Shown: in pieces, positions 1 to 64,000 of the stretch
Numbering within the stretch: the stretch's first letter is position 1
How the letters are laid out: every line of letters starts with the position of its first letter
DNA from: Edaphocola flava
GTDB taxonomy: Bacteria; Bacteroidota; Bacteroidia; Chitinophagales; Chitinophagaceae
DNA: 64,000 bases
Direction of reading: 5' to 3'
Assembly (NCBI RefSeq): GCF_004118155.1
Contig: NZ_SAIQ01000003.1
Location: 496,001 to 560,000, forward strand
Translations under genes and position numbers: made by a program
The notes under the pieces: model-generated
Seen by the model: only the letters and a program-made list of their open reading frames with translations
Databases searched by the model: none
What the model was told of the DNA's origin: nothing

Positions 1-9
1 TCAGTAAGT

Positions 10-63
10 ATCAATAATAAAATAAGGCGCGGTATGTATACCGCGCCTTATTTTATTATTGAT
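10..63 (-). terminator. Terminator hairpin of ribBA
   Basis: Perfect inverted repeat with 25-base arms (10-34 and 39-63) and a four-base loop TGTA. The stem has a GC-rich core flanked by AT-rich ends, so both strands end in a T-rich tract. It lies 14 bases past the ribBA stop codon. Confidence 0.9.
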
Positions 64-77
64 GCAATCTAATTATA

Positions 78-1277
78 TTATTTCAGGATATCATGTCCCA
101 GTTTGTCTCTTTTGGTTTGCAGGTAACGCTCGTTATGAGGGTTAGGCACAATCTCCAGAGGCACTACATCCACGATCTCAATACCGTAACCCAGCAGGCC
201 GGCACGTTTTCTGGGATTGTTGCTCATCAGGCGCAGTTTAGAGATATTCAGGTGGCGCAGGATCTGTGCCCCTACTCCATAATCTCTTTCGTCCATTTTG
301 AAACCCAGGGCCAAATTAGCTTCTACAGTATCTTTACCTTCTTCCTGTAATTTGTATGCTTTCAGTTTATTGATCAGGCCTATACCTCTTCCCTCCTGGT
401 TCATATAGAGTACACAACCCCTGCCTTCCTGCTCTACCATTTCCATGGCTTTCTGTAATTGCTCTCCGCAATCGCAGCGTAAAGAGTGCAGGATATCGCC
501 GGTAAAACAAGAACTATGTACGCGGGTCAGTACCGCTTCGCCATCGTTCCACTCACCTTTGATCAGTGCCAGATGCTGCTCACCTGTATTTTTCTGGCGG
601 AAAGCAACCAGTTTGAAATCGCCGTATTTAGTAGGCATATCTACCCGTACTTCTTCCTCGATCAGGCTTTCTTTTTCCAGTCGGTAAGAGATGAGGTCTT
701 TAATAGAGATAATTTTCAGATCAAATTGTTTGGCGATCTCCAGCAGCTCCGGTAAGCGGGCCATGGTACCATCATCATTCATGATCTCTACCAGCACACC
801 AGCAGGCTCCATTCCTGCCAGTCTGGCCAGGTCTACGGTTGCCTCGGTATGACCGGTACGGCGCAGTACACCACCCTGTTTAGCTCTTAATGGGAAAATA
901 TGTCCTGGTCTGCCCAGATCCTGAGGTTTGGTATTAGGGTCGATCAACGCCTGTACCGTTTTTGCACGGTCATGGGCAGAAATACCGGTAGTACATCCCT
1001 GACCGATCAGGTCTACCGATACGGTAAACGGGGTCTGGTGCAGTACGGTATTATCTTCTACCATCAGGTTCAGGTTCAGTGCATTTGCGCGCTCTTCTGT
1101 AATCGGTGCACAAATAAGGCCACGGCCGTATTTGGACATAAAATTGATGATTTCAGGGGTAACATTAGCCGCAGCAGTTACGAAATCACCTTCATTCTCT
1201 CTGTCTTCGTCGTCAACAACAATTATGAGCTTACCTTTTCTTATATCTTCTAATGCTTCTTCTATGGTATGTAGCAT
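78..1277 (-). CDS. ribBA: Bifunctional 3,4-dihydroxy-2-butanone-4-phosphate synthase / GTP cyclohydrolase II
   Basis: Makes both precursors of riboflavin: the C4 unit from ribulose 5-phosphate and the pyrimidine from GTP. The N-terminal DHBP synthase domain (about 1-200) shows the acidic motif [10 protein letters not shown] (22-31) and [13 protein letters not shown] near 143. The C-terminal GTP cyclohydrolase II domain (about 207-399) has the three zinc cysteines C257, C268 and C270 and the motif [11 protein letters not shown] near 291. The length of 399 residues is normal for the fusion. The start at MLHTIEEAL fits the family. It is monocistronic, between its own terminator and the terminator of the upstream gene. 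I saw no FMN riboswitch upstream. Confidence 0.97.
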
Positions 1278-1305
1278 AAAATAAAATGTTTGGAATTGAA
1301 TCCTG

Positions 1306-1313
1306 CAAAATTA
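1306..1313 (-). promoter_or_regulatory. Promoter -7 box of ribBA
   Basis: On the minus strand the sequence is TAATTTTG, an exact match to the Bacteroidota -7 consensus TAnnTTTG, 28 bases upstream of the ribBA start. I see no convincing TTTG at the -33 position. Confidence 0.5.
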
Positions 1314-1372
1314 AGGTATATTCTTTGTATCTACATCTTTAGGATAAAGTATTGCAATATTCTAACAAATAT

Positions 1373-1398
1373 TAAAGCCCGGTTAATACCGGGCTTTA
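1373..1398 (-). terminator. Terminator of the GT117 gene
   Basis: Inverted repeat with 11-base arms (1373-1383 and 1388-1398), loop TAAT, located 23 bases past the stop of the gene ending at 1422. Confidence 0.85.
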
Positions 1399-1421
1399 GA
1401 CACTGAAAATATTAGTTTTTA

Positions 1422-4400
1422 TTATTGTTGCGGAGCACCTTGCTGTTGTTGCATCATTTGCTGCTGCATCATCTGCTGCATTTGTTGTCTGAATGGTTCA
1501 GACTCCTGCAGTCTTTTGGTCAGGGCTTCTACCTGGCTGTTCCATTTTTTAGCCATACCATCCTGCTTGGCCTGTTGTGCCATACCGATCAGGTTATGTA
1601 CTACTTCAATGTTTCTGAATGCATTACCGGTAACAACTACTTGTTTAGATTCCGGCAGATCGAGGTAATAGTTACTGAAATCTGTAGCAAATTTAATCAG
1701 TTTGTTAGCCACGGCTTCTGCTTTCTGAGGAGCATCTGCTGCAAAATAAGCTTGTGTAAACATCATAGCTGTCTGCTCAAAGTAATTGATTTCTGTAGGG
1801 AAAGATGCTTCTGAAATCTGCTCCAGAGATTTATCCAGTACTTTTACCGCATCTGCTTTTCTTCCGGAAATAGCCAATTGAATCGCTAAAGAAGCAGCAT
1901 CGTTTCTGTAACCCCAGAATGTACGTCTGTTCGGCTCATCATAGTACACTTTATTGGTATTAGCCTTACCGAAGCTATATTGCTTGGTGAAGATATCTAA
2001 GCTTCTGTCCAGGTTATCTACCGGTACAAAACCATTCACTGTAGATACAACATTACTTGGTACAAATTTCATCAGTACACCTTCTTTACGCAGGTATTTC
2101 TCCAGGCCAGTCACCGAACCGGTACCGATCACACCATTACATACATACAGGGAACGTTTCCAGCCTTCTTTCGCAATACCGGCAATAATGTTCATCATAG
2201 ACAGGTCAGAACGTACCAGCATATTGCCTTTCACATTCATGACAATAGAATCCGGGATGTTGACATTGCTGTCTTTTGCAGAAACCAGACCACTGGACAA
2301 TACTGCACTTTTATTTACCGGGATATAAATACTGCGTACAGGCAGGAAGCTCTTACCGCTGCTGTTCATTTTGGCACTGTTCGGATCCATCATGAACTGC
2401 ATTACTTCATTGAAGTTAATTGTTCTGCCGGTAATACGAGGATCTTCCAGGATAGAGTATACATTCTCATTACCTAATCCTGCTACATAATCTTTATTCC
2501 AGATTACAGGTATTGCAGCTGCATCGTTCACTTTATTAAACATCTGCAGGTTCTGCCAGTCTGTACCCAACAGGTTGTAGTTGAAGATACGTACATCGGT
2601 ACGGAAACCTTCTACTTCCTGAATATACCATAAAGGATAGGTTTCATTATCACCATTAGTGATAAGGATTGCATTTTTATCACAGGTAGCCAGCATATTA
2701 CGTGCATGGTCTAAGGCCAGTGTTTTGTTGCTGCGGTCATGATCGTCCCACTCTTGTGCAGCCATTAATACAGGTACACACAGTAAGCCAATCACTGTAG
2801 CCAGTACGGCAGATGCGCTTTGATTTTTCACGGCCTTACCTAACCATTCTCTCAGCATCAGTACACCGAAACCAATCCAGATGGCAAATGCATAAGCTGC
2901 AATGTACTGGTAGTCACGCTCACGCGGCTGAAGCGGTGTATTGTTGATGTATAACTGTACCGCAATACCGGTAAAGAAGAACAGGGATAACACTACATAA
3001 GCATCCAGTTTGTTCTTTCTGAACTGGTATACCATACCAATAATACCTAGGATAAACGGCAGGAAATACATGGTATTGTGCGCTTTATTATTTTTATAAG
3101 CATCAGGCATTTTGCTGAAATCGCCTCTGCCCATTGCTTTGTCGATACCATTGATGCCGGAGATCCAGTTACCATTCTGAGGCTCGTTACCCTCACCCTG
3201 GTAATCATTCTGACGACCGGTATAGTTCCACATAAAGTATCTCCAGAACATGTGATTGACCTGGTAACCCATGAAGAAGCGGAAGTTATCTCCGCTGGTA
3301 GGCTCTTCTCCATCAGAAAGTCCTAACCAGTTCTGATAGAAACGAACGTGGCTTTCCTGGTTTGAACTCCAGATACGCGGGAAGAAGTGCTTGTTTTCAT
3401 AAACATAATCAACGTTCTCTCCCACTACCGCATAATGATCTTTACCATCTTCCTGAACCGGCAGGTAAATATCATCAGTTGCTTTAATATCAGTTATTTT
3501 ATCGCTATAATACTGTCCTGTCAGGAATGGTTGTGTACCATATTGTGTACGTTGCAGATACGGGATCAGGGACATTACATTATCCGGATTAGTCATATTG
3601 ATTGACACACCGGCATTGGCGCGGATGATCGTAGGCACATAACAGGTATAACCGATAGTCATAAATACCAGTGATAATGCAGACAGGTGCAACAGGTATT
3701 TATTGTTTTTACGGGCAAACCAGATTATTGCAGCCATGATCAGACCGAACAATACCAGGAAGAAGATAGCTCCTGAATTGAACGGCATATGTAAGGAGTT
3801 TACAAACAGTAACTCAAACTTGGATGCAAAGATCGGCAGGTACTGAATGACACCATATTGTACCAGCAGTAATACTACACCACCGATAAAATAAGCAACC
3901 AGACCGCCTACCAAAGTAGCCTTGTAACGTTTGAAATAATAGATCAGGGCAATGGTAGGAATGGCCAGTAAGCTCAACAGATGCACCCCTATCGACAGAC
4001 CGATCAGGTATGAGATCAGGATCAGCCAGCGATCGGCATATACGTCATTGCTTTCTTCCCATTTCAAAATAGCCCAGAATACGAGTGCTGTAAAGAAAGA
4101 TGATGTTGCATATACCTCACCTTCTACAGCGGAGAACCAGAAAGTATCGGAGAAAGTGTATGCCAGGGCACCAACAACACCGGCACCCATTACTGCCAGC
4201 AGGTTGCCCTGAGCCAGCTCTTCATCATTTTTGAAGAACACGCGTTTAGCGAAGTGAGTAATAGACCAGAACAAAAACAGAATGGTAAAGGCACTGGCAA
4301 ATGCACTTAGGGCATTTACAAACATAGCAACCTGCTGAGGCGCGGGTGCAAATATGGCAAAGATTCTACCCAATAGCATGAACAGTGGTGCACCCGGAGA

Positions 4401-4547
4401 GTGACCAACCTGCAGCTTATAGGCACATGAAATAAACTCGCCGCAATCCCAGAAGCTCACGGTAGGCTCCATCGTTATCAGATAAACGATCAGCGCTATG
4501 GCAAAAACCGACCAGCCTGTAATGTTATTGATTTTCTTAAAACTCAT
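1422..4547 (-). CDS. GT117-family (DUF2723) multi-pass membrane protein, putative protein O-mannosyltransferase-like
   Basis: Polytopic inner-membrane protein of 1,041 residues. The N-terminal half holds about a dozen hydrophobic segments; the first loop has the acidic motif SFWDCGEF (D34, E37) typical of DUF2723 and similar to the catalytic loop of PMT-type glycosyltransferases. The family includes human TMEM260, an O-mannosyltransferase (GT117); the bacterial substrate is unknown. The soluble C-terminal part is followed by a tail made almost only of Gln and Met (last about 25 residues). I chose the start MSFKKINN at 4547: the longer frame to 4604 would run through the probable promoter. It has its own promoter and terminator. 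Confidence 0.85.
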   Translation of the reverse strand: MSFKKINNITGWSVFAIALIVYLITMEPTVSFWDCGEFISCAYKLQVGHSPGAPLFMLLGRIFAIFAPAPQQVAMFVNALSAFASAFTILFLFWSITHFAKRVFFKNDEELAQGNLLAVMGAGVVGALAYTFSDTFWFSAVEGEVYATSSFFTALVFWAILKWEESNDVYADRWLILISYLIGLSIGVHLLSLLAIPTIALIYYFKRYKATLVGGLVAYFIGGVVLLLVQYGVIQYLPIFASKFELLFVNSLHMPFNSGAIFFLVLFGLIMAAIIWFARKNNKYLLHLSALSLVFMTIGYTCYVPTIIRANAGVSINMTNPDNVMSLIPYLQRTQYGTQPFLTGQYYSDKITDIKATDDIYLPVQEDGKDHYAVVGENVDYVYENKHFFPRIWSSNQESHVRFYQNWLGLSDGEEPTSGDNFRFFMGYQVNHMFWRYFMWNYTGRQNDYQGEGNEPQNGNWISGINGIDKAMGRGDFSKMPDAYKNNKAHNTMYFLPFILGIIGMVYQFRKNKLDAYVVLSLFFFTGIAVQLYINNTPLQPRERDYQYIAAYAFAIWIGFGVLMLREWLGKAVKNQSASAVLATVIGLLCVPVLMAAQEWDDHDRSNKTLALDHARNMLATCDKNAILITNGDNETYPLWYIQEVEGFRTDVRIFNYNLLGTDWQNLQMFNKVNDAAAIPVIWNKDYVAGLGNENVYSILEDPRITGRTINFNEVMQFMMDPNSAKMNSSGKSFLPVRSIYIPVNKSAVLSSGLVSAKDSNVNIPDSIVMNVKGNMLVRSDLSMMNIIAGIAKEGWKRSLYVCNGVIGTGSVTGLEKYLRKEGVLMKFVPSNVVSTVNGFVPVDNLDRSLDIFTKQYSFGKANTNKVYYDEPNRRTFWGYRNDAASLAIQLAISGRKADAVKVLDKSLEQISEASFPTEINYFEQTAMMFTQAYFAADAPQKAEAVANKLIKFATDFSNYYLDLPESKQVVVTGNAFRNIEVVHNLIGMAQQAKQDGMAKKWNSQVEALTKRLQESEPFRQQMQQMMQQQMMQQQQGAPQQ

Positions 4548-4570
4548 GCTAAAAACATTGTATGTGTGCG

Positions 4571-4578
4571 CAAATATA
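4571..4578 (-). promoter_or_regulatory. Promoter -7 box of the GT117 gene
   Basis: Minus-strand TATATTTG, an exact TAnnTTTG match, 23 bases upstream of the chosen start. It supports the shorter start at 4547. Confidence 0.5.
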
Positions 4579-4722
4579 AAGTATTGATATGAATATAAGA
4601 ACACCCAAATGCAAGAAAAAAGACTGTTTTTACAAATAACATTACCATTTAGGCATTTATATTCTTAGATCTTGAGAGCGTTTTTAATAAAGGGGTGTAT
4701 CTTCTTATAAACTCATTCTAAA

Positions 4723-4778
4723 TTTATAATACAAACGAAGCCCGGATCGATTGATCCGGGCTTCGTTTGTATTATAAA
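4723..4778 (-). terminator. Terminator of the lipoprotein gene
   Basis: Perfect inverted repeat with 26-base arms (4723-4748 and 4753-4778), loop GATT, nine bases past the stop of the lipoprotein gene at 4788. Confidence 0.9.
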
Positions 4779-4787
4779 GAGCGTAAA

Positions 4788-5432
4788 TTATTTAGATTTT
4801 TTAGGCTCAGTGAATTTTTTGAAGTTCATTGGCTTCATGTTCGGCATCATGTCTTTACCTTCAGCTTTAATGCTCAGGCTATCACCGCTCATGTGCAGTA
4901 CTTTGAATTTCATGGTATCCTTAGGCAGGTTAGCACCGTTAGCCATGTTAGGATTCATGTATAATAAGATTTGTTTGTTTTTTGCATCTTCTTTCCAGCC
5001 GGTAGAAGTATCTACTTGTGCCAGGTTATCAGTTGCATACATTTTCACGATACCGTTCTTTTGGAAATCATAAACGATAGCACGTGTTTTTTCCAGTTCA
5101 TCCTGTTTTTTCTTGCTTTCCATGATAGAAGCGCGCGCTTTTACTTTAAAGCTATCCAGGCTGTTGGTTTTTAATATATCGATGGTTTCAGCAGGAATCT
5201 GTTGTAATTCTTCCGGCTTCATTTTAGCCATTTGCTCTTTCATCATCTCAAATTCAGGAGGAAATGCTGTCAGCGTATCAATGTTTTTCAGCTGAGCCTG
5301 ATACATTGAATCTTGTGCCTGATAATCAGGAACGATTTGCCATTTCTGAGCCAGTTGTCCTGAACCGCCATTTTTACAAGCAGCCATTGTAAGCATACCT
5401 AAAGCACTTAATACTAAAATTGATTTACGCAT
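4788..5432 (-). CDS. Small lipoprotein of unknown function
   Basis: A 214-residue protein with a lipoprotein signal: positive N-terminus, hydrophobic core and lipobox LTMAAC with the lipidated Cys at residue 19. The mature part is rich in Lys, Met and Glu, with a helical middle (about 60-120) followed by beta-like stretches (YDFQKNGIVKMYA, LHMSGDSLSIKAEG). This resembles the 'W...F...G' pattern of lipocalin-like lipoproteins common in Bacteroidota. I do not recognise a named family. It lies 41 bases downstream of a second, similar-looking lipoprotein gene and probably shares its transcript. Confidence 0.75.
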   Translation of the reverse strand: MRKSILVLSALGMLTMAACKNGGSGQLAQKWQIVPDYQAQDSMYQAQLKNIDTLTAFPPEFEMMKEQMAKMKPEELQQIPAETIDILKTNSLDSFKVKARASIMESKKKQDELEKTRAIVYDFQKNGIVKMYATDNLAQVDTSTGWKEDAKNKQILLYMNPNMANGANLPKDTMKFKVLHMSGDSLSIKAEGKDMMPNMKPMNFKKFTEPKKSK

Positions 5433-5473
5433 TTGATTGTGTTTTATTAGAATAATTGTGTTTATTTAAAGAT

Positions 5474-6025
5474 TTAGATTTTGTTTTTATATCTCACATA
5501 ATAAATCGAGTCTACTATCCTTCCCTGTGTACGGGTCAGCAGCAGGCTGTCTTTTGAAGTGGGCACAATATACAAATTTGTGCTGTCACTAAAGCCGATA
5601 TCTGCAAAATGCTTCATTCGGGGCACTAAAATAAGACTTAAATTATTATCTTCCACCTGATACTTGTACACAGTATCCGTTTTTTGCTGCTTCAGGTTAG
5701 TCGACAACATGTATCCGTCGCGGGTAAATTCCCAGACATAAGACTTAGCCGGTTGCATGGCCAGATCAAATTCAGTCTTAAATTCCTTAATCTCCAGCTC
5801 CTTGATTGAATCAAGGTCAGAGACACCATATTTATTTACTAAAAAATCCGGGGCGGAAGTCAGTTTTTTTACTTCTGCCACATTCTCCTGGTATATGCGC
5901 TCGATCAATGCAATCTTTTTCGGCGGCAGGGTCATCAACCACTTCCCTTCCACAGCATTTTTCTTTTTGCCACAGGCCACCAATACCAACGCAATACTTA
6001 AAGTAACCGGTATGATCTTTTTCAT
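5474..6025 (-). CDS. Small lipoprotein of unknown function
   Basis: A 183-residue protein with a short lipoprotein signal and lipobox ending LVAC (Cys at residue 18). The mature protein begins with a GKWLMTLPP segment, then a helix, then a run of beta strands including YVWEFTRDGYML and the close SIYYVRYKNK. The order (GxW, helix, beta strands ending near the C-terminus) resembles lipocalin-like Bacteroidota lipoproteins and is shared in outline with the next gene, so the two may be old paralogues. Function unknown. The start follows a promoter-like box. Confidence 0.75.
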   Translation of the reverse strand: MKKIIPVTLSIALVLVACGKKKNAVEGKWLMTLPPKKIALIERIYQENVAEVKKLTSAPDFLVNKYGVSDLDSIKELEIKEFKTEFDLAMQPAKSYVWEFTRDGYMLSTNLKQQKTDTVYKYQVEDNNLSLILVPRMKHFADIGFSDSTNLYIVPTSKDSLLLTRTQGRIVDSIYYVRYKNKI

Positions 6026-6035
6026 AATAATTTGG

Positions 6036-6043
6036 CAAATGTA
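6036..6043 (-). promoter_or_regulatory. Promoter -7 box of the lipoprotein pair
   Basis: Minus-strand TACATTTG, an exact TAnnTTTG match, ending ten bases before the start codon at 6025. This implies a very short 5' leader. Confidence 0.5.
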
Positions 6044-6095
6044 ACAATATTTTGAAATACTATAATATTTTCTTAAAATATTGCAGTCCGTTTAC

Positions 6096-7349
6096 TTATG
6101 CCAGTTCGATCACCGTAATTTCCGGAAGGATACCCAACCTGCCCTGATAGCCCAGGAAGCCAAAACCGCGATTTACATACAGATGCTGCTGTCCGTCGCT
6201 ATACAATCCAGCCCACTGCTTATACATATATTGTACCGGGCTCCATTTCATCCAGGGCAATTCTATTCCGAACTGCATACCATGGGTGTGTCCGCTCAGG
6301 GTAAGATCAATATCCGGATAGGTATCCCTGATCTGTGCATCCCAGTGAGAGGGATCATGACTCATCAGTATCTTCAGCGGAAGCGCTTGTTCGCCCAGTC
6401 CTTCATATGCCTTCTGCAGCTTCCCGTGTTTAGGGAAGCGGGCTTTGGCACTCCAGTTTTCTACGCCCAGCAGAGCAAATGATGCCCCACCCTTTTCCAG
6501 GATCACATGCTCATTCATCAGCAATTGCCAGCCCATCTGTTTATGATAGCCCTTCAGGGTTTCCAGGTTCTGTATTTTGGCTGCAGGGTTTTCCCATTGT
6601 ACATAATCTCCATAATCGTGATTGCCCAAGGTGGAGAACACACCAAGCGGTGCTTTCAAACGGCTGAATACATCCATATAAGGTTCCAGTTCCGAAGCAC
6701 GGTCATTTACAATATCGCCGGTAAATAAGATCAGGTCTGGCTGCTGTTCCATGATCTGCGCCACACCGTGCGCTACAGCTTCTTTATTATCAAAGCTACC
6801 GGAATGTATATCCGAAATCTGAACGATCTTCAGGCCCTTCAACGCATCGGGAAGCCCTTTGATAGCCAGTCTTAGTTTTTTAATATTATAACGATAACGA
6901 TTGGTCGTACCCCATACAAATCCACCCAGCATTAATCCGCCCAGCAGCAATGCCGTTCGGGACAGGAATACCGATCGCGATATAGTATTTTCAGAAGAGG
7001 GTGATGCGACTGTTATTGAAGCGCCGATGAGGCTGGTCAGCCAGCTGAATAACCGGAACACGTCGCCCAGGAGCATCAGTGAGGAAATAATCACTTTGGC
7101 AATGAAAATACCCATTACACTGGCTATAATCAGCGCTTTAATATTCTGCGGGTACAAACCACTGATATTACGGACCAGCAGGAAGCCGATCCATCCGAAT
7201 ACTGCAATGATAATATATATAACAAGGATACTTACTCTCCATTTCGGCTGTAATGCACGCGTAGCCATACTTACTGCTGTATAACTGTAGTACTCCATCG
7301 CCAGTAAGATCAGCCCGAAAAACGCCAGGCTCCATTTTGACTGAAACAT
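6096..7349 (-). CDS. Membrane-anchored metallophosphoesterase (YkuE-like)
   Basis: Binuclear metal-dependent phosphoesterase of the calcineurin fold. Four hydrophobic segments fill residues 8-150. The catalytic domain (about 170-417) shows all family motifs in order: SDIHSG (D180, H182), GDIVND, GNHDYG, SHDPSHWD and SGHTHGMQFG. This layout is that of YkuE/UDP-diacylglucosamine hydrolase-like membrane phosphoesterases; the substrate cannot be told from the sequence. The gene stands alone. A perfect -7 box ends four bases before the ATG, so the mRNA may be leaderless. Confidence 0.92.
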   Translation of the reverse strand: MFQSKWSLAFFGLILLAMEYYSYTAVSMATRALQPKWRVSILVIYIIIAVFGWIGFLLVRNISGLYPQNIKALIIASVMGIFIAKVIISSLMLLGDVFRLFSWLTSLIGASITVASPSSENTISRSVFLSRTALLLGGLMLGGFVWGTTNRYRYNIKKLRLAIKGLPDALKGLKIVQISDIHSGSFDNKEAVAHGVAQIMEQQPDLILFTGDIVNDRASELEPYMDVFSRLKAPLGVFSTLGNHDYGDYVQWENPAAKIQNLETLKGYHKQMGWQLLMNEHVILEKGGASFALLGVENWSAKARFPKHGKLQKAYEGLGEQALPLKILMSHDPSHWDAQIRDTYPDIDLTLSGHTHGMQFGIELPWMKWSPVQYMYKQWAGLYSDGQQHLYVNRGFGFLGYQGRLGILPEITVIELA

Positions 7350-7353
7350 GCTG

Positions 7354-7361
7354 CAAATGTA
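7354..7361 (-). promoter_or_regulatory. Promoter -7 box, probably of a leaderless mRNA
   Basis: Minus-strand TACATTTG (exact TAnnTTTG) with only four bases between the box and the ATG at 7349. Transcription in Bacteroidota normally begins a few bases after this box, so the transcript may start at or next to the A of the ATG. Confidence 0.5.
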
Positions 7362-7472
7362 TACGAAATGGAGGGTCTGTGAAACTATCAGTGCTTATTA
7401 TTTAACATATTATTCAGCAAAATAAATTGTAATATTGTGTCCTTCTAAATTCAATTCACAATTATCTAAATA

Positions 7473-8303
7473 ATGAAAAAGATCTCTTTTGCTATAGCAA
7501 TGGGTTTGCTGGTTGCCACATCTTCTTTTGCACAAGAATTTAAAATGCCGGCTCCTAGCCCGAGCGCCACCATTTCTCAGGATTTCTCTACTTCCAAAAT
7601 CGACATTTCTTACAGCCGCCCTTCAATGAAAGGCAGAAAGATCTTCGGTGATATCGTTCCTTTCGGACAAGAATGGAGAACAGGTGCTAATGGTGCTACC
7701 AAAATTACGTTTGGTGAAGAAGTATTCATTGCAGGCCAGCCATTGAAAGCAGGTACTTACTCCCTGTACACTATTCCGGGAAGAGAGAACTGGGAAGTAA
7801 TCTTCAATAACAGTACCGAAAACTGGGGCTTATCCGGTTATGACAAAAGCAAAAATGTACTGTCTGTAAAAGTAGGTTCACTGCAAACCAATGAAGCTAC
7901 AGAAACATTCTCTATCTCTGTAGAGAACATTACTAAAAACAGCTGCGATATCGTATTGAACTGGGAAAACACCCGTGTTACTATTCCTGTAAAAGCAGAT
8001 AACGAAGGCCGTATTGAAGATTATGTAAAAACATCTTTAAAAAGCGAAAACCCTCCTTACATGGTAGCAGCAAGATACTACCTGGAGCAAGGCAGAAACC
8101 TGGACGAAGCACTGGTTTATGCTGATAAAGCATTACAGGCTAATCCAAAAGGATTCTACATCCACTGGATGAAAGCGCAGATCCTGAGCAAACAAGGCAG
8201 AAAGAAAGAAGCTATCGCCGAAGCTAAAAAAGCAGCAGATGGCGCTAAGGGTTCTCCTTACGAAGCAGAATATGCCAACAACTACAAAGAGATCAGCAAA
8301 TAA
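7473..8303 (+). CDS. Secreted DUF2911 protein with C-terminal TPR-like repeats
   Basis: A 276-residue protein with a signal peptide ending TSSFAQ (about residue 20). Residues 30-170 form the DUF2911 domain: SYSRPSMKGRKIFGDIVPFG and the FGEEVFIAGQPLKAGTYSLYTIP stretch, each typical of the family, which is common in the Bacteroidota periplasm. The last 100 residues form tetratricopeptide-like helices (LEQGRNLDEALVYADKALQ, KQGRKKEAIAEAKKAA). Function unknown; known DUF2911 proteins are only described as periplasmic or outer-surface beta-sandwich proteins. The start is clear from the signal peptide. Confidence 0.92.
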   Translation: MKKISFAIAMGLLVATSSFAQEFKMPAPSPSATISQDFSTSKIDISYSRPSMKGRKIFGDIVPFGQEWRTGANGATKITFGEEVFIAGQPLKAGTYSLYTIPGRENWEVIFNNSTENWGLSGYDKSKNVLSVKVGSLQTNEATETFSISVENITKNSCDIVLNWENTRVTIPVKADNEGRIEDYVKTSLKSENPPYMVAARYYLEQGRNLDEALVYADKALQANPKGFYIHWMKAQILSKQGRKKEAIAEAKKAADGAKGSPYEAEYANNYKEISK

Positions 8304-8316
8304 GTTAAAGATCATC

Positions 8317-8365
8317 TTATAAATAAAACACCCCGGAAATTATTTCCGGGGTGTTTTATTTATAA
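8317..8365. terminator. Bidirectional terminator between convergent genes
   Basis: Inverted repeat with 22-base arms (8317-8338 and 8344-8365) and a five-base loop; the GC core CCCCGG is flanked by AT arms, giving T tracts on both strands. It separates the DUF2911 gene and the plug-like gene. Confidence 0.88.
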
Positions 8366-8402
8366 AAATCGCTCCATTACTCAAGAGGGACTTAATTCTA
8401 TT

Positions 8403-8903
8403 TTACTTGGTTGCAATATTCAGATATCTCAATTCTTTGCCGGTTACCGGGTCTATTATCGATACGGTACTGATCCCTTTAATATCACTCTGACGCAGTA
8501 CGATTCTCTTGGTATCTTTTGTCTGACCATCAACGGTTACACCATCACGCACCGTAGTACGGATCGCATCGTTTCCGGCTTCCAGCGTTTCAAAATTCAT
8601 AAAGCGATTGCCCGGTGCCGGTTGTACCAATATCACGCCTCCCGCGGCTTCCTGGCCATATAATTTCACCGCTTCTGCACCTTTTACAATGCGTACACCC
8701 TGCAGGATATCTTTATAACGGTTAAAGGTTTCGTAATCTGTTTTGAGATCATTGATCAGTACTAAAGGGTTTTTCAGCTCAGACAATTCCTGCGCACTTA
8801 CCGATGTTGCCGGCTTTACCTTAGCTGTTTGCTGTGCGGACACTCCGTTTACGCCTGCAACTGCAATAGCACAAAGAGCAATGAATTTAGTAGTTATATT
8901 CAT
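8403..8903 (-). CDS. Secreted protein resembling a lone TonB-receptor plug
   Basis: A 166-residue protein starting MNITTKFIALC with a signal peptide ending VSAQ. Residues 40-90 look like the core of a TonB-dependent receptor plug: LVLINDLKT, then VRIVKGAEAVKLYGQEAAGG and VILVQ. In SusC-type receptors the same place reads roughly 'I.VLKGASATALYGSRAANGVILI'. No beta-barrel follows: the protein ends after a short beta-rich domain. Such stand-alone plug proteins occur in Bacteroidota but have no settled function. The longer frame to 9008 is rejected because it lacks a signal peptide at its start and runs through the promoter. Confidence 0.75.
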   Translation of the reverse strand: MNITTKFIALCAIAVAGVNGVSAQQTAKVKPATSVSAQELSELKNPLVLINDLKTDYETFNRYKDILQGVRIVKGAEAVKLYGQEAAGGVILVQPAPGNRFMNFETLEAGNDAIRTTVRDGVTVDGQTKDTKRIVLRQSDIKGISTVSIIDPVTGKELRYLNIATK

Positions 8904-8937
8904 GATGGTATTGTTTATGTTTATAAAAGCGATGTAA

Positions 8938-8968
8938 CAAATATATCCAATTATTTGCTTATATGCAA
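8938..8968 (-). promoter_or_regulatory. Promoter of the plug-like gene
   Basis: Minus-strand -7 box TATATTTG (8938-8945) with CTTG at 8965-8968, 19 bases upstream, which fits the Bacteroidota -33 TTG. The expected start of transcription is about 30 bases before the ATG at 8903. Confidence 0.55.
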
Positions 8969-8985
8969 GAATACGGTGCAAAAAA

Positions 8986-9015
8986 CCGGTTTCTGTGCTT
9001 TTACACAAAAACCGG
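8986..9015 (-). terminator. Terminator of the rhodanese-thioredoxin gene
   Basis: On the minus strand a hairpin (CCGGTTT / AAACCGG, with TGTG / CACA inside) is followed by TTTTTT. It is 48 bases past the stop at 9063. Confidence 0.75.
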
Positions 9016-9062
9016 CCTGTATTTCTGTACGATTTAAGTACAGATCCTCAATACTTTTCTAT

Positions 9063-9812
9063 TTATTTGGCAAAAAACTTACGAACATTATCTTCCGTTT
9101 CCAGGCCCACCATTTCACCCACTTTTTTACCGTTTACATATTTTACTACGTATGGTATACCCTGGATATTCATAAATCGTGACAACTCTTCAGACAGGTC
9201 AACATCAATTTTCTGTACTTTCACTTTACCGGCAAATTCATGTTCCATTTTCTCCAGAATAGGTGATAAACGTTTACATGGTCCGCACCAGGTAGCACTG
9301 AAATCAATAACCAGCACAGGGTTGTCTTTGATCATTTGTTCAAACTGCGCTACGGTAACCGCATCGCCGGCAGCACTGGAAGCGACTGCTTTTTTGGCCA
9401 CTGCAACGGTCGGCTCATTAGACACAGGCAGGTTCTGATTATTCCAGGCCATCATACCACCCTCAAGGTCGTATACTTTATAACCCAGGGCTTTCAGTTT
9501 TGCAGCAGCATCAGCACTGCGTCCACCACCTTTGCAATATACCATTACCGGCTTTTCCTTATCCAGACCGGCCAGGTTCTTTTCAAAGTCAGGACCATCA
9601 ACATTATTGTTGATCGCACCGGCAATGTGCCCGCCGGCATATTCTTCCGGAGAGCGTACATCTAATAATTGCGCTGTACCTTCTTCTTTAATCTTAGTTT
9701 CAAATGCTGTTGCCTTTAATTTTTCGACAGATGCATTACCTCCGCCCTGACAGGCTGTAAGAGACATCAGGGAGAATGCACCGGCCAGAACACTGTATTG
9801 TAACCAATTCAT
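9063..9812 (-). CDS. Rhodanese-thioredoxin fusion lipoprotein
   Basis: A 249-residue lipoprotein (lipobox SLTAC, Cys 21). A rhodanese domain (about 35-125) carries the active-site loop CKGGGRS with Cys 93 and the motif LLDVRSPEEY. A thioredoxin domain follows (about 150-249) with the redox pair WCGPC (Cys 176 and Cys 179). Both active sites are intact, so the protein could link sulfur transfer to thiol-disulfide exchange at the periplasmic face of a membrane; this pairing is inference. I chose ATG at 9812 because the longer frame starts with TTG eight codons upstream. Confidence 0.9.
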   Translation of the reverse strand: MNWLQYSVLAGAFSLMSLTACQGGGNASVEKLKATAFETKIKEEGTAQLLDVRSPEEYAGGHIAGAINNNVDGPDFEKNLAGLDKEKPVMVYCKGGGRSADAAAKLKALGYKVYDLEGGMMAWNNQNLPVSNEPTVAVAKKAVASSAAGDAVTVAQFEQMIKDNPVLVIDFSATWCGPCKRLSPILEKMEHEFAGKVKVQKIDVDLSEELSRFMNIQGIPYVVKYVNGKKVGEMVGLETEDNVRKFFAK

Positions 9813-9935
9813 GCGTATCAGATTTTTAAGGATCAAAATTACTGAAATAAATATTAGTTAATTGTGAAAGAAAAGAAAAGCCCGACAACATAAGTTTATA
9901 CCTTTATATCTCAATTCTAAAAAACCGTTCTGGTC

Positions 9936-11300
9936 ATGATCACATCCGTTAACCCTTACACGGGCAAAGTCATCCGAAAATACAAAGAAGATACTGCAAA
10001 AGCAGTAACACAAAAACTGGCCAAAGCCAAAAACGCGCAAACCTCCTGGGAGCAGCTCGGCGTCAGTAAGCGCGCAGCTTATCTCCAGAAACTGGGCCAG
10101 TACATCAGCAAACACAAACAGGCCATGGGACAAATGGCTACAGAAGAAATGGGCAAACCCATAAGCCAGAGTATTGCAGAGCTGGAAAAATGTGCCTTAA
10201 CCCTGCAGTTTTACGCAGATAAAGGAGCCGAATTTTTACAACCGGAAATAGTGCAAACTGAAGCCAGTGAAAGCTTTGTACATTTTGAGGCCTTAGGCAC
10301 TGTACTTGCGATTATGCCCTGGAACTTCCCTTACTGGCAGGTGTACCGCGCTATGGGACCAATCCTGATCAGTGGCAATACCATGCTGCTGAAACATGCC
10401 TCAAATGTAATGGGCTGTGCTACTGCAATCAAAGAAGCGATTGATGCCTGCGGTTTTCCGGAAGGGGTATTTGACATCCTGCAGATTACCGGAGCCAATA
10501 CCGAAGCAGTGATTGCAGACCCGCGCATACATGCAGTTACCTTTACCGGCAGTACTGCTGCGGGCAAGAAAGTAGCCGCAGCAGCTGCACTGAACCTGAA
10601 AAAACAGGTACTGGAGCTGGGGGGCAGTGATGCTTATGTAATCCTGAAAGATGCTGATATAGACCTGGCCGTAAAAGCATGTGCCACTTCAAGACTGAAC
10701 AATACGGGCCAGAGCTGTATCGCGGCCAAACGTATGATCGTCGATAAAAAAGTAGCCGCAGCGTTTACCTCCAAACTGGTGCTGGCACTGGAAGCCAGGC
10801 CGTACGGAGATCCTTCTCTTCCCGAAACCACTGTTGGTACAATGGCCAGAGCCGATCTGCGTGATGAGCTGCATGACCAGGTAAGCCGCAGTGTAGCGCA
10901 GGGCGCGGTGATTCTTTGCGGAGGATATATACCCAGCGGTAAGGCCGCCTTCTACCCGCCAACAGTATTGTCAGGCGTTAAAAAAGGGATGCCCGCTTAT
11001 GAAGAGGAATTATTCGGCCCGGTAGCTACGATTATTGTTGCAGAAGATGAGGCCGATGCCATAAACATTGCCAATGATACTATTTATGGATTGGGTGGTG
11101 CCATCTTCTCCAAAAACATCAAAAAAGCAACTAAACTGGCTACGGAAGCGATTAAATCAGGATCTGTATTTGTGAATGATTTTGTCCGTTCCGATGCCCG
11201 CCTGCCTTTCGGGGGCATTAAGCAAAGCGGTTACGGCCGCGAGCTGAGTCATTACGGCATGAGAGAGTTTGTCAATATCAAAACGATTTATGTAAAGTAA
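9936..11300 (+). CDS. NAD(P)-dependent aldehyde dehydrogenase, succinate-semialdehyde dehydrogenase type
   Basis: Oxidises an aldehyde to the acid in the cytoplasm. All key residues of the superfamily are present: MPWNFPYWQ (Asn 130), the cofactor loop FTGSTAAGKK, the general base LELGG (Glu 227) and the nucleophile NTGQSC (Cys 261). At 454 residues it matches the short GabD/YneI-type succinate-semialdehyde dehydrogenases, which typically begin at 'SVNPYTG' as here. Substrate assignment rests on overall resemblance only. No gabT neighbour is present. It is followed by a strong terminator, so it is monocistronic. Confidence 0.9.
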   Translation: MITSVNPYTGKVIRKYKEDTAKAVTQKLAKAKNAQTSWEQLGVSKRAAYLQKLGQYISKHKQAMGQMATEEMGKPISQSIAELEKCALTLQFYADKGAEFLQPEIVQTEASESFVHFEALGTVLAIMPWNFPYWQVYRAMGPILISGNTMLLKHASNVMGCATAIKEAIDACGFPEGVFDILQITGANTEAVIADPRIHAVTFTGSTAAGKKVAAAAALNLKKQVLELGGSDAYVILKDADIDLAVKACATSRLNNTGQSCIAAKRMIVDKKVAAAFTSKLVLALEARPYGDPSLPETTVGTMARADLRDELHDQVSRSVAQGAVILCGGYIPSGKAAFYPPTVLSGVKKGMPAYEEELFGPVATIIVAEDEADAINIANDTIYGLGGAIFSKNIKKATKLATEAIKSGSVFVNDFVRSDARLPFGGIKQSGYGRELSHYGMREFVNIKTIYVK

Positions 11301-11315
11301 TCGTACCCAATACAA

Positions 11316-11355
11316 CATAACATAAGGGCGGCAAATATGCCGCCCTTATGTTATG
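11316..11355 (+). terminator. Terminator of the aldehyde dehydrogenase gene
   Basis: Perfect inverted repeat with 18-base arms (11316-11333 and 11338-11355), loop AATA, 15 bases past the stop codon. Confidence 0.9.
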
Positions 11356-11423
11356 ATTAAGCAATTTTCCAATGGAATGATGTATTTTGCCCCAACATTT
11401 CATCTCAATATATATTCACTGTT

Positions 11424-12200
11424 ATGAAGATCATCGATCTGTCCAAACCTATACAATATAATGCCAGTGACCCCTGGTTTATGAAGGTAAAGATCAAGCG
11501 TAAACCACATCATAAATCACGCCTGCTGATCCGCTTACTGGGTTTACCTTTAAAATTATTTCCAAAACAGTTCTCGGGCTGGGCCGATGATACGATACAG
11601 AAGATGGGCGTACACGCCACTACACATATCGATGCGCCCTGGCATTATGCTCCAACCTGCGCGGGCCAGCCTGCCAAGACCATTGACCAGGTGCCGCTGG
11701 ACTGGTGTTACGGACCGGGACTGGTTATTGACATGAAGCATAAAGCAGACTTTGATCCGATTACCATTGCTGATATTGAATCATTCCTGAACCGGGAACA
11801 ATTGTCTGTGCAGCCAGGAATGATCGTACTGATCAAAACCGGCAGAGATCAGTTCAATGGCACGAAGGATTTTCATAAAAAAGGAACAGGGATGAGTGCA
11901 GAGGCTACCCGCTGGCTGATTGAAAAAGGTATTAAAGTGATGGGCATAGATCAGTGGGGCTGGGACTTACCACTGCCCTATCTGATACAAAAAGCAAAAG
12001 AGACCGGCAATGCGGAATTGTTCTGGGAGGCACACCTGGTGGGCCGCGATCTGGAATACTGCCATATGGAGCAATTGGTCAATCTTGATGCGCTACCCTA
12101 TTCCGGCTTTGACATTGCGGTATTCCCGCTGAAGATTGTTGGTGCATCTGCTGCTCCGGCAAGAGTTGTAGCCATGATGCACGAAAAAACTACTATATAA
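11424..12200 (+). CDS. Cyclase-family metal-dependent hydrolase
   Basis: Member of the Cyclase family (PF04199), which includes kynurenine formamidase and isatin hydrolase. The metal-binding motif HATTHIDAPWH (the family pattern HxxTHxDxPxH) is complete near residues 67-77, and further metal or catalytic residues occur in the C-terminal half (EAHLVGRDLEYCHMEQL). At 258 residues the length is normal. The family opens ring lactams or amides; the substrate here is unknown. It is followed at 23 bases by a small membrane protein gene, with which it probably forms an operon. Confidence 0.88.
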   Translation: MKIIDLSKPIQYNASDPWFMKVKIKRKPHHKSRLLIRLLGLPLKLFPKQFSGWADDTIQKMGVHATTHIDAPWHYAPTCAGQPAKTIDQVPLDWCYGPGLVIDMKHKADFDPITIADIESFLNREQLSVQPGMIVLIKTGRDQFNGTKDFHKKGTGMSAEATRWLIEKGIKVMGIDQWGWDLPLPYLIQKAKETGNAELFWEAHLVGRDLEYCHMEQLVNLDALPYSGFDIAVFPLKIVGASAAPARVVAMMHEKTTI

Positions 12201-12223
12201 CATAATTTTCTAATTGCAATGCT

Positions 12224-12568
12224 ATGAGATTCCTGATTGTTATCGGCCTGCTGATCATTTCTAACATTATTATGACTTTTGCCTGGTACTGGCACCTCAA
12301 GTCTGGAAACACTCATTTCCCGATCTGGAAACTGATCCTCATCAGCTGGAGCATCGCTTTGTTTGAGTACACCTTCGCAGTGCCGGCCAATCATTTCGGG
12401 GCGGCCTGGAATATCAAACCGTTTCAGCTCAAAATCATACAGGAAGTGATTACCCTGCTGGTATTTACCGTTTTCGCCATCACGTATCTGAAACAGGACT
12501 TCAGCTGGAATTATGTATACAGTTTCCTCTTCATTCTGGGTGCGGTGTACTTTGCATTCAAAAAATAA
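12224..12568 (+). CDS. DMT-family small membrane protein (DUF486)
   Basis: A 114-residue protein with four hydrophobic segments, about half the size of a drug/metabolite transporter. The family signatures FAWYWHLK near residue 20, SWSIALFEYTFAVPAN near 45 and LKIIQEVITLLVFTVF near 70 are very typical of DUF486. Members are thought to act as dimers in the inner membrane; the transported compound is unknown. It lies 23 bases after the cyclase gene. Confidence 0.92.
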   Translation: MRFLIVIGLLIISNIIMTFAWYWHLKSGNTHFPIWKLILISWSIALFEYTFAVPANHFGAAWNIKPFQLKIIQEVITLLVFTVFAITYLKQDFSWNYVYSFLFILGAVYFAFKK

Positions 12569-12598
12569 CTATAATTTAAGGATTATATAATTAATCCC

Positions 12599-12606
12599 TA
12601 TCTTTG
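12599..12606 (+). promoter_or_regulatory. Promoter -7 box of the M16 protease gene
   Basis: TATCTTTG, an exact TAnnTTTG match, 27 bases before the chosen ATG at 12634. Confidence 0.5.
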
Positions 12607-12633
12607 GAACAATCAAAAATTCAACACATTAGC

Positions 12634-15573
12634 ATGAACTTCTTTAAGCAAGTTTCTACGGCTGCCCTGATTGTCGTAGGAAGTTTTCAGTTCTCTTTTG
12701 CACAGGACGCAAAGTACCAGTGGAAAGAAGCCAATGAAGGCGGTTATACCTACAAGTATGTAACCAATGATCCTTCCGGTGCACGGTTTTACACCTTAAA
12801 AAACGGCCTGACCGTTATCTTAAGCCCTAACAATAAAAAGCCGCGTATCCAGACGTACATTGCTACCAAAGCCGGTAGTAAAACCGATCCATCGGATCAT
12901 ACCGGACTGGCTCACTACCTGGAGCACATGCTGTTTAAGGGTACTGACAAATTCGGTTCACTGGACTGGGCTAAAGAAAAACCTTTACTGGATCAGATCG
13001 ACAAACTGTATGCACAATATAACAGCACTACAGATGAGGCTAAACGCAAAGAAATCTACAAAGAGATCGACCGCGTATCTGGTGAAGCATCTAAATATGC
13101 AATTCCTAACGAGTATGACAAAATGATGGGCGCAATGGGTGCTGAAGGTACCAATGCCTTCACCTCTTTTGAGCAAACCGTTTATGTAGAAGATATTCCG
13201 AGCAATGCGATAGACAAATACCTGGCTGTTCAGGCAGAGCGTTTCCGCAATCCTATCCTGCGCCTGTTCCATACCGAACTGGAGGCAGTATACGAAGAGA
13301 AAAACCGTGGCCTGGATGAAGATAGCCGTAAGGCATTTGAAGCCATGTTCGCAGCACTGTTCCCGAACAATAACTATGGTAAGCAAACGACCATCGGTAC
13401 TATTGAGCACCTGAAAAATCCTTCCCTGAGCGCGATCAGAGAGTATTTCACGACATATTATGTGCCAAATAACATGGGTATCATCATGTCGGGCGATTTT
13501 GATCCGAATGTAGCGATCCAGAAGATCGACAAAGCTTTCAGTTACATGAAAGCTAAAGATGTACCTCCTTATGTATACGGTAAAGAGCAGGAGATCACTG
13601 CCCCTATCGTAAAAGATGTACTGGGACCTAAACCGGAGAATATCATGATCGGTTTCCGTTTCCCTGGTGCGGCTACCAAGGATGCACGAATGCTGGAACT
13701 GGTAGGTAATATCCTGACCAATGGTTCTGCCGGTCTGATCGATCTGGACCTGGTTAAATCTCAGAAATTACTGAGTGCATATGCATTCCCTTATATCCTG
13801 AAAGATTATTCTATGCTGATCCTGCAGGGTAATCCTACACAAGGCCAATCTCTGGATGAGGTAAGATCATTATTACTGAAAGAACTGGCTAAACTGAGAG
13901 ACGGTGACTTCTCTGAAGACCTGATTCAGTCTATCGTAAATAACGAAAAGAAAAACGATATCCAGCAAAACGAGGACTACAGCTCCCGTGCCAACAACCT
14001 GATGGATAACTTCACTTCCGAACTGGACTGGAGCACTACTATCAGCTACCCTGATATGATCAGCAAGATCACAAAACAGGACATCATGGATTTCGCGAAG
14101 AAATACCTGAATGAGAACAACTATGTTGTGATCTACAAGAAAAAAGGCGAAGATAAAAACGTAGTGAAAGTGGATAAACCACCGATCACTCCGGTAACCC
14201 TGAACAAGGATGTATCTCCGTTTGTAAAATCAGTAAATGCACTGCCGGAAACGCCAATCAAACCTTTATGGGTTAATTACAGTACCGACATCAGCAAAGG
14301 AACCCTGGGTTCTGCAGAAGTACTGACTGTACAGAACAAAGACAACAGCCTGTTCCGTATGTATTACCACTACGATATGGGTAAATGGAACAATAAACTG
14401 TTACCAATCGCTGCAGGCTACCTGGAATACCTGGGTACAAAAGATAAAAACAGCGAAGAGTTCAGCAAACAGTTCTACAAACTGGCTTCTTCTTTCAACG
14501 TATCTGCGGGTAATGAAGAAACCTATATTACTTTAGAAGGTCTGAATGAGAACTTCGAAGCATCTGTAGCTTTACTGGAAGACTTACTGAAAAACTGTAT
14601 AGTTGATGAAGAAGCGCTGACTGCTTATAAAGCCCAGCTGAAAAAATCAAGAACAAACGCCAAAGAGAACAAAGCTGCGATCATGGCGGGCTTACGCTCT
14701 TATGCACAATACGGCGCGCAGAATCCGTTCAACAATGTATTGTCTGAAGCAGAGCTGGATAAATTAACTGCTAAAGAACTGGTGGATATCCTGCACCAGA
14801 TGGTTAATTATAAACACCGTGTAATGTATTACGGACCAAAAACCGTAGCACAGCTGCAAACCAGCCTGAAGCCATTACATACTGTTCCTGCTACGTTCAC
14901 TACAATGCCGGCAGCAGCTACCTTCAAAGCGGTAAGCACTACAGCTAACCAGGTACTGTTTGCGAACTATGATATGAAACAGGCGGAGATCTTCTGGTTC
15001 AGAAACTCAGAGCCATATAATGTATCTAAAGTACCTACAGTATCTCTGTTCAACAACTACTTCGGTGGTGGTATGGGTAGTGTGGTATTCCAAACCATCC
15101 GTGAGTCTAAAGCACTGGCCTACTCTACTTATGCATACTTCGGTCTGCCTTCTAAAAAGGAGAACAGAAGCATTGTTGGTGCTTATGTAGGTACACAGGC
15201 AGATAAAACCAAAGAAGCGGTTGCGGGTATGAACGAGCTGCTGAATGTATTACCTGAATCTCAAAACGCACTGGAGAATGCCAAACTGAGCCTGTCTAAA
15301 TCTTTAGCAAGCGAGCGCATTACACAGGACGGTATCCTGTTCAGCTACCTGGCTGCTAAAAAACTGGGTAATAGCACAGATATCCGTAAGAATGTTTATG
15401 AGCAGGCACCTAAGCTGACCTTTGCTGATATGAAGAAATTCCACAGTACTGAAATGAGCCAGAAACCATATGTATACTGCGTTGTAGGTAATGAAAAGAA
15501 CCTGAACCAGGAAGAATTGTCTAAATACGGAACATTCAAAAAACTGACCCTGGAAGAAATCTTCGGATACTAA
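12634..15573 (+). CDS. Secreted M16 family zinc metallopeptidase
   Basis: Large pitrilysin-type protease of 979 residues with a signal peptide ending FSFAQ. The inverted zinc motif HYLEH (His 94, Glu 97, His 98) lies in the first M16 domain, and the distal metal ligand is in EAVYEEKNRG near residue 218. The inactive second half carries the substrate-side motif of the family, TIRESKALAYSTYAYFG. The two-half clamshell of four M16 domains fits the length. It probably degrades peptides in the periplasm. The start MNFFKQVSTA gives a clean signal peptide; the longer frame begins with TTG inside the promoter. Confidence 0.94.
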   Translation: MNFFKQVSTAALIVVGSFQFSFAQDAKYQWKEANEGGYTYKYVTNDPSGARFYTLKNGLTVILSPNNKKPRIQTYIATKAGSKTDPSDHTGLAHYLEHMLFKGTDKFGSLDWAKEKPLLDQIDKLYAQYNSTTDEAKRKEIYKEIDRVSGEASKYAIPNEYDKMMGAMGAEGTNAFTSFEQTVYVEDIPSNAIDKYLAVQAERFRNPILRLFHTELEAVYEEKNRGLDEDSRKAFEAMFAALFPNNNYGKQTTIGTIEHLKNPSLSAIREYFTTYYVPNNMGIIMSGDFDPNVAIQKIDKAFSYMKAKDVPPYVYGKEQEITAPIVKDVLGPKPENIMIGFRFPGAATKDARMLELVGNILTNGSAGLIDLDLVKSQKLLSAYAFPYILKDYSMLILQGNPTQGQSLDEVRSLLLKELAKLRDGDFSEDLIQSIVNNEKKNDIQQNEDYSSRANNLMDNFTSELDWSTTISYPDMISKITKQDIMDFAKKYLNENNYVVIYKKKGEDKNVVKVDKPPITPVTLNKDVSPFVKSVNALPETPIKPLWVNYSTDISKGTLGSAEVLTVQNKDNSLFRMYYHYDMGKWNNKLLPIAAGYLEYLGTKDKNSEEFSKQFYKLASSFNVSAGNEETYITLEGLNENFEASVALLEDLLKNCIVDEEALTAYKAQLKKSRTNAKENKAAIMAGLRSYAQYGAQNPFNNVLSEAELDKLTAKELVDILHQMVNYKHRVMYYGPKTVAQLQTSLKPLHTVPATFTTMPAAATFKAVSTTANQVLFANYDMKQAEIFWFRNSEPYNVSKVPTVSLFNNYFGGGMGSVVFQTIRESKALAYSTYAYFGLPSKKENRSIVGAYVGTQADKTKEAVAGMNELLNVLPESQNALENAKLSLSKSLASERITQDGILFSYLAAKKLGNSTDIRKNVYEQAPKLTFADMKKFHSTEMSQKPYVYCVVGNEKNLNQEELSKYGTFKKLTLEEIFGY

Positions 15574-15589
15574 TCCATATCAGTCAATA

Positions 15590-15635
15590 CATAAAAATTA
15601 AAAGGGAGCCGATTGGCTCCCTTTTAATTTTTATG
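15590..15635. terminator. Bidirectional terminator between convergent genes
   Basis: Perfect inverted repeat with 21-base arms (15590-15610 and 15615-15635), loop GATT; T tracts on both strands. It serves the M16 gene and perhaps the minus-strand gene ending at 15698. Confidence 0.9.
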
Positions 15636-15697
15636 ATTAGCAGGTAATCAATATTCAACTCTTACTGGCACTTTCGCGTGTACCTGCTTAAACTACA

Positions 15698-17386
15698 TTA
15701 CTGCACGCTTAACCATACCACTTTAGTATTGGTACGCGCATCTTTCTTTCTCGGTTGTGTCACCACAACAGTCATCAGCTTCTGTGCGGCATTATAATCC
15801 GAACCATTGAACAGACCCAGGCTTTGTGCTCTTCTACTATCGCCGGGAAATACCTGCTGGCGTGCTGGCATGCCGGAAGGGCCACTCAGATCAAACATAA
15901 ACGCCTCTGAGTCATCAATATTCTGAATTGTAGTTACCTTACGCTTTTTATCTACTTTCTTCTGATTTCTTTCTACATCATTGAATAATACATAACCATT
16001 AGTACCGGTAGGAACATAGGCAAATGATTTGAACTGAAAACCTTGTCTGAGTAATACCCCACTCTGCTGATCTTTGGCACGATACATATATTTTGGAATA
16101 TAAGTACCCAGGTGGTGGCTTTTAGGAATGTAATAAGCGTTTAGTTCCTTGCCTTCATTATCATAATGCTGTACACCAACATCACTTATAAAGCATTCTG
16201 TACGTTTTTTCACACCATAATTCACACCGGTTCCGCCCCCGGCGCGGCCGCTGAAACTCACTGGACCACCTCCGGAACTGGAGACATACGTAACAATCCT
16301 CTGCTCTTCAAAAAGAATAGAAAAGCTACCATCTTCATTTACAGACAGGCTCTGCGGCATAGCGATAAAAGCATTATTGGTTTTATAGTGCTTTGTAGCC
16401 AGTTCCTGTATCTTCTTGGTTGTAATCATACGAGAACTGATCTTCCAGTCCTTATCCACTATGCTTAACTGAGAGCGGAATTGCAGCATTTTCTTCTTCT
16501 GTCCTGCGCTCTCGAGCGTAAGAAGATATATATCACCCGTATGCTGGTTATATCGCGTCAGTGCAGCTTTAATTTTACTCGGTCTGCCGTTATTATAATT
16601 AATTTTTTGCAGGTTAAAGGCATTCGCACCCGGCTTCAGACTGCCCATCAACAGCACACCCGACATATCACCACCAGATATTTTCGTATTTCTGCCCGTA
16701 ACTGATACTACAACTTCTTTCGAACCAATAGTAGCCATATCCAGGAACGTAAGATACTTATACCCGTTCTTCGGCGACTGGTAATATGCCCTCGCAATCT
16801 CTTTATTACTGTTATTATAATGAATCACCTGGATACGTTTATTGCGGTCAGACTCAAATGTATTGTACAATGCTGTAGCATAGCAGCCCGTTGCTTCATC
16901 AAGATTCATATAAAATTCCGGCAGCGGTACGCCTCCGAAAGCCATAGCATAACCATCCCAGAAACTTACCCTTTTCAGAGTAGAAATGATCTCATCTTGT
17001 TTAACAGTACCGGTAGCAGGGTCCAGTACCAGGCGGTGTAGGCTAGGCACACGATGATGAACAGAAGAGTAAATTGCCGTAATGTATCCGTCGGCAGATT
17101 CAAATATACCCATAATCTTGCCGCCCTTCATTTTGTAGGGTGTTTTAGGATCTATCTTCTTCTCAAATTTCAATTTGTGTTCCGAATCATACATCTTCCA
17201 GTCAATATCATTTTTGGTATTGAAATGCAATAATGCGGTCTCCTTGTTTTTCATGCTCAGAACCTTAAGATGGCCGGATTGATACTCGGGGAATGCTTCC
17301 GACTCCGCTACCACATTCATCTGGGCAGCTACTTTCGGCACCTGTACGCACAGAAATGCGGCTAACAGTAAAGTTATTTTCTTCAT
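15698..17386 (-). CDS. Secreted protein of unknown function
   Basis: A 562-residue protein with a clear signal peptide (ending KVAAQ, about residue 22). The mature part is beta-rich and repetitive in feel, with segments such as YITAIYSSVHHRVPSLHRLVLDP, VSVTGRNTKISGGDMSGVLL and EDGSFSILFEEQRIV that look like blades of a propeller or sandwich. A Gly/Ser-rich loop sits near residue 380 (SSSGGGPVSFSGRAGGG). There is no type IX sorting domain and no lipobox. Bacteroidota genomes contain many such proteins without names; I do not recognise the family. Confidence 0.8.
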   Translation of the reverse strand: MKKITLLLAAFLCVQVPKVAAQMNVVAESEAFPEYQSGHLKVLSMKNKETALLHFNTKNDIDWKMYDSEHKLKFEKKIDPKTPYKMKGGKIMGIFESADGYITAIYSSVHHRVPSLHRLVLDPATGTVKQDEIISTLKRVSFWDGYAMAFGGVPLPEFYMNLDEATGCYATALYNTFESDRNKRIQVIHYNNSNKEIARAYYQSPKNGYKYLTFLDMATIGSKEVVVSVTGRNTKISGGDMSGVLLMGSLKPGANAFNLQKINYNNGRPSKIKAALTRYNQHTGDIYLLTLESAGQKKKMLQFRSQLSIVDKDWKISSRMITTKKIQELATKHYKTNNAFIAMPQSLSVNEDGSFSILFEEQRIVTYVSSSGGGPVSFSGRAGGGTGVNYGVKKRTECFISDVGVQHYDNEGKELNAYYIPKSHHLGTYIPKYMYRAKDQQSGVLLRQGFQFKSFAYVPTGTNGYVLFNDVERNQKKVDKKRKVTTIQNIDDSEAFMFDLSGPSGMPARQQVFPGDSRRAQSLGLFNGSDYNAAQKLMTVVVTQPRKKDARTNTKVVWLSVQ

Positions 17387-17488
17387 ACTTCGCTTTTGTA
17401 AAAAAATGTTAAAACGGAGGCGAAAGTAGATGATTATCTCTAAAAAGTGAAATGTCTTGGCAAAGATTTGTAAAAATCCGTATTAATA

Positions 17489-20104
17489 CTATACGCTATG
17501 CCTGTGCTGCCAGAAACCAATTGTCCTTAATGGATTCAACCAGACTTTCACCCGCTGCATAAAGGTCTGCGGCATCGCTTTGGTGATGCGTCTTTTGAAT
17601 GAAGGTCTGTATGCGAGTAATTGCTGCTGCTCCGCTTCACTTAACACACCCGAACCGTATTTCAGTTTCAGGTATAACTGTACAAATGAAGCATAACCTA
17701 CCTGATAGCGCTGATCAATATCCTGCGCGAACTGCCACAGGGTACGACCTCCCTGAAATTGCCGATTCTGATACCAGTAGAACTGCATATAGCGATCATC
17801 CCAGTAAGCCTTTTCCGGTACGGTCTTACTCCATTTCCGGCGCAGGTTCAGGTACACAGTGTACCATAATGGAAGGAATACAAATGCCAGTCCCAGCAAG
17901 AGTATTATGCCCGTAATCAGCAACAGTATCTGCTGGCGGGTCCAGGAATTGTCTGTGGCATCCACGCCAGTGGTCTGTACCGTATTATCTTCCTGTTTGG
18001 TTTTCAGGCGCAATTCATCTGCCGGAATCTGCACCGGCAGCGCAGCTACCAATTGTGCCATATCTCCCGAAACGGTAACCGGCTTTAATGCTTCTGCATA
18101 GGAAATAGCCGTAGCGCTGTCATTCACCTTAACCGACGTAATATCCACCGTTGCACTATCCTTACGGATCCTGGCATGACTGATATCTATGGTCAGTACA
18201 ACAGGATTCTGCTGCTGGTAAGGCTTATCTTTAAAGACAACATTCCTCGTCTTCAGTTGTACGGTTTTCTTATTTGGATCTACCTGTATAATCTGCCCGT
18301 CTGCCGCCAGCAAAGCATTGCCCTGCGGGTTTGGCGGGGTACCATCTGGTTGCGGACTTTCACGTGCATCATCATTACCAATCGTGGTATCAAAATCAAG
18401 CCAGCCATAACCGGGGAAGTATACCTGCACCCAGGCATGCGCCTGATCAGAATAATACCAGTACCAGCCCTTATTGTTATTACCACTGCGGTCTACCGTC
18501 ATAAAGCCTACCGTAATACGGGAGGGAATGCCCAGCGCACGCAGCATAAACAGCGTGGCTCCGGCATAGTAAGCACAGTACCCTTTCCTGTTTTCAAACA
18601 GGAAGTAGTTCAGCTTGCTTGCGCTCGGGATATCGGGTATACCCGGATTGTCGGAGTATTGAAATAAGGGCTTTCCGTTCTCATCCTTCGAAAGGAAATA
18701 ATCACGGATAGCAATAATCTTATCAATCGCCGTTGTTTTACCGGCTGTGATTTTACGGGCCAGCGCCGCTATAGGTTCATATTTAGTATTGGTCGGAAAC
18801 TGTGTATAGTACTGCATCACCGGCAAGGGCACAGCACTGTAATCTGTAACCTGGCGCAGCAGGTCGAAGCGCATGTTCTGAAACTGTTGCAACTGCGGAT
18901 TATCCGGTGCATTATAGACAAAGTAGGCTGAATTCAGTTCAGACACATAACTCTTGGCACGGTAAGCAGAGCTGTATTCCTGCTGGTTATCAGGATCAAT
19001 ACCTATAGGCTGCACAAAAAAGGAAACACTGGGTGCTACAAATTCAGAAGGGGACAACTGTGTTTTATACACCTCTATCTCCACCACCTTCTTCTGCTTT
19101 TCCAGCAGTGCATCTGCCAGTACGGTAGAATCGGTTTTGGTAAAATAAAGAGGGATACTGCCCGGATTGGGCAGGAACAGGTCATTTCTCGGAATCTTTT
19201 TATCCCGTTCAAAGGTCTCCGTTTCATTATCGAAACGGGAATAATAAAACGCTGTAAGGTATAGCGGATTGGGCACATCATCCGTACCCGGGAAGAAGTT
19301 TTTGATATGCGCTACAAATAACAATTGCTTGCCCCGGCTCTGATTGCCGGACAACTGATTGCGGTCTTTCATACTAACACTACCATCCTTATTACGCTGT
19401 AACATAGAATTGGCCCCGGCCTTACCGCCCGCACTCACCTCCTCTACCGCTTTGCGCAGATCATCTTCAAAATACCAGATAATACCCGTCAGCAATGCAG
19501 CACTCAGCACAAGAAACAAGCCCAGCCTGCGTAATAGGTGGCCCCAATACGGTTGCGACAGATCTTTATGATTATATATCACCTGCACTGCATAAATAAT
19601 ATAAATTGTATAGAGCAGTACCGGCACAAAAGCCAGCAAAAGGCTGCGTACACTCAGATCGGCCTGTCGTACGATCATCAATACACTCACCAGGAAGAAA
19701 ATACCTGCTGCAATCAGTGGGAAATATCGCTTTTTGGAGAAGCCCCAGCCCAATAACCAGCCAAAGGAAAACAGCAGAGAGAAGATCATGAACTGTACCG
19801 TAACGAAGAACATATCTACGCTACCGAATACAGTATGATCCATGGCTATATAAATAAAATACAGGAACAGGAGCAACACGATAAAAGTGGATACAAACCG
19901 GAAACGAAAACTATAAAACAGTACTGCAACCAGGATACCCATCTCCAGGAAAAGGGTATGTTGCAGGTATTGCTGCTCCATCAGTACCGCATAAAACTGC
20001 GCTGCATTCCATAAAATGAAATAGCAGACCAGCATCGTCGGTAGTACGAGAAACAATGTTTTCGCCAGCGTGTCTTTTATATGCCTCTTGTCCGTTACGC
20101 TCAT
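17489..20104 (-). CDS. Transglutaminase-like membrane protein
   Basis: An 871-residue inner-membrane protein. Seven or so hydrophobic segments fill residues 17-212; a large external region follows, with the papain-like transglutaminase core at about 455-580. The catalytic triad is intact: KGYCAYY (Cys 510), QAHAW (His 556) and LDFDTT (Asp 572). A last membrane segment (about 728-750) precedes a 100-residue cytoplasmic tail. The layout (membrane domain, transglutaminase core, one TM, DUF4129-like tail) is that of TgpA-like proteins. It starts immediately after the serC stop with no spacing, so the two are co-transcribed and probably translationally coupled. Confidence 0.88.
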   Translation of the reverse strand: MSVTDKRHIKDTLAKTLFLVLPTMLVCYFILWNAAQFYAVLMEQQYLQHTLFLEMGILVAVLFYSFRFRFVSTFIVLLLFLYFIYIAMDHTVFGSVDMFFVTVQFMIFSLLFSFGWLLGWGFSKKRYFPLIAAGIFFLVSVLMIVRQADLSVRSLLLAFVPVLLYTIYIIYAVQVIYNHKDLSQPYWGHLLRRLGLFLVLSAALLTGIIWYFEDDLRKAVEEVSAGGKAGANSMLQRNKDGSVSMKDRNQLSGNQSRGKQLLFVAHIKNFFPGTDDVPNPLYLTAFYYSRFDNETETFERDKKIPRNDLFLPNPGSIPLYFTKTDSTVLADALLEKQKKVVEIEVYKTQLSPSEFVAPSVSFFVQPIGIDPDNQQEYSSAYRAKSYVSELNSAYFVYNAPDNPQLQQFQNMRFDLLRQVTDYSAVPLPVMQYYTQFPTNTKYEPIAALARKITAGKTTAIDKIIAIRDYFLSKDENGKPLFQYSDNPGIPDIPSASKLNYFLFENRKGYCAYYAGATLFMLRALGIPSRITVGFMTVDRSGNNNKGWYWYYSDQAHAWVQVYFPGYGWLDFDTTIGNDDARESPQPDGTPPNPQGNALLAADGQIIQVDPNKKTVQLKTRNVVFKDKPYQQQNPVVLTIDISHARIRKDSATVDITSVKVNDSATAISYAEALKPVTVSGDMAQLVAALPVQIPADELRLKTKQEDNTVQTTGVDATDNSWTRQQILLLITGIILLLGLAFVFLPLWYTVYLNLRRKWSKTVPEKAYWDDRYMQFYWYQNRQFQGGRTLWQFAQDIDQRYQVGYASFVQLYLKLKYGSGVLSEAEQQQLLAYRPSFKRRITKAMPQTFMQRVKVWLNPLRTIGFWQHRHSV

Positions 20105-21172
20105 CTAAGCATGCATTTGTTCAAATTCTTTGAGTACTGCCAGCAGTTGTTCTGTATCCTGCAGGCTGATCGCATTATAGATCGAAATACGCAAACCACC
20201 AATGTTGCGGTGTCCGCCGATGCCCAGTATACCCCGCTCTGCGGCAAAGGCGACCAATGCATCCGTCAGCTCCTCCCTGCGCAGGCGGCAGCATACATTC
20301 ATGCGACTGCGGCTGTCCGGTGCTGCTACAGTGTAGTACAGACTGCTCTGGTCAATGTAATGGTACAACAGTTGCGATTTAGCAATACTTTCCTGCTCTA
20401 TAGCATCCATACCTTTTGCGGCCATCCAGCCCAGGTATAGCGAGGAGACATAAATAGAGAATACCGGTGCGGTATTGACCAGCGAATTCTTTTCAGCCAT
20501 AGCCTTATAACTCAGTATTTCCGGCAATTCCCTTACGGTCTGTTGTATAAAATCTTTACGGGCGATCACCAGTGTGGTACCGGATGGTCCGATATTTTTC
20601 TGTGCCACAGCATAGATCATGGCAAAGCGGCTGTAATCCAGTTTGCGGCTGAACAGTTCCGAACTGAAGTCCGCAATGACCGGTACATCCGTATCGGGAA
20701 AGGTGAATGATTGTGTACCATAGATGGTATTATTGGCCGTAAGATGCAGGTAAGCCGCATCCTCCGGGATATTCCATGCCGTAGGCACCTGTTTGTAATC
20801 ATCCTCGCGGGAACTGGCGGAGATATGCACTTTTCCGTAACGACCTGCATTACTCATCGCATCTGCAGCCCATCTGCCGGAATCGATATACGCAGCAGTA
20901 GCACCATCCGGGAGAAAATTCATCGGAATCATTTCAAACTGTAATCTGCCACCACCCTGAAACCACATAACAGCATACTCCTCCCCGCTCAGCCCCAGCA
21001 ATTGCAATACATGCTTACGGGCATCGTCCAGTATATCCTTAAAGTGAGGCCCACGGTGCGGTAAGCTGAGGATGGACATGCCGGAATCTTTATATTCCAG
21101 TATAGAACGGGAAGCGGTTTCGAGCACCTCCCAGGGTAGTGCGGCAGGACCCGCATTGAAATTGAGCTTCAT
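20105..21172 (-). CDS. serC: Phosphoserine aminotransferase
   Basis: PLP enzyme converting 3-phosphohydroxypyruvate and glutamate to phosphoserine, in serine (and pyridoxine) synthesis. At 355 residues it has the normal length. Family signatures are the start NFNAGPAALP, GGGRLQFEMIP near 73, the PLP lysine in AQKNIGPSGTT (Lys 192) and the C-terminal GHRNIGGLRISIYNA. serA is not nearby. The next gene downstream (transglutaminase) abuts it. A weak hairpin (AGGCTTTT at 21182-21189 with AAAAGCCT at 21222-21229) lies just upstream of the start. Confidence 0.97.
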   Translation of the reverse strand: MKLNFNAGPAALPWEVLETASRSILEYKDSGMSILSLPHRGPHFKDILDDARKHVLQLLGLSGEEYAVMWFQGGGRLQFEMIPMNFLPDGATAAYIDSGRWAADAMSNAGRYGKVHISASSREDDYKQVPTAWNIPEDAAYLHLTANNTIYGTQSFTFPDTDVPVIADFSSELFSRKLDYSRFAMIYAVAQKNIGPSGTTLVIARKDFIQQTVRELPEILSYKAMAEKNSLVNTAPVFSIYVSSLYLGWMAAKGMDAIEQESIAKSQLLYHYIDQSSLYYTVAAPDSRSRMNVCCRLRREELTDALVAFAAERGILGIGGHRNIGGLRISIYNAISLQDTEQLLAVLKEFEQMHA

Positions 21173-21324
21173 TGATTTTCTAGGCTTTTACCAATGCTCA
21201 AATATCGCATTTAATTAGCACAAAAGCCTTATCAGTACAAAGGAATTACCATTTTTCAAACAGATATAATCCCATGCAGGTATAAATTATTCAGCCGATA
21301 CAAGGCAATACGCGTTGCGAGTAA

Positions 21325-21332
21325 TATCTTTG
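21325..21332 (+). promoter_or_regulatory. Promoter -7 box, probably of a leaderless mRNA
   Basis: TATCTTTG (exact TAnnTTTG) with four bases between the box and the ATG at 21337, so transcription would begin at or next to the start codon. Confidence 0.5.
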
Positions 21333-21336
21333 CGCC

Positions 21337-23235
21337 ATGCATTACGTATCGGTAGACAATTTAAGCAAAACATATGCAGACAAACCCTTATTTGAAAATA
21401 TCAGTTTTCATATCAATGAGGGGGACAAAATAGCCCTGGTAGCCCTCAATGGCGCAGGCAAATCAACCCTGCTCAAGATCCTCTGCGGACAGGAAATTCC
21501 GGATGAAGGAACAGTATGGGTACATAAAGATGTAAAAGTGGTGTTGCTGGATCAGGATCCATATCTGAATGATGCCCGCACCATCCTGGAAAATATATTC
21601 AGCTATGACCACCCTATTGTGAATGCGCTGAAGCGTTATGAACAACTGACGGAAAGCGATGCCACACCTGATGAGGCAGAACTCGCTGCTGCTATACAGG
21701 AGATGGACAACCTCAATGCATGGCACTACGACAGCACGGTAAAGCAGATCTTAGGCAAGTTGAATATCCATAACCTGGACCAACAGGTAAGTAAACTGTC
21801 CGGCGGTCAGAAAAAACGTATCGCCCTGGCCAAAGTGCTGATCGATATGGATTTTGAGCACAGGCATACCCTGCTCATCATGGATGAACCGACCAACCAC
21901 CTGGATGTAGGCATGATTGAATGGCTGGAACACTACCTGAGCCAGGATAAACTGACCCTGCTGCTGGTAACCCACGATCGTTACTTCCTGGACAATATCT
22001 GTACCGATATATTAGAAATAGACCAGACCAGAATATTCCATACCAAAGGCAATTACGAACGCTTCCTGGAGCAAAAGGCAATGCGTTCCGAAATAGAGCA
22101 AGCCAGCATAGACAAGGCACGCAACCGTTACCGCAAAGAACTGGAATGGATGCGCAAGCAACCTAAGGCGCGTACGACCAAGTCTAAAGCACGTGAAGAT
22201 GCCTTCTATGACTGGAAAGCCCGTGCGCAGAAGAAAATACAGGAAGCACAGCTGGAACTGCAGGTCAAAATGACCCGTCTCGGCGGAAAGATACTGGAGA
22301 TAAAAAAACTGTATAAATCTTTCGGAGAGAAAGTAATCCTGAAAGGCTTTGACTATACCTTCAAAAAAGGAGAACGTGTAGGCGTTGTGGGTGTAAACGG
22401 TGCCGGTAAATCTACCTTTATCAATATGCTGTTGGGCAAAGAACCGGCAGACAGTGGTAAGATCAACATCGGTGATACCATTGTATTCGGTGATTTCTCA
22501 CAAGAAGGACTGGTGATCAAAGAAGATGTACGCGTCATTGAATTTGTAAAAAACATTGCAGAGTATTTCCCACTGGCAGATGGCACAAAAGTAAGCGCAG
22601 CCCAGTTCCTGGAGCGCTTCCTCTTTACCCCGCAGAAACAGTTTACCTTCATTTCCAAACTGAGCGGTGGGGAGAAAAAGCGATTACAACTGCTGTCTAT
22701 CCTCTTCCGGAATCCGAACTTCCTGGTATTGGATGAACCGACCAATGACCTTGATCTTCCTACGCTGGACATTCTTGAAGATTTCCTGGCAGAATATCCT
22801 GGCTGTATCATTATCGTATCGCATGACCGTTACTTTATGGATAAGCTGGTCGATCACCTGTTTGTATTCGAAGGTAATGGCGAGATCCGCGACTTCCCGG
22901 GCAACTATTCGCAGTACCGCGAGATCGCCCGTGAAGAGCAGAAAGGGCAGTCTATGTCAGAACAGCCCCCTGTAATAGTAGAAGAAGTTACCGAAACCGT
23001 AACTCAGGCCAAACCTGCTGCACCGGCAAAGCTTTCGTTTAAAGAAAAAAGAGAACTGGATGAATTGAATAAAGCCATACCCGCACTGGAGGCCGAAAAA
23101 GCAAAACTCGAAGAAGCGATGAGCCATACGGGTATTGACTTCCAGGATTTGCAGAAAATGGGCGACCGTATTTCGGCCATTATACAGGAACTGGATGAAA
23201 AAGAAATGCGCTGGCTGGAATTGAGCGAACGTTAA
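21337..23235 (+). CDS. ABC-F family ATP-binding protein
   Basis: Soluble ABC protein of 632 residues with two nucleotide-binding domains and no membrane segments, the ABC-F layout. First domain: Walker A NGAGKSTLL near 40 and signature LSGGQKKRIAL near 155. Second domain: NGAGKSTFIN near 358 and LSGGEKKRLQL near 445; Walker B/EP motifs MDEPTNHLD and LDEPTNDLD are both present. The interdomain linker is basic and helical (KARNRYRKELEWMRKQPKART). A C-terminal coiled coil (about 565-632) is like that of Uup. ABC-F proteins act on the ribosome; this one looks like the Uup type rather than an antibiotic-resistance one, but that is an impression. Confidence 0.95.
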   Translation: MHYVSVDNLSKTYADKPLFENISFHINEGDKIALVALNGAGKSTLLKILCGQEIPDEGTVWVHKDVKVVLLDQDPYLNDARTILENIFSYDHPIVNALKRYEQLTESDATPDEAELAAAIQEMDNLNAWHYDSTVKQILGKLNIHNLDQQVSKLSGGQKKRIALAKVLIDMDFEHRHTLLIMDEPTNHLDVGMIEWLEHYLSQDKLTLLLVTHDRYFLDNICTDILEIDQTRIFHTKGNYERFLEQKAMRSEIEQASIDKARNRYRKELEWMRKQPKARTTKSKAREDAFYDWKARAQKKIQEAQLELQVKMTRLGGKILEIKKLYKSFGEKVILKGFDYTFKKGERVGVVGVNGAGKSTFINMLLGKEPADSGKINIGDTIVFGDFSQEGLVIKEDVRVIEFVKNIAEYFPLADGTKVSAAQFLERFLFTPQKQFTFISKLSGGEKKRLQLLSILFRNPNFLVLDEPTNDLDLPTLDILEDFLAEYPGCIIIVSHDRYFMDKLVDHLFVFEGNGEIRDFPGNYSQYREIAREEQKGQSMSEQPPVIVEEVTETVTQAKPAAPAKLSFKEKRELDELNKAIPALEAEKAKLEEAMSHTGIDFQDLQKMGDRISAIIQELDEKEMRWLELSER

Positions 23236-23304
23236 ATTTGAGTGCAGGCAAACCGCCTGCTTAAACATAAGACATGAAAAAAGTATATTTTTATACAAGA
23301 AAAC

Positions 23305-25098
23305 ATGCACCATATGAATCATAACTATACCCGTCTTTTTGATTGTATTGCACCGGACCGCATAGGTGATAAAGAAGTTTTACTGGCCGGAAAAAAGAAT
23401 AAACAATACCAACCCCTGTCAGGGCTACAGGTGATTGACTCGGTGCATGCACTGGCCAATGGCCTGATCCGTTTAGGATTGCAGCAATTAGAGGGTACAG
23501 AAGCCCGCGAAAAGGTGGGTATTATCAGCAACAGCCGCCCGGAATGGATCATTACCGATCTTGCCGTTCAGAAAATCGGCGGCATACTGGTACCACTGTA
23601 TCCCAATACTAACCTGGACGAGATCATATATATATTTAATGAGGCCGAGGTAAAGTACTGTTTTGTACATGATAAAAACATGTACAAAAAGTTGCTTAGT
23701 GTCAGGGAGCAGATACCTGGTCTGCAATATATTTACACCTACGCAGAGATAGAAGATGCCCCGCACTGGAGCGTACTACATCAGACACCCGATGCCGCGG
23801 AGCTGGCCGAAATTCAACGCAGAAGTGATGCCATTGCGGAAGAAGAGGTGACCACCATCATTTACACATCCGGTACCACAGGCAAGCCAAAAGGTGTTAT
23901 GCTGACACATAAAAATATTGTCAGTAATGTAAAGAACACCGAAGAGGCGATTAATGGCATAGGCATTGAGGATAAAAAAAGCCTGAGCTTCCTGCCCCTG
24001 AACCATATTTTTGAAAAGACCGTTACCTATATTTACCTGTTCAACCGCTATTCGGTATACTATGCCGAGAGTATGGAGACCATTGCCGAAAACCTCAAAG
24101 AGGTACAGCCGGCACTGTTTGTAACCGTTCCCCGCCTGCTGGAAAAGGTGTATGAAAAGATCATGAATACCGGTAGTGCCCTGACGGGTATCAAACGCAA
24201 ATTATTCTTCTGGGCTGTAGAGCTGGGTGATCAATATGATACCCGCAACCGCTCTGCATGGTACAACTTTCAGTTATCCATTGCCAACAAACTGATCTTT
24301 GATAAATGGCGTGCGGCACTGGGCGGTAAAGTAAAAGCCATCGTAGTCGGAGGGGCAGCCTGTCCGCCGAAACTGGCCCGTTTATTTTCTGCTGCACAGA
24401 TTCCGATTATGGAAGGTTATGGCCTTACAGAGAGTTCACCGGTCATTGCGGTAAACCGCTATGAAGAAGAAAATCGCATGTTCCGCACCGTAGGTCCGGC
24501 CATTACCGATATCGAAATCCGTATTGCAGAAGACGGAGAGATCCTGTGTAAAGGGGACAATGTAATGCATGGCTATTATAAAAACCCGGAAGAGACCGCC
24601 AATGTAATCGTAGACGGGTGGCTGCATACCGGCGATATAGGCACCATGATCGAAGGCCGTTTCCTGAAGATCACCGATCGTAAAAAAGAACTGTTCAAGA
24701 ATAGTGGTGGCAAGTATATTGCCCCGCAACCGATCGAAAATAAACTGAAAGAAAGCCGTTTTATTGAACAGGTAATGGCCGTAGGTGCCAATGAGAAATA
24801 TGTCGGCGCATTAATCGTTCCTAATTTTGAACACCTGCAGAAATGGATGTTGCTGAATGGCATGAACTTTACCACCAATGCTGCGGCAGTCAAAGAAGAG
24901 GCGGTGCTGAAACATTACAAGGCAATCCTTGAGAAGTATAACAAGGAATTCAGTGCCATCGAACAGGTGAAAAAGTTTTCACTGCTGGAAAAAGAATGGA
25001 CGGTAGAAGAAGGCACGATGACGCCGAAACTGAGCCTGAAACGCAAGGTTATCGTAGAGAAGTACAAAGAGCAGATCGACGATATTTACAGAAGATAA
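23305..25098 (+). CDS. Long-chain fatty acid--CoA ligase (AMP-forming)
   Basis: ANL-superfamily adenylating enzyme that activates a fatty acid as its CoA thioester. The P-loop motif YTSGTTGKPKGV is near residue 190, the A5-type motif MEGYGLTESSPV near 370 and the hinge DGWLHTGDIG with DRKKELFKNSGGKYIAP in the C-terminal part. Its 597 residues and the LPLNHIFEK motif are typical of the FadD15-like/long-chain branch. A second in-frame ATG lies three codons on (23314) and is equally plausible. A short frame (23274-23324) overlaps the start but I see no support for it. The strong terminator at 25106 ends the gene. Confidence 0.94.
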   Translation: MHHMNHNYTRLFDCIAPDRIGDKEVLLAGKKNKQYQPLSGLQVIDSVHALANGLIRLGLQQLEGTEAREKVGIISNSRPEWIITDLAVQKIGGILVPLYPNTNLDEIIYIFNEAEVKYCFVHDKNMYKKLLSVREQIPGLQYIYTYAEIEDAPHWSVLHQTPDAAELAEIQRRSDAIAEEEVTTIIYTSGTTGKPKGVMLTHKNIVSNVKNTEEAINGIGIEDKKSLSFLPLNHIFEKTVTYIYLFNRYSVYYAESMETIAENLKEVQPALFVTVPRLLEKVYEKIMNTGSALTGIKRKLFFWAVELGDQYDTRNRSAWYNFQLSIANKLIFDKWRAALGGKVKAIVVGGAACPPKLARLFSAAQIPIMEGYGLTESSPVIAVNRYEEENRMFRTVGPAITDIEIRIAEDGEILCKGDNVMHGYYKNPEETANVIVDGWLHTGDIGTMIEGRFLKITDRKKELFKNSGGKYIAPQPIENKLKESRFIEQVMAVGANEKYVGALIVPNFEHLQKWMLLNGMNFTTNAAAVKEEAVLKHYKAILEKYNKEFSAIEQVKKFSLLEKEWTVEEGTMTPKLSLKRKVIVEKYKEQIDDIYRR

Positions 25099-25105
25099 AC
25101 ATGCG

Positions 25106-25129
25106 GAAGTGTTGCCTGGGCAACACTTC
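25106..25129 (+). terminator. Terminator of the acyl-CoA ligase gene
   Basis: Hairpin with 11-base arms (25106-25116 and 25119-25129) followed by TTTTATAT, seven bases past the stop codon. Confidence 0.88.
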
Positions 25130-25173
25130 TTTTATATAACCGCAGCAGTACAGCTGCATTAAAAACTGATTTT

Positions 25174-25947
25174 ATGGCTACTGCACTCATTACCGGCGCC
25201 TCCAATGGCATAGGACTGGAACTGGCACGCATCTTTGCCCATGTGGGTATAAACCTGGTACTGGTTGCCCGTAGTACCGGCAAATTAAAAGCCCTTGAAA
25301 GCGAATTGCTGCAACAGTATCCTTCATTAAAAATATTGGTACTGACCAAAGACCTATCCCTGCCCGATGCTGCACAGGATGTATACCAGGAGCTGCATAC
25401 CCAGAACATTCAGATCGATTATCTGGTGAATAATGCCGGCTTCGGAGACTTCGGATTTTTTACGGAAACAGACTGGGGCAAAGAGGCGCAGATGATCGAC
25501 CTGAACATCAAAGCCCTGACACAGTTTTCTAAACTGTTCATCAAAGATATGCAGCAGCGCGGCAAAGGCAAAGTGCTGAATGTGGCCTCCACTGCGGCTT
25601 TTCAGCCGGGACCACTGATGGCCGTATACTTTGCGACCAAAGCATATGTGCTGCATTTGTCGGAAGCATTGCATAATGAGCTAAAAGGAACAGGTGTAAC
25701 GGTAACCGCCTTATGTCCAGGGCCAACAGAAAGTGGCTTTGTTGATATTGCCGGAATGGGTAAAAGCAAGCTGGTCAAAGGCCGTAAGCTGCCTACCTCT
25801 GCTGTAGTTGCAGACTATGGGTTTAAGGCTATGATGCGCGGAAAGGCCGTTGCCATACATGGCGGTTTAAATAAAGCCATGGTATTTGCCCAACGCTTTA
25901 CCCCACGCAGCTGGACCACGGCCATTGTTAGAAAAATACAGGGTTAA
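25174..25947 (+). CDS. Short-chain dehydrogenase/reductase
   Basis: NAD(P)-dependent oxidoreductase of the classical SDR family, 257 residues. The cofactor motif TGASNGIG begins at residue 7, the NNAG motif is near 86, and the catalytic Ser, Tyr and Lys appear in NVASTAAF and YFATKAYVLH. The LALxARxxxKL pattern and the CPGPTESGF loop resemble the DltE/YqjQ-type SDRs whose substrates are mostly unknown. It stands between two terminator-flanked units; the next gene begins 22 bases after it, so they may share a transcript. Confidence 0.93.
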   Translation: MATALITGASNGIGLELARIFAHVGINLVLVARSTGKLKALESELLQQYPSLKILVLTKDLSLPDAAQDVYQELHTQNIQIDYLVNNAGFGDFGFFTETDWGKEAQMIDLNIKALTQFSKLFIKDMQQRGKGKVLNVASTAAFQPGPLMAVYFATKAYVLHLSEALHNELKGTGVTVTALCPGPTESGFVDIAGMGKSKLVKGRKLPTSAVVADYGFKAMMRGKAVAIHGGLNKAMVFAQRFTPRSWTTAIVRKIQG

Positions 25948-25969
25948 TATAAGATCAATCATACCTAAA

Positions 25970-26881
25970 ATGCAATTCATCAGAAGATCTGCACTGCTTT
26001 TCATACTCTTTTTGTTGCTCACCGGGCAAGCATTTGCATGTCTGAACGAGAGCTTAGTTAAACGTTTAAAGAATGACTTCCCTTTATATATCAACGATAT
26101 TGAAGATATAGTTCCGGGGCATAGATTATTTAATGTGCTGCATTATAACAATGGTGTACAGCAGTTAAAACGATTGTATGCGGTAAATAAAGATCCCGAC
26201 GTCCTTTCTGATATAGGCCTGCTGCTTATCCTGGAGCGGCGTTATGATCAGGCAATTGATCTGTACCGGAATATGGAGCAGCAATATCCGGGAAGATATG
26301 CCACGGCATCCAATATAGGTACTGCATTCGAATTAACCGGACAGAATGATAGTGCCCTGAAATGGATCAGCAGAGCCGTAGCGATAAATCCCAAATCCCA
26401 CGATAGCTCAGAATGGCTGCATGTCAATATTCTGAAAGCGAAGTTAAAGGAGCCTTCTGTCATTAACAGTAACTTTCTGCTGGGTATAGATTTTGGAAAA
26501 GACAGCATGCCGCGTGCAACCCGCTTAGAAGATCCTGATACCCTGGGTAGAATATACGAAGCACTGTATTACCAGTTAAATGAACGGATAACGTTCATCA
26601 AAGGGAAAGACCCGATTGTGGCCCGGCTGCTCTTCGATATGGCCAATATTTTCCTTTATGAGAATGAGACATGGGAGGCATCAGTGTTATATCAACGTGC
26701 AAAAGAATATGGCTACAACAGCCCTTTGCTGGAGGCAAGGATGGACTATTGCAGCAAAAGACCCGATAAGGATGCGGACCTACAGCAACAGAACATTTCC
26801 AATTTCGAAATTGTCCTGCTCTCTATACTTACCGGAATAGTATTAATTCCTATTGTCTTACTTTTACGAATGAAACACTAA
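25970..26881 (+). CDS. Secreted TPR-like protein with C-terminal membrane anchor
   Basis: A 303-residue protein with a signal peptide (MQFIRRSALL... ending TGQAFA). Its body is helical with tetratricopeptide-like units (LLLILERRYDQAIDLYRNMEQ, ASNIGTAFELTGQNDSALKW). A last hydrophobic segment (about 279-299) is followed by three basic residues, so the repeats would face the periplasm. Similar small TPR proteins are common in Bacteroidota; the function is unknown. ATG at 25970 is preferred to the longer frame, which overlaps the SDR gene. Confidence 0.82.
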   Translation: MQFIRRSALLFILFLLLTGQAFACLNESLVKRLKNDFPLYINDIEDIVPGHRLFNVLHYNNGVQQLKRLYAVNKDPDVLSDIGLLLILERRYDQAIDLYRNMEQQYPGRYATASNIGTAFELTGQNDSALKWISRAVAINPKSHDSSEWLHVNILKAKLKEPSVINSNFLLGIDFGKDSMPRATRLEDPDTLGRIYEALYYQLNERITFIKGKDPIVARLLFDMANIFLYENETWEASVLYQRAKEYGYNSPLLEARMDYCSKRPDKDADLQQQNISNFEIVLLSILTGIVLIPIVLLLRMKH

Positions 26882-26891
26882 TACATGGCTT

Positions 26892-27656
26892 ATGTCTACC
26901 GGGCACAATGATATTATTTACCGCGAGATCCCGGCCCCACCGGAACTGAGCGACTTTGTTGACAGCATCTGGATGCTGCATAATGATACCGCAGAGCCCA
27001 AGGATGTGGTCATCCTGCCTGACGGACGCATAGATTTATTTCTTTCCCGCTCGGCGACAGAACCCTTTACAATGCGCTTAATGGGCATGAGTACGGAACC
27101 GGACCAGACAAGCATTTCTCCGCATACGCTGATGTATGCCATCAGCTTCAGGCCATTGGCTACGGAGTATGTGTTACAACAAACCGTTTCCGCAATTGTG
27201 GACTCCGCCATGGAATTGCCTGCAGGCTTCTGGGGTTTTACAGAAACAGACCTGGACGATTTTGAGGCATTTACCGTTATGGCACTTCAAAAAGTGAAAG
27301 AGCATATCGAAGCAGCAATAGATGAGCGCAAACAAAGTTTATTCCATCTAATCCATGCTGCTGCAGGAGAAGTCAGTATACAGGCCCTGTCAGACCAGGT
27401 ATTCTGGAGCAGCAGGCAGATCAATCGCTATTTCACGGAGCAATATGGCTTGTCTTTAAAGACCTATTGCAGCATCCTGCGTTTCCGGGCTTCCTTTGAG
27501 CAGATCAAAGTAGGCGAATTATACCCCGATGCCCAATTCGCAGACCAGTCTCACTTCATTAAAGCAGTTAAGAAGCTGGCCGGAGTAACGCCCAAAATGT
27601 TGCAGCAAAATAAAAACGACCGATTTATACAATTTTCGACCCTGCCGCCAAAGTAG
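26892..27656 (+). CDS. AraC family transcriptional regulator
   Basis: A 254-residue regulator. The N-terminal 140 residues match the small ligand-sensing head found in DUF6597-type AraC proteins (YREIPAPPELSDFVDSIWML, VVILPDGRIDLFLSR). The C-terminal 100 residues carry two helix-turn-helix motifs: ALSDQVFWSSRQINRYFTEQ and FADQSHFIKAVKKLAGVTP. It begins ten bases after the TPR gene and ends 25 bases before a TetX-like monooxygenase gene, which it may control. Confidence 0.92.
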   Translation: MSTGHNDIIYREIPAPPELSDFVDSIWMLHNDTAEPKDVVILPDGRIDLFLSRSATEPFTMRLMGMSTEPDQTSISPHTLMYAISFRPLATEYVLQQTVSAIVDSAMELPAGFWGFTETDLDDFEAFTVMALQKVKEHIEAAIDERKQSLFHLIHAAAGEVSIQALSDQVFWSSRQINRYFTEQYGLSLKTYCSILRFRASFEQIKVGELYPDAQFADQSHFIKAVKKLAGVTPKMLQQNKNDRFIQFSTLPPK

Positions 27657-27681
27657 TTTTGCATTGTAAAAAATAAATACA

Positions 27682-28830
27682 ATGCTGGTAAAAGATAAAA
27701 AAATTGCTGTTGTCGGCGGTGGTCCCGGAGGCCTTACTCTGGCGCGCTTACTGCAAATGAAAGGGGCACAGTTAAAAGTTTATGAAAGAGATGCCCACAA
27801 AGAGGTACGTGTACAGGGTGCCACACTGGACCTGCACGAGACATCCGGGCTGGAAGCCTTACGCAGAGCAGGGCTTACCGAAGCGTTCTATAAACATTAC
27901 CGTCCCGAAGCAGGTAAATTACGCATTATCGATACTGCAGGTTATATTCACCATGACGAACATGATGGGACAGATTCCTTTGCAGAGGACCGTCCGGAAA
28001 TAGACCGCGGACCATTACGCAATATTCTTATGGATTCCCTCCTTCCCGACACGATTGTCTGGGACAGTCAGTTCACTTCCATGCAGGAAGAAGGACAGGG
28101 TTGGTTACTGAATTTTAAAAACGGACATTCGGCTTATGCTGACCTTGTGATCGCTGCAGATGGCGCCAACTCCCGCATTCGTCCATATATAACAGACATA
28201 CAACCCGTATACTCGGGCATTACGATCGTAGAGGGCACTATATATCACGCAGCCACCAATGCGCCGGATATCAATGCGCTGGTGCAAGGCGGAAAAGTAT
28301 TTGCGCTGTCCGGCAACCAGTCGCTCATCCTGAGTGCAAAAGGAGACGGCAGCCTTTCATTTTATACCGGAACCGCTGAAACAGAAGACTGGCTGGAGAC
28401 TTGTGGCATAGACTTCACGAACAAGCACCAGGTACATCGCTGGTTCATCAAACGGTTCTGTGACTGGAGTCCTTTCTGGCATGAATTATTTGCCAACGAT
28501 GAAGTGTTTTTCATTCCCAGACCGCAATACCATTTTCCCTCCGATCAGCAGTGGATACCTAAATCAAATGTAACTATGCTCGGCGATGCCGCACACCGTA
28601 TGCCACCCTATGCCGGCGAAGGCGTAAATATGGCGATGCAGGATGCTTATGAACTGGCCGAATGCCTTACCGGAAGCCAATGTACAAATATGCAGTCCGC
28701 CATAACTACATATGAAACACAGATGCGCCGGAGAGCTGCTGAAGTTACAGAGCAGACCTTATACAATACCCAAATGTTGCACAGCGAAGGGGCATTAAAC
28801 AATATCCTGAAGATCATGCAGGGCGCCTGA
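27682..28830 (+). CDS. FAD-dependent monooxygenase of the TetX-like family
   Basis: Class A flavin monooxygenase, 382 residues. The Rossmann motif GGGPGGLTLARLLQ starts at residue 12; the second FAD motif GDAAHRMPPYAGEGVN and the DG motif AADGANSRIR are intact. Resemblance to TetX runs the whole length (VYERD, TLDLHETSG, DTIVWD, MPPYAGEGVN). However, aligning by eye, the TetX substrate residues His 234 and Gly 236 are Ser and Tyr here (SLSFYTG), so activity on tetracyclines is doubtful. Its natural substrate is unknown. The next gene is a Crp/Fnr-type regulator, with an inverted repeat between. Confidence 0.9.
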   Translation: MLVKDKKIAVVGGGPGGLTLARLLQMKGAQLKVYERDAHKEVRVQGATLDLHETSGLEALRRAGLTEAFYKHYRPEAGKLRIIDTAGYIHHDEHDGTDSFAEDRPEIDRGPLRNILMDSLLPDTIVWDSQFTSMQEEGQGWLLNFKNGHSAYADLVIAADGANSRIRPYITDIQPVYSGITIVEGTIYHAATNAPDINALVQGGKVFALSGNQSLILSAKGDGSLSFYTGTAETEDWLETCGIDFTNKHQVHRWFIKRFCDWSPFWHELFANDEVFFIPRPQYHFPSDQQWIPKSNVTMLGDAAHRMPPYAGEGVNMAMQDAYELAECLTGSQCTNMQSAITTYETQMRRRAAEVTEQTLYNTQMLHSEGALNNILKIMQGA

Positions 28831-28845
28831 AAATAGATTATTTTT

Positions 28846-28874
28846 GAACCGGTATCATTACCTTATACCGGTTC
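28846..28874 (+). promoter_or_regulatory. Inverted repeat at the start of the Crp/Fnr-type gene (possible operator)
   Basis: Perfect repeat GAACCGGTAT (28846-28855) and ATACCGGTTC (28865-28874) with nine bases between. It ends two bases before the ATG at 28877. No T tract follows, so it does not look like a normal terminator. Its two-fold symmetry and place suit an operator for the dimeric regulator just downstream; it could also be a weak terminator of the monooxygenase gene. Confidence 0.4.
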
Positions 28875-28876
28875 AT

Positions 28877-29452
28877 ATGTCTGAAATACTCATTACACAT
28901 ATCCGCAAATTCACCCGCCTGTCTGATGAAGAGGTACCTGCATTACTGGCCTTTTTCAAAGAAATTGAGGTCAGAAAAAAGGAAAACCTGCTTAAGGAGG
29001 GACAAATCTGTCGCTATAATTATTTTGTAACAGAGGGCTGCCTGCGTATGTTCTTTGTTGATGAAAAAGGCGTGGAAAAGACCGTACAATTTGGTCTTGA
29101 GCACTGGTGGATCGCGGATTACTTTTCCTTTCAGCGGCATCAACCTTCGGCATTCTGTATACAGGCCGTAGAACGTTCGGTCCTGTATGCAATAGATCTT
29201 CAGGCACAGGAGCAATTGCTGGAGCAGTTTCCGCAAATGGAACGGTATTTCCGTATGGTACACCAGACAGCACATGCTGCTTCGCAAATGAGGCTGAAAT
29301 TCCTGTACGGGTACTCCAGGGAGGCGCTCTATCGCCAGTTCAGCAGCAGCTTCCCGGAATTTGTGCAGCGCATTCCACAATATTTACTGGCGTCTTACCT
29401 GGGCATTACCCCGGAATACTTGAGTGAATTAAGGGCAAAAAACATTTCTTAA
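28877..29452 (+). CDS. Crp/Fnr family transcriptional regulator
   Basis: A 191-residue protein with a cyclic-nucleotide-binding-like beta barrel (about 25-115: EVRKKENLLKEGQICRY, FVTEGCLRMFF) and a short C-terminal helix-turn-helix (about 155-190: RIPQYLLASYLGITPEYLSELR). Residues that bind cAMP in Crp are not evident, as is usual for this Bacteroidota group. It is followed by an AhpD-like gene, a pairing often seen in these genomes. I used ATG 28877; the longer frame starts with TTG inside the inverted repeat. Confidence 0.92.
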   Translation: MSEILITHIRKFTRLSDEEVPALLAFFKEIEVRKKENLLKEGQICRYNYFVTEGCLRMFFVDEKGVEKTVQFGLEHWWIADYFSFQRHQPSAFCIQAVERSVLYAIDLQAQEQLLEQFPQMERYFRMVHQTAHAASQMRLKFLYGYSREALYRQFSSSFPEFVQRIPQYLLASYLGITPEYLSELRAKNIS

Positions 29453-29528
29453 ACCAGTTTAATTTTTTTCTGCGCCAGGCTTCGGACTTTTGCTTTATCA
29501 TATTAATCATTACAAAAAATAATAAACG

Positions 29529-29972
29529 ATGAACAAAAGAGTTAATGTTGCTGCTTTACAACCTGCCGCTTACAAAGCGATGTTTGCCCTGGAACAGGCA
29601 CTGGCCTCCGGAAGCATCAGCCCGATACACAAAGAACTGATCAAGATCAGGGCTTCACAGATCAATGGTTGTGCATTCTGCCTGGATATGCACACCAAAG
29701 ATGCCCTGAAATATGGTGAAACACCTCAGCGCATTTTCTTACTGAATGCCTGGAAAGAAACGGATCTCTTCAGCGAAGAAGAAAAAGTGATCTTGGCTAT
29801 TACAGAAGAAATCACTTTGATCAGCCATCATGGTCTTACCGAAGAGACATATGCTAAGGCCAGCAGCATGTTTGATGAACAATACATATCACAACTGATC
29901 ATGGCGGTGGTTACGATCAATGCCTGGAACCGTATCGCCATCAGTACCCTGGCGCAGGTTCCGAAAGACTAA
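29529..29972 (+). CDS. Carboxymuconolactone decarboxylase / AhpD-like protein
   Basis: A 147-residue all-helical protein. The AhpD redox motif is complete: NGCAFCLDMH (Cys-x-x-Cys and the following His) near residues 51-60, with the preceding Glu in HKELIKIRAS. AhpD-type proteins reduce peroxiredoxin partners or act on small lactones; this stand-alone type is usually called alkylhydroperoxidase-like. It lies 76 bases after the Crp/Fnr-type regulator, suggesting that regulator controls it. A strong terminator follows. Confidence 0.93.
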   Translation: MNKRVNVAALQPAAYKAMFALEQALASGSISPIHKELIKIRASQINGCAFCLDMHTKDALKYGETPQRIFLLNAWKETDLFSEEEKVILAITEEITLISHHGLTEETYAKASSMFDEQYISQLIMAVVTINAWNRIAISTLAQVPKD

Positions 29973-29991
29973 AAATATAATACCGTTAAAA

Positions 29992-30025
29992 AACAAGGGG
30001 ATGATAATAATATCATCCCCTTGTT
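29992..30025 (+). terminator. Terminator of the AhpD-like gene
   Basis: Perfect inverted repeat with 15-base arms (29992-30006 and 30011-30025), loop ATAA, 19 bases past the stop. Confidence 0.88.
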
Positions 30026-30083
30026 GCGTTCTAAAATTTGGTAATTTAGCCACATGACGGTACAAACTGTCAATTGATACAGC

Positions 30084-30944
30084 ATGAACAAACTACTATT
30101 GATCGGTCTTCTATGTCTATCCCAGTTACAGGGTTACGGACAGAAGCAGGCTGCAAAGCAAACCAGCAAATCCAGTCCTTTTGTAATTGGCACTACGGAG
30201 ACCATGACCTCTGCCGTACTTGGAGAGAACCGGGTCCTCAATATTTACCTTCCCGAAGGATATGATCCTAAGGCTGCAACCCGCTACCCGGTGATCTACC
30301 TGCTGGATGGCTCGGCCGATGAAGACTTTATTCATGTAGCCGGACTGGTACAGTATTGCAGTTTTGAATGGATCAAATGGCTACCAAAATCTATTGTAGT
30401 CGGCATTGCCAATATAGATCGTAAGCGGGACTTTACCTTTCCGAGCAATGTTCCGGAAGAACAGCAGAAATATCCTACTACCGGGCATTCAGATAAGTTT
30501 ATTTCTTTTCTCTCCGAAGAACTGATTCCTTATATTGATGCTCATTATAAAACAGAACAGACCAAAACCATTATCGGTCAGTCATTGGGCGGCTTACTGG
30601 CTACAGAGATCCTGATGAAGCAACCGCAACTATTCAACCAGTATATCATTATCAGTCCCAGCCTGTGGTGGAACGAAGGTTCCATATTGTTGCAGCCCCC
30701 GACGCCTTTTCCGCAGGGGCAAAGTACCCGCCGCATCTATATTGGTGTAGGCAAGGAAGGCAGTACACCGGGTGCGCAGCCTGGTAATATGGAGGTGGAT
30801 GCACATCTGCTGGCAGAAATCATGAGAGGAGCACATCCTGAAGCTTTGGTACATATGGATTACCTTCAGGAAGAAGACCATGCTACAGCAATGCATCAGG
30901 CACTGCTGAATGCATTTAAATGGCTGGGATCAAAACAACCTTAA
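30084..30944 (+). CDS. Secreted esterase of the alpha/beta hydrolase fold (PF00756 type)
   Basis: A 286-residue protein with signal peptide ending QGYGQ. The nucleophile elbow GQSLGG (Ser near 174) and the opening RVLNIYLPEGYDP...YPVIYLLDG are those of the esterase D / Fes-like 'putative esterase' family; a catalytic His is likely in EEDHATAMHQA. Members hydrolyse small esters such as S-formylglutathione, feruloyl or siderophore esters; nothing here picks one. It is followed closely by two small genes with which it may form an operon. Confidence 0.9.
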   Translation: MNKLLLIGLLCLSQLQGYGQKQAAKQTSKSSPFVIGTTETMTSAVLGENRVLNIYLPEGYDPKAATRYPVIYLLDGSADEDFIHVAGLVQYCSFEWIKWLPKSIVVGIANIDRKRDFTFPSNVPEEQQKYPTTGHSDKFISFLSEELIPYIDAHYKTEQTKTIIGQSLGGLLATEILMKQPQLFNQYIIISPSLWWNEGSILLQPPTPFPQGQSTRRIYIGVGKEGSTPGAQPGNMEVDAHLLAEIMRGAHPEALVHMDYLQEEDHATAMHQALLNAFKWLGSKQP

Positions 30945-30953
30945 ACACACATT

Positions 30954-31403
30954 ATGATGATCACGATAGCGCAAACGGAACAACTACAATCGGTACTTGA
31001 CCGCTTAAAACCGCAACAGGGGCCTTTATTCGGCATCATGACTCCACAGGAAATGGTAGAGCATCTGCTTTTCTTCGTAGAGATCTCATCTGGGCTGCAC
31101 CCACAGGTGCAATTCTTTTCTGATGAGCGTGCGCTGAAGAATAAGCAATACCTGATCTATTCAGAAAATGCACTTGCCCCGGGTGTTAAGATGCCTTTGA
31201 TGAATGGCATGCCACAGGAACTGCAATGTAAAGATCTTGCGGAAGCTAATGCTGCATTGATTCAGGCAACCATTCAATTCAACCAGACGGCAGAAAGTCC
31301 GGATTATGTACACCCTGCCCTGGGACTGATGAGCCGTGCAGAATGGAAGATTTTTCATGATAAGCATTTCACGCACCACTTCAAACAATTCGGCCTGATC
31401 TGA
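30954..31403 (+). CDS. DUF1569 / DinB-like small protein
   Basis: A 149-residue helical protein. Its start (LKPQQGPLFGIMTPQEMVEHL) and end (HPALGLMSRAEWKIFHDKH, then HHFKQFGL) match the pattern of DUF1569/DinB-like four-helix proteins, whose scattered histidines (here in VEHL, FHDKHF and HHF) bind a metal. The function is unknown. It begins nine bases after the esterase and ends one base before the next gene, so the three are one operon. Confidence 0.78.
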   Translation: MMITIAQTEQLQSVLDRLKPQQGPLFGIMTPQEMVEHLLFFVEISSGLHPQVQFFSDERALKNKQYLIYSENALAPGVKMPLMNGMPQELQCKDLAEANAALIQATIQFNQTAESPDYVHPALGLMSRAEWKIFHDKHFTHHFKQFGLI

Positions 31404-31404
31404 T

Positions 31405-31935
31405 ATGAGCAAAACCTTACAGATACTGGCTATTATCGGTAGCGCACAAAGCAACTCTTCTAACGAGAGTATTGTTGCGGCACTGGCAGGTATGCTGCAG
31501 CCGCATAAGCTGACCATATTTCAAGATCTGAAAAGCCTGCCACACTTTGACCCGGAACAATCGGTACATAATCCTCCTGCTGAAGTGCAGCAATTAAGGG
31601 CACAGATAGAACAGGCAGATGGGATTATCATCTGTAGTCCGGAGTATATATTCAGTATTCCCTCCGGACTGAAAAACGTATTTGAATGGTGTGTGGCGAC
31701 TACTGTTTTTGCTGATAAACCTACGGGCATCATCACGGCATCTGCCAGTGGACAAAAGGCGCATGAAGAGCTGCAACTGATCCTGAAGACACTGATGGCG
31801 CGGTTTACAGCCGACACTACCCTGCTGATAGCAGGAGTAAAAGGAAAGGTAAATGAGACCGGTGACATAACAGATGCTGCAACCAAAGATGCGCTGCAAA
31901 CCTTGAGCAGGAAATTCCTGCACTTACTAACGTAA
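31405..31935 (+). CDS. NADPH-dependent FMN reductase
   Basis: A 176-residue flavodoxin-like protein. The FMN phosphate loop GSAQSNSSNES starts at residue 12, and the family motif CSPEYIFSIPSGLKNVFEW is near 77-96. This is the NADPH-dependent FMN reductase family (PF03358), which includes quinone, azo and chromate reductases. The substrate is unknown. The gene is the last of the esterase-DUF1569-reductase operon. Confidence 0.93.
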   Translation: MSKTLQILAIIGSAQSNSSNESIVAALAGMLQPHKLTIFQDLKSLPHFDPEQSVHNPPAEVQQLRAQIEQADGIIICSPEYIFSIPSGLKNVFEWCVATTVFADKPTGIITASASGQKAHEELQLILKTLMARFTADTTLLIAGVKGKVNETGDITDAATKDALQTLSRKFLHLLT

Positions 31936-31994
31936 GCAATTTATTTTAACAGAATATTTTTTTGCGACCAGGGTCTGTATATAAAATAATACAG

Positions 31995-32002
31995 TATGTT
32001 TG
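31995..32002 (+). promoter_or_regulatory. Promoter -7 box of the tyrosine leader and phhA
   Basis: TATGTTTG, an exact TAnnTTTG match. It would start transcription close to 32008, just before the leader ATG at 32011. A segment upstream (31971-31978) is complementary to the base of the terminator (32111-32118), which would matter only if transcription began further upstream. Confidence 0.45.
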
Positions 32003-32010
32003 CAACAATC

Positions 32011-32079
32011 ATGTTGACCTCAATGCACATATCAGCTGCTACTTATTATTACTATTCTAATCGATATCGTTTGGAATAG
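32011..32079 (+). CDS. Tyrosine-rich leader peptide of phhA
   Basis: A 22-codon frame. Four of five Tyr codons are in a row (TAT TAT TAC TAT at 32044-32055) and the fifth is at 32065; the peptide core reads TYYYYSNRYRLE. A terminator with a long T tract follows 35 bases later, then phhA, whose product is tyrosine. This is the classic layout of translation-coupled attenuation. In-frame ATGs also exist at 31996 and 32023, so the exact start is open. The region has no other gene. Confidence 0.75.
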   Translation: MLTSMHISAATYYYYSNRYRLE

Positions 32080-32149
32080 CGGCTGCATATATATACCTCA
32101 TATATTTTTCACAGACCCCGGTTCCTTACGAACCGGGGTTATTTTTTTT
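32073..32149 (+). promoter_or_regulatory. Attenuator of phhA: terminator with possible antiterminator
   Basis: Terminator: perfect ten-base arms ACCCCGGTTC (32115-32124) and GAACCGGGGT (32130-32139), loop CTTAC, followed by TATTTTTTTT. It sits 20 bases before the phhA ATG, so it can only act on phhA. Possible antiterminator, interrupted: GGAA, CGG and CTG of 32073-32085 can pair with CAG, CCG and TTCC of 32112-32125. A further stem (32029-32040 with 32078-32090) encloses the Tyr codons. A ribosome held at the Tyr codons would disturb this stem. Confidence 0.72.
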
Positions 32150-32169
32150 CATTTTTTTAAATATCTATT

Positions 32170-32919
32170 ATGGAACGGAACAGACCATTGTCCCAGCAGT
32201 ACGAACTGTACACCAGTGAAGACTTTGCCGTATGGCGCGCTTTATTTGAACGGCAAATGCACTTATTAAACCAGTACGGAAGCCATTATTATAAAGCGGC
32301 CTTAAATACAGTGGGCTTTGAGGCGGCTTCCATTCCGGACTTTAGCATAGTAAACAAGAAGCTGAAAGCTGCAACCGGCTGGCAGATCACTGTAGTACCG
32401 GGCCTGGTGCCTGCAGCAGCATTCTTTGCTTTGCTGGCCCGCCGCATATTTCCCGCCACCTGCTGGCTGCGCACTATGGCAGAACTGGATTATATCGAAG
32501 AGCCGGATATGTTTCATGATGTATTCGGACATATTCCTTTGTTGAGTCATCCTGCTTATGCCGATTTCATGCACGCCTTCGGGCAGCTAGGGTTGCGCTG
32601 GAATGATGATGAACGCAAGATGGAACTGCTGAGCCGCATTTACTGGTATACCATTGAATTTGGTCTGATCAGAGAAGACGGGCAGCCTAAGATATACGGT
32701 GCAGGAATATTATCTTCTCCCGGTGAGAGCCTGCGCAGCATGGCGCCAGATACCAAACGCAGCCCATTCCAGGTACCCGATATCCTGGATACTCCGTTCC
32801 GTACAGACGTGTTGCAGGAAGAGTACTTCGAGATTATGCACCTGGACCAGTTGACCGAGATCTTAGAGGAGGTAGCAGTTATCATGCGGCAGGATGCGAA
32901 ACATTCCGTATTTTTATAA
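32170..32919 (+). CDS. phhA: Phenylalanine 4-monooxygenase (phenylalanine hydroxylase)
   Basis: Iron- and pterin-dependent hydroxylase converting phenylalanine to tyrosine. The 2-His-1-carboxylate iron site is intact: FHDVFGH (His 116, His 121) and YTIEFGL (Glu 163). At 249 residues it is the catalytic core only, as usual in bacteria, without the ACT regulatory domain of animal enzymes. The pterin recycling gene phhB follows at 18 bases. The tyrosine-rich leader and terminator in front suggest expression rises when tyrosyl-tRNA is scarce, that is, a tyrosine-making role rather than phenylalanine breakdown; this is inference. Confidence 0.96.
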   Translation: MERNRPLSQQYELYTSEDFAVWRALFERQMHLLNQYGSHYYKAALNTVGFEAASIPDFSIVNKKLKAATGWQITVVPGLVPAAAFFALLARRIFPATCWLRTMAELDYIEEPDMFHDVFGHIPLLSHPAYADFMHAFGQLGLRWNDDERKMELLSRIYWYTIEFGLIREDGQPKIYGAGILSSPGESLRSMAPDTKRSPFQVPDILDTPFRTDVLQEEYFEIMHLDQLTEILEEVAVIMRQDAKHSVFL

Positions 32920-32937
32920 TCAAATAAACAAGCAATT

Positions 32938-33180
32938 ATGTATCAGGAATGGAAAGAGCGGGATGGTTATTTATATAAACAGTTTCGTTTCAGTGATTTC
33001 AGTCAGGCATTCGGGTTTATGACCCGGGTAGCTTTACTGGCCGAGCAGCATAATCATCATCCAAGATGGACCAATGAATGGGACACAGTAGAGATATGGC
33101 TGCGTACGCATGATGCCGGCGATGTAATATCAGAAAAAGATCATCAGCTCGCGAAGGCGATAGACCGCGTTTTAGAATAA
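32938..33180 (+). CDS. phhB: 4a-hydroxytetrahydrobiopterin dehydratase (pterin-4a-carbinolamine dehydratase)
   Basis: An 80-residue enzyme that regenerates the pterin cofactor used by PhhA. The family signature is intact: [10 protein letters not shown] (the catalytic histidines near 38-41) and the C-terminal [22 protein letters not shown]. The N-terminus is shorter than in the human homologue (DCoH) but usual for bacteria. It is the second gene of the phhA-phhB operon and is followed by a strong terminator. Confidence 0.96.
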
Positions 33181-33199
33181 GTATAACTGAGTATCCGCT

Positions 33200-33240
33200 T
33201 AAAGGAACCAAAGACAGAAATTCTGTCTTTGGTTCCTTTA
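33200..33240 (+). terminator. Terminator of phhA-phhB
   Basis: Perfect palindrome with 20-base arms (33200-33219 and 33221-33240) around a single central base; the core is TTCTGTCTTTGGTTCC. It is 19 bases past the phhB stop. Confidence 0.88.
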
Positions 33241-33249
33241 TAGTTATTT

Positions 33250-33640
33250 GCTACCTTTTGCCTTGATGCAAAAGGTACCGCCAAAAAATCAAGGCTGTAT
33301 AAATCCCTGGCTAAAAATCAATGTGTCGGTCGGTCGCAAACCAGACTCGCTGCGCTCAGACAGTGGTTTGCAACTCTATCGACCGAGCCAATGATTTTAT
33401 GAACGCCGGATTTATAAGGCCATTTTGAGCGATCTGTACGGTACGGATCGCTTATTGTTTTCATCACAGCGATAGCCATTTTGGAGTGGAGCTGCGATCG
33501 TTGAGCAGCGAACGCATCACACGTTAAGCTCAGACGATCAATGCACGCAACGGTACAAAATGGCGGTGCCCCGCAATCGCCTTGATGAAAACAAAGGCAT
33601 TTTTGGTCCTTTTGTTGCCGGACAAAAGGACGAAGAAAAG
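33250..33640. repeat. Large hairpin-rich intergenic repeat element
   Basis: No gene is seen. The stretch is built of paired segments. Left end: TACCTTTTGC / GCAAAAGGTA (33252-33261, 33268-33277). Long hairpin A (33298-33416): TATAAATCC, AAAATCA, CGGTCG and GCAAACCA pair with TGGTTTGC, CGACCG, TGATTTT and GGATTTATA. A hairpin around 33429-33451 (GCGATC...GATCGC). Long hairpin B (33455-33594): TTGTTTTCATCA, GCGAT and GCCATTTT pair with AAAATGGC, ATCGC and TGATGAAAACAA. Right end: TCCTTTTGT / ACAAAAGGA (33607-33615, 33622-33630). Similar 'CTTTTGCC...GCAAAAGG' intergenic blocks are known to me from Bacteroidota genomes. I find only one copy in this window. Confidence 0.6.
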
Positions 33641-33668
33641 AGTTGACTACATGGGATAGTCAGTTAAG

Positions 33669-33702
33669 TATAAAAAGAGCTGCTCAGGCTGCTCTTTTTA
33701 TA
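33669..33702 (+). terminator. Terminator-like hairpin after the repeat element
   Basis: Arms TATAAAAAGAGC (33669-33680) and GCTCTTTTTATA (33691-33702) with a ten-base loop; T-rich right arm. It insulates the cysteine leader region from upstream transcription. Confidence 0.65.
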
Positions 33703-33785
33703 TTATATCCTTCTTGTTTTTACTTACTCCGGGGTAAGTAACCTCTTAAGGATTTTATAAACTTTCATTTCTTAACAAGAATTAA

Positions 33786-33816
33786 TTTGTAATGCAATTT
33801 TGTTTCGGCAAATTTG
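33786..33816 (+). promoter_or_regulatory. Promoter of the cysteine leader and cysE-cysM
   Basis: TTTG at 33786-33789, then 19 bases, then CAAATTTG (33809-33816), one mismatch from TAnnTTTG. The expected transcript start is near 33822, a few bases before the leader ATG. Confidence 0.45.
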
Positions 33817-33834
33817 TAATAACAAATAAAAATT

Positions 33835-33909
33835 ATGTTTCACCAGACTTGCTGCCAATACTGCTGTTGTACAATGTGGGATCATCCTGCAAGCGGTATG
33901 GTTATGTAG
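33835..33909 (+). CDS. Cysteine-rich leader peptide of cysE-cysM
   Basis: A 24-codon frame starting ATG TTT CAC. Five of its codons are Cys, in the pattern TCCQYCCCT (TGC TGC at 33850-33855; TGC TGT TGT at 33862-33870). The region is otherwise empty, and the following operon makes cysteine. A terminator lies 30 bases past the stop. The Cys codons sit upstream of the segment (33889-33901) that can pair with the terminator arm, which is the spacing needed for attenuation by cysteinyl-tRNA. Confidence 0.85.
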   Translation: MFHQTCCQYCCCTMWDHPASGMVM

Positions 33910-33974
33910 TGCTCTGAAGTGTTCTATATAAGATGTTCCAATGCCCTTGCGTATCCCGCAGGGGCATTTTCTAT
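33889..33974 (+). promoter_or_regulatory. Cysteine attenuator: antiterminator and terminator switch
   Basis: Terminator: 33940-33951 pairs with 33957-33968 (AATGCCCTTGCG with CGCAGGGGCATT, one G-T pair), five-base loop, then TTCTATTTT. Antiterminator: 33889-33901 (GCAAG, C bulge, GGTAT, GG) pairs with 33938-33950 (CC, A bulge, ATGCC, CTTGC), 12 pairs, which removes the left arm of the terminator. A ribosome stalled at the Cys codons leaves 33889-33901 free, so the operon is read. A ribosome that reaches the stop at 33907 covers it, so the terminator forms. Confidence 0.78.
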
Positions 33975-33999
33975 TTTCTGACCTGATAAAATAAAAACA

Positions 34000-34830
34000 G
34001 TGGAAGTCATTTCAAGAAACAAAGCTATTTACCAGCGCAATTTCCTGGCCAACCGCATCTTTATGGACCGGCAACAAACGGCTTACTGGATCACCGAAAT
34101 ATTTGACTGGATGTTCACCACCCGGAAGGAGTTCCTGAGCTACAGCCAGTTTGAACAGAAAGAACTGGAGTTACACATCATATTAAGAGAACTGTTGTTG
34201 CAGGAACAATTTACGCCAGAAGAGGCTAGCAGGATCACAGAGGCTTTTTTTACCGATCTGCAGGATGTATATGCCCTACTGGCCGAAGACCTGAAAGTAG
34301 CGATCAGCTTCGATCCGGCTGCCACTTCTATGCATGAGATCCTGTTCAGCTATCCTGGCTTCTTTGCCATTGCAGTACACCGTATTTCTTATTATTTATG
34401 GCATCACCATGCACAGATCCTGGCCCGTGTATTTGCTGAAATCGCGCACAGCAAAACAGGTATCGACATACATCCGGCTGCGGTGATCGGAAAACGTTTT
34501 TTCATTGATCATGGTACAGGCATCGTGATCGGAGAAACCTGTATTATAGGCGAAGATGTAAAAATATACCAGGGGGTTACACTGGGTGCTTTAAGTGTGA
34601 GCCGGGACCTTGCACACCAAAAAAGACATCCGACGATAGAGGATCATGTGATCATCTATGCCAATGCTACAATACTGGGAGGGCATACCGTCATTGGTAA
34701 AAACAGTATTGTCGGGGGTAATGTATGGCTGACGTCTTCCCTGCCCCCGAACGCACAAATCTTCCATAAAAGCGAAACCATTATTAAAAGAAAGCCGGGC
34801 AATAAAACGGCTGTCGATTTTTCTATATAA
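34000..34830 (+). CDS. cysE: Serine O-acetyltransferase
   Basis: First step of cysteine synthesis: serine plus acetyl-CoA gives O-acetylserine. A helical N-terminal part (about 1-150) is followed by a left-handed beta-helix of hexapeptide repeats ([20 protein letters not shown], then [17 protein letters not shown] and VTLGALS), with the catalytic His/Asp in this region. At 276 residues it is normal. The last residue is Ile, as in enzymes whose tail docks in the active site of cysteine synthase. The start is GTG; no better ATG is nearby. It is 20 bases from cysM. Control is by the leader attenuator upstream. Confidence 0.95.
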
Positions 34831-34850
34831 TCATCAAAAATAAAGACATT

Positions 34851-35762
34851 ATGAAAGTACAATCCATCCTGGAGACTATTGGCAACACGCCGGTATTAAA
34901 ACTCAACAAACTGTTCGGCACAGCACGTAATGTCTGGATCAAACTGGAGCGCAGTAATCCGGGCAACAGTATTAAAGATCGTATCGCATTAGCCATGATT
35001 GAAGCGGCCGAAAAGGACGGTAACCTACAGCCAAACAGTGTAATCATTGAACCCACCTCCGGCAATACAGGTATAGGACTCGCCCTGCTAGCGGCGGTAA
35101 AGGGTTATAAAGTAATCCTGGTCATGCCGGAATCGATGAGTATAGAGCGCCGCAAACTGATGGAAATTTATGGCGCTGCATTTGAATTAACGCCCAGAGA
35201 GAAAGGTATGAAAGGAGCTATAGAACGGGCACAGGAACTGGTAAATAGTACGCCAAATGCCTGGATGCCGCAACAGTTCAACAATCCTGCAAATGTAGCG
35301 GTACATAAAAACACTACGGCGCAGGAGATACTGACTGACTTCCCTGAAGGGTTGGATTACCTGATCACCGGTGTAGGTACCGGCGGCCATATTACCGGTG
35401 TCGCATCAGTATTAAAACAACACTTTCCACAGCTTAAGGTTATTGCTGTAGAACCTGTCCTGTCGCCGGTGCTGAGCGGAGGCAATCCCGGTCCGCATCC
35501 GATACAGGGAATCGGGGCTGGTTTTGTACCACAGATCTATGATCCCAAACTGATTGATGAAGTTATACAGGTAGATAAAGAGGAGGCATTTGAATATGCC
35601 CGCAAAATAGCCCGTACAGAAGGAGTGCTGGTCGGCATTTCGACCGGTGCCTCTCTGGCTGCCGTATCGCGCAAACTGGAAACCTTACCGGAAGGGGCAA
35701 GGGTGCTGACATTCAACTATGATACCGGGGAACGTTACCTATCGACAGAAGGGCTCTTCTAA
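34851..35762 (+). CDS. cysM: Cysteine synthase (O-acetylserine sulfhydrylase)
   Basis: PLP enzyme that makes cysteine from O-acetylserine and sulfide. The PLP lysine is in NSIKDRIA (Lys 42), the substrate loop TSGNTGIG begins near 69, and the phosphate loop GTGGHITG is near 178. Its 303 residues fit CysK/CysM-type enzymes. The next most likely name is cysK; I cannot separate the two by eye. It is the last gene of the leader-controlled cysE-cysM operon. Confidence 0.93.
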
Positions 35763-35790
35763 CGATAATTATGGGTGGTATAAGAGGGTA

Positions 35791-35828
35791 AACGCCGCGC
35801 CCCATAAGGCTGCGGCGTTCTTTTTTTA
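35791..35828 (+). terminator. Terminator of cysE-cysM
   Basis: Arms AACGCCGC (35791-35798) and GCGGCGTT (35812-35819) with a GC pair inside, followed by CTTTTTTT. It is 28 bases past the stop. Confidence 0.88.
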
Positions 35829-35856
35829 ATTTTCTGAAAAATATGTTCCCATATTT

Positions 35857-35888
35857 TTTGGGAAACAATATTCTAGTATGTACATTTG
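35857..35888 (+). promoter_or_regulatory. Promoter of the tRNA-Leu gene
   Basis: TTTG at 35857-35860, 20 bases, then TACATTTG (35881-35888), both exact matches to the Bacteroidota consensus. Transcription would start near 35895, nine bases before the mature tRNA end. Confidence 0.65.
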
Positions 35889-35903
35889 CAACCCAATTAA
35901 GGA

Positions 35904-35985
35904 GCCCAGGTGGCGAAATTGGTAGACGCACCGTCTTCAGGTGGCGGCGCCGTAAGGTGTGATGGTTCGAATCCATTCCTGGGCA
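35904..35985 (+). tRNA. tRNA-Leu (anticodon CAG)
   Basis: Complete cloverleaf: acceptor stem GCCCAGG / CCTGGGC; D stem GCG/CGC with loop containing TTGGTAGA; anticodon stem CCGTC/GGCGG with loop TTCAGGT, giving anticodon CAG; a long class II variable arm, as required for leucine; T arm GATGG/CCATT with TTCGAAT. The discriminator base is A and CCA is not encoded. A strong promoter precedes it and a terminator follows. Confidence 0.96.
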
Positions 35986-35987
35986 CA

Positions 35988-36025
35988 AAAAGAGGTAATA
36001 AATCTTACGATTTATTACCTCTTTT
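35988..36025 (+). terminator. Terminator of the tRNA gene
   Basis: Perfect inverted repeat with 17-base arms (35988-36004 and 36009-36025), loop TTAC, followed by CTTTT. It begins two bases after the tRNA. Confidence 0.88.
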
Positions 36026-36319
36026 CTTTTCTGTCAATTTACATTTTACTGCTGCTTTCTGCCCTTATACCACAAGACCTGCCGGCAAGTACCCCAACAA
36101 AAAATTTGCAGCAGCTTTGAACCGCATTATCCTGGCTGCTACTTGCACAAAAAAGATACTGATCCCTTAAAACATAAGGTGCTGATAGAACTTGATATAC
36201 TTGACTGAATATAAAACTGTTTTGTAAGAAATAAGAAGCCTTACGCCGACAAATATGTCGAACGGTTTGTTTAACTTTCCTAAGAATTACAATTACTGCT
36301 AACCATAGTCCCCCGCGTT
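36026..36319. other. Intergenic stretch before the peptide synthetase gene
   Basis: 294 bases without a convincing gene, leader peptide or hairpin. I see no perfect TAnnTTTG box close to the synthetase start, so its promoter is unassigned. A frame that crosses the tRNA here (35910-36170) is not a gene. Confidence 0.6.
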
Positions 36320-39300
36320 ATGTCTGATAGTATTATTCTGGGTAAAGCAATGCCCGAACTGATCAGAGATGAGATGCTGAGTGCCTTACTCCAGCCCTCA
36401 TTTCTGGCTCATCGCGATAAAGCAGCTTTTATATTTCAAGACCGTATACTAACCTATGCGGAACTGGACAACTGGAGCAATGCCATTGCACAGCAACTCA
36501 TAGACTCCGGCGTGCAACCGGGAGATACTGTAGGGGTCTGGTATCCGCGTAGTCTGGAGCTGCCGGTCGCGATACTGGGCATTATCAAGGCCGGGGCCGC
36601 ATACGTTCCCCTTGATCGCGAAATGCCCCAGGATCGTATCCGAAAGGTGTTTGGAGATATTGGTGTACGCACTTATTTTTCCGATACCGATGCCGGTATC
36701 CATTGTACGCCATTGACTATCGCAACCGAACCGCTTACTATAGTACCGGCACCGGAAATCATTGCCAGGCCGGACGATTGGGCTTACGTATTGTTTACGT
36801 CCGGCAGTACAGGTAATCCGAAAGGTATTCCCATCAATCATAGAAACATCTGTCATCTTATCCGTTCTGAGCAGCAGGTACTGCACATCACCGATGCAGA
36901 TAAAGTGTACCAGGGATTTTCGGTCTCATTCGATATGTGGTGTGAAGAGGTCTGGATCAGCCTGTTTGCAGGTGCAACCATCTGGATTGCAGATGCCATA
37001 GCCGTAAAGGCAATCGATGAATTGAGCGAGGTGCTCAGGTCGCAGAACATTACTATACTGCATGCCGTACCCAGTATTCTGGCTATTATAGATGAAGTGC
37101 CTGCTATAAGACTCGTCAATTCAGGAGGAGAGGCCTGCACCCCACAGGTGCAACAGAAGTGGGCAAAACCTTACCGCAAATTCATCAACAGCTATGGGCC
37201 GACGGAAACAACGGTCACTTCCAATATGGCTTTTGTACAGGCAGGAGATGAACTGACGATAGGCACACCACTACCCAATTATAACCTGGCGGTTGTAGAT
37301 GAGCACATGCGTATTGTTCCCCGCGGGGAGCGTGGTGAAATGATCATCTCGGGTCCGGGCGTAAGTATGGGCTACTTTAACCTCCCAGAATTTACTGCAC
37401 AGAAATTTATTCCTAACCCTTTTAGTGAATTGCCCGGTAAGCACATTTATAAAACCGGAGATGCAGTAATGATCAGGGAAGATGGCTTCCTTGAATTCCA
37501 GGGCAGAATTGATGACCAGGTAAAACTGCGTGGCTATCGTATTGAACTGGGTGAGATTGAGAGCCGGATGAATGATATCAGTGGTATTGCCTCTGCAGCT
37601 GTTGCCATTAGACCGGACAGCAACCGGCAGGATCAACTGGTGGGCTATATCGTTATGGAAGAGGGCCATATCGCAGATGAAGACACTATCCGGAAAATAC
37701 TTTCAGGCTTCCTGGCACCATATATGGTACCGGTTGCATTTGTTATATTGCCCGAAATGCCCCGGATGCCCAGTGGCAAGATTGACCGGAAGAAGTTGCC
37801 GCTTCCAGAAGCATTCATCCCAACTGAAGGTGATCAGCAAACAGTAGAAATTGATCCCAATAGCCCGGTAAAAGACCGCTTGCTACAGGTACTGAACATT
37901 ATATTCCCTGGAAAGCATATTCATCTTTCCCAGGACTTCTTTACAGACCTGGGAGGCCATTCACTGCTTGCCGCAACTCTGGTATCCCATTTAAGACAAA
38001 AAGCATATCTGCAACAGGTATCGCTAAAAGACCTGTATACACATCGACCTCTTTCTGCCTTTGCAGAAAACATAGAAGAACAATCCGGATCGGCAGCTGC
38101 TGCCAGTCCGTTTCAAAGGGTCAGCCGCCTGCAATATATACTCTGCGGGATTGCCCAGACTTTTGCGCTGCTCCTGATTTACGGTCTGTTGGCAGTACAG
38201 ATATTCTTTCCATACCTGAGTTACTATTATTTTAATGTAAGCGGTTACGGCCATATTACTGCCCTATTAAGCGCGATATTACTGTACCTGCTTATTCCGC
38301 CGGTATTTGCATTGCTGATCGTCGGCTCCAAATGGCTGTTTATAGGTAAGATCAGGGAAGGTGACTACCCTCTTTGGGGATGGTACTATTTCCGTTGGTG
38401 GTTATGGAAAGCGATGAAGCGCCTGTTACCTTCAGAATTTATTGTAGACACTCCCCTGTACCCAAGATACCTGCGTTTACTGGGCGTCAAAGTTGATGCC
38501 TCAGCGCAGCTGAGTTTACTGCCCATCGGTGCAGAAGATCTTGTAACCATAGAGGGTAATGTGAGTACCTCCTCCGGCTGCAGCATAGACAATGCAAGCG
38601 TAGAAAACGGGATCTTAAAACTACGGAAAGTACATATCAAGGCAAATGCGTACCTGGGATCTTCGGCTATCGTATGCGGAGACACTGTTATAGAAGCACA
38701 TGGTGTGCTCCAGGACCTGAGCTGCCTGCCGGAAGGCCAGCACATAGGATATGGAGAGATATGGGACGGCAGCCCTGCGGTAAAAACACATACGGTTCCA
38801 CCGGAAGAACTACCCGAACCGAATATGGTTTCGCGCAGCCTGCGTAACCGCTATAGCCTGTTTTACCTGGCCTCATTGTTTATTTTCCCCCTGGTAGTCA
38901 TCATACCCCTGACACCGGTTTTGTATACATTGTATTACCTGGATGATCAGGCAGGAGATTACCAGTTTTACTATTTATGGCAGGTGCCGATCCTTGCTGC
39001 ATTGTACCTCGTACTATTTATGCTCATCATTTCGGGTATATCCCGGTTATTGCAGTATAAAATGCAACCGGGAGTGTATTCCATTTATAGTTTTACTTAT
39101 TACCGCAAATGGATGAAAGATCAGCTGATGAACCTTTCGCTGATTGTACTTCATCCACTTTATGCGACTGTTTACGTATCTAAATACTACCGTATGCTGG
39201 GCGCTAAGGTGGGCCGGAATGCAGAAATCTCTACAGCCAGCGACGTAAGTCATCATCTGCTGGAAATAGGAGAAGGGTCTTTTATTGCAGATGCTGTAAT

Positions 39301-40246
39301 CCTCGGAGAACATGATGTCCGCAACCAGCAACTGATTTTACAGAAAACCGTCATTGGGCATAATAGTTTTGTAGGCAACAGTGGCCTTATACCACAGGGC
39401 TACTCGCTGGGCAGCGGCATGCTGATTGGTGTCTTGTCCAAAGCCCCGTCGGAAGAGCAATTACGGCAAAGTGCAGAGAAAGACTGGTTTGGTTCGCCTC
39501 CCATTGGTCTGCCTTCACGCCAGCAGAGTGTTGCATTTGACAGTAGCCTTACCTTTCATCCACCGCTTAAGTTGAAGCTGGCCAGAGGATTGGTAGAAGG
39601 TATCCGGATCATTCTCCCTCAAACGGTCATTACCACGTGCAGTGTACTGTTTGTTGCTTATGCACATGACCTGCTGTCTATGTCGCCGGGCCGGCTTATT
39701 ATATCCATTCCGATATACTATTTACTATTTATGGGTGTGCCTGCCTTCTTGGTTACTGTGTTACTGAAATGGTTACTTGTTGGTAAGTATGAAGAGATGG
39801 CCATGCCTATGTATAGTCTGAAAGTATGGCTGAGTGAAGCGGTAACCAGCTTTTATGAAGCGCTGGCCGTAGTATTTTTCCTGGACCAGTTAAGAGGCAC
39901 TCCCTGGCTTCCTGTTATGCTCCGTTTATTAGGCGTTAAAACCGGTAAGCACGTATGGATGAATACGACAGACATTACTGAGCATGATATGGTAACGATA
40001 GATGATGAAGCGATGCTGAATGAAGATTGTGGCCCGCAGACCCATCTTTTCGAAGATCGTATTATGAAGATCGGTTCTGTACATATCGGCCGTCAGTCTA
40101 CAATCGGTACCCGCACTATTATCTTATATAACAGTATGATCGGCAACCATGTTACCATTTCCTCCTTATCTCTTGTGATGAAGGGAGAAACATTGCCGGA
40201 TCAGACCGCATGGACAGGAAGCCCTGTACGGCCGGATCATGGTTGA
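36320..40246 (+). CDS. Monomodular membrane nonribosomal peptide synthetase, epsilon-poly-lysine synthetase (Pls)-like
   Basis: A 1,308-residue enzyme. Adenylation domain 1-495: TSGSTGNPKG (160-169), YGPTE (292-296), GRIDDQVKLRGYRIE near 395, PSGKIDRK (Lys 487). Carrier domain about 515-585, phosphopantetheine site LGGHSLL (Ser 548). Then three units, each two membrane segments plus a hexapeptide-type beta-helix domain: TM 604-632 and 645-672 with helix 715-820; TM 846-874 and 885-910 with helix 958-1040; TM 1098-1118 and 1124-1153 with helix 1203-1300. No condensation or thioesterase domain. This is the A-T-(TM2-C)x3 plan of Pls, which makes poly-lysine by repeated amide formation. By-eye pocket residues D-M-E-S-V-S-S-V-T-K resemble the lysine code. 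Confidence 0.88.
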   Translation: MSDSIILGKAMPELIRDEMLSALLQPSFLAHRDKAAFIFQDRILTYAELDNWSNAIAQQLIDSGVQPGDTVGVWYPRSLELPVAILGIIKAGAAYVPLDREMPQDRIRKVFGDIGVRTYFSDTDAGIHCTPLTIATEPLTIVPAPEIIARPDDWAYVLFTSGSTGNPKGIPINHRNICHLIRSEQQVLHITDADKVYQGFSVSFDMWCEEVWISLFAGATIWIADAIAVKAIDELSEVLRSQNITILHAVPSILAIIDEVPAIRLVNSGGEACTPQVQQKWAKPYRKFINSYGPTETTVTSNMAFVQAGDELTIGTPLPNYNLAVVDEHMRIVPRGERGEMIISGPGVSMGYFNLPEFTAQKFIPNPFSELPGKHIYKTGDAVMIREDGFLEFQGRIDDQVKLRGYRIELGEIESRMNDISGIASAAVAIRPDSNRQDQLVGYIVMEEGHIADEDTIRKILSGFLAPYMVPVAFVILPEMPRMPSGKIDRKKLPLPEAFIPTEGDQQTVEIDPNSPVKDRLLQVLNIIFPGKHIHLSQDFFTDLGGHSLLAATLVSHLRQKAYLQQVSLKDLYTHRPLSAFAENIEEQSGSAAAASPFQRVSRLQYILCGIAQTFALLLIYGLLAVQIFFPYLSYYYFNVSGYGHITALLSAILLYLLIPPVFALLIVGSKWLFIGKIREGDYPLWGWYYFRWWLWKAMKRLLPSEFIVDTPLYPRYLRLLGVKVDASAQLSLLPIGAEDLVTIEGNVSTSSGCSIDNASVENGILKLRKVHIKANAYLGSSAIVCGDTVIEAHGVLQDLSCLPEGQHIGYGEIWDGSPAVKTHTVPPEELPEPNMVSRSLRNRYSLFYLASLFIFPLVVIIPLTPVLYTLYYLDDQAGDYQFYYLWQVPILAALYLVLFMLIISGISRLLQYKMQPGVYSIYSFTYYRKWMKDQLMNLSLIVLHPLYATVYVSKYYRMLGAKVGRNAEISTASDVSHHLLEIGEGSFIADAVILGEHDVRNQQLILQKTVIGHNSFVGNSGLIPQGYSLGSGMLIGVLSKAPSEEQLRQSAEKDWFGSPPIGLPSRQQSVAFDSSLTFHPPLKLKLARGLVEGIRIILPQTVITTCSVLFVAYAHDLLSMSPGRLIISIPIYYLLFMGVPAFLVTVLLKWLLVGKYEEMAMPMYSLKVWLSEAVTSFYEALAVVFFLDQLRGTPWLPVMLRLLGVKTGKHVWMNTTDITEHDMVTIDDEAMLNEDCGPQTHLFEDRIMKIGSVHIGRQSTIGTRTIILYNSMIGNHVTISSLSLVMKGETLPDQTAWTGSPVRPDHG

Positions 40247-40247
40247 T

Positions 40248-40889
40248 TCAGCGCAGCAATAATTGCCTGATGTCCATTTTGTATTCTGGTTCCGTACTGG
40301 CCACCTGGACGACATAATCGGAATCTATATCAATCTGCTGCAGAAAAAAAGATTGACCGTTCCACAAAACCGGATCCTGCCTGGTATTTATATCTGCCAG
40401 GCAGACCTCCTGAATACCCGATCCTTCGGCCTTCAGTACAGCTTCTTTGCCAGTCCAGCAATGGTAGAACAGGCTTTCAGGGTCCTGGCTTTGCAGAAGG
40501 GCCTTCTGTTCTTCAGGATGCAAAAAGTCGTTATATACTGCGGGGTCAATACTTGCTTGCCTGTATTCCACATCAATCCCATTCTCCAGCCGGGGATCTG
40601 CACTCAGTACACAAATGCCTTTACTGTAGGCTGTACTGAAATATAAAGGGGGCGTATGCAGCTGAGGCTGGTGCTGTGGTGTTTTATAAAGTTGGGTTAG
40701 CACTGATTTATGCTCAGGATAAAAATGCTGTACAGCTGCCTCCAGCAATAGCTTTCCCGCAATCCGTACATAACGATCCTCTTCCTGCTGGTATGCATTA
40801 ACGCGCTGCTGCAACAGTTCCGGAAATGTCTGCAGCCGTTGATCCAGTAATGTTAGATCACAATCTTTAAGAAACGTATACCAAATCAT
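40248..40889 (-). CDS. 4'-phosphopantetheinyl transferase (Sfp type)
   Basis: Transfers phosphopantetheine from CoA to a carrier-domain serine. The two family motifs are intact: NGIDVEYR near residues 100-107 and FYHCWTGKEAVLKAEGSG near 141-158. At about 213 residues it is a compact Sfp-like enzyme. It faces the peptide synthetase gene tail to tail with one base between the stop codons. I chose ATG 40889 (MIWYTFLKDCD), where family-like sequence begins; an in-frame ATG 16 codons upstream (40937) is possible. It is the likely activator of the synthetase carrier domain (inference from position). Confidence 0.88.
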   Translation of the reverse strand: MIWYTFLKDCDLTLLDQRLQTFPELLQQRVNAYQQEEDRYVRIAGKLLLEAAVQHFYPEHKSVLTQLYKTPQHQPQLHTPPLYFSTAYSKGICVLSADPRLENGIDVEYRQASIDPAVYNDFLHPEEQKALLQSQDPESLFYHCWTGKEAVLKAEGSGIQEVCLADINTRQDPVLWNGQSFFLQQIDIDSDYVVQVASTEPEYKMDIRQLLLR

Positions 40890-41089
40890 AATCTTCCAAT
40901 AGCTGGTATCGAATATATACTTTTTTGCTTTAAGCATCCTTTAGTTTGTGCACAGATATTTTGCACTGTATTATTACACAATTGTAAAGGTTTAAGACAT
41001 CAGATCTTTGAAAATGGACTTGTGAATATTTATAGCATATGAATATCCAAACTGCGTCAGAAGCAGGTCTGAATGAACAGATCGCCAGT

Positions 41090-41133
41090 ATTAGAAAACC
41101 GCATAGTGCTTAAGCGCTATGCGGTTTTCTAAT
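41090..41133 (-). terminator. Terminator of the beta-helix protein gene
   Basis: Arms ATTAGAAAACCGCATAG (41090-41106) and CTATGCGGTTTTCTAAT (41117-41133), with further pairing in the loop; T-rich on both strands. It is 19 bases past the stop at 41153. Confidence 0.88.
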
Positions 41134-41152
41134 ACATCTGAAGAACTAAAAT

Positions 41153-42982
41153 TTATTTCTGAAGGATGATCTGTTTTGCAATTACCTGCTGATCCTGTGT
41201 ACGAAGTTTCAAGAGATAGACTCCGGAAGGCAGGTCCTGAATAATTATCGGCTGGTGGGCTTCGAACCCGAGGTCTTTTATTTTACGCCCATTCAGCTGG
41301 AACAATTCCATACTGGCCAGGCGGTATTTTTGCTGGTCATATTCCAGCTGGAATATACCTGTTCCCGGATTAGGGTAAAGCCTGAAGGCATTAGCCAGTC
41401 CCGGTGTATATAAGGAAGTTGACGTATCAACAGACTTCTGGTATTCTACTGCCCCTATATCGATCGTATTATTAAATACCCTTGTATGGCCATTATAATC
41501 TGCACTGCCATAATCCGGCACTGCATTACTACCCTTGTTGATGCAGTTTGTAGAATTACTAGCCAATCCGAAATCTACATTAAGGGCATTATAAGTCGGG
41601 CCTGCGCCTAATATCGGCGAAGCCAGTTGTAAATTATGGTCATAGATATTTGTGCTGAGGCCCTGTACACCAGCAGGCATATTGGTATTAGGATAAAAGT
41701 CAATCAGGTTATTGGACAGGTTAAGGTTCAGGGCTGCAAACTTGAAATTATTATAGGCAGTATCAAAAGGATTATAGTTCTGCTTATTATTGAAAATAAT
41801 GTTATTCGAGATTCTGAGCTTACAATAAGTTCCCCATCCATGTATGGCCGCACTTCCGGTATAGTCCTTTACGGTATTGTTTACAATCGTATTATTAACG
41901 ATGGTGGCCTGGCAGTGCTGTGCCCATATACCACCTCCGCTGATGGAGGAATAGTTGTTGGCAATGATATTATTACGGACGATATGGTCGTTACGACCGG
42001 GTACATCACTATCCAGGTCCTGGCCTAAAAGCTGCAGTCCACCACCACCGTCATTAATCCCGCAAAAAACACCTTCAGCCAATGTCTGGTTGTTATTGCA
42101 AATCAAGTTTTGCTCAATCAGGGATGATTTGGACTGGAGGGCCACTGCCCCATTCAGATTGGTATTGTTATGATGTACGCGGTTGCGTTGAAAAATAACA
42201 TTACCCCCATATGCACTATTGAAGATACCACCGCCATTGCTCTGGGTATTATTGTATAATTCATTATCCCTGAACAGCAGTACATTGTTGCTCATCATAC
42301 CGGTGGAGGTATGGGAAAACAGGCCGATTCCTCCGCTGGACGTATTGTTATAAAATTTATTATTGAGTACATAAGCACTATCCTCATATAAGACATGCAT
42401 CAGTGTTCCGGTACGGTTATCATGTACACTGCAATTGGTAAACCTTAGTTTGCTGGCACTTTGCGTTTGTCCGAAATTATAGAGGGAGATCAGGCGCTCC
42501 ATCGCAATATTATGATAGAACTCGCATTGATTGATATACAGCAGCGGAATAGTCGAGGTAATAGCACTATTATTAATGCCTCGTTTAATATCCTTGAAAA
42601 TGCAATATTCAAAGGTTGGGTTCCCGAAGTTCATACTGCCGGTATTTTCGAGGCCCAGCCCGCTCCATCCTCCCGCTGTGGTGGCCACATTAGACCATCC
42701 TGTGGTATCATTGGCCCGGAACACGATCTTCTGCTCCGGTGTTCCTTTTGCCGATATGGTTCCATAAACGTATAACTGGTAATTGCCCATAAACACAACC
42801 TGGACGCCCGGCTGAATGGTCAGGGTATTGCTTAAAGGGACAGCGATGTCATTATGGATATAATAGGGAGAACCTTCCAGGGTCCAAGTTCCAGAAACGT
42901 TAGGCGTATTGACCTGGGTCGCAGCAAAACTGCCCTGACAAATGGCCAGGAAGGAGGTAAGGTAGCATAGAATTTTTTTCAT
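41153..42982 (-). CDS. Secreted right-handed beta-helix protein with type IX sorting domain
   Basis: A 609-residue protein with signal peptide ending GSFAA. Residues 60-500 contain repeated Asn-rich rungs (VRNNIIANNYSS, TIVNNTIVNNTV, RISNNIIFNNKQNYN) of a parallel beta-helix, like pectate-lyase or 'right-handed parallel beta-helix' proteins. The last 75 residues are a type A type IX secretion sorting domain: LYPNPGTGIFQLEY, LFQLNGRKI, LPSGVYLLKL and a Lys end. It is therefore exported across the outer membrane and probably attached to the surface. No catalytic residues can be named, so enzyme or adhesin role is open. Confidence 0.92.
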   Translation of the reverse strand: MKKILCYLTSFLAICQGSFAATQVNTPNVSGTWTLEGSPYYIHNDIAVPLSNTLTIQPGVQVVFMGNYQLYVYGTISAKGTPEQKIVFRANDTTGWSNVATTAGGWSGLGLENTGSMNFGNPTFEYCIFKDIKRGINNSAITSTIPLLYINQCEFYHNIAMERLISLYNFGQTQSASKLRFTNCSVHDNRTGTLMHVLYEDSAYVLNNKFYNNTSSGGIGLFSHTSTGMMSNNVLLFRDNELYNNTQSNGGGIFNSAYGGNVIFQRNRVHHNNTNLNGAVALQSKSSLIEQNLICNNNQTLAEGVFCGINDGGGGLQLLGQDLDSDVPGRNDHIVRNNIIANNYSSISGGGIWAQHCQATIVNNTIVNNTVKDYTGSAAIHGWGTYCKLRISNNIIFNNKQNYNPFDTAYNNFKFAALNLNLSNNLIDFYPNTNMPAGVQGLSTNIYDHNLQLASPILGAGPTYNALNVDFGLASNSTNCINKGSNAVPDYGSADYNGHTRVFNNTIDIGAVEYQKSVDTSTSLYTPGLANAFRLYPNPGTGIFQLEYDQQKYRLASMELFQLNGRKIKDLGFEAHQPIIIQDLPSGVYLLKLRTQDQQVIAKQIILQK

Positions 42983-43152
42983 TTCACAAAGGCTTTTATT
43001 ACAAGACAGGTGAAAAGGTGCACTTAGTTGGTTAAAGGCCCAGGTTTACGGTCAATCGTACTATTTACAAACGCTGATACGATCTGTTGGTCCACAGGTT
43101 ATTTGGCTTGTGAAGGATTCTTCAATTAATACTGGCACCGGATAAAACCGTT

Positions 43153-43184
43153 ACGGCAGGCTGATCGATTGAGCAGCCTGCCGT
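43153..43184 (-). terminator. Terminator of the methyltransferase operon
   Basis: Arms ACGGCAGGCT (43153-43162) and AGCCTGCCGT (43175-43184). The plus-strand side ends in TTTTTTTT; the minus-strand side has a weaker TTTT. It lies 12 bases past the stop at 43196. Confidence 0.72.
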
Positions 43185-43195
43185 TTTTTTTAAAA

Positions 43196-43450
43196 TTAGT
43201 TTTCACTTATCGCCTGCCAGAACTCAGCAGCATCGGCCGGTAAGGGAATGGTATCCGGGTCTTCGGGCACCGGGTTACAGCGTGCACTGATGTATTGTAA
43301 CATATCGGCATCGGTGAAGTATAACTTAAACTCCATACGCAAACCGGCATCTGCAGCATAACATACACTACCCTCTGCGGTATCTGCATCAAGGTACAGC
43401 AACCCGGTCCGGATCGCAATTCTCTGTGCAAAATGTGCCCAGTCGGCCAT
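43196..43450 (-). CDS. Small protein of unknown function
   Basis: An 84-residue acidic protein beginning MADWAHFAQRIAIRTG. I do not recognise it. It has a beta-alpha feel (GLLYLDADTAEGSVCYAADAG, then YFTDADMLQYISARC). It lies nine bases after the methyltransferase stop, before a shared terminator, so it is probably co-transcribed. Overlapping shorter frames on the same strand are shadows. Confidence 0.6.
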   Translation of the reverse strand: MADWAHFAQRIAIRTGLLYLDADTAEGSVCYAADAGLRMEFKLYFTDADMLQYISARCNPVPEDPDTIPLPADAAEFWQAISEN

Positions 43451-43459
43451 CTGATGTGT

Positions 43460-44137
43460 TTATTTCTTTTGCAGTAATGCGATATAATAGTTGCGGTGAA
43501 AAGGGTCTCCCATTTTATTGATCACCTCTTCTTCTCTAGTATGTATAGCATCAATGGTAAAGTCGGTCTGAGCCACCAGGTGTGTAAAGCGGGCTATGTC
43601 GTACTTGGTAAATCCGTATTGTGTAAAAGGCAATTGGTCCATTGCAAGGGCATCTACAAATGTAATGCAGCAATACCCATCCGGCCTTATGACACGGTAT
43701 ATATCCTGTAATAAAGCAATGGGTTCGTTCCAGAAATAAAGGGTATTTACCGTAAGCATACGGTCAAAAGAATCGTCTTCAAACGGAATCTTATATCCAT
43801 CGTAAAACAAGAACCGGCAACGCTCGCTGAGTCCTTCTTCTTCACTGTAGGCTATAGCTTCGGCCTGCATCAGCTCCGAACATTCCAGTCCGGTATACTG
43901 TGCATTAGGATCCATCTGCAACCATTCTTTCAGATGATGAGCATTGCCGTGACCCAGCTCCAGCAGGGCATCTCCCGGTTTGGAAGACAGTACTGCGATG
44001 CTTTCCCGTATCATGCCCAGGTTGGACTGATACATATTATCGGCCACTTCCTTACCGGTTGCTCCGGAAGGTTGCCGTAACTGTGCCGCCAGGGCTTCCA
44101 TCGAGCATTCCTGTTCGGGCATATAGGGTGTTTCCAT
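43460..44137 (-). CDS. SAM-dependent methyltransferase (class I)
   Basis: A 225-residue Rossmann-fold methyltransferase. Motif I is LLELGHGNAHH near residues 58-68, motif II ends at LFYDGYKIPFEDDSFDRM near 109 and the following strand is CCITFVDALA. A 50-residue helical N-terminal cap precedes motif I. The PFEDDSFDR pattern is that of the UbiE/ 'Methyltransf_11' branch. The substrate is unknown. It is followed by the small gene at 43196. Confidence 0.9.
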   Translation of the reverse strand: METPYMPEQECSMEALAAQLRQPSGATGKEVADNMYQSNLGMIRESIAVLSSKPGDALLELGHGNAHHLKEWLQMDPNAQYTGLECSELMQAEAIAYSEEEGLSERCRFLFYDGYKIPFEDDSFDRMLTVNTLYFWNEPIALLQDIYRVIRPDGYCCITFVDALAMDQLPFTQYGFTKYDIARFTHLVAQTDFTIDAIHTREEEVINKMGDPFHRNYYIALLQKK

Positions 44138-44246
44138 AGATCAATAATGTTTGCTCAGCGGCAGCAGCTCTTCGTAAATAATTTTCGGAACAGCCACCGT
44201 AATGGATTAACTACATATTTCATCACCGGATTCATTGCACACAAAG

Positions 44247-44456
44247 TTAAACAGTTTCTATTTTAAAACCAGCCATTTGTATGAGGTTGATGATATCTTC
44301 TTTACTCAGCTCTGTTTCAACGGTCAGGATTTTATCCGGATTATCCGTATCCACCGTCCAGGAATGAATGTCTTTTTCTGCGTCCAGCCTGGGTTGTACT
44401 TTAGCGACACAACCACCGCAATTAATATTTGTCTTGAATTTTAAGGTCTGTTCCAT
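44247..44456 (-). CDS. Heavy-metal-associated (HMA) domain protein, copper chaperone-like
   Basis: A 69-residue single HMA domain. The metal site is NINCGGC (Cys 14 and Cys 17), the usual CxxC of CopZ/Atx1 chaperones. The C-terminal FKIE helix-strand end is normal. It lies 49 bases after the copA-like gene and probably supplies Cu(I) to it. Confidence 0.9.
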   Translation of the reverse strand: MEQTLKFKTNINCGGCVAKVQPRLDAEKDIHSWTVDTDNPDKILTVETELSKEDIINLIQMAGFKIETV

Positions 44457-44505
44457 ATGTTTTTTGTTTAATGATAAATATACTGGTTTAAATATTGAGG
44501 ATACA

Positions 44506-46929
44506 CTATGCCTTTTTCCATTTCAGGCGCAAGCTGTTGCTCACTACACTTACACTGCTGAGCGCCATTGCTGCTCCGGCGATCATGGGATTGAGCAGGA
44601 AGCCGTTTATGGGATATAATATGCCGGCCGCAAGCGGAATACCGATTACATTATAAATAAAGGCCCAGAACAGATTCTGGCGAATGGTACGTACCGTATC
44701 TCGTGACAGGCGGATGGCATAAGGTATCTTATTCAGGTCTGCACTGATAATGGTCATCTTCGCTACATCCATGGCAATATCAGAACCCTTGCCCATAGCG
44801 ATGCTTACATCTGCCTGCGCCAGTGCTGCACTGTCATTGATCCCATCGCCCACCATGGCCACTACATGTCCTTGTGCCTGCAGTGCACGTACATAGGCGG
44901 CTTTCTCTTCCGGTAATACACCTGCCTTGACGGTTTCAATACCGACTTTATCGGCAATAGCCCTGGCAGCTGCGGGTTGGTCTCCGGTAAGCATATGCAC
45001 GCTGATACCCATGTCTGTAAAAGCCTTCACGGCTGTGGCAGAAGAGGGCTTTACCTGGTCTGCTATAGCCAGGATAGCCAGTGCCTGCTGCTCATCGGCA
45101 AACCAGATGAGGGTATACGATTGGGCCGACCAGCGATCTGCCAGTGATTGCAATTCGGGATTTATAGCAATATGATGTTCTTGCAGCAAAGTCTGGTTGC
45201 CGGTATAATAGGTTTTCCCTGCCCATTCGGCCTGTATGCCTTTCCCGGTAATACTGTTCACATGCATATCCAGTATGCGGTGTTCTTTTGTCTCCAGGAA
45301 GCGTACTACAGCTGCTGCCAGCGGGTGTTCAGATTGTCGTTCTATGCTATACAGCACGGAATGGTATAATTCATTACTTTCTAATCCCTGAGATTGCACT
45401 ACTGCTGGTTTCCCTTCTGTAATGGTACCAGTCTTATCCAGAATAATGGTATCTACTTTATGGGTCAGTTCCAGGCTCTCTGCATCTTTGATCAGGATAC
45501 CCTGTTCGGCGCCTTTGCCTACGCCCACCATAATGGCCGTTGGTGTAGCCAGGCCCAGCGCACAGGGACAGGCAATGACCAGCACGGTTACGAAGGCGAG
45601 CATACCATGAGTAAACCCTTCGGCCCCACCCCAGATCCACCATATCGCCAGGGCCAGTGTGGCAATAAGCATCACTACCGGTACAAATATGGCGGCAATA
45701 CGATCGACCAGTTTCTGTACCGGGGCTTTACTGCCCTGGGCTATTTGTACCATTTTAATGATCTGGGACAACATGGTGTCTGCGCCTACCTGATCGGCCC
45801 GGAAACGGAAGCTTCCTTTCTGGTTCAGGGTACCCGCAAAAACGGCATCATTCACGGCTTTAGCCACAGCTACCGGTTCTCCGCTCAACATGCTCTCATC
45901 TACATAAGATGCACCCTGGATCAGTGTTCCGTCTACAGCTATCTGCTCACCGGGACGCACCACGATGATGTCTCCTTTCTGTATCAATTCTATGCTGACT
46001 TCTGTTGTACTATCATCATCATTCAGGCGCATAACGGTTTTGGGTTGCAGCCCCATCAGCTTTTTAAGGGCTTGCGAAGTATTGCTTTTGGCGCGGGATT
46101 CCAACAGCTTGCCCAGCAGGATGAAGGCAATGACTACCGCAACCGATTCAAAATAGACGTGCGCATGAAGCCCCCTGCTATGCCAGTAGCCGGGAAATAA
46201 GGTATTAAATATGCTGAAAATATAGGCCACTCCCGTGCTTAATGCCACCAGGGTATCCATATTGGCGGTACGATTGCGGGCTTGCTTCCAGGCATTTACA
46301 AAAAAGTCTTTACCGAACCAGAGGATAACCGGTGTCGTTAATGCCCACATGATATAATTGGCATAAGGCATATCCATCCAAACCATACCGATCAGCATAA
46401 CTGGTGCGGAAAGGATAAGGGAACCGATGGCTCTTTGGCGCAGGGAGCGGTATTTCTCCATATGCATCTGTGCCAGGAGGTCCTGTTCTTCTTTGCGCTC
46501 TTCGACCAGCAGATCGAAGCCGGTTTGCTGTAATGCTTGTTTGAGTTGTTGCCCGTCGGTAATATTGGGCAGGAAGCTAACCGATAAAGTTTCTGTTGCA
46601 AAATTCACAGAAGCGGATACGACTCCGGGAGCATGCTCCAGTACGCTGGTCACACTGGCTGCGCAGGAAGCGCAACTCATATTCAGCACGGGATATTGTT
46701 TGCGTACGAGTGGTACACCATAGCCCAGTTCTTCTATTTTTTTAATGGCTTTAGGAAGGTCTTCCTGTAATTGGGAGGAGGAGATCAGCACCCGCTGATT
46801 ATTAAGCTCTACGGTATGCTGCTGCAGGCTGCCTATTGATTGCAATCCTTTATCGACAATCATGGCGCAGTGCTCACTTTCGACCCCTTCAAGGGGTATA
46901 TATATGCTATCAGTAGTATCTTTAGACAT
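44506..46929 (-). CDS. copA: Copper-translocating P1B-type ATPase
   Basis: An 807-residue ion pump. Two N-terminal HMA domains: the first is degenerate (GVESEHCAMIV, one Cys only) and the second has a full CASC site (NMSCASCAAS). Eight membrane segments follow, with the metal-channel motif CPCALGLATPTA. Catalytic motifs are complete: SGEPVAV, DKTGTITEG (phosphorylated Asp), SEHPLAAAV and MVGDGINDSAAL. The CPC motif and Asn/Tyr-rich final helices fit a Cu(I) exporter (copA). I chose ATG 46929; the longer frame begins with TTG. The HMA chaperone gene follows and an HMA-AraC regulator is upstream. Confidence 0.94.
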   Translation of the reverse strand: MSKDTTDSIYIPLEGVESEHCAMIVDKGLQSIGSLQQHTVELNNQRVLISSSQLQEDLPKAIKKIEELGYGVPLVRKQYPVLNMSCASCAASVTSVLEHAPGVVSASVNFATETLSVSFLPNITDGQQLKQALQQTGFDLLVEERKEEQDLLAQMHMEKYRSLRQRAIGSLILSAPVMLIGMVWMDMPYANYIMWALTTPVILWFGKDFFVNAWKQARNRTANMDTLVALSTGVAYIFSIFNTLFPGYWHSRGLHAHVYFESVAVVIAFILLGKLLESRAKSNTSQALKKLMGLQPKTVMRLNDDDSTTEVSIELIQKGDIIVVRPGEQIAVDGTLIQGASYVDESMLSGEPVAVAKAVNDAVFAGTLNQKGSFRFRADQVGADTMLSQIIKMVQIAQGSKAPVQKLVDRIAAIFVPVVMLIATLALAIWWIWGGAEGFTHGMLAFVTVLVIACPCALGLATPTAIMVGVGKGAEQGILIKDAESLELTHKVDTIILDKTGTITEGKPAVVQSQGLESNELYHSVLYSIERQSEHPLAAAVVRFLETKEHRILDMHVNSITGKGIQAEWAGKTYYTGNQTLLQEHHIAINPELQSLADRWSAQSYTLIWFADEQQALAILAIADQVKPSSATAVKAFTDMGISVHMLTGDQPAAARAIADKVGIETVKAGVLPEEKAAYVRALQAQGHVVAMVGDGINDSAALAQADVSIAMGKGSDIAMDVAKMTIISADLNKIPYAIRLSRDTVRTIRQNLFWAFIYNVIGIPLAAGILYPINGFLLNPMIAGAAMALSSVSVVSNSLRLKWKKA

Positions 46930-47028
46930 GATCGAACTTGTATTGGTTTTATTCCACAAAGTTCGACCATATCCAAAGCATGGTTGTTACATTATTTTGT
47001 AACTGTTTTATAAGATTCGGGCATCAGC

Positions 47029-48291
47029 CTATTTTACGGTAATTTTTTTACGCACTATACCTCTGTCGGTATCCAGTATCAGGATATATATTCCCGGAGC
47101 AATGCCCTCCAGGTTCAGGGATTGCTGCGCATTCCACTGTCTGTAGGTCATTTTACCACTGATATCGCTTAAGGCAATACGGGAAATTTTTACGGATGGG
47201 TCATACTTCAGGAACAGCTGAGTGGTAGCTGGAACAGGATATACTTTCAATCCGATCTGCTCTGCCAGCTCATTGATGCTGTTAGGTGGTACGGTTACGG
47301 TAATTGTTTGTGTTGCCGTATCGGCCTGATCGCAGAAAGAAGCGATAAGGGTAACGGTATAGGAACCGGAAGCAGTATAGGTATGAGATGGTGTCGGGCT
47401 GATCGAGCTTTGTCCGTCACCGAAACTCCAGTTGTACTGATCGGCATGCTGAGATGCATTGGTAAAGTCTACCACGTTATTGGTGATGCTGCTTGTAAAA
47501 TCTGCCGTAACTACCGGCAGGAATCGGTTCCAGTGATCAAGACTATCATAAGCGGTAGCTTCAGCGATTGTTTTAATAAGCGCAGTAGTGCCCGGATTCA
47601 GACCGGCAGTATAGGTGCTTTCCAGGGGGCTTTTTTCAAATAAAACGGAGTAGAACGCACATGCTGCAACGAAAGTACCTGCCATAGACGGATGGCTTTC
47701 ATCGGTATCATATAACTCTATACCGGGAGCGGATGTGCGTACACGGTGCCACACCATAGCCACTGGTGCAATAGCACTGCTGTTGAACTCAGCCATTTTG
47801 GAATAGCGCAGTTGCAGTAAGCTATCCATACCATCATAGGTACATACCGGCGGAAAAAATGCGCAGTTAGACGCATCACCGTTTTTGCGGCCCCAGGTTA
47901 CATAGAATATTGTTTTGGCACATGGGTTATTTTCATGAATGATGCTGTCCAGTGCATGTGCATATGGGTACACATCAGATGCGACCTGCGCATCCGGGAA
48001 GCTTGGCAGCTGACTTTGTTCCTGCAATACGACATAATCCCAGTTGCCCTGCTGTATTTTGCTCAGGGTTGTGGTATTGGTGGTATGCTGCTGGAAGGTG
48101 TAGCCACCGGGTGCAGACATATCATAAATAAGGGTATCGTGTGTACCATCTGCCAGTTGGGCTATCTGCGAGGGAAGGTTATTCACTGCGGTATAACTGT
48201 TACCGATAAACAGCACGCGTAAGGTTTTGGCCTGTACGACCAGACCGGAACATAAAAATGCGGCAATTAAGGAGATTTGTTTCATGGACAA
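47029..48291 (-). CDS. Secreted SGNH-like (DUF4886) protein with PKD and type IX sorting domains
   Basis: A 420-residue protein with signal peptide ending VVQA. Residues 25-260 look like the DUF4886/SGNH hydrolase fold: the start VLFIGNSYTAVNNLPSQ (block I, Ser near residue 32), WDYVVLQEQS, and the late DESHPSMAGT (block V, Asp-x-x-His). A PKD domain (about 265-340: NWSFGDGQSSISPTPSHTYT) is followed by a type IX C-terminal sorting domain (last 80 residues: KVYPVPATTQLFL, GIAPGIYILIL). It is thus a surface-exposed probable esterase or lipase. It lies between copA and its likely regulator, but has its own promoter. Confidence 0.88.
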   Translation of the reverse strand: MSMKQISLIAAFLCSGLVVQAKTLRVLFIGNSYTAVNNLPSQIAQLADGTHDTLIYDMSAPGGYTFQQHTTNTTTLSKIQQGNWDYVVLQEQSQLPSFPDAQVASDVYPYAHALDSIIHENNPCAKTIFYVTWGRKNGDASNCAFFPPVCTYDGMDSLLQLRYSKMAEFNSSAIAPVAMVWHRVRTSAPGIELYDTDESHPSMAGTFVAACAFYSVLFEKSPLESTYTAGLNPGTTALIKTIAEATAYDSLDHWNRFLPVVTADFTSSITNNVVDFTNASQHADQYNWSFGDGQSSISPTPSHTYTASGSYTVTLIASFCDQADTATQTITVTVPPNSINELAEQIGLKVYPVPATTQLFLKYDPSVKISRIALSDISGKMTYRQWNAQQSLNLEGIAPGIYILILDTDRGIVRKKITVK

Positions 48292-48323
48292 ATTGATTGG
48301 GTTAATATAGCTGAAATAGATAA

Positions 48324-48331
48324 CAAATATA
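48324..48331 (-). promoter_or_regulatory. Promoter -7 box of the SGNH-like gene
   Basis: Minus-strand TATATTTG (exact TAnnTTTG), 32 bases upstream of the start at 48291. Confidence 0.45.
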
Positions 48332-48366
48332 CCCTATTTAACGCAGATTTCCCAGCTGCGGCTGTG

Positions 48367-48930
48367 CTACCCTACTTTGTCCAGAGGTTTGCGCCTGTTG
48401 CCCTGCAAGGATTTGAAGTGACTGGGTGTCATGCCGGTTACCTTCTTAAACTGGCTGCTCAGGTATGCTACGCTGGAATAATTTAACTGCCAGGCGATTT
48501 CACTCAGACTCAGCTCATCATAGATCAGCAGCTCTTTCACTTTCTCTATTTTCTGGGCAATCAGGTATTTTTCGATAGTAATGCCCTCCACTTCGGAGAA
48601 AAGATTACTGATGCCGGCATAGTCCTGATGCAGTTCTGCGGACAGGTAATCAGAAAGATTGGTCTGTAAGGCTGCTCCGTTATGATGTACCAGGTCGATG
48701 ATCAGGTTCTTCACCTTTTCAATAACCCTGCTTTTCTTATCATCAATCAGTTCAAAACCCAGCTGCTCCAGTTCCTCTTTCAGTTTGTGTTTTTTATCTT
48801 CCAGCGGTTCTTCTATGGTAACTTCTCCCAGTTCCATATGGCTTACACTGAGTCCCAGCGAAGCCATAACATTGCCTACAACCATTTTGCAGCGGTTACA
48901 GACCATGTTCTTAATATATAATTTCGTCAT
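48367..48930 (-). CDS. AraC family regulator with N-terminal HMA-like metal site
   Basis: A 187-residue regulator. The first 70 residues are HMA-like and begin MTKLYIKNMVCNRCKM (Cys 11 and Cys 14), a potential metal-binding CxxC. The C-terminal 100 residues are the AraC double helix-turn-helix (LSLSEIAWQLNYSSVAYLSS, QFKKVTGMTPSHFKSL). This fusion is a recurring type near copper-resistance genes in Bacteroidota. It probably senses copper and controls copA and the chaperone (inference). The start is ATG 48930, where the HMA fold begins; the frame to 48990 adds unlikely residues. Confidence 0.9.
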   Translation of the reverse strand: MTKLYIKNMVCNRCKMVVGNVMASLGLSVSHMELGEVTIEEPLEDKKHKLKEELEQLGFELIDDKKSRVIEKVKNLIIDLVHHNGAALQTNLSDYLSAELHQDYAGISNLFSEVEGITIEKYLIAQKIEKVKELLIYDELSLSEIAWQLNYSSVAYLSSQFKKVTGMTPSHFKSLQGNRRKPLDKVG

Positions 48931-49015
48931 AAATCTAAAAAGCAGAAAATCAGCCCTAAAATTAGAACTGATTTCCTGCATTGTGGTCATAAGACCGTTA
49001 AAATACCTTAAAGGC

Positions 49016-50236
49016 TTATTTTTCCAGTACGCTTACCGGGCGGAACATACGGCCCCAGCGCATTCCTTTCTTATTATATACATTACCATCGCCATTACCA
49101 TAGCTGAGCCATACAAATGAGGCTTTGCCTACGATATGATCTTCCGGAACAAAACCCCAGAAACGGGAGTCGGCAGATCCGTGGCGGTTATCACCCATCA
49201 TCCAGTAGTAATCCATCTTAAAGGTATAAGAGGTGATCGGCTTACTGGCTATGAAGAACTGGTTATCCTTCTCTTCGAAAGTCGGGTTCTCTTCGTATAC
49301 ACGGATAATTCTTCTGTACAGGGCGATATTAGCCGGAGTCAGCTGTACGGTTGTCCCTTTGGCCGGGATGATAAAGCTTCCGTAATTGTCCTGGTTCCAT
49401 TTGAAATTGGCTGTATCAAACGGGAACGTCCACATATCTACAGGACCGGGATTGCCAGCAGCCAGCATCGAGTATGGTTTTACACTGGTTACACCATTTA
49501 CCTGTTTTACTTTTTCTGATGCGGCATATTCCATATCATAAACGGCTTCATGGTTAGGCGTATATCCTTTGAACACGATATAGTTTTCTTCCATAAAATC
49601 GGCAGATAACTGTGCGGTACCGGTAACCATGTAATCCATTTTCTGATGCGGATGGAATTCGCCTGGTTTATCATTTACGTATAAAATACCTTCTTTAATC
49701 TCGATCTTGTCTCCCGGAATACCTACACATCTTTTGATGTAGTTTTCCTTTTTATCGACCGGGCGGGTAATGATGGTACGGCTGTTCCATACCTGGTCTC
49801 TGCCCAGAACCCGTACATACTGGTAATAATCCTGTGCAGGATCTTCCAGTACCACAGTATCGTTATTAGGGAAGTTAAATACTACGATATCGTTACGTTT
49901 TACCTTACCAAAGCCAGGCAGACGGTGATACTTCCAGTGTACTGATTCAGAATAAGATTTGCCTCCGAAGATTGGCATAGTATTGTGTACCAGAGGTATA
50001 GAAAGCGGTGTGTTAGGCAAACGGGCACCATAGGCCATTTTGCTTACAAACAGGTAATCATTCACCTTAAGGGTACCTTCCATAGAGCCGGTAGGAATCG
50101 TATAGGCTTCGAAGAAGAACATACGGATAATGGTAGCGGCGATGATGGCAAACAGACCGGCATCAAGCCATTCGCGCCATACAGGCTTTTTAGGCTTATT
50201 CGGATCTCTATTTTTTTTCCAGAAAGCTAGTTTCAT
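49016..50236 (-). CDS. lepB: Signal peptidase I
   Basis: Inner-membrane serine protease that removes signal peptides. One membrane segment (about 24-42) is followed by the catalytic Ser in TIPTGSMEGTL (Ser 51) and the catalytic Lys in YIKRCVGIPGD (Lys 168); the C-terminal box DYYWMMGDNRHGSADSRFWG is intact. At 406 residues it is longer than E. coli LepB because of an insertion in the periplasmic domain (about 180-310), typical of Bacteroidota. Downstream of the envC-like gene on the same strand. Confidence 0.96.
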   Translation of the reverse strand: MKLAFWKKNRDPNKPKKPVWREWLDAGLFAIIAATIIRMFFFEAYTIPTGSMEGTLKVNDYLFVSKMAYGARLPNTPLSIPLVHNTMPIFGGKSYSESVHWKYHRLPGFGKVKRNDIVVFNFPNNDTVVLEDPAQDYYQYVRVLGRDQVWNSRTIITRPVDKKENYIKRCVGIPGDKIEIKEGILYVNDKPGEFHPHQKMDYMVTGTAQLSADFMEENYIVFKGYTPNHEAVYDMEYAASEKVKQVNGVTSVKPYSMLAAGNPGPVDMWTFPFDTANFKWNQDNYGSFIIPAKGTTVQLTPANIALYRRIIRVYEENPTFEEKDNQFFIASKPITSYTFKMDYYWMMGDNRHGSADSRFWGFVPEDHIVGKASFVWLSYGNGDGNVYNKKGMRWGRMFRPVSVLEK

Positions 50237-50289
50237 ATTGAGTTTAACGATGGGATTAGGATTTTATTTTATTATAGCAGTTAATTTAT

Positions 50290-52044
50290 TTATTTCGGCG
50301 CGATCCATCCTGTTGGGTTTACATTGGATATAGATCCGTTGTCACCCACTTTCCATACTTCAAAGTGTACCACATTATCGCCTTCATCATTTTTACCGGC
50401 GAAGCCTACCGTCTGGCGTGTGGTCAGTTTAGTACCAACACTCACAGTAGCACTCGACAGTTTACTGTATACCGTGTAATACTGTCCATGACTGACGAGG
50501 ACGGTAATACCCATACCTGGTACGGAGAAGATCTTGGTCACCACACCAGAGAAGACCACCTTCACCGGAGCACTTGCGCTGGTACCAATATCGATACCGG
50601 AGTTGCTGAGGGTAACGCTCTTCTCGATCGGATGCTGGTAGTTACCATATGGCGCCACGATCAGTCCGCGATCTACCGGCCATGGCAGTCCGCCTTTGTT
50701 TGCTGCAAAGTTATTGGAAAGGGCCTGTATATCCGGGGTCAGCAGGTTCTTATAAGAAGTGCTTTCCGGGTTGGTGCGCACGGTAGTTGGTGCCGATCCT
50801 GAAGACGATGACGGAGTGGTCGTCGCTTTGTTGATCGTTACTACTGTTCCGCCTGATTTGTATTGGGTAGCCTGGTCTGTTGCCTGCTGGCGTTGTTTAT
50901 CCAGGTCTTCTGCAATCTTCTTCTGGCGCACCAGTTCTTTCTGGCGCTCTTCTTCTTTCCTGCGGTCAATTTCTTTATTACGTTCTTCATTGCGTTTGCG
51001 CTGCTCCTCACGGGCTTTGGCATCGGCAATGCGTTTTTCTTCAGCAGCAGCCTCTTCCCTGCGCTTACGGGCGTCTTCAATATCTTTCAGGCGCTGACGC
51101 TCTGCATCTTCGGCAGCCTTCTTACGGGCAAGCTCAGCCTGTCTGGCCAGCTCTGATGCTTTACGCTGTTCTTCTTCGGCTGCTTTCAGTCGGTTGGCCT
51201 CATTCATGCGCTGAATATCTTCTGCTCTGCGGCGATTTTCTTCAGCAGCTTTGGCTCTGGCTTCTGCAAGTGCTTTCTGACGAGCCTCTTCCATAGCCTG
51301 GCGACGGGCTTCCTCGATTTCTTTCTGGATCTGTATCTTAATGGCAGTCTCCAGCTGGGCGGCGGCTTTTTTATTTTTCGCGATCTGAGATGACAGGTCA
51401 CTTACCTGCCCTTTCAGTACCTGTGCTACTTTCTGCGTTTCATTGGCATCGGCCTCAATGGCGGCTTTATGCACCTGCTCTGCAGAGAGCAACTCACTGC
51501 GTTCTGCTTTTTTATTATTCAGGTATCCGACTTTCTGCTTTAGGGTGCCTTGTATCTCCCTGATCTTATTAGCCTGAATGGTACGGTACTGGCGGTATTT
51601 TTTCATATACTCCATACGGCGCATCATATCATTGAATGTATTTGCCGAAAAGACAAACAGCATCATGTTCTGAGACTCCTGGTGTTTGTATGCATACCTT
51701 ACCGAACGGGCATAATCGGCCTGAAATTTGGCCAGTTGTGCATTCAGTACTTTAATATCCGTATTGGTTGTGCTAATGTCAGTAGAAATATTATTCAACT
51801 CCAGGCTGATGTTGTTGATCAGTTGCTGGCGCAGCTCCAGTTTATGGTTCAGGGCACGGAGTTCTGTGAGGGTCACATTCTGGCTTTCCTTGGCTTCGTT
51901 CAGCAATGCCTGTGCATTCCTGATCTCCTGGAGAATCGCCTCACGTCTTGACTGCAGGTCGGTTTTGGACACATTCTTCTGCGCCCATACCGGGGCACTT
52001 AATAATGTGATGAATATTAGGGTTCCTGCTATCTTATTCCGCAT
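50290..52044 (-). CDS. EnvC-like murein hydrolase activator with degenerate LytM domain
   Basis: A 584-residue periplasmic protein with signal peptide ending SAPVWAQ. A long coiled coil (about 25-250) precedes a charged Glu/Arg/Lys-rich helix (about 250-400), then a linker and a C-terminal M23/LytM domain (about 470-584). The metal ligands of an active M23 enzyme are missing: the first is Asn in NSGIDIG where HxxxD is expected, and the second motif reads VSHGQYYTVYSKL, while VHFEVWK has lost the first His of HLHFEV. This is the state of EnvC, which activates amidases at division. Start ATG 52044 is preferred, with its promoter just upstream. Confidence 0.9.
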   Translation of the reverse strand: MRNKIAGTLIFITLLSAPVWAQKNVSKTDLQSRREAILQEIRNAQALLNEAKESQNVTLTELRALNHKLELRQQLINNISLELNNISTDISTTNTDIKVLNAQLAKFQADYARSVRYAYKHQESQNMMLFVFSANTFNDMMRRMEYMKKYRQYRTIQANKIREIQGTLKQKVGYLNNKKAERSELLSAEQVHKAAIEADANETQKVAQVLKGQVSDLSSQIAKNKKAAAQLETAIKIQIQKEIEEARRQAMEEARQKALAEARAKAAEENRRRAEDIQRMNEANRLKAAEEEQRKASELARQAELARKKAAEDAERQRLKDIEDARKRREEAAAEEKRIADAKAREEQRKRNEERNKEIDRRKEEERQKELVRQKKIAEDLDKQRQQATDQATQYKSGGTVVTINKATTTPSSSSGSAPTTVRTNPESTSYKNLLTPDIQALSNNFAANKGGLPWPVDRGLIVAPYGNYQHPIEKSVTLSNSGIDIGTSASAPVKVVFSGVVTKIFSVPGMGITVLVSHGQYYTVYSKLSSATVSVGTKLTTRQTVGFAGKNDEGDNVVHFEVWKVGDNGSISNVNPTGWIAPK

Positions 52045-52077
52045 CAAAAATCTGGGTATATTTTTATGTGTAAGTGG

Positions 52078-52085
52078 CAAAAATA
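52078..52085 (-). promoter_or_regulatory. Promoter -7 box of the envC-like gene
   Basis: Minus-strand TATTTTTG (exact TAnnTTTG), 33 bases upstream of the chosen start at 52044. It argues against the longer frame to 52158. Confidence 0.45.
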
Positions 52086-52170
52086 GGTTTTTCAAGTGAT
52101 TAAAGCTACGGATAAAGTGTAAAATTGAAAAGTAAAAAGTTAAATAATACACTGACAAACAGACAGAAAA

Positions 52171-52196
52171 AAAGGCGAATGAAAATCATCCGCCTT
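52171..52196 (-). terminator. Terminator of the miaA-rsmG operon
   Basis: On the minus strand AAGGCG, mismatch, ATGA / TCAT, mismatch, CGCCTT (52172-52196) is followed by TTTTTTTCTG. It lies 32 bases past the rsmG stop. Confidence 0.75.
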
Positions 52197-52228
52197 ACAA
52201 TAATATCTGTATCAGTATTTTATCTGCT

Positions 52229-52855
52229 TTACTTTTTGCCTACCCAAACGACAAACTTCTCTTCAAAGCCCTCGCCCGGAAAAATATCTTCCATATCCCA
52301 TAATGACGGGCGCACATCACTCTCCACGATCTCCTGGTTCAGGTCTCCGCCTTTCAGGCAGATCAGTCCATTGGCCAGGTCGGTAGACTTGTTCTTTTTA
52401 ATAATAGGCTTGGCCCAGGACCAAAGATCTTTAAGGGGGGCCACAGCACGGGATACCGCAAAGTCAAAATCTTTCTGCGGAATATTTTCAATACGGGATT
52501 GCACGGCGGTTACATTTTTCAGCCCGATTTCTTCCGCGATGCCTTGTACTACTTTTATCTTTTTACCGATAGAATCTACCAGCAGAAATTCTACCTCAGG
52601 ATAAAATATAGCCAGGGGAATACCCGGAAAACCGCCACCGGTACCTATATCGACAATACGCATACCCGGATTGAAATGACATACGGTAGGGATCGCCAGC
52701 GAGTGTAATACGTGTTTGGTATATAACTGATCGATATCCTTACGGGAAATTACATTGATCTTCTCGTTCCATTCTTTGTACAGTCCTTCCAGTGCGGCAA
52801 ACTGTGCGATCTGCGCTGCTGAAAAATCATCGAAATATTTCTGAACTACTTCCAT
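52229..52855 (-). CDS. rsmG: 16S rRNA (guanine-527-N7)-methyltransferase
   Basis: SAM-dependent rRNA methyltransferase of 208 residues. Family motifs: YKEWNEKINVISRKD near 27-41, RIVDIGTGGGFPGIPLAI (SAM site) near 66-83, EFLLVDSIGKK and FAVSRAVAPL. The C-terminal Lys/Gly loop is normal. The start overlaps the end of the glycosyltransferase gene by ten bases, so they are coupled. Confidence 0.96.
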   Translation of the reverse strand: MEVVQKYFDDFSAAQIAQFAALEGLYKEWNEKINVISRKDIDQLYTKHVLHSLAIPTVCHFNPGMRIVDIGTGGGFPGIPLAIFYPEVEFLLVDSIGKKIKVVQGIAEEIGLKNVTAVQSRIENIPQKDFDFAVSRAVAPLKDLWSWAKPIIKKNKSTDLANGLICLKGGDLNQEIVESDVRPSLWDMEDIFPGEGFEEKFVVWVGKK

Positions 52856-53982
52856 TGTTGTTTGTTTTTAAAAAATATATAAGGCGCCAGTATAATATTA
52901 TACCCTACCCACATCAGGTCACCGAACAGGCTGAATGCCTTTTGGCCTCTTTCATCCAGTGCACGGCACCATTTCCGGTTCAGCATAATGTATACGCCCA
53001 TCCGGAGCAGCAGCAAAATTAATACAATGATTTGAATTTTCTGATTTCCGGTCAGTAATAAAGCTGCGGCAGACACCCAGAACAGCAGCCCGGAGAAGGC
53101 ATAAACAGCCAATCCGCGCTTTACCCTTTCGGAATAATACTTACCGGAAGACACATGGCGCGTCTTCTGTTTCCACCAGTCAGCCCAGGTCTCCTTTACT
53201 GCCGAGATCGTTTTTGCTTCAGGATGATCCGCAATCACTGCTTGCTGGCTGAGGGCGAGGTATGATACGATCAGGTCATCATCGCCAGAGGCAGTACGGC
53301 GGAACAGTGCTGCAAAATCCTCGTCCTGATCCAGCGCCTGCAATACAGGTGCCCGTTCATACATCAGGTTTCGGCCTACGCCCATATAAGGGTATCCTGC
53401 ACGTGCCCAGGAGGTATATTGCATAAATGTATGCACCGTCTCCCAGCGAATAAAGGTATTCAGCAAGCCCGGTTTTTGCTCATAAGCACCATAGCCTAAT
53501 ACAAAATATGACTGCTGCGGTGTTTGCAGCTTCGCACCCTGATAGGCCGCTGCCATATGATGCAGCCAGTCCTTACCAGCAGGCATACAGTCCGCATCGG
53601 TCAGCAACACCAGGCCATAGGTACATTGCTTCAATCCCTGCCATAACGCGTATTTCTTACCCGGAAAGGTCTTTTCTGTTGACGGATCTATGGTCAGCAC
53701 GCGAAGAGCCGGAAATTCTTTTTGTAATGATGCTAATACAGCCGCACTTTCATCTGTTGAGCCATCATTGACCACCAGCACTTCCCATTGTCCGGCATAG
53801 GACTGATCGAGCACATGAGGCAAAAAACGACGAAAATGCTCAGCTTCATTTTTGCCGCAGATGAGGATACTGACACCCGGTAATGCATCTGCAGAAAGCG
53901 GTGCGTGTACTGCAGGACGGTAACGATACCACCAGGCAAACAAGATTTGTATCAGCAAACTAAACAGGAAAAGGTACAGCAT
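52846..53982 (-). CDS. Membrane glycosyltransferase, family 2
   Basis: A 378-residue GT2 protein. An N-terminal membrane helix (about 1-20) precedes the GT-A domain: VSILICGKNEAEHF near 45-58, VVNDGSTDES near 85, the DXD-type motif LLTDADCMP near 140-148, and GDDDLIVS near 235. Two or three hydrophobic segments end the protein (about 295-340). The acceptor and sugar are unknown; cell-wall or glycolipid work is likely. It starts five bases after the miaA stop and overlaps rsmG. The longer frame to 54039 overlaps miaA and is rejected. Confidence 0.9.
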   Translation of the reverse strand: MLYLFLFSLLIQILFAWWYRYRPAVHAPLSADALPGVSILICGKNEAEHFRRFLPHVLDQSYAGQWEVLVVNDGSTDESAAVLASLQKEFPALRVLTIDPSTEKTFPGKKYALWQGLKQCTYGLVLLTDADCMPAGKDWLHHMAAAYQGAKLQTPQQSYFVLGYGAYEQKPGLLNTFIRWETVHTFMQYTSWARAGYPYMGVGRNLMYERAPVLQALDQDEDFAALFRRTASGDDDLIVSYLALSQQAVIADHPEAKTISAVKETWADWWKQKTRHVSSGKYYSERVKRGLAVYAFSGLLFWVSAAALLLTGNQKIQIIVLILLLLRMGVYIMLNRKWCRALDERGQKAFSLFGDLMWVGYNIILAPYIFFKNKQQWK

Positions 53983-53986
53983 AGGA

Positions 53987-54904
53987 TTATAAGCTTTGTC
54001 TGATATAATCCAGCACCTGCTGCGTTTCATCCGGTGCAAACCAGCTGTAGCCCTTATCCTTACGGAACCAGGTCAGCTGCCTTTTGGCATAATTGCGGGA
54101 ATGTTGCTTCACTTTTTCTACAGCAGCGGTGAGTGCTGATGATGATAAAGGCCAGGTGTCCTGCTCGTAGAACTCCTGGTAGCCTACTGTTTGCAGGTTT
54201 TTCAGCTGACGGTAGGGATATAGTGTTTCGATTTCGTCCATCAGACCCTGCTCCATCATCATATCTACCCTGCGATTGATGCGATGATATAGTACTTCCC
54301 TGGGCAGGTCCAGGGCAATTTTGATGATATTAAATGGTCTTTGTTTCACCTTATTACTGCGATAGTGCAGAATAGAAGTGCCGGTGCTTTCGATAAAGGC
54401 CAGTGCACGGATCAGCCGGCTGTGGTTCTGCTGTTCGGCCTGTGCATAAAATGCGGGATCTTGCTCCTGCATTCTTTGCTGCAGCCATTCGAGTCCTTTT
54501 GTTTCAAATTCGGCCTGAATCGCTTTTTCTATACTACGGTCTACAGAGGGCATTTCATCTATGCCTTCACAAAGCGCTTTGATGTACAAGCCGGTTCCGC
54601 CACAGACTACAGCCACATCCTGCTGTGCAAAGATTTCGGCACAATAGCCCAGCGCCAGTTGTTCGTACATACCGGCATTCACCTCTTCTTGTATAGAATG
54701 GCTATTGATAAAATAATGCGGTACCGCGGACAGCTCTTCCTGAGCCGGCTTTGCGGTACCGATTGACATTTCTTTATAACATTGCCGGGAATCGGCAGAG
54801 ATTACAGCAGTATGATATTGCTGCGCTACAGCAATGCTGAGTGCAGTCTTGCCCACAGCGGTAGGCCCAGCGATAACGATCAGTGTTTTCCGAGCCTGCG
54901 TCAT
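53987..54904 (-). CDS. miaA: tRNA dimethylallyltransferase
   Basis: Adds the dimethylallyl group to A37 of UNN-reading tRNAs. The P-loop AGPTAVGKTALS is at residues 12-23, followed by SADSRQCYKEMSIGTAKP near 35-52 and CGGTGLYIKAL near 100; the tRNA-binding RQLTWFRKD motif is near the C-terminus. The 305-residue length is normal. It heads the miaA-glycosyltransferase-rsmG cluster. Confidence 0.97.
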   Translation of the reverse strand: MTQARKTLIVIAGPTAVGKTALSIAVAQQYHTAVISADSRQCYKEMSIGTAKPAQEELSAVPHYFINSHSIQEEVNAGMYEQLALGYCAEIFAQQDVAVVCGGTGLYIKALCEGIDEMPSVDRSIEKAIQAEFETKGLEWLQQRMQEQDPAFYAQAEQQNHSRLIRALAFIESTGTSILHYRSNKVKQRPFNIIKIALDLPREVLYHRINRRVDMMMEQGLMDEIETLYPYRQLKNLQTVGYQEFYEQDTWPLSSSALTAAVEKVKQHSRNYAKRQLTWFRKDKGYSWFAPDETQQVLDYIRQSL

Positions 54905-54915
54905 GTTGCTACAAA

Positions 54916-55497
54916 TTAAAATTGATCTCCTTCCTCGCCATATTCCTCACCATAGCTTTCTTCTTCTGAGTCTTTTTCTTCATCCTCTCCTTCATCACCA
55001 TAGCCCTCATCCATTTCTTCCTTACCCAGATCGTACTTTTCTTCCATTTCTACCATGCGGTTTTCGGACAGGGATTTAGCGCCGGTAAGCATAGGTGCAA
55101 TACCTTCTTTATAGAAACAGTGCGGGTAATCGATTTTCGGATTTTCATCCTTATCAATACCGATCAACTCTACAAAGAATGACCAGTTTTTGGCAGGGTC
55201 ATATTCGTAGATAAATTTCTTATCCGGATTATCGATCAGTGCCGATACCGGTGTTTTTAACATGGATAATGCAGGGGCATCCTTTTTATTCACCAGCACC
55301 TCAGAAGAAATAGCTCTTCCTTTTACGTGCTTCTCATTACTCTCATAAAATACGCCACTGGCCGTTTTCTTCTCGAACTCAAAGGCTTTCAGTATGGCTT
55401 CATGGAATTGCAGGAAGGACTGTCCATTGGTCAGTGCAATGCTGCGGTTGATGTTATCATCATCATCCCAGGATACTTTAAATTTAAAAACAGGCAT
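54916..55497 (-). CDS. pRiA4b ORF-3-like protein with acidic tail
   Basis: A 193-residue protein. Residues 1-140 match the pRiA4b ORF-3-like (PF07929) fold: VFKFKVSWDDDDNINRSIAL near the start and LQFHEAILKAFEFEKKTASG in the middle. This family is widespread on plasmids and chromosomes and has no proven function. The last about 40 residues are almost all Glu, Asp, Gly and Tyr (EEMDEGYGDEGEDEEKDSEE). It lies 11 bases upstream of miaA, so it may be the first gene of that operon. Confidence 0.8.
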   Translation of the reverse strand: MPVFKFKVSWDDDDNINRSIALTNGQSFLQFHEAILKAFEFEKKTASGVFYESNEKHVKGRAISSEVLVNKKDAPALSMLKTPVSALIDNPDKKFIYEYDPAKNWSFFVELIGIDKDENPKIDYPHCFYKEGIAPMLTGAKSLSENRMVEMEEKYDLGKEEMDEGYGDEGEDEEKDSEEESYGEEYGEEGDQF

Positions 55498-55534
55498 ATA
55501 TGCAGTTAAACTAGATTAATATAATTGTAAACGA

Positions 55535-55542
55535 CAAAGATA
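55535..55542 (-). promoter_or_regulatory. Promoter -7 box of the pRiA4b-like gene and miaA operon
   Basis: Minus-strand TATCTTTG (exact TAnnTTTG), 37 bases upstream of the start at 55497. Confidence 0.45.
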
Positions 55543-55562
55543 ATAAAAATCGCTTTTGTGGC

Positions 55563-56327
55563 TTAATAGCGGTGGTTGCTGATATTTTCCAACACCCCTT
55601 CCGGATAATTGACGGCCTCCAGGTATAATCCGTTTCCGGTGACACTGAAGTCGGCAAGGGTGCAGTTCTTCGCTTCTATAATCGAACGGAAGCTTGTTAC
55701 CGGGTCTGGCTTTTTATTGGCTTTGATTTGTGTACCGACCAGTGCCCGAACCATACCCCTCAGGAAGCGATTGGCTTCTACAACATAATGCACTTCATCA
55801 CCCACCTCTTCCCAATAAGATTGCATAATGGTACATTTAAAGGTAAAGGTTTGTGTATTGCGCTTGGAGAAGGTTTCAAAATCAATATAATCTTTCAGCA
55901 CAGTTGCGGTCTGATTCAGCAGATCCAGATCAAGGGGATAAGGATGGAACAGCGCCCTGCCCTGCCTGAACGGATCTTTATATTTATAAATCTTGTACCG
56001 GTAACGGCGGCTGATGGCGGCAAAACGTGCATTCAACTCCGGGTCTATAGCCCTGTACAGGTTTACGATCGCAATCTTGGGCGGCAATACGGCATTCATT
56101 TTATACACCAGTTCCGGATGCAGCGGTGGCTCAAAATCGAAATGATAGAAATTGCCCAGCGCATGCACACCTTCATCGGTGCGGCTGGCACCGAACGTCT
56201 CTACCGGTACGCGCAGTATGGTACTCAGCGCATTATTAATCGCAAACTGCACCGTTGGCAGCTCGCCCTGCAACTGAGAACCGTGAAAGGCAATACCGTC
56301 ATAACTGACTTCAAGAAAATAGCGCAT
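55563..56327 (-). CDS. truA: tRNA pseudouridine synthase A
   Basis: Makes pseudouridine at positions 38-40 of the tRNA anticodon arm. The active-site motif is GASRTDEGVHAL with the catalytic Asp 51. Other signatures: the start RYFLEVSYDGIAFHG, YRYKIYKY near 105 and RFLRGMVRALVGT near 200. At 254 residues it is normal. It starts two bases after the DUF3817 gene and ends 66 bases before the next gene. Confidence 0.97.
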   Translation of the reverse strand: MRYFLEVSYDGIAFHGSQLQGELPTVQFAINNALSTILRVPVETFGASRTDEGVHALGNFYHFDFEPPLHPELVYKMNAVLPPKIAIVNLYRAIDPELNARFAAISRRYRYKIYKYKDPFRQGRALFHPYPLDLDLLNQTATVLKDYIDFETFSKRNTQTFTFKCTIMQSYWEEVGDEVHYVVEANRFLRGMVRALVGTQIKANKKPDPVTSFRSIIEAKNCTLADFSVTGNGLYLEAVNYPEGVLENISNHRY

Positions 56328-56329
56328 GC

Positions 56330-56659
56330 TTAGTTCACTGCTGGCTTTAAGGTTGCTTTTTCCTTTTTCAATTGCATGTCTACCCAGAATGTTCCGAATG
56401 GAATGAAGGATAAAATGAAGTAAACAATCACTTTCTTCATACCCCAGCCATAGTTAGACTTGCATTGAAACAGCAAAATAACGTACAAAACAAATAATAC
56501 ACCATGAGCCATGCCCACGTTCTTAACCAGCATTGCACCGGTTTCTGCATCACCGAAGAAGCCACGCTTCATCAGGGAAGCTGCTATCAGGATCAGAAAA
56601 GATAAACCTTCCAGGATGGCTACCCAGCCAAAATAGCTCAATAGTTTTTTATTGTTCAT
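56330..56659 (-). CDS. DUF3817 small membrane protein
   Basis: A 109-residue integral membrane protein with three hydrophobic segments. The opening SYFGWVAILEGLSFLILI, the middle KNVGMAHGVLFVLYVILLF and the end SFIPFGTFWVD are the DUF3817 pattern. The role is unknown; it is common in both Bacteroidota and Actinobacteria. It ends two bases before truA and is probably co-transcribed with it. Confidence 0.9.
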   Translation of the reverse strand: MNNKKLLSYFGWVAILEGLSFLILIAASLMKRGFFGDAETGAMLVKNVGMAHGVLFVLYVILLFQCKSNYGWGMKKVIVYFILSFIPFGTFWVDMQLKKEKATLKPAVN

Positions 56660-56678
56660 AGCTCATTATTTTGAGCCG

Positions 56679-56686
56679 CAAAGATA
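56679..56686 (-). promoter_or_regulatory. Promoter -7 box of the DUF3817-truA operon
   Basis: Minus-strand TATCTTTG (exact TAnnTTTG), 19 bases upstream of the start at 56659. A gpsA promoter box faces the other way at 56739. Confidence 0.5.
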
Positions 56687-56738
56687 GTATTCAATTCCCG
56701 TATTCGACCGCTTTAGTGGTAAAGCAAGTGAAAACTTT

Positions 56739-56746
56739 TATCTTTG
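56739..56746 (+). promoter_or_regulatory. Promoter -7 box of gpsA
   Basis: TATCTTTG (exact TAnnTTTG), 25 bases before the gpsA ATG. Confidence 0.5.
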
Positions 56747-56771
56747 TCCGCGAGAACAACATAAACATTAA

Positions 56772-57773
56772 ATGATAGGGATATTAGGGAATGGAAGCTG
56801 GGCAACTGCCCTGGCTAAATTATTGACGGAAAACCATCACCGGATCGCCTGGTGGATGCGCAGTGAAGCCGCTGTAGCTCACCTGGAAGAAAAGGGACAT
56901 AATGAACTGTATTTGTCTTCCGTATTGTTTGAGCCGGAACAGATCAAACCCACGACCGACCTTAATTTCATGCTCACCCATTGTAATGTGCTGGTCATGT
57001 GTATCCCTTCTGCATTTATGTTTGATGTGCTGCGCCGCATGCCCAAAGACAGCCTTAAGGGTAAAAAAATCATTTCGGCCATCAAAGGTATTTTACCCGA
57101 ACAGCATCAGTTGTTGCAGGAATATCTGGCCGCTCATTTCGAAATTGAACTGAAAGATTATTTTGCCATTACCGGACCTTGTCATGCCGAGGAAGTCGCA
57201 CAGGAGCGCCTTTCGTATCTTACTTTTTCCGGCATACACACAGATGACTGCCAGTATATCGCGGCCTTGTTCGAAACTACTTATCTGCGCACAACTACCA
57301 ATAATGATCTCTGGGGCAGCCAGTATGCCGCAGTGCTGAAGAATATCTATGCCGTTGGTGCGGGTATTGCTCACGGACTGGGTTACGGAGACAATTTCCT
57401 GAGTGTGTATATCACCAGTTGCTATCGTGAGATGCATCGCTTCCTGTCACAGCATTTCCTGCAGATGAATGAGCAGGACACTACACCCGACTTTCATACC
57501 AGTGCATACCTGGGCGATCTGCTGGTAACCTGCTACTCCCCGCACAGCCGCAACCGTACCTTCGGTGCCCTGCTGGGTAAAGGCTACTCCGTTGCTGCTG
57601 CAAAAGCGGAAATGAATATGGTGGCTGAGGGGTATTTTGCCTCTCTGGGCATGAAAACAATCATTGACCAGACGCGCATTGATATGCCTATCATGCAGTA
57701 TATCTATGATATGCTCTGGCAGCAGAAATCCTGCAATGGCACCTTTAAGAAAATAGAGCTGCTGCTCTGCTAA
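56772..57773 (+). CDS. gpsA: NAD(P)H-dependent glycerol-3-phosphate dehydrogenase
   Basis: Reduces dihydroxyacetone phosphate to glycerol 3-phosphate for phospholipid synthesis. The cofactor motif GILGNGSWATALAK starts at residue 3, the middle motif SAIKGI near 102 and the catalytic-lysine region VLKNIYAVGAGIAHGLGYGDN near 191-211. At 333 residues it is normal. The substrate site GDLLVTCYSPHSRNR near 257 is intact. It ends before a very long terminator facing the permease gene. Confidence 0.95.
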   Translation: MIGILGNGSWATALAKLLTENHHRIAWWMRSEAAVAHLEEKGHNELYLSSVLFEPEQIKPTTDLNFMLTHCNVLVMCIPSAFMFDVLRRMPKDSLKGKKIISAIKGILPEQHQLLQEYLAAHFEIELKDYFAITGPCHAEEVAQERLSYLTFSGIHTDDCQYIAALFETTYLRTTTNNDLWGSQYAAVLKNIYAVGAGIAHGLGYGDNFLSVYITSCYREMHRFLSQHFLQMNEQDTTPDFHTSAYLGDLLVTCYSPHSRNRTFGALLGKGYSVAAAKAEMNMVAEGYFASLGMKTIIDQTRIDMPIMQYIYDMLWQQKSCNGTFKKIELLLC

Positions 57774-57818
57774 TGTGCAGCTTGCACGGGCATGCTTTTA
57801 GAGAAAACACGGATAGTC

Positions 57819-57876
57819 ATTATAAAAGGAAAGGGTCGCTGCATATGTATATGCAGCGACCCTTTCCTTTTATAAT
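57819..57876. terminator. Bidirectional terminator between gpsA and the permease gene
   Basis: Perfect inverted repeat with 28-base arms (57819-57846 and 57849-57876); the core GGGTCGCTGCAT is flanked by A/T-rich ends, giving T-rich tracts on both strands. Confidence 0.9.
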
Positions 57877-57887
57877 CAACCAAACGT

Positions 57888-59384
57888 CTACGAATCGGAG
57901 CGTTTAGCCAGTTTACTGTGTTTCTTGCCATAAACGAAGTATACGACCAGACCGATCGCCAGCCATACGGCTAATCGCTCCCAGCTCTCTTTAGGCAGAC
58001 CAGCCATTAAGGCCAGACAAACCAGCACACCCAGAATAGGTAATACCGGAACGAATGGTGTTTTGAAGCCACGAGGAGCATCAGGATTGGTTTTACGCAT
58101 TACAATTACCCCGATACATACCAGTACGAAGGCAAATAAGGTACCGATACTCACCATATGACCCAGATCAGAAACCGGGATAAAGCCTGCGAAAATGCTC
58201 ACGAAGATCATGAAGATTATATTAGTCTTCCACGGTGTTCTGTTCTTTTTATGTAAATCGCTGAACATTTTAGGCAGCAGACCATCCACACTCATGCTGT
58301 AGAATACACGGCTCTGTCCCATCAGCATCACCAGCATTACAGAAGTATACCCTGCAATAATGGCCATAGTCAGGAAGGAGTTGAGGAAGGTATAACCCGT
58401 ATGTGCAAAGGCTGTAGTTACCGGGCTTGCATCGCCTTTAAATTTAAGGTAATGCTCCAGCCCCGTCAGTACATAAGAGAATAATACGTACAATATAGTA
58501 CAGACGATAAGCGAGCCTATAATACCGATAGGCATGCCCTTCTGTGGATTTTTAGCTTCCTGTGCAGCAGTACTTACTGCATCGAAACCAATAAAGGCAA
58601 AGAATACCACACCGGCTCCACGCAGGATACCGCTGATACCATAATGACCAAAATCATCGCTGGAGAAGAAATCCCAGAAACTGATCTCACCGGATTTCAA
58701 TTTTACCTCTCCCAGGTTGGCAGGGATAAACGGAGTATGGTTAGCAGTGCTGATATAACCCCATCCTAAAGCGATGAAGATCAATACTACAGTCACTTTC
58801 AGGACTACCAGTACATTATTCAGCAAAGCTGATTCTTTGGTTCCGCGAATCAGTAAAAGAGATAGTAAACATACAATAATAATGGCCGGCAGGTTGACCA
58901 CACCACCCATATTAATGCCATTCAATTCATCCCAGGGGCCGTGCAAGAGTGCATTGGGCAGATCTATCCCGACCGAATGGAGAAATTTATTGACATACTG
59001 AGACCAGCTCACCGCAACGGTGGCCGCACCCAGGGCATATTCCAGTACAAGATCCCATCCGATGATCCAGGCTACTAACTCGCCCATAGTCGCATAAGAA
59101 TAGGTATAAGCACTTCCCGCAACAGGAATCATTGAGGCAAACTCGGCATAACAAAGCCCTGCAAATCCGCAACCGATAGCTGCCGCAATGAAGGAATATA
59201 CTACTGCCGGACCAGCATTATCTGCTGCGGCAATCCCTGTCAGGGAGAACAAACCGGCGCCGATAATCGCACCGATACCCAGCGCAACCAGTGCTCCGGC
59301 TCCAAGGGTCTTCTTCAGGCCCTTCTCTGAATCATTAGCCTCTGCAACTAACTGACTCAATTGTTTTTTGGTAAAAATACCCAT
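57888..59384 (-). CDS. Amino acid permease (APC superfamily, cationic amino acid transporter-like)
   Basis: A 498-residue inner-membrane transporter with about 12 to 14 hydrophobic segments. The first helix motif GIGAIIGAGLFSLTG near residue 35-49 and the helix 3 stretch YAEFASMIPVAGSAYTYSYATMGE near 78 are typical of APC permeases such as YfnA and the CAT group; helix 6 reads FFAFIGFDAVSTAAQEAKNPQKG. The transported amino acid is not certain, but this branch often moves cationic or branched amino acids. It is convergent with gpsA. Confidence 0.92.
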   Translation of the reverse strand: MGIFTKKQLSQLVAEANDSEKGLKKTLGAGALVALGIGAIIGAGLFSLTGIAAADNAGPAVVYSFIAAAIGCGFAGLCYAEFASMIPVAGSAYTYSYATMGELVAWIIGWDLVLEYALGAATVAVSWSQYVNKFLHSVGIDLPNALLHGPWDELNGINMGGVVNLPAIIIVCLLSLLLIRGTKESALLNNVLVVLKVTVVLIFIALGWGYISTANHTPFIPANLGEVKLKSGEISFWDFFSSDDFGHYGISGILRGAGVVFFAFIGFDAVSTAAQEAKNPQKGMPIGIIGSLIVCTILYVLFSYVLTGLEHYLKFKGDASPVTTAFAHTGYTFLNSFLTMAIIAGYTSVMLVMLMGQSRVFYSMSVDGLLPKMFSDLHKKNRTPWKTNIIFMIFVSIFAGFIPVSDLGHMVSIGTLFAFVLVCIGVIVMRKTNPDAPRGFKTPFVPVLPILGVLVCLALMAGLPKESWERLAVWLAIGLVVYFVYGKKHSKLAKRSDS

Positions 59385-59468
59385 AAGCGTTTAGCGTTTT
59401 AAAAAATACAACCCCCAAACCTAGCTGTTTTTTTTGAAAGTGACAACACTTCCCGTTTCTAAATACCC

Positions 59469-59476
59469 TAATTTTG
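59469..59476 (+). promoter_or_regulatory. Promoter -7 box of dapF, probably leaderless
   Basis: TAATTTTG (exact TAnnTTTG) with five bases between the box and the ATG at 59482. Confidence 0.5.
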
Positions 59477-59481
59477 CATCA

Positions 59482-60258
59482 ATGACTGTGCATTTCTACA
59501 AATACCAGGGCGCAGGAAATGACTTTGTGATCCTGGATAACCGCAAACAATCCTATTCTTTAAGTACGGAGCAGATTAATTTTCTCTGCAATCGCCGCTT
59601 CGGCATCGGCGCAGACGGCCTTATGTTGCTGGAAGCAGCAGAAGGCTACGATTTCCGTATGGTATATTATAATGCTGATGGCCATGAGAGTACGATGTGT
59701 GGCAATGGAGGCCGTTGTATTGCCGCCTTTGCACAGCACATTGGCGTTGCTGGCGCAGACCAGTCCTTTATCGCTATTGACGGACCGCACAAAGCTATCA
59801 TTAAAGAAGGCGGTATCGTATCTCTGCAAATGCAGGATATTGACGATATTGAATTTAGCGATAATGTTGCCATCATGAATACAGGCTCGCCACACTATGT
59901 ATCATTCGATAATGATATTGATAGCCTAGATATCTTTACCGAAGGACGTAATATCCGCAACGGAGAACGTTTTCAGCCCAAAGGTATTAATGTCAACTTT
60001 GTGGAGCGCACTGCCGAAGGCTTGCGCATCCGTACCTATGAGCGTGGTGTGGAAGACGAAACCCTGGCCTGTGGTACTGGTGTAACCGCAGCTGCCATTG
60101 CTTCTGTAGGAGATGCGACCGGTCATTTTGAAATTCCAGTGGCTGCACGCGGGGGTGATCTTTCTGTACAGTTTGACAAATCCGGTGCACAGGAAGTGCA
60201 TAATGTATGGCTTACCGGACCCGCACAAGCGGTTTTCGAGGGACAGATCTCTATTTAA
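59482..60258 (+). CDS. dapF: Diaminopimelate epimerase
   Basis: Interconverts LL- and meso-diaminopimelate, for lysine and peptidoglycan. The two catalytic cysteines are in MCGNGGRC (Cys 73) and LACGTGVTAAA (Cys 197). The start FYKYQGAGNDFVILDNR is the family signature, so ATG 59482 is right; the longer frame runs through the promoter. At 258 residues the length is normal. The next gene is 32 bases on. Confidence 0.97.
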   Translation: MTVHFYKYQGAGNDFVILDNRKQSYSLSTEQINFLCNRRFGIGADGLMLLEAAEGYDFRMVYYNADGHESTMCGNGGRCIAAFAQHIGVAGADQSFIAIDGPHKAIIKEGGIVSLQMQDIDDIEFSDNVAIMNTGSPHYVSFDNDIDSLDIFTEGRNIRNGERFQPKGINVNFVERTAEGLRIRTYERGVEDETLACGTGVTAAAIASVGDATGHFEIPVAARGGDLSVQFDKSGAQEVHNVWLTGPAQAVFEGQISI

Positions 60259-60290
60259 TTTTCATTTCAACTATCAACGAATTTATATAC

Positions 60291-60695
60291 ATGAATTACT
60301 GGCTTGTAAAATCAGAACCTTTTAAATATAGCTGGGAGAAATTTGTAGCCGATGGCGAGACCTTCTGGGATGGCGTGCGCAACTACCAGGCGCGTAATAA
60401 TATGAAGGCTATGAAGAAAGGCGATAAAGTATTATTCTACCACAGTAATGAGGGCATGGCCGTTGTGGGCAATGCTACTGTAGCCAAAGAAGCATACCAG
60501 GACCCTACTACCGAAGACGAACGATGGGTAGTGGTAAACCTGAAAGCAGGTAAGCCATTTAAAAATCCGGTAACCCTTAAAGAGATGAAAGAGCAACCGG
60601 GTCTGCAGAATATGTCGCTCATTCGCCAGGGCCGCCTTTCCGTTTGTGACCTGACACCAGAGGAGTACGATATCATTACGAATTTAGGGAAGTAA
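60291..60695 (+). CDS. EVE domain protein
   Basis: A 134-residue single EVE domain (PUA-like fold). The opening MNYWLVKSEPFKYSWEKF, the YQARNNMKAMKKGDKVLFYHS stretch and VVGNATVAKEAYQD are the family pattern. EVE domains are known or thought to bind modified bases in DNA or RNA, and relatives occur beside restriction genes. It lies next to dapF and arr in what may be one transcript. ATG 60291 is the start of the family match; a longer frame overlaps dapF. Confidence 0.95.
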   Translation: MNYWLVKSEPFKYSWEKFVADGETFWDGVRNYQARNNMKAMKKGDKVLFYHSNEGMAVVGNATVAKEAYQDPTTEDERWVVVNLKAGKPFKNPVTLKEMKEQPGLQNMSLIRQGRLSVCDLTPEEYDIITNLGK

Positions 60696-60717
60696 GCTGC
60701 AAAACCAGAAAAGCCAC

Positions 60718-61119
60718 ATGAACGAAACCACAACATACTACCACGGCACTAAAGCCGATCTGCAAGCCGGTGATCTGATCGTTGCCGGGTATAACTCCAA
60801 TTACGGCAGCCAGCGTCAGGCTAAATATGTTTACTTTACCGCAACTTTAGATGCGGCAACCTGGGGTGCTGAACTGGCACAGGGCGATGGTGCGGGTAAA
60901 ATCTATATCGTGGAGCCTACCGGTGCTTTTGAAGATGATCCGAACCTGACGGATAAGAAATTTCCGGGCAATCCAACCCGATCCTACCGTACCAAAGATG
61001 GCCTGAGGGTTATTGGCGAACTAAAGGACTGGACCGGCCATAGCGCAGAACAGTTACAGCAGATGCGCGACAACCTTCAAAAACTTAAGGATCAGGGTAT
61101 AGAGGCGATAGAAGAGTAA
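60718..61119 (+). CDS. arr: NAD(+)--rifampin ADP-ribosyltransferase
   Basis: Inactivates rifamycins by ADP-ribosylating the 23-hydroxyl group. The 133-residue protein is close to Arr of Mycobacterium smegmatis along its whole length: YYHGTKADLQAGDL, TATLDAATWGAELAQGDG, VEPTGAFEDDPNLTDK and FPGNPTRSYRTKDGLRVIGE. The catalytic residues His 9, Tyr 39 and Asp 74 line up with the known H-Y-D triad (19, 49, 84) with the constant offset of ten. Codon use does not stand out from its neighbours, so it may be resident. It lies 22 bases after the EVE gene and ends before a strong terminator. Confidence 0.95.
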   Translation: MNETTTYYHGTKADLQAGDLIVAGYNSNYGSQRQAKYVYFTATLDAATWGAELAQGDGAGKIYIVEPTGAFEDDPNLTDKKFPGNPTRSYRTKDGLRVIGELKDWTGHSAEQLQQMRDNLQKLKDQGIEAIEE

Positions 61120-61147
61120 AGCGCTAATGTGTGTTAATCATATACTT

Positions 61148-61194
61148 AAATAGGAATCTTTAAACAGAGTTCTACTGTTTGAAGATTCCTATTT
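61148..61194 (+). terminator. Terminator of arr
   Basis: Inverted repeat with 20-base arms (61148-61167 and 61175-61194), one G-T pair, seven-base loop, followed by TTT. It ends the dapF-EVE-arr transcript. Confidence 0.88.
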
Positions 61195-61315
61195 TTTCAC
61201 TACTTTTCCACATAAAATACTATTGATTACCAGAGCGATTTAACTCCCCTAATTAGATCGGTATGATACAAAATATAAAGCTATATTTAACTATAACCTC
61301 AAAACAAAAGCTTAC

Positions 61316-63598
61316 ATGTCAACAAAAAAATATTTAATTGATACACTAAAGGCAACCGAAAAAAGTGAATTTGATAATATAGTAAAAACATATCTAAGTG
61401 AAATATATAGCTATAAAAGAATTGTAAACACAGATGGTGTCAATGATGGAGGAATTGATATAAAAGTTTTTGATGTTCATGGAGCAAAAAACCAATACCA
61501 GCTTACTGTACAAAAAAGTGAAACAACAGCAGAAAAGCATGCATTTGAAAAAAAACTTTTTGACGATGTAGCAAAAGCTCAAAACAACTATAAAGAGAAT
61601 GGCTACTCCAATGTGCTGTTTTTTTTCCACTCTTATCCACTTACTAACAAAACGATTAATGAATATAAAGCAAAAGCATTGCGAGACTATGGAATATCAT
61701 TAACTATAATAGATGCAAAACAAATTGCTGAAGAAGCAGAAGAATACTTGCAATTATTAAATGAAATTGTTGCAACTAATAATATTAGAGATATTTTAAA
61801 AGAAGAAAATCTCTTTCCAAAAGATGACAAAAATTTGGTTTTTGATTTACTAAGCTTCGGTAAAGCATCTGATGTAAGGTTACAAATAATCGAAGCATAT
61901 ATTCTAAGGCAAGTCCATCTAAAAAAAGAATTAACGAAAGAAGAAATAATAGAGATCTGTGAACAACAATTTAAAAGCCAAGAAAATAAAGTTTTCTATG
62001 ACAAGTTACTTTCAAGATTATATAGTGAAAAAAAGATCATCTCCTATGATGGCAAGTATATATTAACAGAAAGTGAATCAAAAAAAATTTCTGGTTTAAT
62101 AGGTCAAAATGAAATTGAAGAGACCGCTTTTATAAACTTACTTTTAGAAATATTAAAAAAATATAAGCAAGAAGATAATATTGAAGAATATCTTTCTGAG
62201 CTCAAAAAAGTTTATATCACAAATTTTAATTCTGATATTTCTGAAATTATTTCAGAAGGTGGTAAAGATTTGTCTTCAATATCTAGAGATTTTTTGCAAT
62301 TTTTAACTTCGAAAGGATTTCTAGAAGGAGAAACTAAAGAGATAGCAAAGGAGTTATTTATTGTTTGTAAGCAAAATGCTTATTTACAAAAATTTTGTGC
62401 TGCAAAAGTATTCAGTGAAACGACACGGATTAAAAATATTGAAAGATATATTAATACGCAAAAAAGGGTATTTGTAGATACTCAAATAATTCTATATGCC
62501 TTATGCTATTTTTATAATCCCAAATCAGAGTTTTCAAATTATTTTTACACAACTATAAAGTCTTTATTAAACTTTGTTGATAAGAATAAAATAAAATTAT
62601 TCCTTCCAAGTAACTATTTATGGGAGGCTCAATCTCATTTAAGAGAAGCATTAAACTTAGTTCCATTTACCAATCTTCCTAACTTTGAAAAATTAGGAAG
62701 ATCAAGAAATGTTTTTTACAATTTCTTTTTATCAGAGCGAAAGCTATATGATTCGGATTTGACATACAAAGATTTTTTTAAAACTTTTGGGTTTAAAGAA
62801 AATGACAAATACACAAAACATAATCTATTAATTGAAAAATACATTTCCAAACTTGGGATTGAAGTAATTAAAATTGAGAACCAATTTTATGACATTGAGG
62901 AGTCTAAACGAATCATACAAACAATTCTCTACAATGACAATAAATTTAAAAGTAAGTTTGGCTTAAATAATGATGCTATTATATTAGAATATCTTACTGA
63001 TGGAGATGTCGATGTACATCCTCTGCAACCTTTACTTTTATCTTGGGATAAAGTTTTGTTTAAATCTCAGAAAGAATATTTCAAGAAAAATCCGACCTCT
63101 GAAAGGTGGTTCCTTTTAACTCCAGGACGGTTTATTGATCAATATTCATTGCTACAATTCTCCATTGACTCTGAGACTGTGACAAATGAAATTTTAGCAT
63201 TCTTATCTAATGACCTAATACAAGGTACACATTCCTTATTAGATTCAATTACCCACATTTTAAATCCAACGGAAGAGGTAGGATTACAATATACAAATCG
63301 ACTCTCCGAAATAAGAGACAATGAGATACATCGACTCAAAGAACAATCTATATCACTGCCTGAAGATATAGAAGGAGAAGCAGTAATTGATGATTTAATG
63401 TATAACCTAACGTCACATTATAGGGAAGACAAGGACAATTTTGAAGATTTTAAGAACGTTTTTAAAAATATTGAATTATTAGATGAAGTAACACAAATAA
63501 TCAAAAGAGCAATAGAGGATATATATACCACCAATAAATTTAGTGATGATATTATTGTTAGTTTTGAGAAGTTGATTGATAAAGTTTCAAAACCATAA
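61316..63598 (+). CDS. Nuclease-like / PIN domain fusion protein, AT-rich, candidate defence gene
   Basis: A 760-residue protein. Residues 1-150 look like a PD-(D/E)xK-type nuclease domain: GGIDIKVFD with Asp 48 and YQLTVQKS with Gln 66 and Lys 67. The middle (about 170-370) is helical and Lys/Glu-rich, perhaps a winged-helix or sensor part. Residues 383-600 form a PIN ribonuclease-like domain with the four expected acids: FVDTQIILY (Asp 388), LWEAQSH (Glu 437), NNDAIILEYL (Asp 553) and SWDKVLF (Asp 578). The gene is far more AT-rich than its neighbours and uses AAA, AAT and ATT heavily, a sign of transfer. I know no named family with this order; functions are inferred. Confidence 0.75.
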   Translation: MSTKKYLIDTLKATEKSEFDNIVKTYLSEIYSYKRIVNTDGVNDGGIDIKVFDVHGAKNQYQLTVQKSETTAEKHAFEKKLFDDVAKAQNNYKENGYSNVLFFFHSYPLTNKTINEYKAKALRDYGISLTIIDAKQIAEEAEEYLQLLNEIVATNNIRDILKEENLFPKDDKNLVFDLLSFGKASDVRLQIIEAYILRQVHLKKELTKEEIIEICEQQFKSQENKVFYDKLLSRLYSEKKIISYDGKYILTESESKKISGLIGQNEIEETAFINLLLEILKKYKQEDNIEEYLSELKKVYITNFNSDISEIISEGGKDLSSISRDFLQFLTSKGFLEGETKEIAKELFIVCKQNAYLQKFCAAKVFSETTRIKNIERYINTQKRVFVDTQIILYALCYFYNPKSEFSNYFYTTIKSLLNFVDKNKIKLFLPSNYLWEAQSHLREALNLVPFTNLPNFEKLGRSRNVFYNFFLSERKLYDSDLTYKDFFKTFGFKENDKYTKHNLLIEKYISKLGIEVIKIENQFYDIEESKRIIQTILYNDNKFKSKFGLNNDAIILEYLTDGDVDVHPLQPLLLSWDKVLFKSQKEYFKKNPTSERWFLLTPGRFIDQYSLLQFSIDSETVTNEILAFLSNDLIQGTHSLLDSITHILNPTEEVGLQYTNRLSEIRDNEIHRLKEQSISLPEDIEGEAVIDDLMYNLTSHYREDKDNFEDFKNVFKNIELLDEVTQIIKRAIEDIYTTNKFSDDIIVSFEKLIDKVSKP

Positions 63599-63880
63599 AT
63601 AATAACATTAATAACACACTATGAGAAAGGAAAGAACAAACATTAAACAAATAATGACAATGAAATTGCCTCCTCTCAATTTCCAGGCCTTATAAAAAAA
63701 TAACAAACTTGTAATATATAAACTATTCAGTGTTTGGGGGACTTATGCTTTCATGACAATTCTCCACCGAAATGTATACAAATCACCTGCTGATCTTTAC
63801 AGACAGCAGGTTTTTCTTGTTCAAAAGCATTGAAAACCGCTTCTTATCATACATCAATGTTTCTGCCCTAGCCGGGATCG
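63599..63880. other. Intergenic stretch after the fusion gene
   Basis: It holds two short unsupported frames: a 24-codon one starting at 63621 and a 26-codon one at 63753. A terminator-like hairpin is at 63785-63811. I see no conserved gene or RNA. A frame from 63772 crosses the start of the next gene and is likely a shadow. Confidence 0.55.
63785..63811 (+). terminator. Terminator-like hairpin
   Basis: Arms ACCTGCTG (63785-63792) and CAGCAGGT (63804-63811), with TCT/AGA pairing in the loop, followed by TTTTCTT. It sits 187 bases past the fusion gene and before the promoter of the next gene. Confidence 0.6.
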
Positions 63881-63888
63881 TACTTTTG
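63881..63888 (+). promoter_or_regulatory. Promoter -7 box of the last gene
   Basis: TACTTTTG (exact TAnnTTTG), 29 bases before the ATG at 63918. Confidence 0.5.
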
Positions 63889-63917
63889 TGTTGTAAAACA
63901 AATCAATCACAAACAAT

Positions 63918-64000
63918 ATGGACAGAAAGGATTTCATCAGAAAAGGATTACTCGGTACAGGCATTTTTATGACCACCGGTAGTTTTGCCCACATCCTCAA
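63918..64000 (+). CDS. Start of a secreted protein gene, cut by the window end
   Basis: Only the first 27 codons are present (MDRKDFIRKGLLGTGIF...). A Lys/Arg-rich head, a Gly-rich hydrophobic core and a small residue near the end (TTGSFAH) make a signal peptide likely; the RKDFIRKGLL start also recalls twin-arginine-type leaders of Bacteroidota oxidoreductases, but the twin arginine is not present. The function cannot be told. It has its own promoter. Confidence 0.7.
   Translation, partial: MDRKDFIRKGLLGTGIFMTTGSFAHIL

What the first reader, a model, noticed from the sequence alone, without database searches (positions are those of the whole stretch)
36320..40937. A Pls-type monomodular membrane peptide synthetase in a Bacteroidota chromosome with its own phosphopantetheinyl transferase
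The 1,308-residue protein has one adenylation domain, one carrier domain (Ser 548), then three repeats of two membrane segments and a hexapeptide-type domain. This is the plan of epsilon-poly-L-lysine synthetase, known mainly from Streptomyces and fungi. No condensation or thioesterase domain is seen. A Sfp-type transferase faces it, with one base between stop codons. Together they look like a compact system making a homopolymer or short oligo-amide of one amino acid at the membrane. I know of no characterised example from Bacteroidota.
Basis: partly seen in the sequence, partly recalled or inferred. Interest (0 to 1): 0.92.

Follow-up and report, generated by a model that had tools for sequence, protein, structure and literature searches.

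The report
Bacteroidota poly-ornithine synthetase with activating enzyme
A Bacteroidota bacterium carries an intact gene for a membrane enzyme that very probably strings the amino acid ornithine into a short, positively charged, possibly antifungal polymer; the enzyme family is known, but I found no characterised example from this group of bacteria.

Summary
Observation confirmed. Window 36320-40246 (+) encodes a 1,308-aa A-T-C1-C2-C3 protein matching NCBIfam TIGR02353 (Pls/PosA) at 612 bits (cut-off 423); its terminal domain has six hydrophobic segments and models at pLDDT 92. A Sfp-type PPTase (40248-40937, -) converges on it, one base away. The family call is right, but "mainly Streptomyces and fungi" is out of date: PosA of Acinetobacter baumannii makes delta-poly-L-ornithine, and homologues are reported from many phyla. 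The pocket here is DMEHNGSVTK against DMEHNGTVSK in PosA (8 of 10 identical, two Thr/Ser swaps), and PosA is the best single-domain PDB match. [quoted passage not shown] New points: PPTase linkage recurs (27 of 86 loci, three arrangements), and a GNAT acetyltransferase is the next gene downstream in 18 of 86. The GNAT is absent from this genome; in the whole genomes sampled, all four that carry it also carry a synthetase, which suggests an acetylation partner. New member of a known kind. Substrate and product are inferred, not shown.

The parts
36320..40246 (+). Pls/PosA-family synthetase, 1308 aa (A-T-C1-C2-C3), predicted delta-poly-L-ornithine synthetase
   Evidence: TIGR02353 612.2 bits vs cut-off 423.1; PF00501, PF13193, PF00550; 80 of 86 homologues (window included) have the pocket DMEHNG[ST]V[ST]K
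36320..37819 (+). Adenylation domain (about res 1-500); pocket D205 M206 E209 H248 N267 G269 S291 V299 T300 K487
   Evidence: phmmer alignment to PosA 8g95/8g97 (positions up to 300), PosA code from PMC10522769, code over 86 loci
37868..38068 (+). Carrier (T) domain, res 517-583; phosphopantetheine site Ser548 (codon 37961-37963)
   Evidence: PF00550; Ser in 86 of 86 homologues
38153..40228 (+). NRPS terminal (polymerisation) domain, res 612-1303: three repeats, each a pair of membrane helices plus a probable left-handed beta-helix
   Evidence: TIGR02353; hydropathy and repeat alignment; AlphaFold2 pLDDT 92.3; Foldseek to hexapeptide acyltransferases over part of the model
40248..40937 (-). 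Sfp-type 4'-phosphopantetheinyl transferase, 229 aa, convergent
   Evidence: PF01648 50.5 bits, cut-off 25; PPTase within two genes of the synthetase in 27 of 86 loci
35904..35986 (+). tRNA-Leu(CAG) between cysK and the synthetase (boundary of the unit, not part of it)
   Evidence: ARAGORN

Best explanation
[quoted passage not shown] Inferred mechanism: the PPTase loads phosphopantetheine on Ser548; the A domain activates L-ornithine as the AMP ester (D205 holding the alpha-amine, E209 the delta-amine, S291 and T300 the side-chain end, M206 setting chain length) and loads it on the carrier; [quoted passage not shown] By analogy with Acinetobacter the product is about a dozen residues long and mildly antifungal or biofilm-modulating. 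Shown here: the domains, pocket, hydrophobic segments, intact genes and gene linkage. Inferred: substrate, product, linkage chemistry, export and biology.
For: TIGR02353 well above cut-off. Pocket DMEHNGSVTK against PosA DMEHNGTVSK; the five PosA residues shown to contact ornithine (D217, M218, E221, T304, S313; PMC10522769) are D, M, E, S, T here. Over the pocket segment (res 186-304) three distinct PDB sequences reach E<=1e-12: two PosA constructs (122 bits each) and Pls 7wew (65 bits). Over res 1-407 PosA scores 330 bits as one domain, against 204 for the better single domain of LgrA, which tops the list only by summing two. With the whole protein as query the A-core-only PosA chain gives 327 bits, tyrocidine synthetase chains 305 and 304 over a longer stretch, GrsA 294 and Pls 262. 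69 of 71 Bacteroidota loci carry DMEHNG[ST]V[ST]K. The own genome has no condensation domain at E<=0.001, and of its four PP-binding hits this is the only one in a large protein. A PPTase lies within two genes in 27 of 86 loci in three arrangements; about 0.2 expected by a rough estimate.
Against: Ser and Thr at pocket positions 7 and 9 are swapped relative to PosA; T304A and S313A in PosA cut efficiency 33- and 183-fold, so these positions matter even though the hydroxyls are kept. The window protein is 42-43% identical in the A domain and 38-39% in the terminal domain to two Acinetobacter homologues, so the polymer could differ in length or linkage. In 59 of 86 loci no PPTase was detected within two genes (21 of the 86 lie near a contig end), and the genome has a second Sfp-like PPTase of 250 aa that might serve the synthetase instead.
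Confidence: 0.75

Rival explanations
1. The enzyme makes a polymer of another basic amino acid (epsilon-poly-L-lysine, poly-diaminobutyrate or poly-diaminopropionate).
For: Same family and architecture; PosA's A domain also shows some activity with L-Lys (PMC10522769, section 7). One Bacteroidota homologue (L040) carries the lysine-like code DAESIGTVIK. A cysteine-synthase gene lies upstream.
Against: Pocket position 2 is Met, as in the Orn enzyme; lysine enzymes have Ala and PDAP/PDAB enzymes Phe (PMC10522769). The upstream gene is CysK (TIGR01139 417.7 bits, above its cut-off 350.95) and not SbnA (TIGR03945 260.5, below its 349.95); a tRNA gene separates it, and it is not among the upstream ORFs next to the 98%-identical copy in Edaphocola aurantiacus (L036; L088).
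Confidence: 0.15
2. The terminal domain does not release a free polymer but transfers one or a few amino acids to a lipid or surface acceptor, as its beta-helices look like acyltransferases.
For: Nearest solved folds of the terminal domain are galactoside, maltose and serine acetyltransferases and gamma-carbonic anhydrases; no Pls-type terminal domain is among the 50 listed hits (best TM-score over the query 0.18).
Against: The same kind of domain supports polymer synthesis in purified full-length PosA (PMC10522769, section 7); TIGR02353 covers the whole domain.
Confidence: 0.08
3. The adjacent PPTase is the cell's general carrier-protein activator and its position is incidental.
For: Most synthetase loci (59 of 86) have no PPTase detected within two genes, both Acinetobacter loci included; PMC10522769 calls posA a single-gene operon. 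On the tree the PPTase label is hardly clustered.
Against: 27 of 86 loci have a PPTase within two genes against about 0.2 expected by a rough estimate, in three arrangements, with 21 changes on the tree (contig ends inflate the change count). This genome holds a second, unlinked PPTase.
Confidence: 0.15

Closest known systems
PosA, delta-poly-L-ornithine synthetase of Acinetobacter baumannii (PMC10522769; PDB 8g95-8g98)
   Same: A-T-terminal domain plan; pocket 8 of 10 identical with Ser/Thr swaps at the other two; best single-domain PDB match; six-helix, three-repeat terminal domain with beta-helices
   Different: 42-43% A-domain and 38-39% terminal-domain identity to two Acinetobacter homologues, L110 and L112; posA is described as a single-gene operon, here a PPTase converges on the synthetase
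Pls, epsilon-poly-L-lysine synthetase of Streptomyces albulus (PDB 7wew for the A domain)
   Same: Architecture and TIGR02353 family; second match over the pocket segment (65 bits)
   Different: Ala rather than Met at pocket position 2; substrate lysine
PDAP and PDAB synthetases of Streptomyces (PMC4668381, start of abstract in the search listing only)
   Same: Same family; polymers of short diamino acids
   Different: Phe at pocket position 2 (from PMC10522769); need dedicated Dap/Dab supply genes (recalled), not seen here
Streptothricin-type poly-beta-lysine assembly (recalled; its stand-alone A domain is mentioned in PMC10522769, section 14)
   Same: Cationic isopeptide chain; a GNAT (streptothricin acetyltransferase) acetylates it (recalled)
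   Different: Not a Pls-type membrane terminal domain; cited only as precedent for the GNAT idea

Membership tests
Pls/PosA family non-ribosomal peptide synthetase (TIGR02353) | NRPS terminal domain over the curated cut-off | tested here: met
   612.2 bits vs 423.1, profile 2-695 of 695
Pls/PosA family non-ribosomal peptide synthetase (TIGR02353) | Single A and T domain, no condensation or thioesterase domain | tested here: met
   Pfam hits at E<=0.01 are only PF00501, PF13193, PF00550 and two sub-cut-off hexapeptide-type models
Pls/PosA family non-ribosomal peptide synthetase (TIGR02353) | Six membrane helices in three pairs with C1-C3 repeats | tested here: met
   Six terminal hydropathy peaks, one of them no stronger than three peaks in the A domain, and repeat alignment; helix pairs in the model
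Pls/PosA family non-ribosomal peptide synthetase (TIGR02353) | Makes a homopolymer of a diamino acid through isopeptide bonds | not testable with these tools
   Needs enzyme assay and mass spectrometry
delta-poly-L-ornithine synthetase (PosA type) | Pocket Asp217, Met218, Glu221, hydroxyl at 304 and 313 (PosA numbering) | tested here: met
   D205, M206, E209, S291, T300 by alignment
delta-poly-L-ornithine synthetase (PosA type) | Activates and polymerises L-ornithine | not testable with these tools
   No assay possible
epsilon-poly-L-lysine synthetase (Pls) | Ala at pocket position 2 | tested here: not met
   Met206
PDAP/PDAB synthetase | Phe at pocket position 2 | tested here: not met
   Met206
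PDAP/PDAB synthetase | Linked SbnA/SbnB-like Dap supply genes (recalled) | tested here: not met
   Upstream gene is CysK, not SbnA, by NCBIfam cut-offs; SbnB was not searched for
Sfp-type phosphopantetheinyl transferase | PF01648 domain and WxxKEA motif (motif recalled) in a >200-aa protein | tested here: met
   50.5 bits over cut-off 25; WTGKEA in a 229-aa protein

The most novel reading that the evidence does not exclude
In part of the Bacteroidota the delta-poly-ornithine synthetase is the core of a three-gene cassette: synthetase, dedicated PPTase, and a GNAT acetyltransferase that N-acetylates the polymer (self-protection, capping or a modified product). The window's genome and Edaphocola aurantiacus, nested among GNAT-bearing relatives on the tree, lack the GNAT, most simply by loss, and would make the unmodified polymer: a natural comparison of acetylated and bare forms.
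Probability: 0.35. Interest if true: 0.6.

Novelty: new member of a known kind. Interest (0 to 1): 0.42.

Why it matters
Only a few cationic isopeptide homopolymers have been identified chemically (PMC10522769, section 14). The locus is a simple heterologous-expression target (two genes, 4.6 kb) for testing whether Bacteroidota make one. The comparison across 86 loci adds two concrete leads: recurrent PPTase linkage and a co-occurring GNAT that may act on the polymer. If the GNAT acetylates the polymer, it would bear on how producers tolerate or tailor their own cationic product.

Tried and rejected
Considered and rejected: (1) a diaminopropionate system because of the upstream serine acetyltransferase and cysteine synthase pair: by NCBIfam the second is CysK above its cut-off and the first a CysE/EpsC-type match (below the cysE cut-off, just above that of EpsC), a tRNA intervenes, and the pair is not next to the copy in Edaphocola aurantiacus (L036, L088). 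(2) A first hand reading of the pocket that was one residue off at positions 5 and 6; the alignment to PosA gave N267 and G269. (3) LgrA as closest relative: it tops the PDB lists only because two A domains are summed. (4) A GNAT elsewhere in the own genome: none with the Taibaiella GNAT (no positive control) or with the 18-sequence profile (which did ring in G002, G003 and G009). (5) Flammeovirga pacifica paper PMC5385347 as a Bacteroidota Pls report: in the passages seen, PLs are polysaccharide lyases. (6) A linked PPTase in S. albulus: the PMC4361855 passages gave nothing on it.

Searches that led nowhere: papers (0 hits each; 2 hits, neither on linkage as far as seen); nothing relevant in the 15 listed of 598; GNAT against PDB sequences (0 hits at E<=0.01) and NCBIfam (none for one GNAT, a sub-cut-off RimI match for the other).

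Rows dropped: of 91 loci searched (L030-L119 and the window), L103 gave no synthetase in my ORF caller although one search shows one there, and 4 were duplicates, leaving 86; L090 and L097 (fragments) were also left out of the tree (84 rows). 21 of 86 lie within 2.5 kb of a contig end, so neighbour counts are lower bounds. The 80 places kept are the best of 583 and so biased to near relatives. The terminal-domain model used 51 of the 71 rows picked.
Full report
OBSERVATION. The two genes are intact and as described: a 1,308-residue protein at 36320-40246 (+) and a 229-residue protein at 40248-40937 (-), with only base 40247 between the stop codons. Pfam finds one AMP-binding domain, its C-terminal part and one carrier domain, and no condensation or thioesterase domain at E<=0.01. 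NCBIfam TIGR02353, named 'Pls/PosA family non-ribosomal peptide synthetase', matches residues 612-1303 over the full profile with 612.2 bits against a curated cut-off of 423.1. The terminal region has six hydrophobic segments in three pairs and three mutually alignable repeats; the scan also gave three weaker peaks in the A domain, and one terminal peak (1095-1115) is no stronger than these. The AlphaFold2 model of residues 596-1308, built with 51 homologues, has pLDDT 92.3 and pTM 0.91 and shows three long helix pairs, each followed by runs of short strands. Its nearest solved folds are hexapeptide acetyltransferases and gamma-carbonic anhydrases, aligned only over part (best TM-score over the query 0.18 among the 50 listed). 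This agrees with the published model of the PosA terminal domain (PMC10522769, section 13).

FAMILY AND SUBSTRATE. Patel and Gulick (PMC10522769; [quoted passage not shown] Their main text has no word beginning with bacteroid, flavobacter, chitinophag or pedobacter; their supplement could not be read, so Bacteroidota members may be listed there. The PosA pocket is D M E H N G T V S K, and Asp217, Met218, Glu221, Thr304 and Ser313 contact ornithine. In the window protein the aligned residues are D205 M206 E209 H248 N267 G269 S291 V299 T300 K487, i.e. DMEHNGSVTK. Over the pocket segment three PDB sequences reach E<=1e-12: two PosA constructs (122 bits each) and Pls (65 bits). Met at position 2 separates the ornithine enzyme from lysine enzymes (Ala) and from PDAP/PDAB enzymes (Phe). 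I therefore predict delta-poly-L-ornithine rather than poly-lysine. The polymer itself is inference.

DISTRIBUTION. The genome holds one match over the family cut-off; five further hits at E<=0.001 are far below it. Such weak hits are general (38 of 39 relatives and 13 of 14 control genomes), so I count only matches over the cut-off: 8 of 39 relatives, own genome included, and 5 of 395 in a phylum-wide sample, own included; the one control genome over the cut-off is Corynebacterium glutamicum. After removing duplicates 86 distinct loci remain, the window included. 80 of 86 carry DMEHNG[ST]V[ST]K; of the 71 Bacteroidota rows 69 do, the exceptions being L073 (DMESNGSVSK) and L040 (DAESIGTVIK, lysine-like). 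So this is a well-populated Bacteroidota branch of the ornithine type, and the window gene is one member.

PPTASE LINKAGE. A PPTase lies within two genes of the synthetase in 27 of 86 loci, 22 of them among the 70 Bacteroidota rows over 43% identity. There are three arrangements: 11 upstream divergent, 8 downstream convergent as in the window, and 8 downstream on the same strand (three of these overlap the synthetase by a few bases and were labelled 'up/same' by my script). Seven of the 27 were confirmed as PF01648; the rest are assigned by a profile built from those seven. From a rough two PPTases per 3,200 genes about 0.2 such loci are expected. The label needs 21 changes on the tree of 84 rows and is hardly clustered there, so linkage was gained or lost many times, in Proteobacteria as well, though loci cut by contig ends inflate that number. 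The own genome has a second Sfp-like PPTase of 250 aa elsewhere, so the linked one is additional. Its dedication to the synthetase is likely, not proven. The genome has no condensation domain at E<=0.001.

GNAT PARTNER. In all-against-all clustering of neighbours the two largest clusters are the PPTase (21 loci under that stricter rule) and a GNAT-type acetyltransferase in 18 loci, always the next gene downstream on the same strand; the next clusters hold 6 loci or fewer, mostly within a genus (18 clusters listed). Pfam PF00583 was confirmed in the three GNATs tested. The label needs 4 changes on the tree. The profile of 18 GNATs hits 3 of 39 relatives (E<=1e-8) and 1 of 395 phylum genomes (E<=1e-12); all four (G002, G003, G009, G127) also have a synthetase, in G009 on a different contig. 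By simple counting the chances are 0.006 and 0.013, without correction for relatedness (G002 and G003 are of one genus) and with one sample resting on a single hit. The converse does not hold: 8 of 12 synthetase genomes in these samples lack the GNAT, the window's own included. The best of five models (pLDDT 89.6; the others 74.9-80.9) is nearest to aminoglycoside and polyamine acetyltransferases (AAC(3)-Ia and DpA, 16-18% identity), enzymes acting on polyamines; this is weak, as the GNAT fold is general. The GNAT is absent from the window genome and from E. aurantiacus (G001). A polymer acetyltransferase for self-protection or tailoring is my most novel reading; paper searches on it gave 0 hits.

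AGAINST AND LIMITS. No enzyme data; two pocket hydroxyl positions are swapped relative to PosA; 59 of 86 loci show no linked PPTase and 68 of 86 no linked GNAT, partly because 21 loci end nearby; the sample favours near relatives; my PPTase and GNAT profiles were built from this window and a few relatives, though two rounds of rebuilding added nothing. The expected-by-chance figure is an estimate. The tree is a FastTree with several long branches. Literature statements cover open-licence PMC only and, where a listing was long, only its top.

VERDICT. Ordinary in kind, well supported, and a good candidate for a first characterised Bacteroidota delta-poly-ornithine synthetase. New member of a known kind.

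Noticed in passing
L041:11929-12414 (+) and 17 further loci of alignment A3: A GNAT-family acetyltransferase is the next gene downstream of the synthetase in 18 of 86 loci; in the whole genomes sampled the four that carry it all have a synthetase.
   Followed up: yes
window 35904-35986: tRNA-Leu(CAG) sits upstream of the synthetase; the genes upstream differ between this genome and the 98%-identical Edaphocola aurantiacus copy (L036), while the next gene past the PPTase (window 41153-42982, 609 aa) has a similar counterpart there (635 aa).
   Followed up: partly
L031:5264-7717 and L134:1386-3778 (genome G009): Similar-looking gene pairs (a membrane protein of about 490 aa resembling MBOAT/AlgI proteins, recalled, plus a gene of 302-327 aa) lie next to the synthetase on one contig and about 2.5 kb from the unlinked GNAT on another.
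   Followed up: no
L040:6707-10585 (genome G426): A divergent Bacteroidota homologue (33% identity) with a lysine-like pocket DAESIGTVIK and no PPTase or GNAT found nearby.
   Followed up: no
window 41153-42982 and 47029-48291: Two proteins with a Por_Secre_tail (type IX secretion) domain, the second with DUF4886 and PKD domains; a heavy-metal P-type ATPase lies between them at 44506-46959.
   Followed up: no
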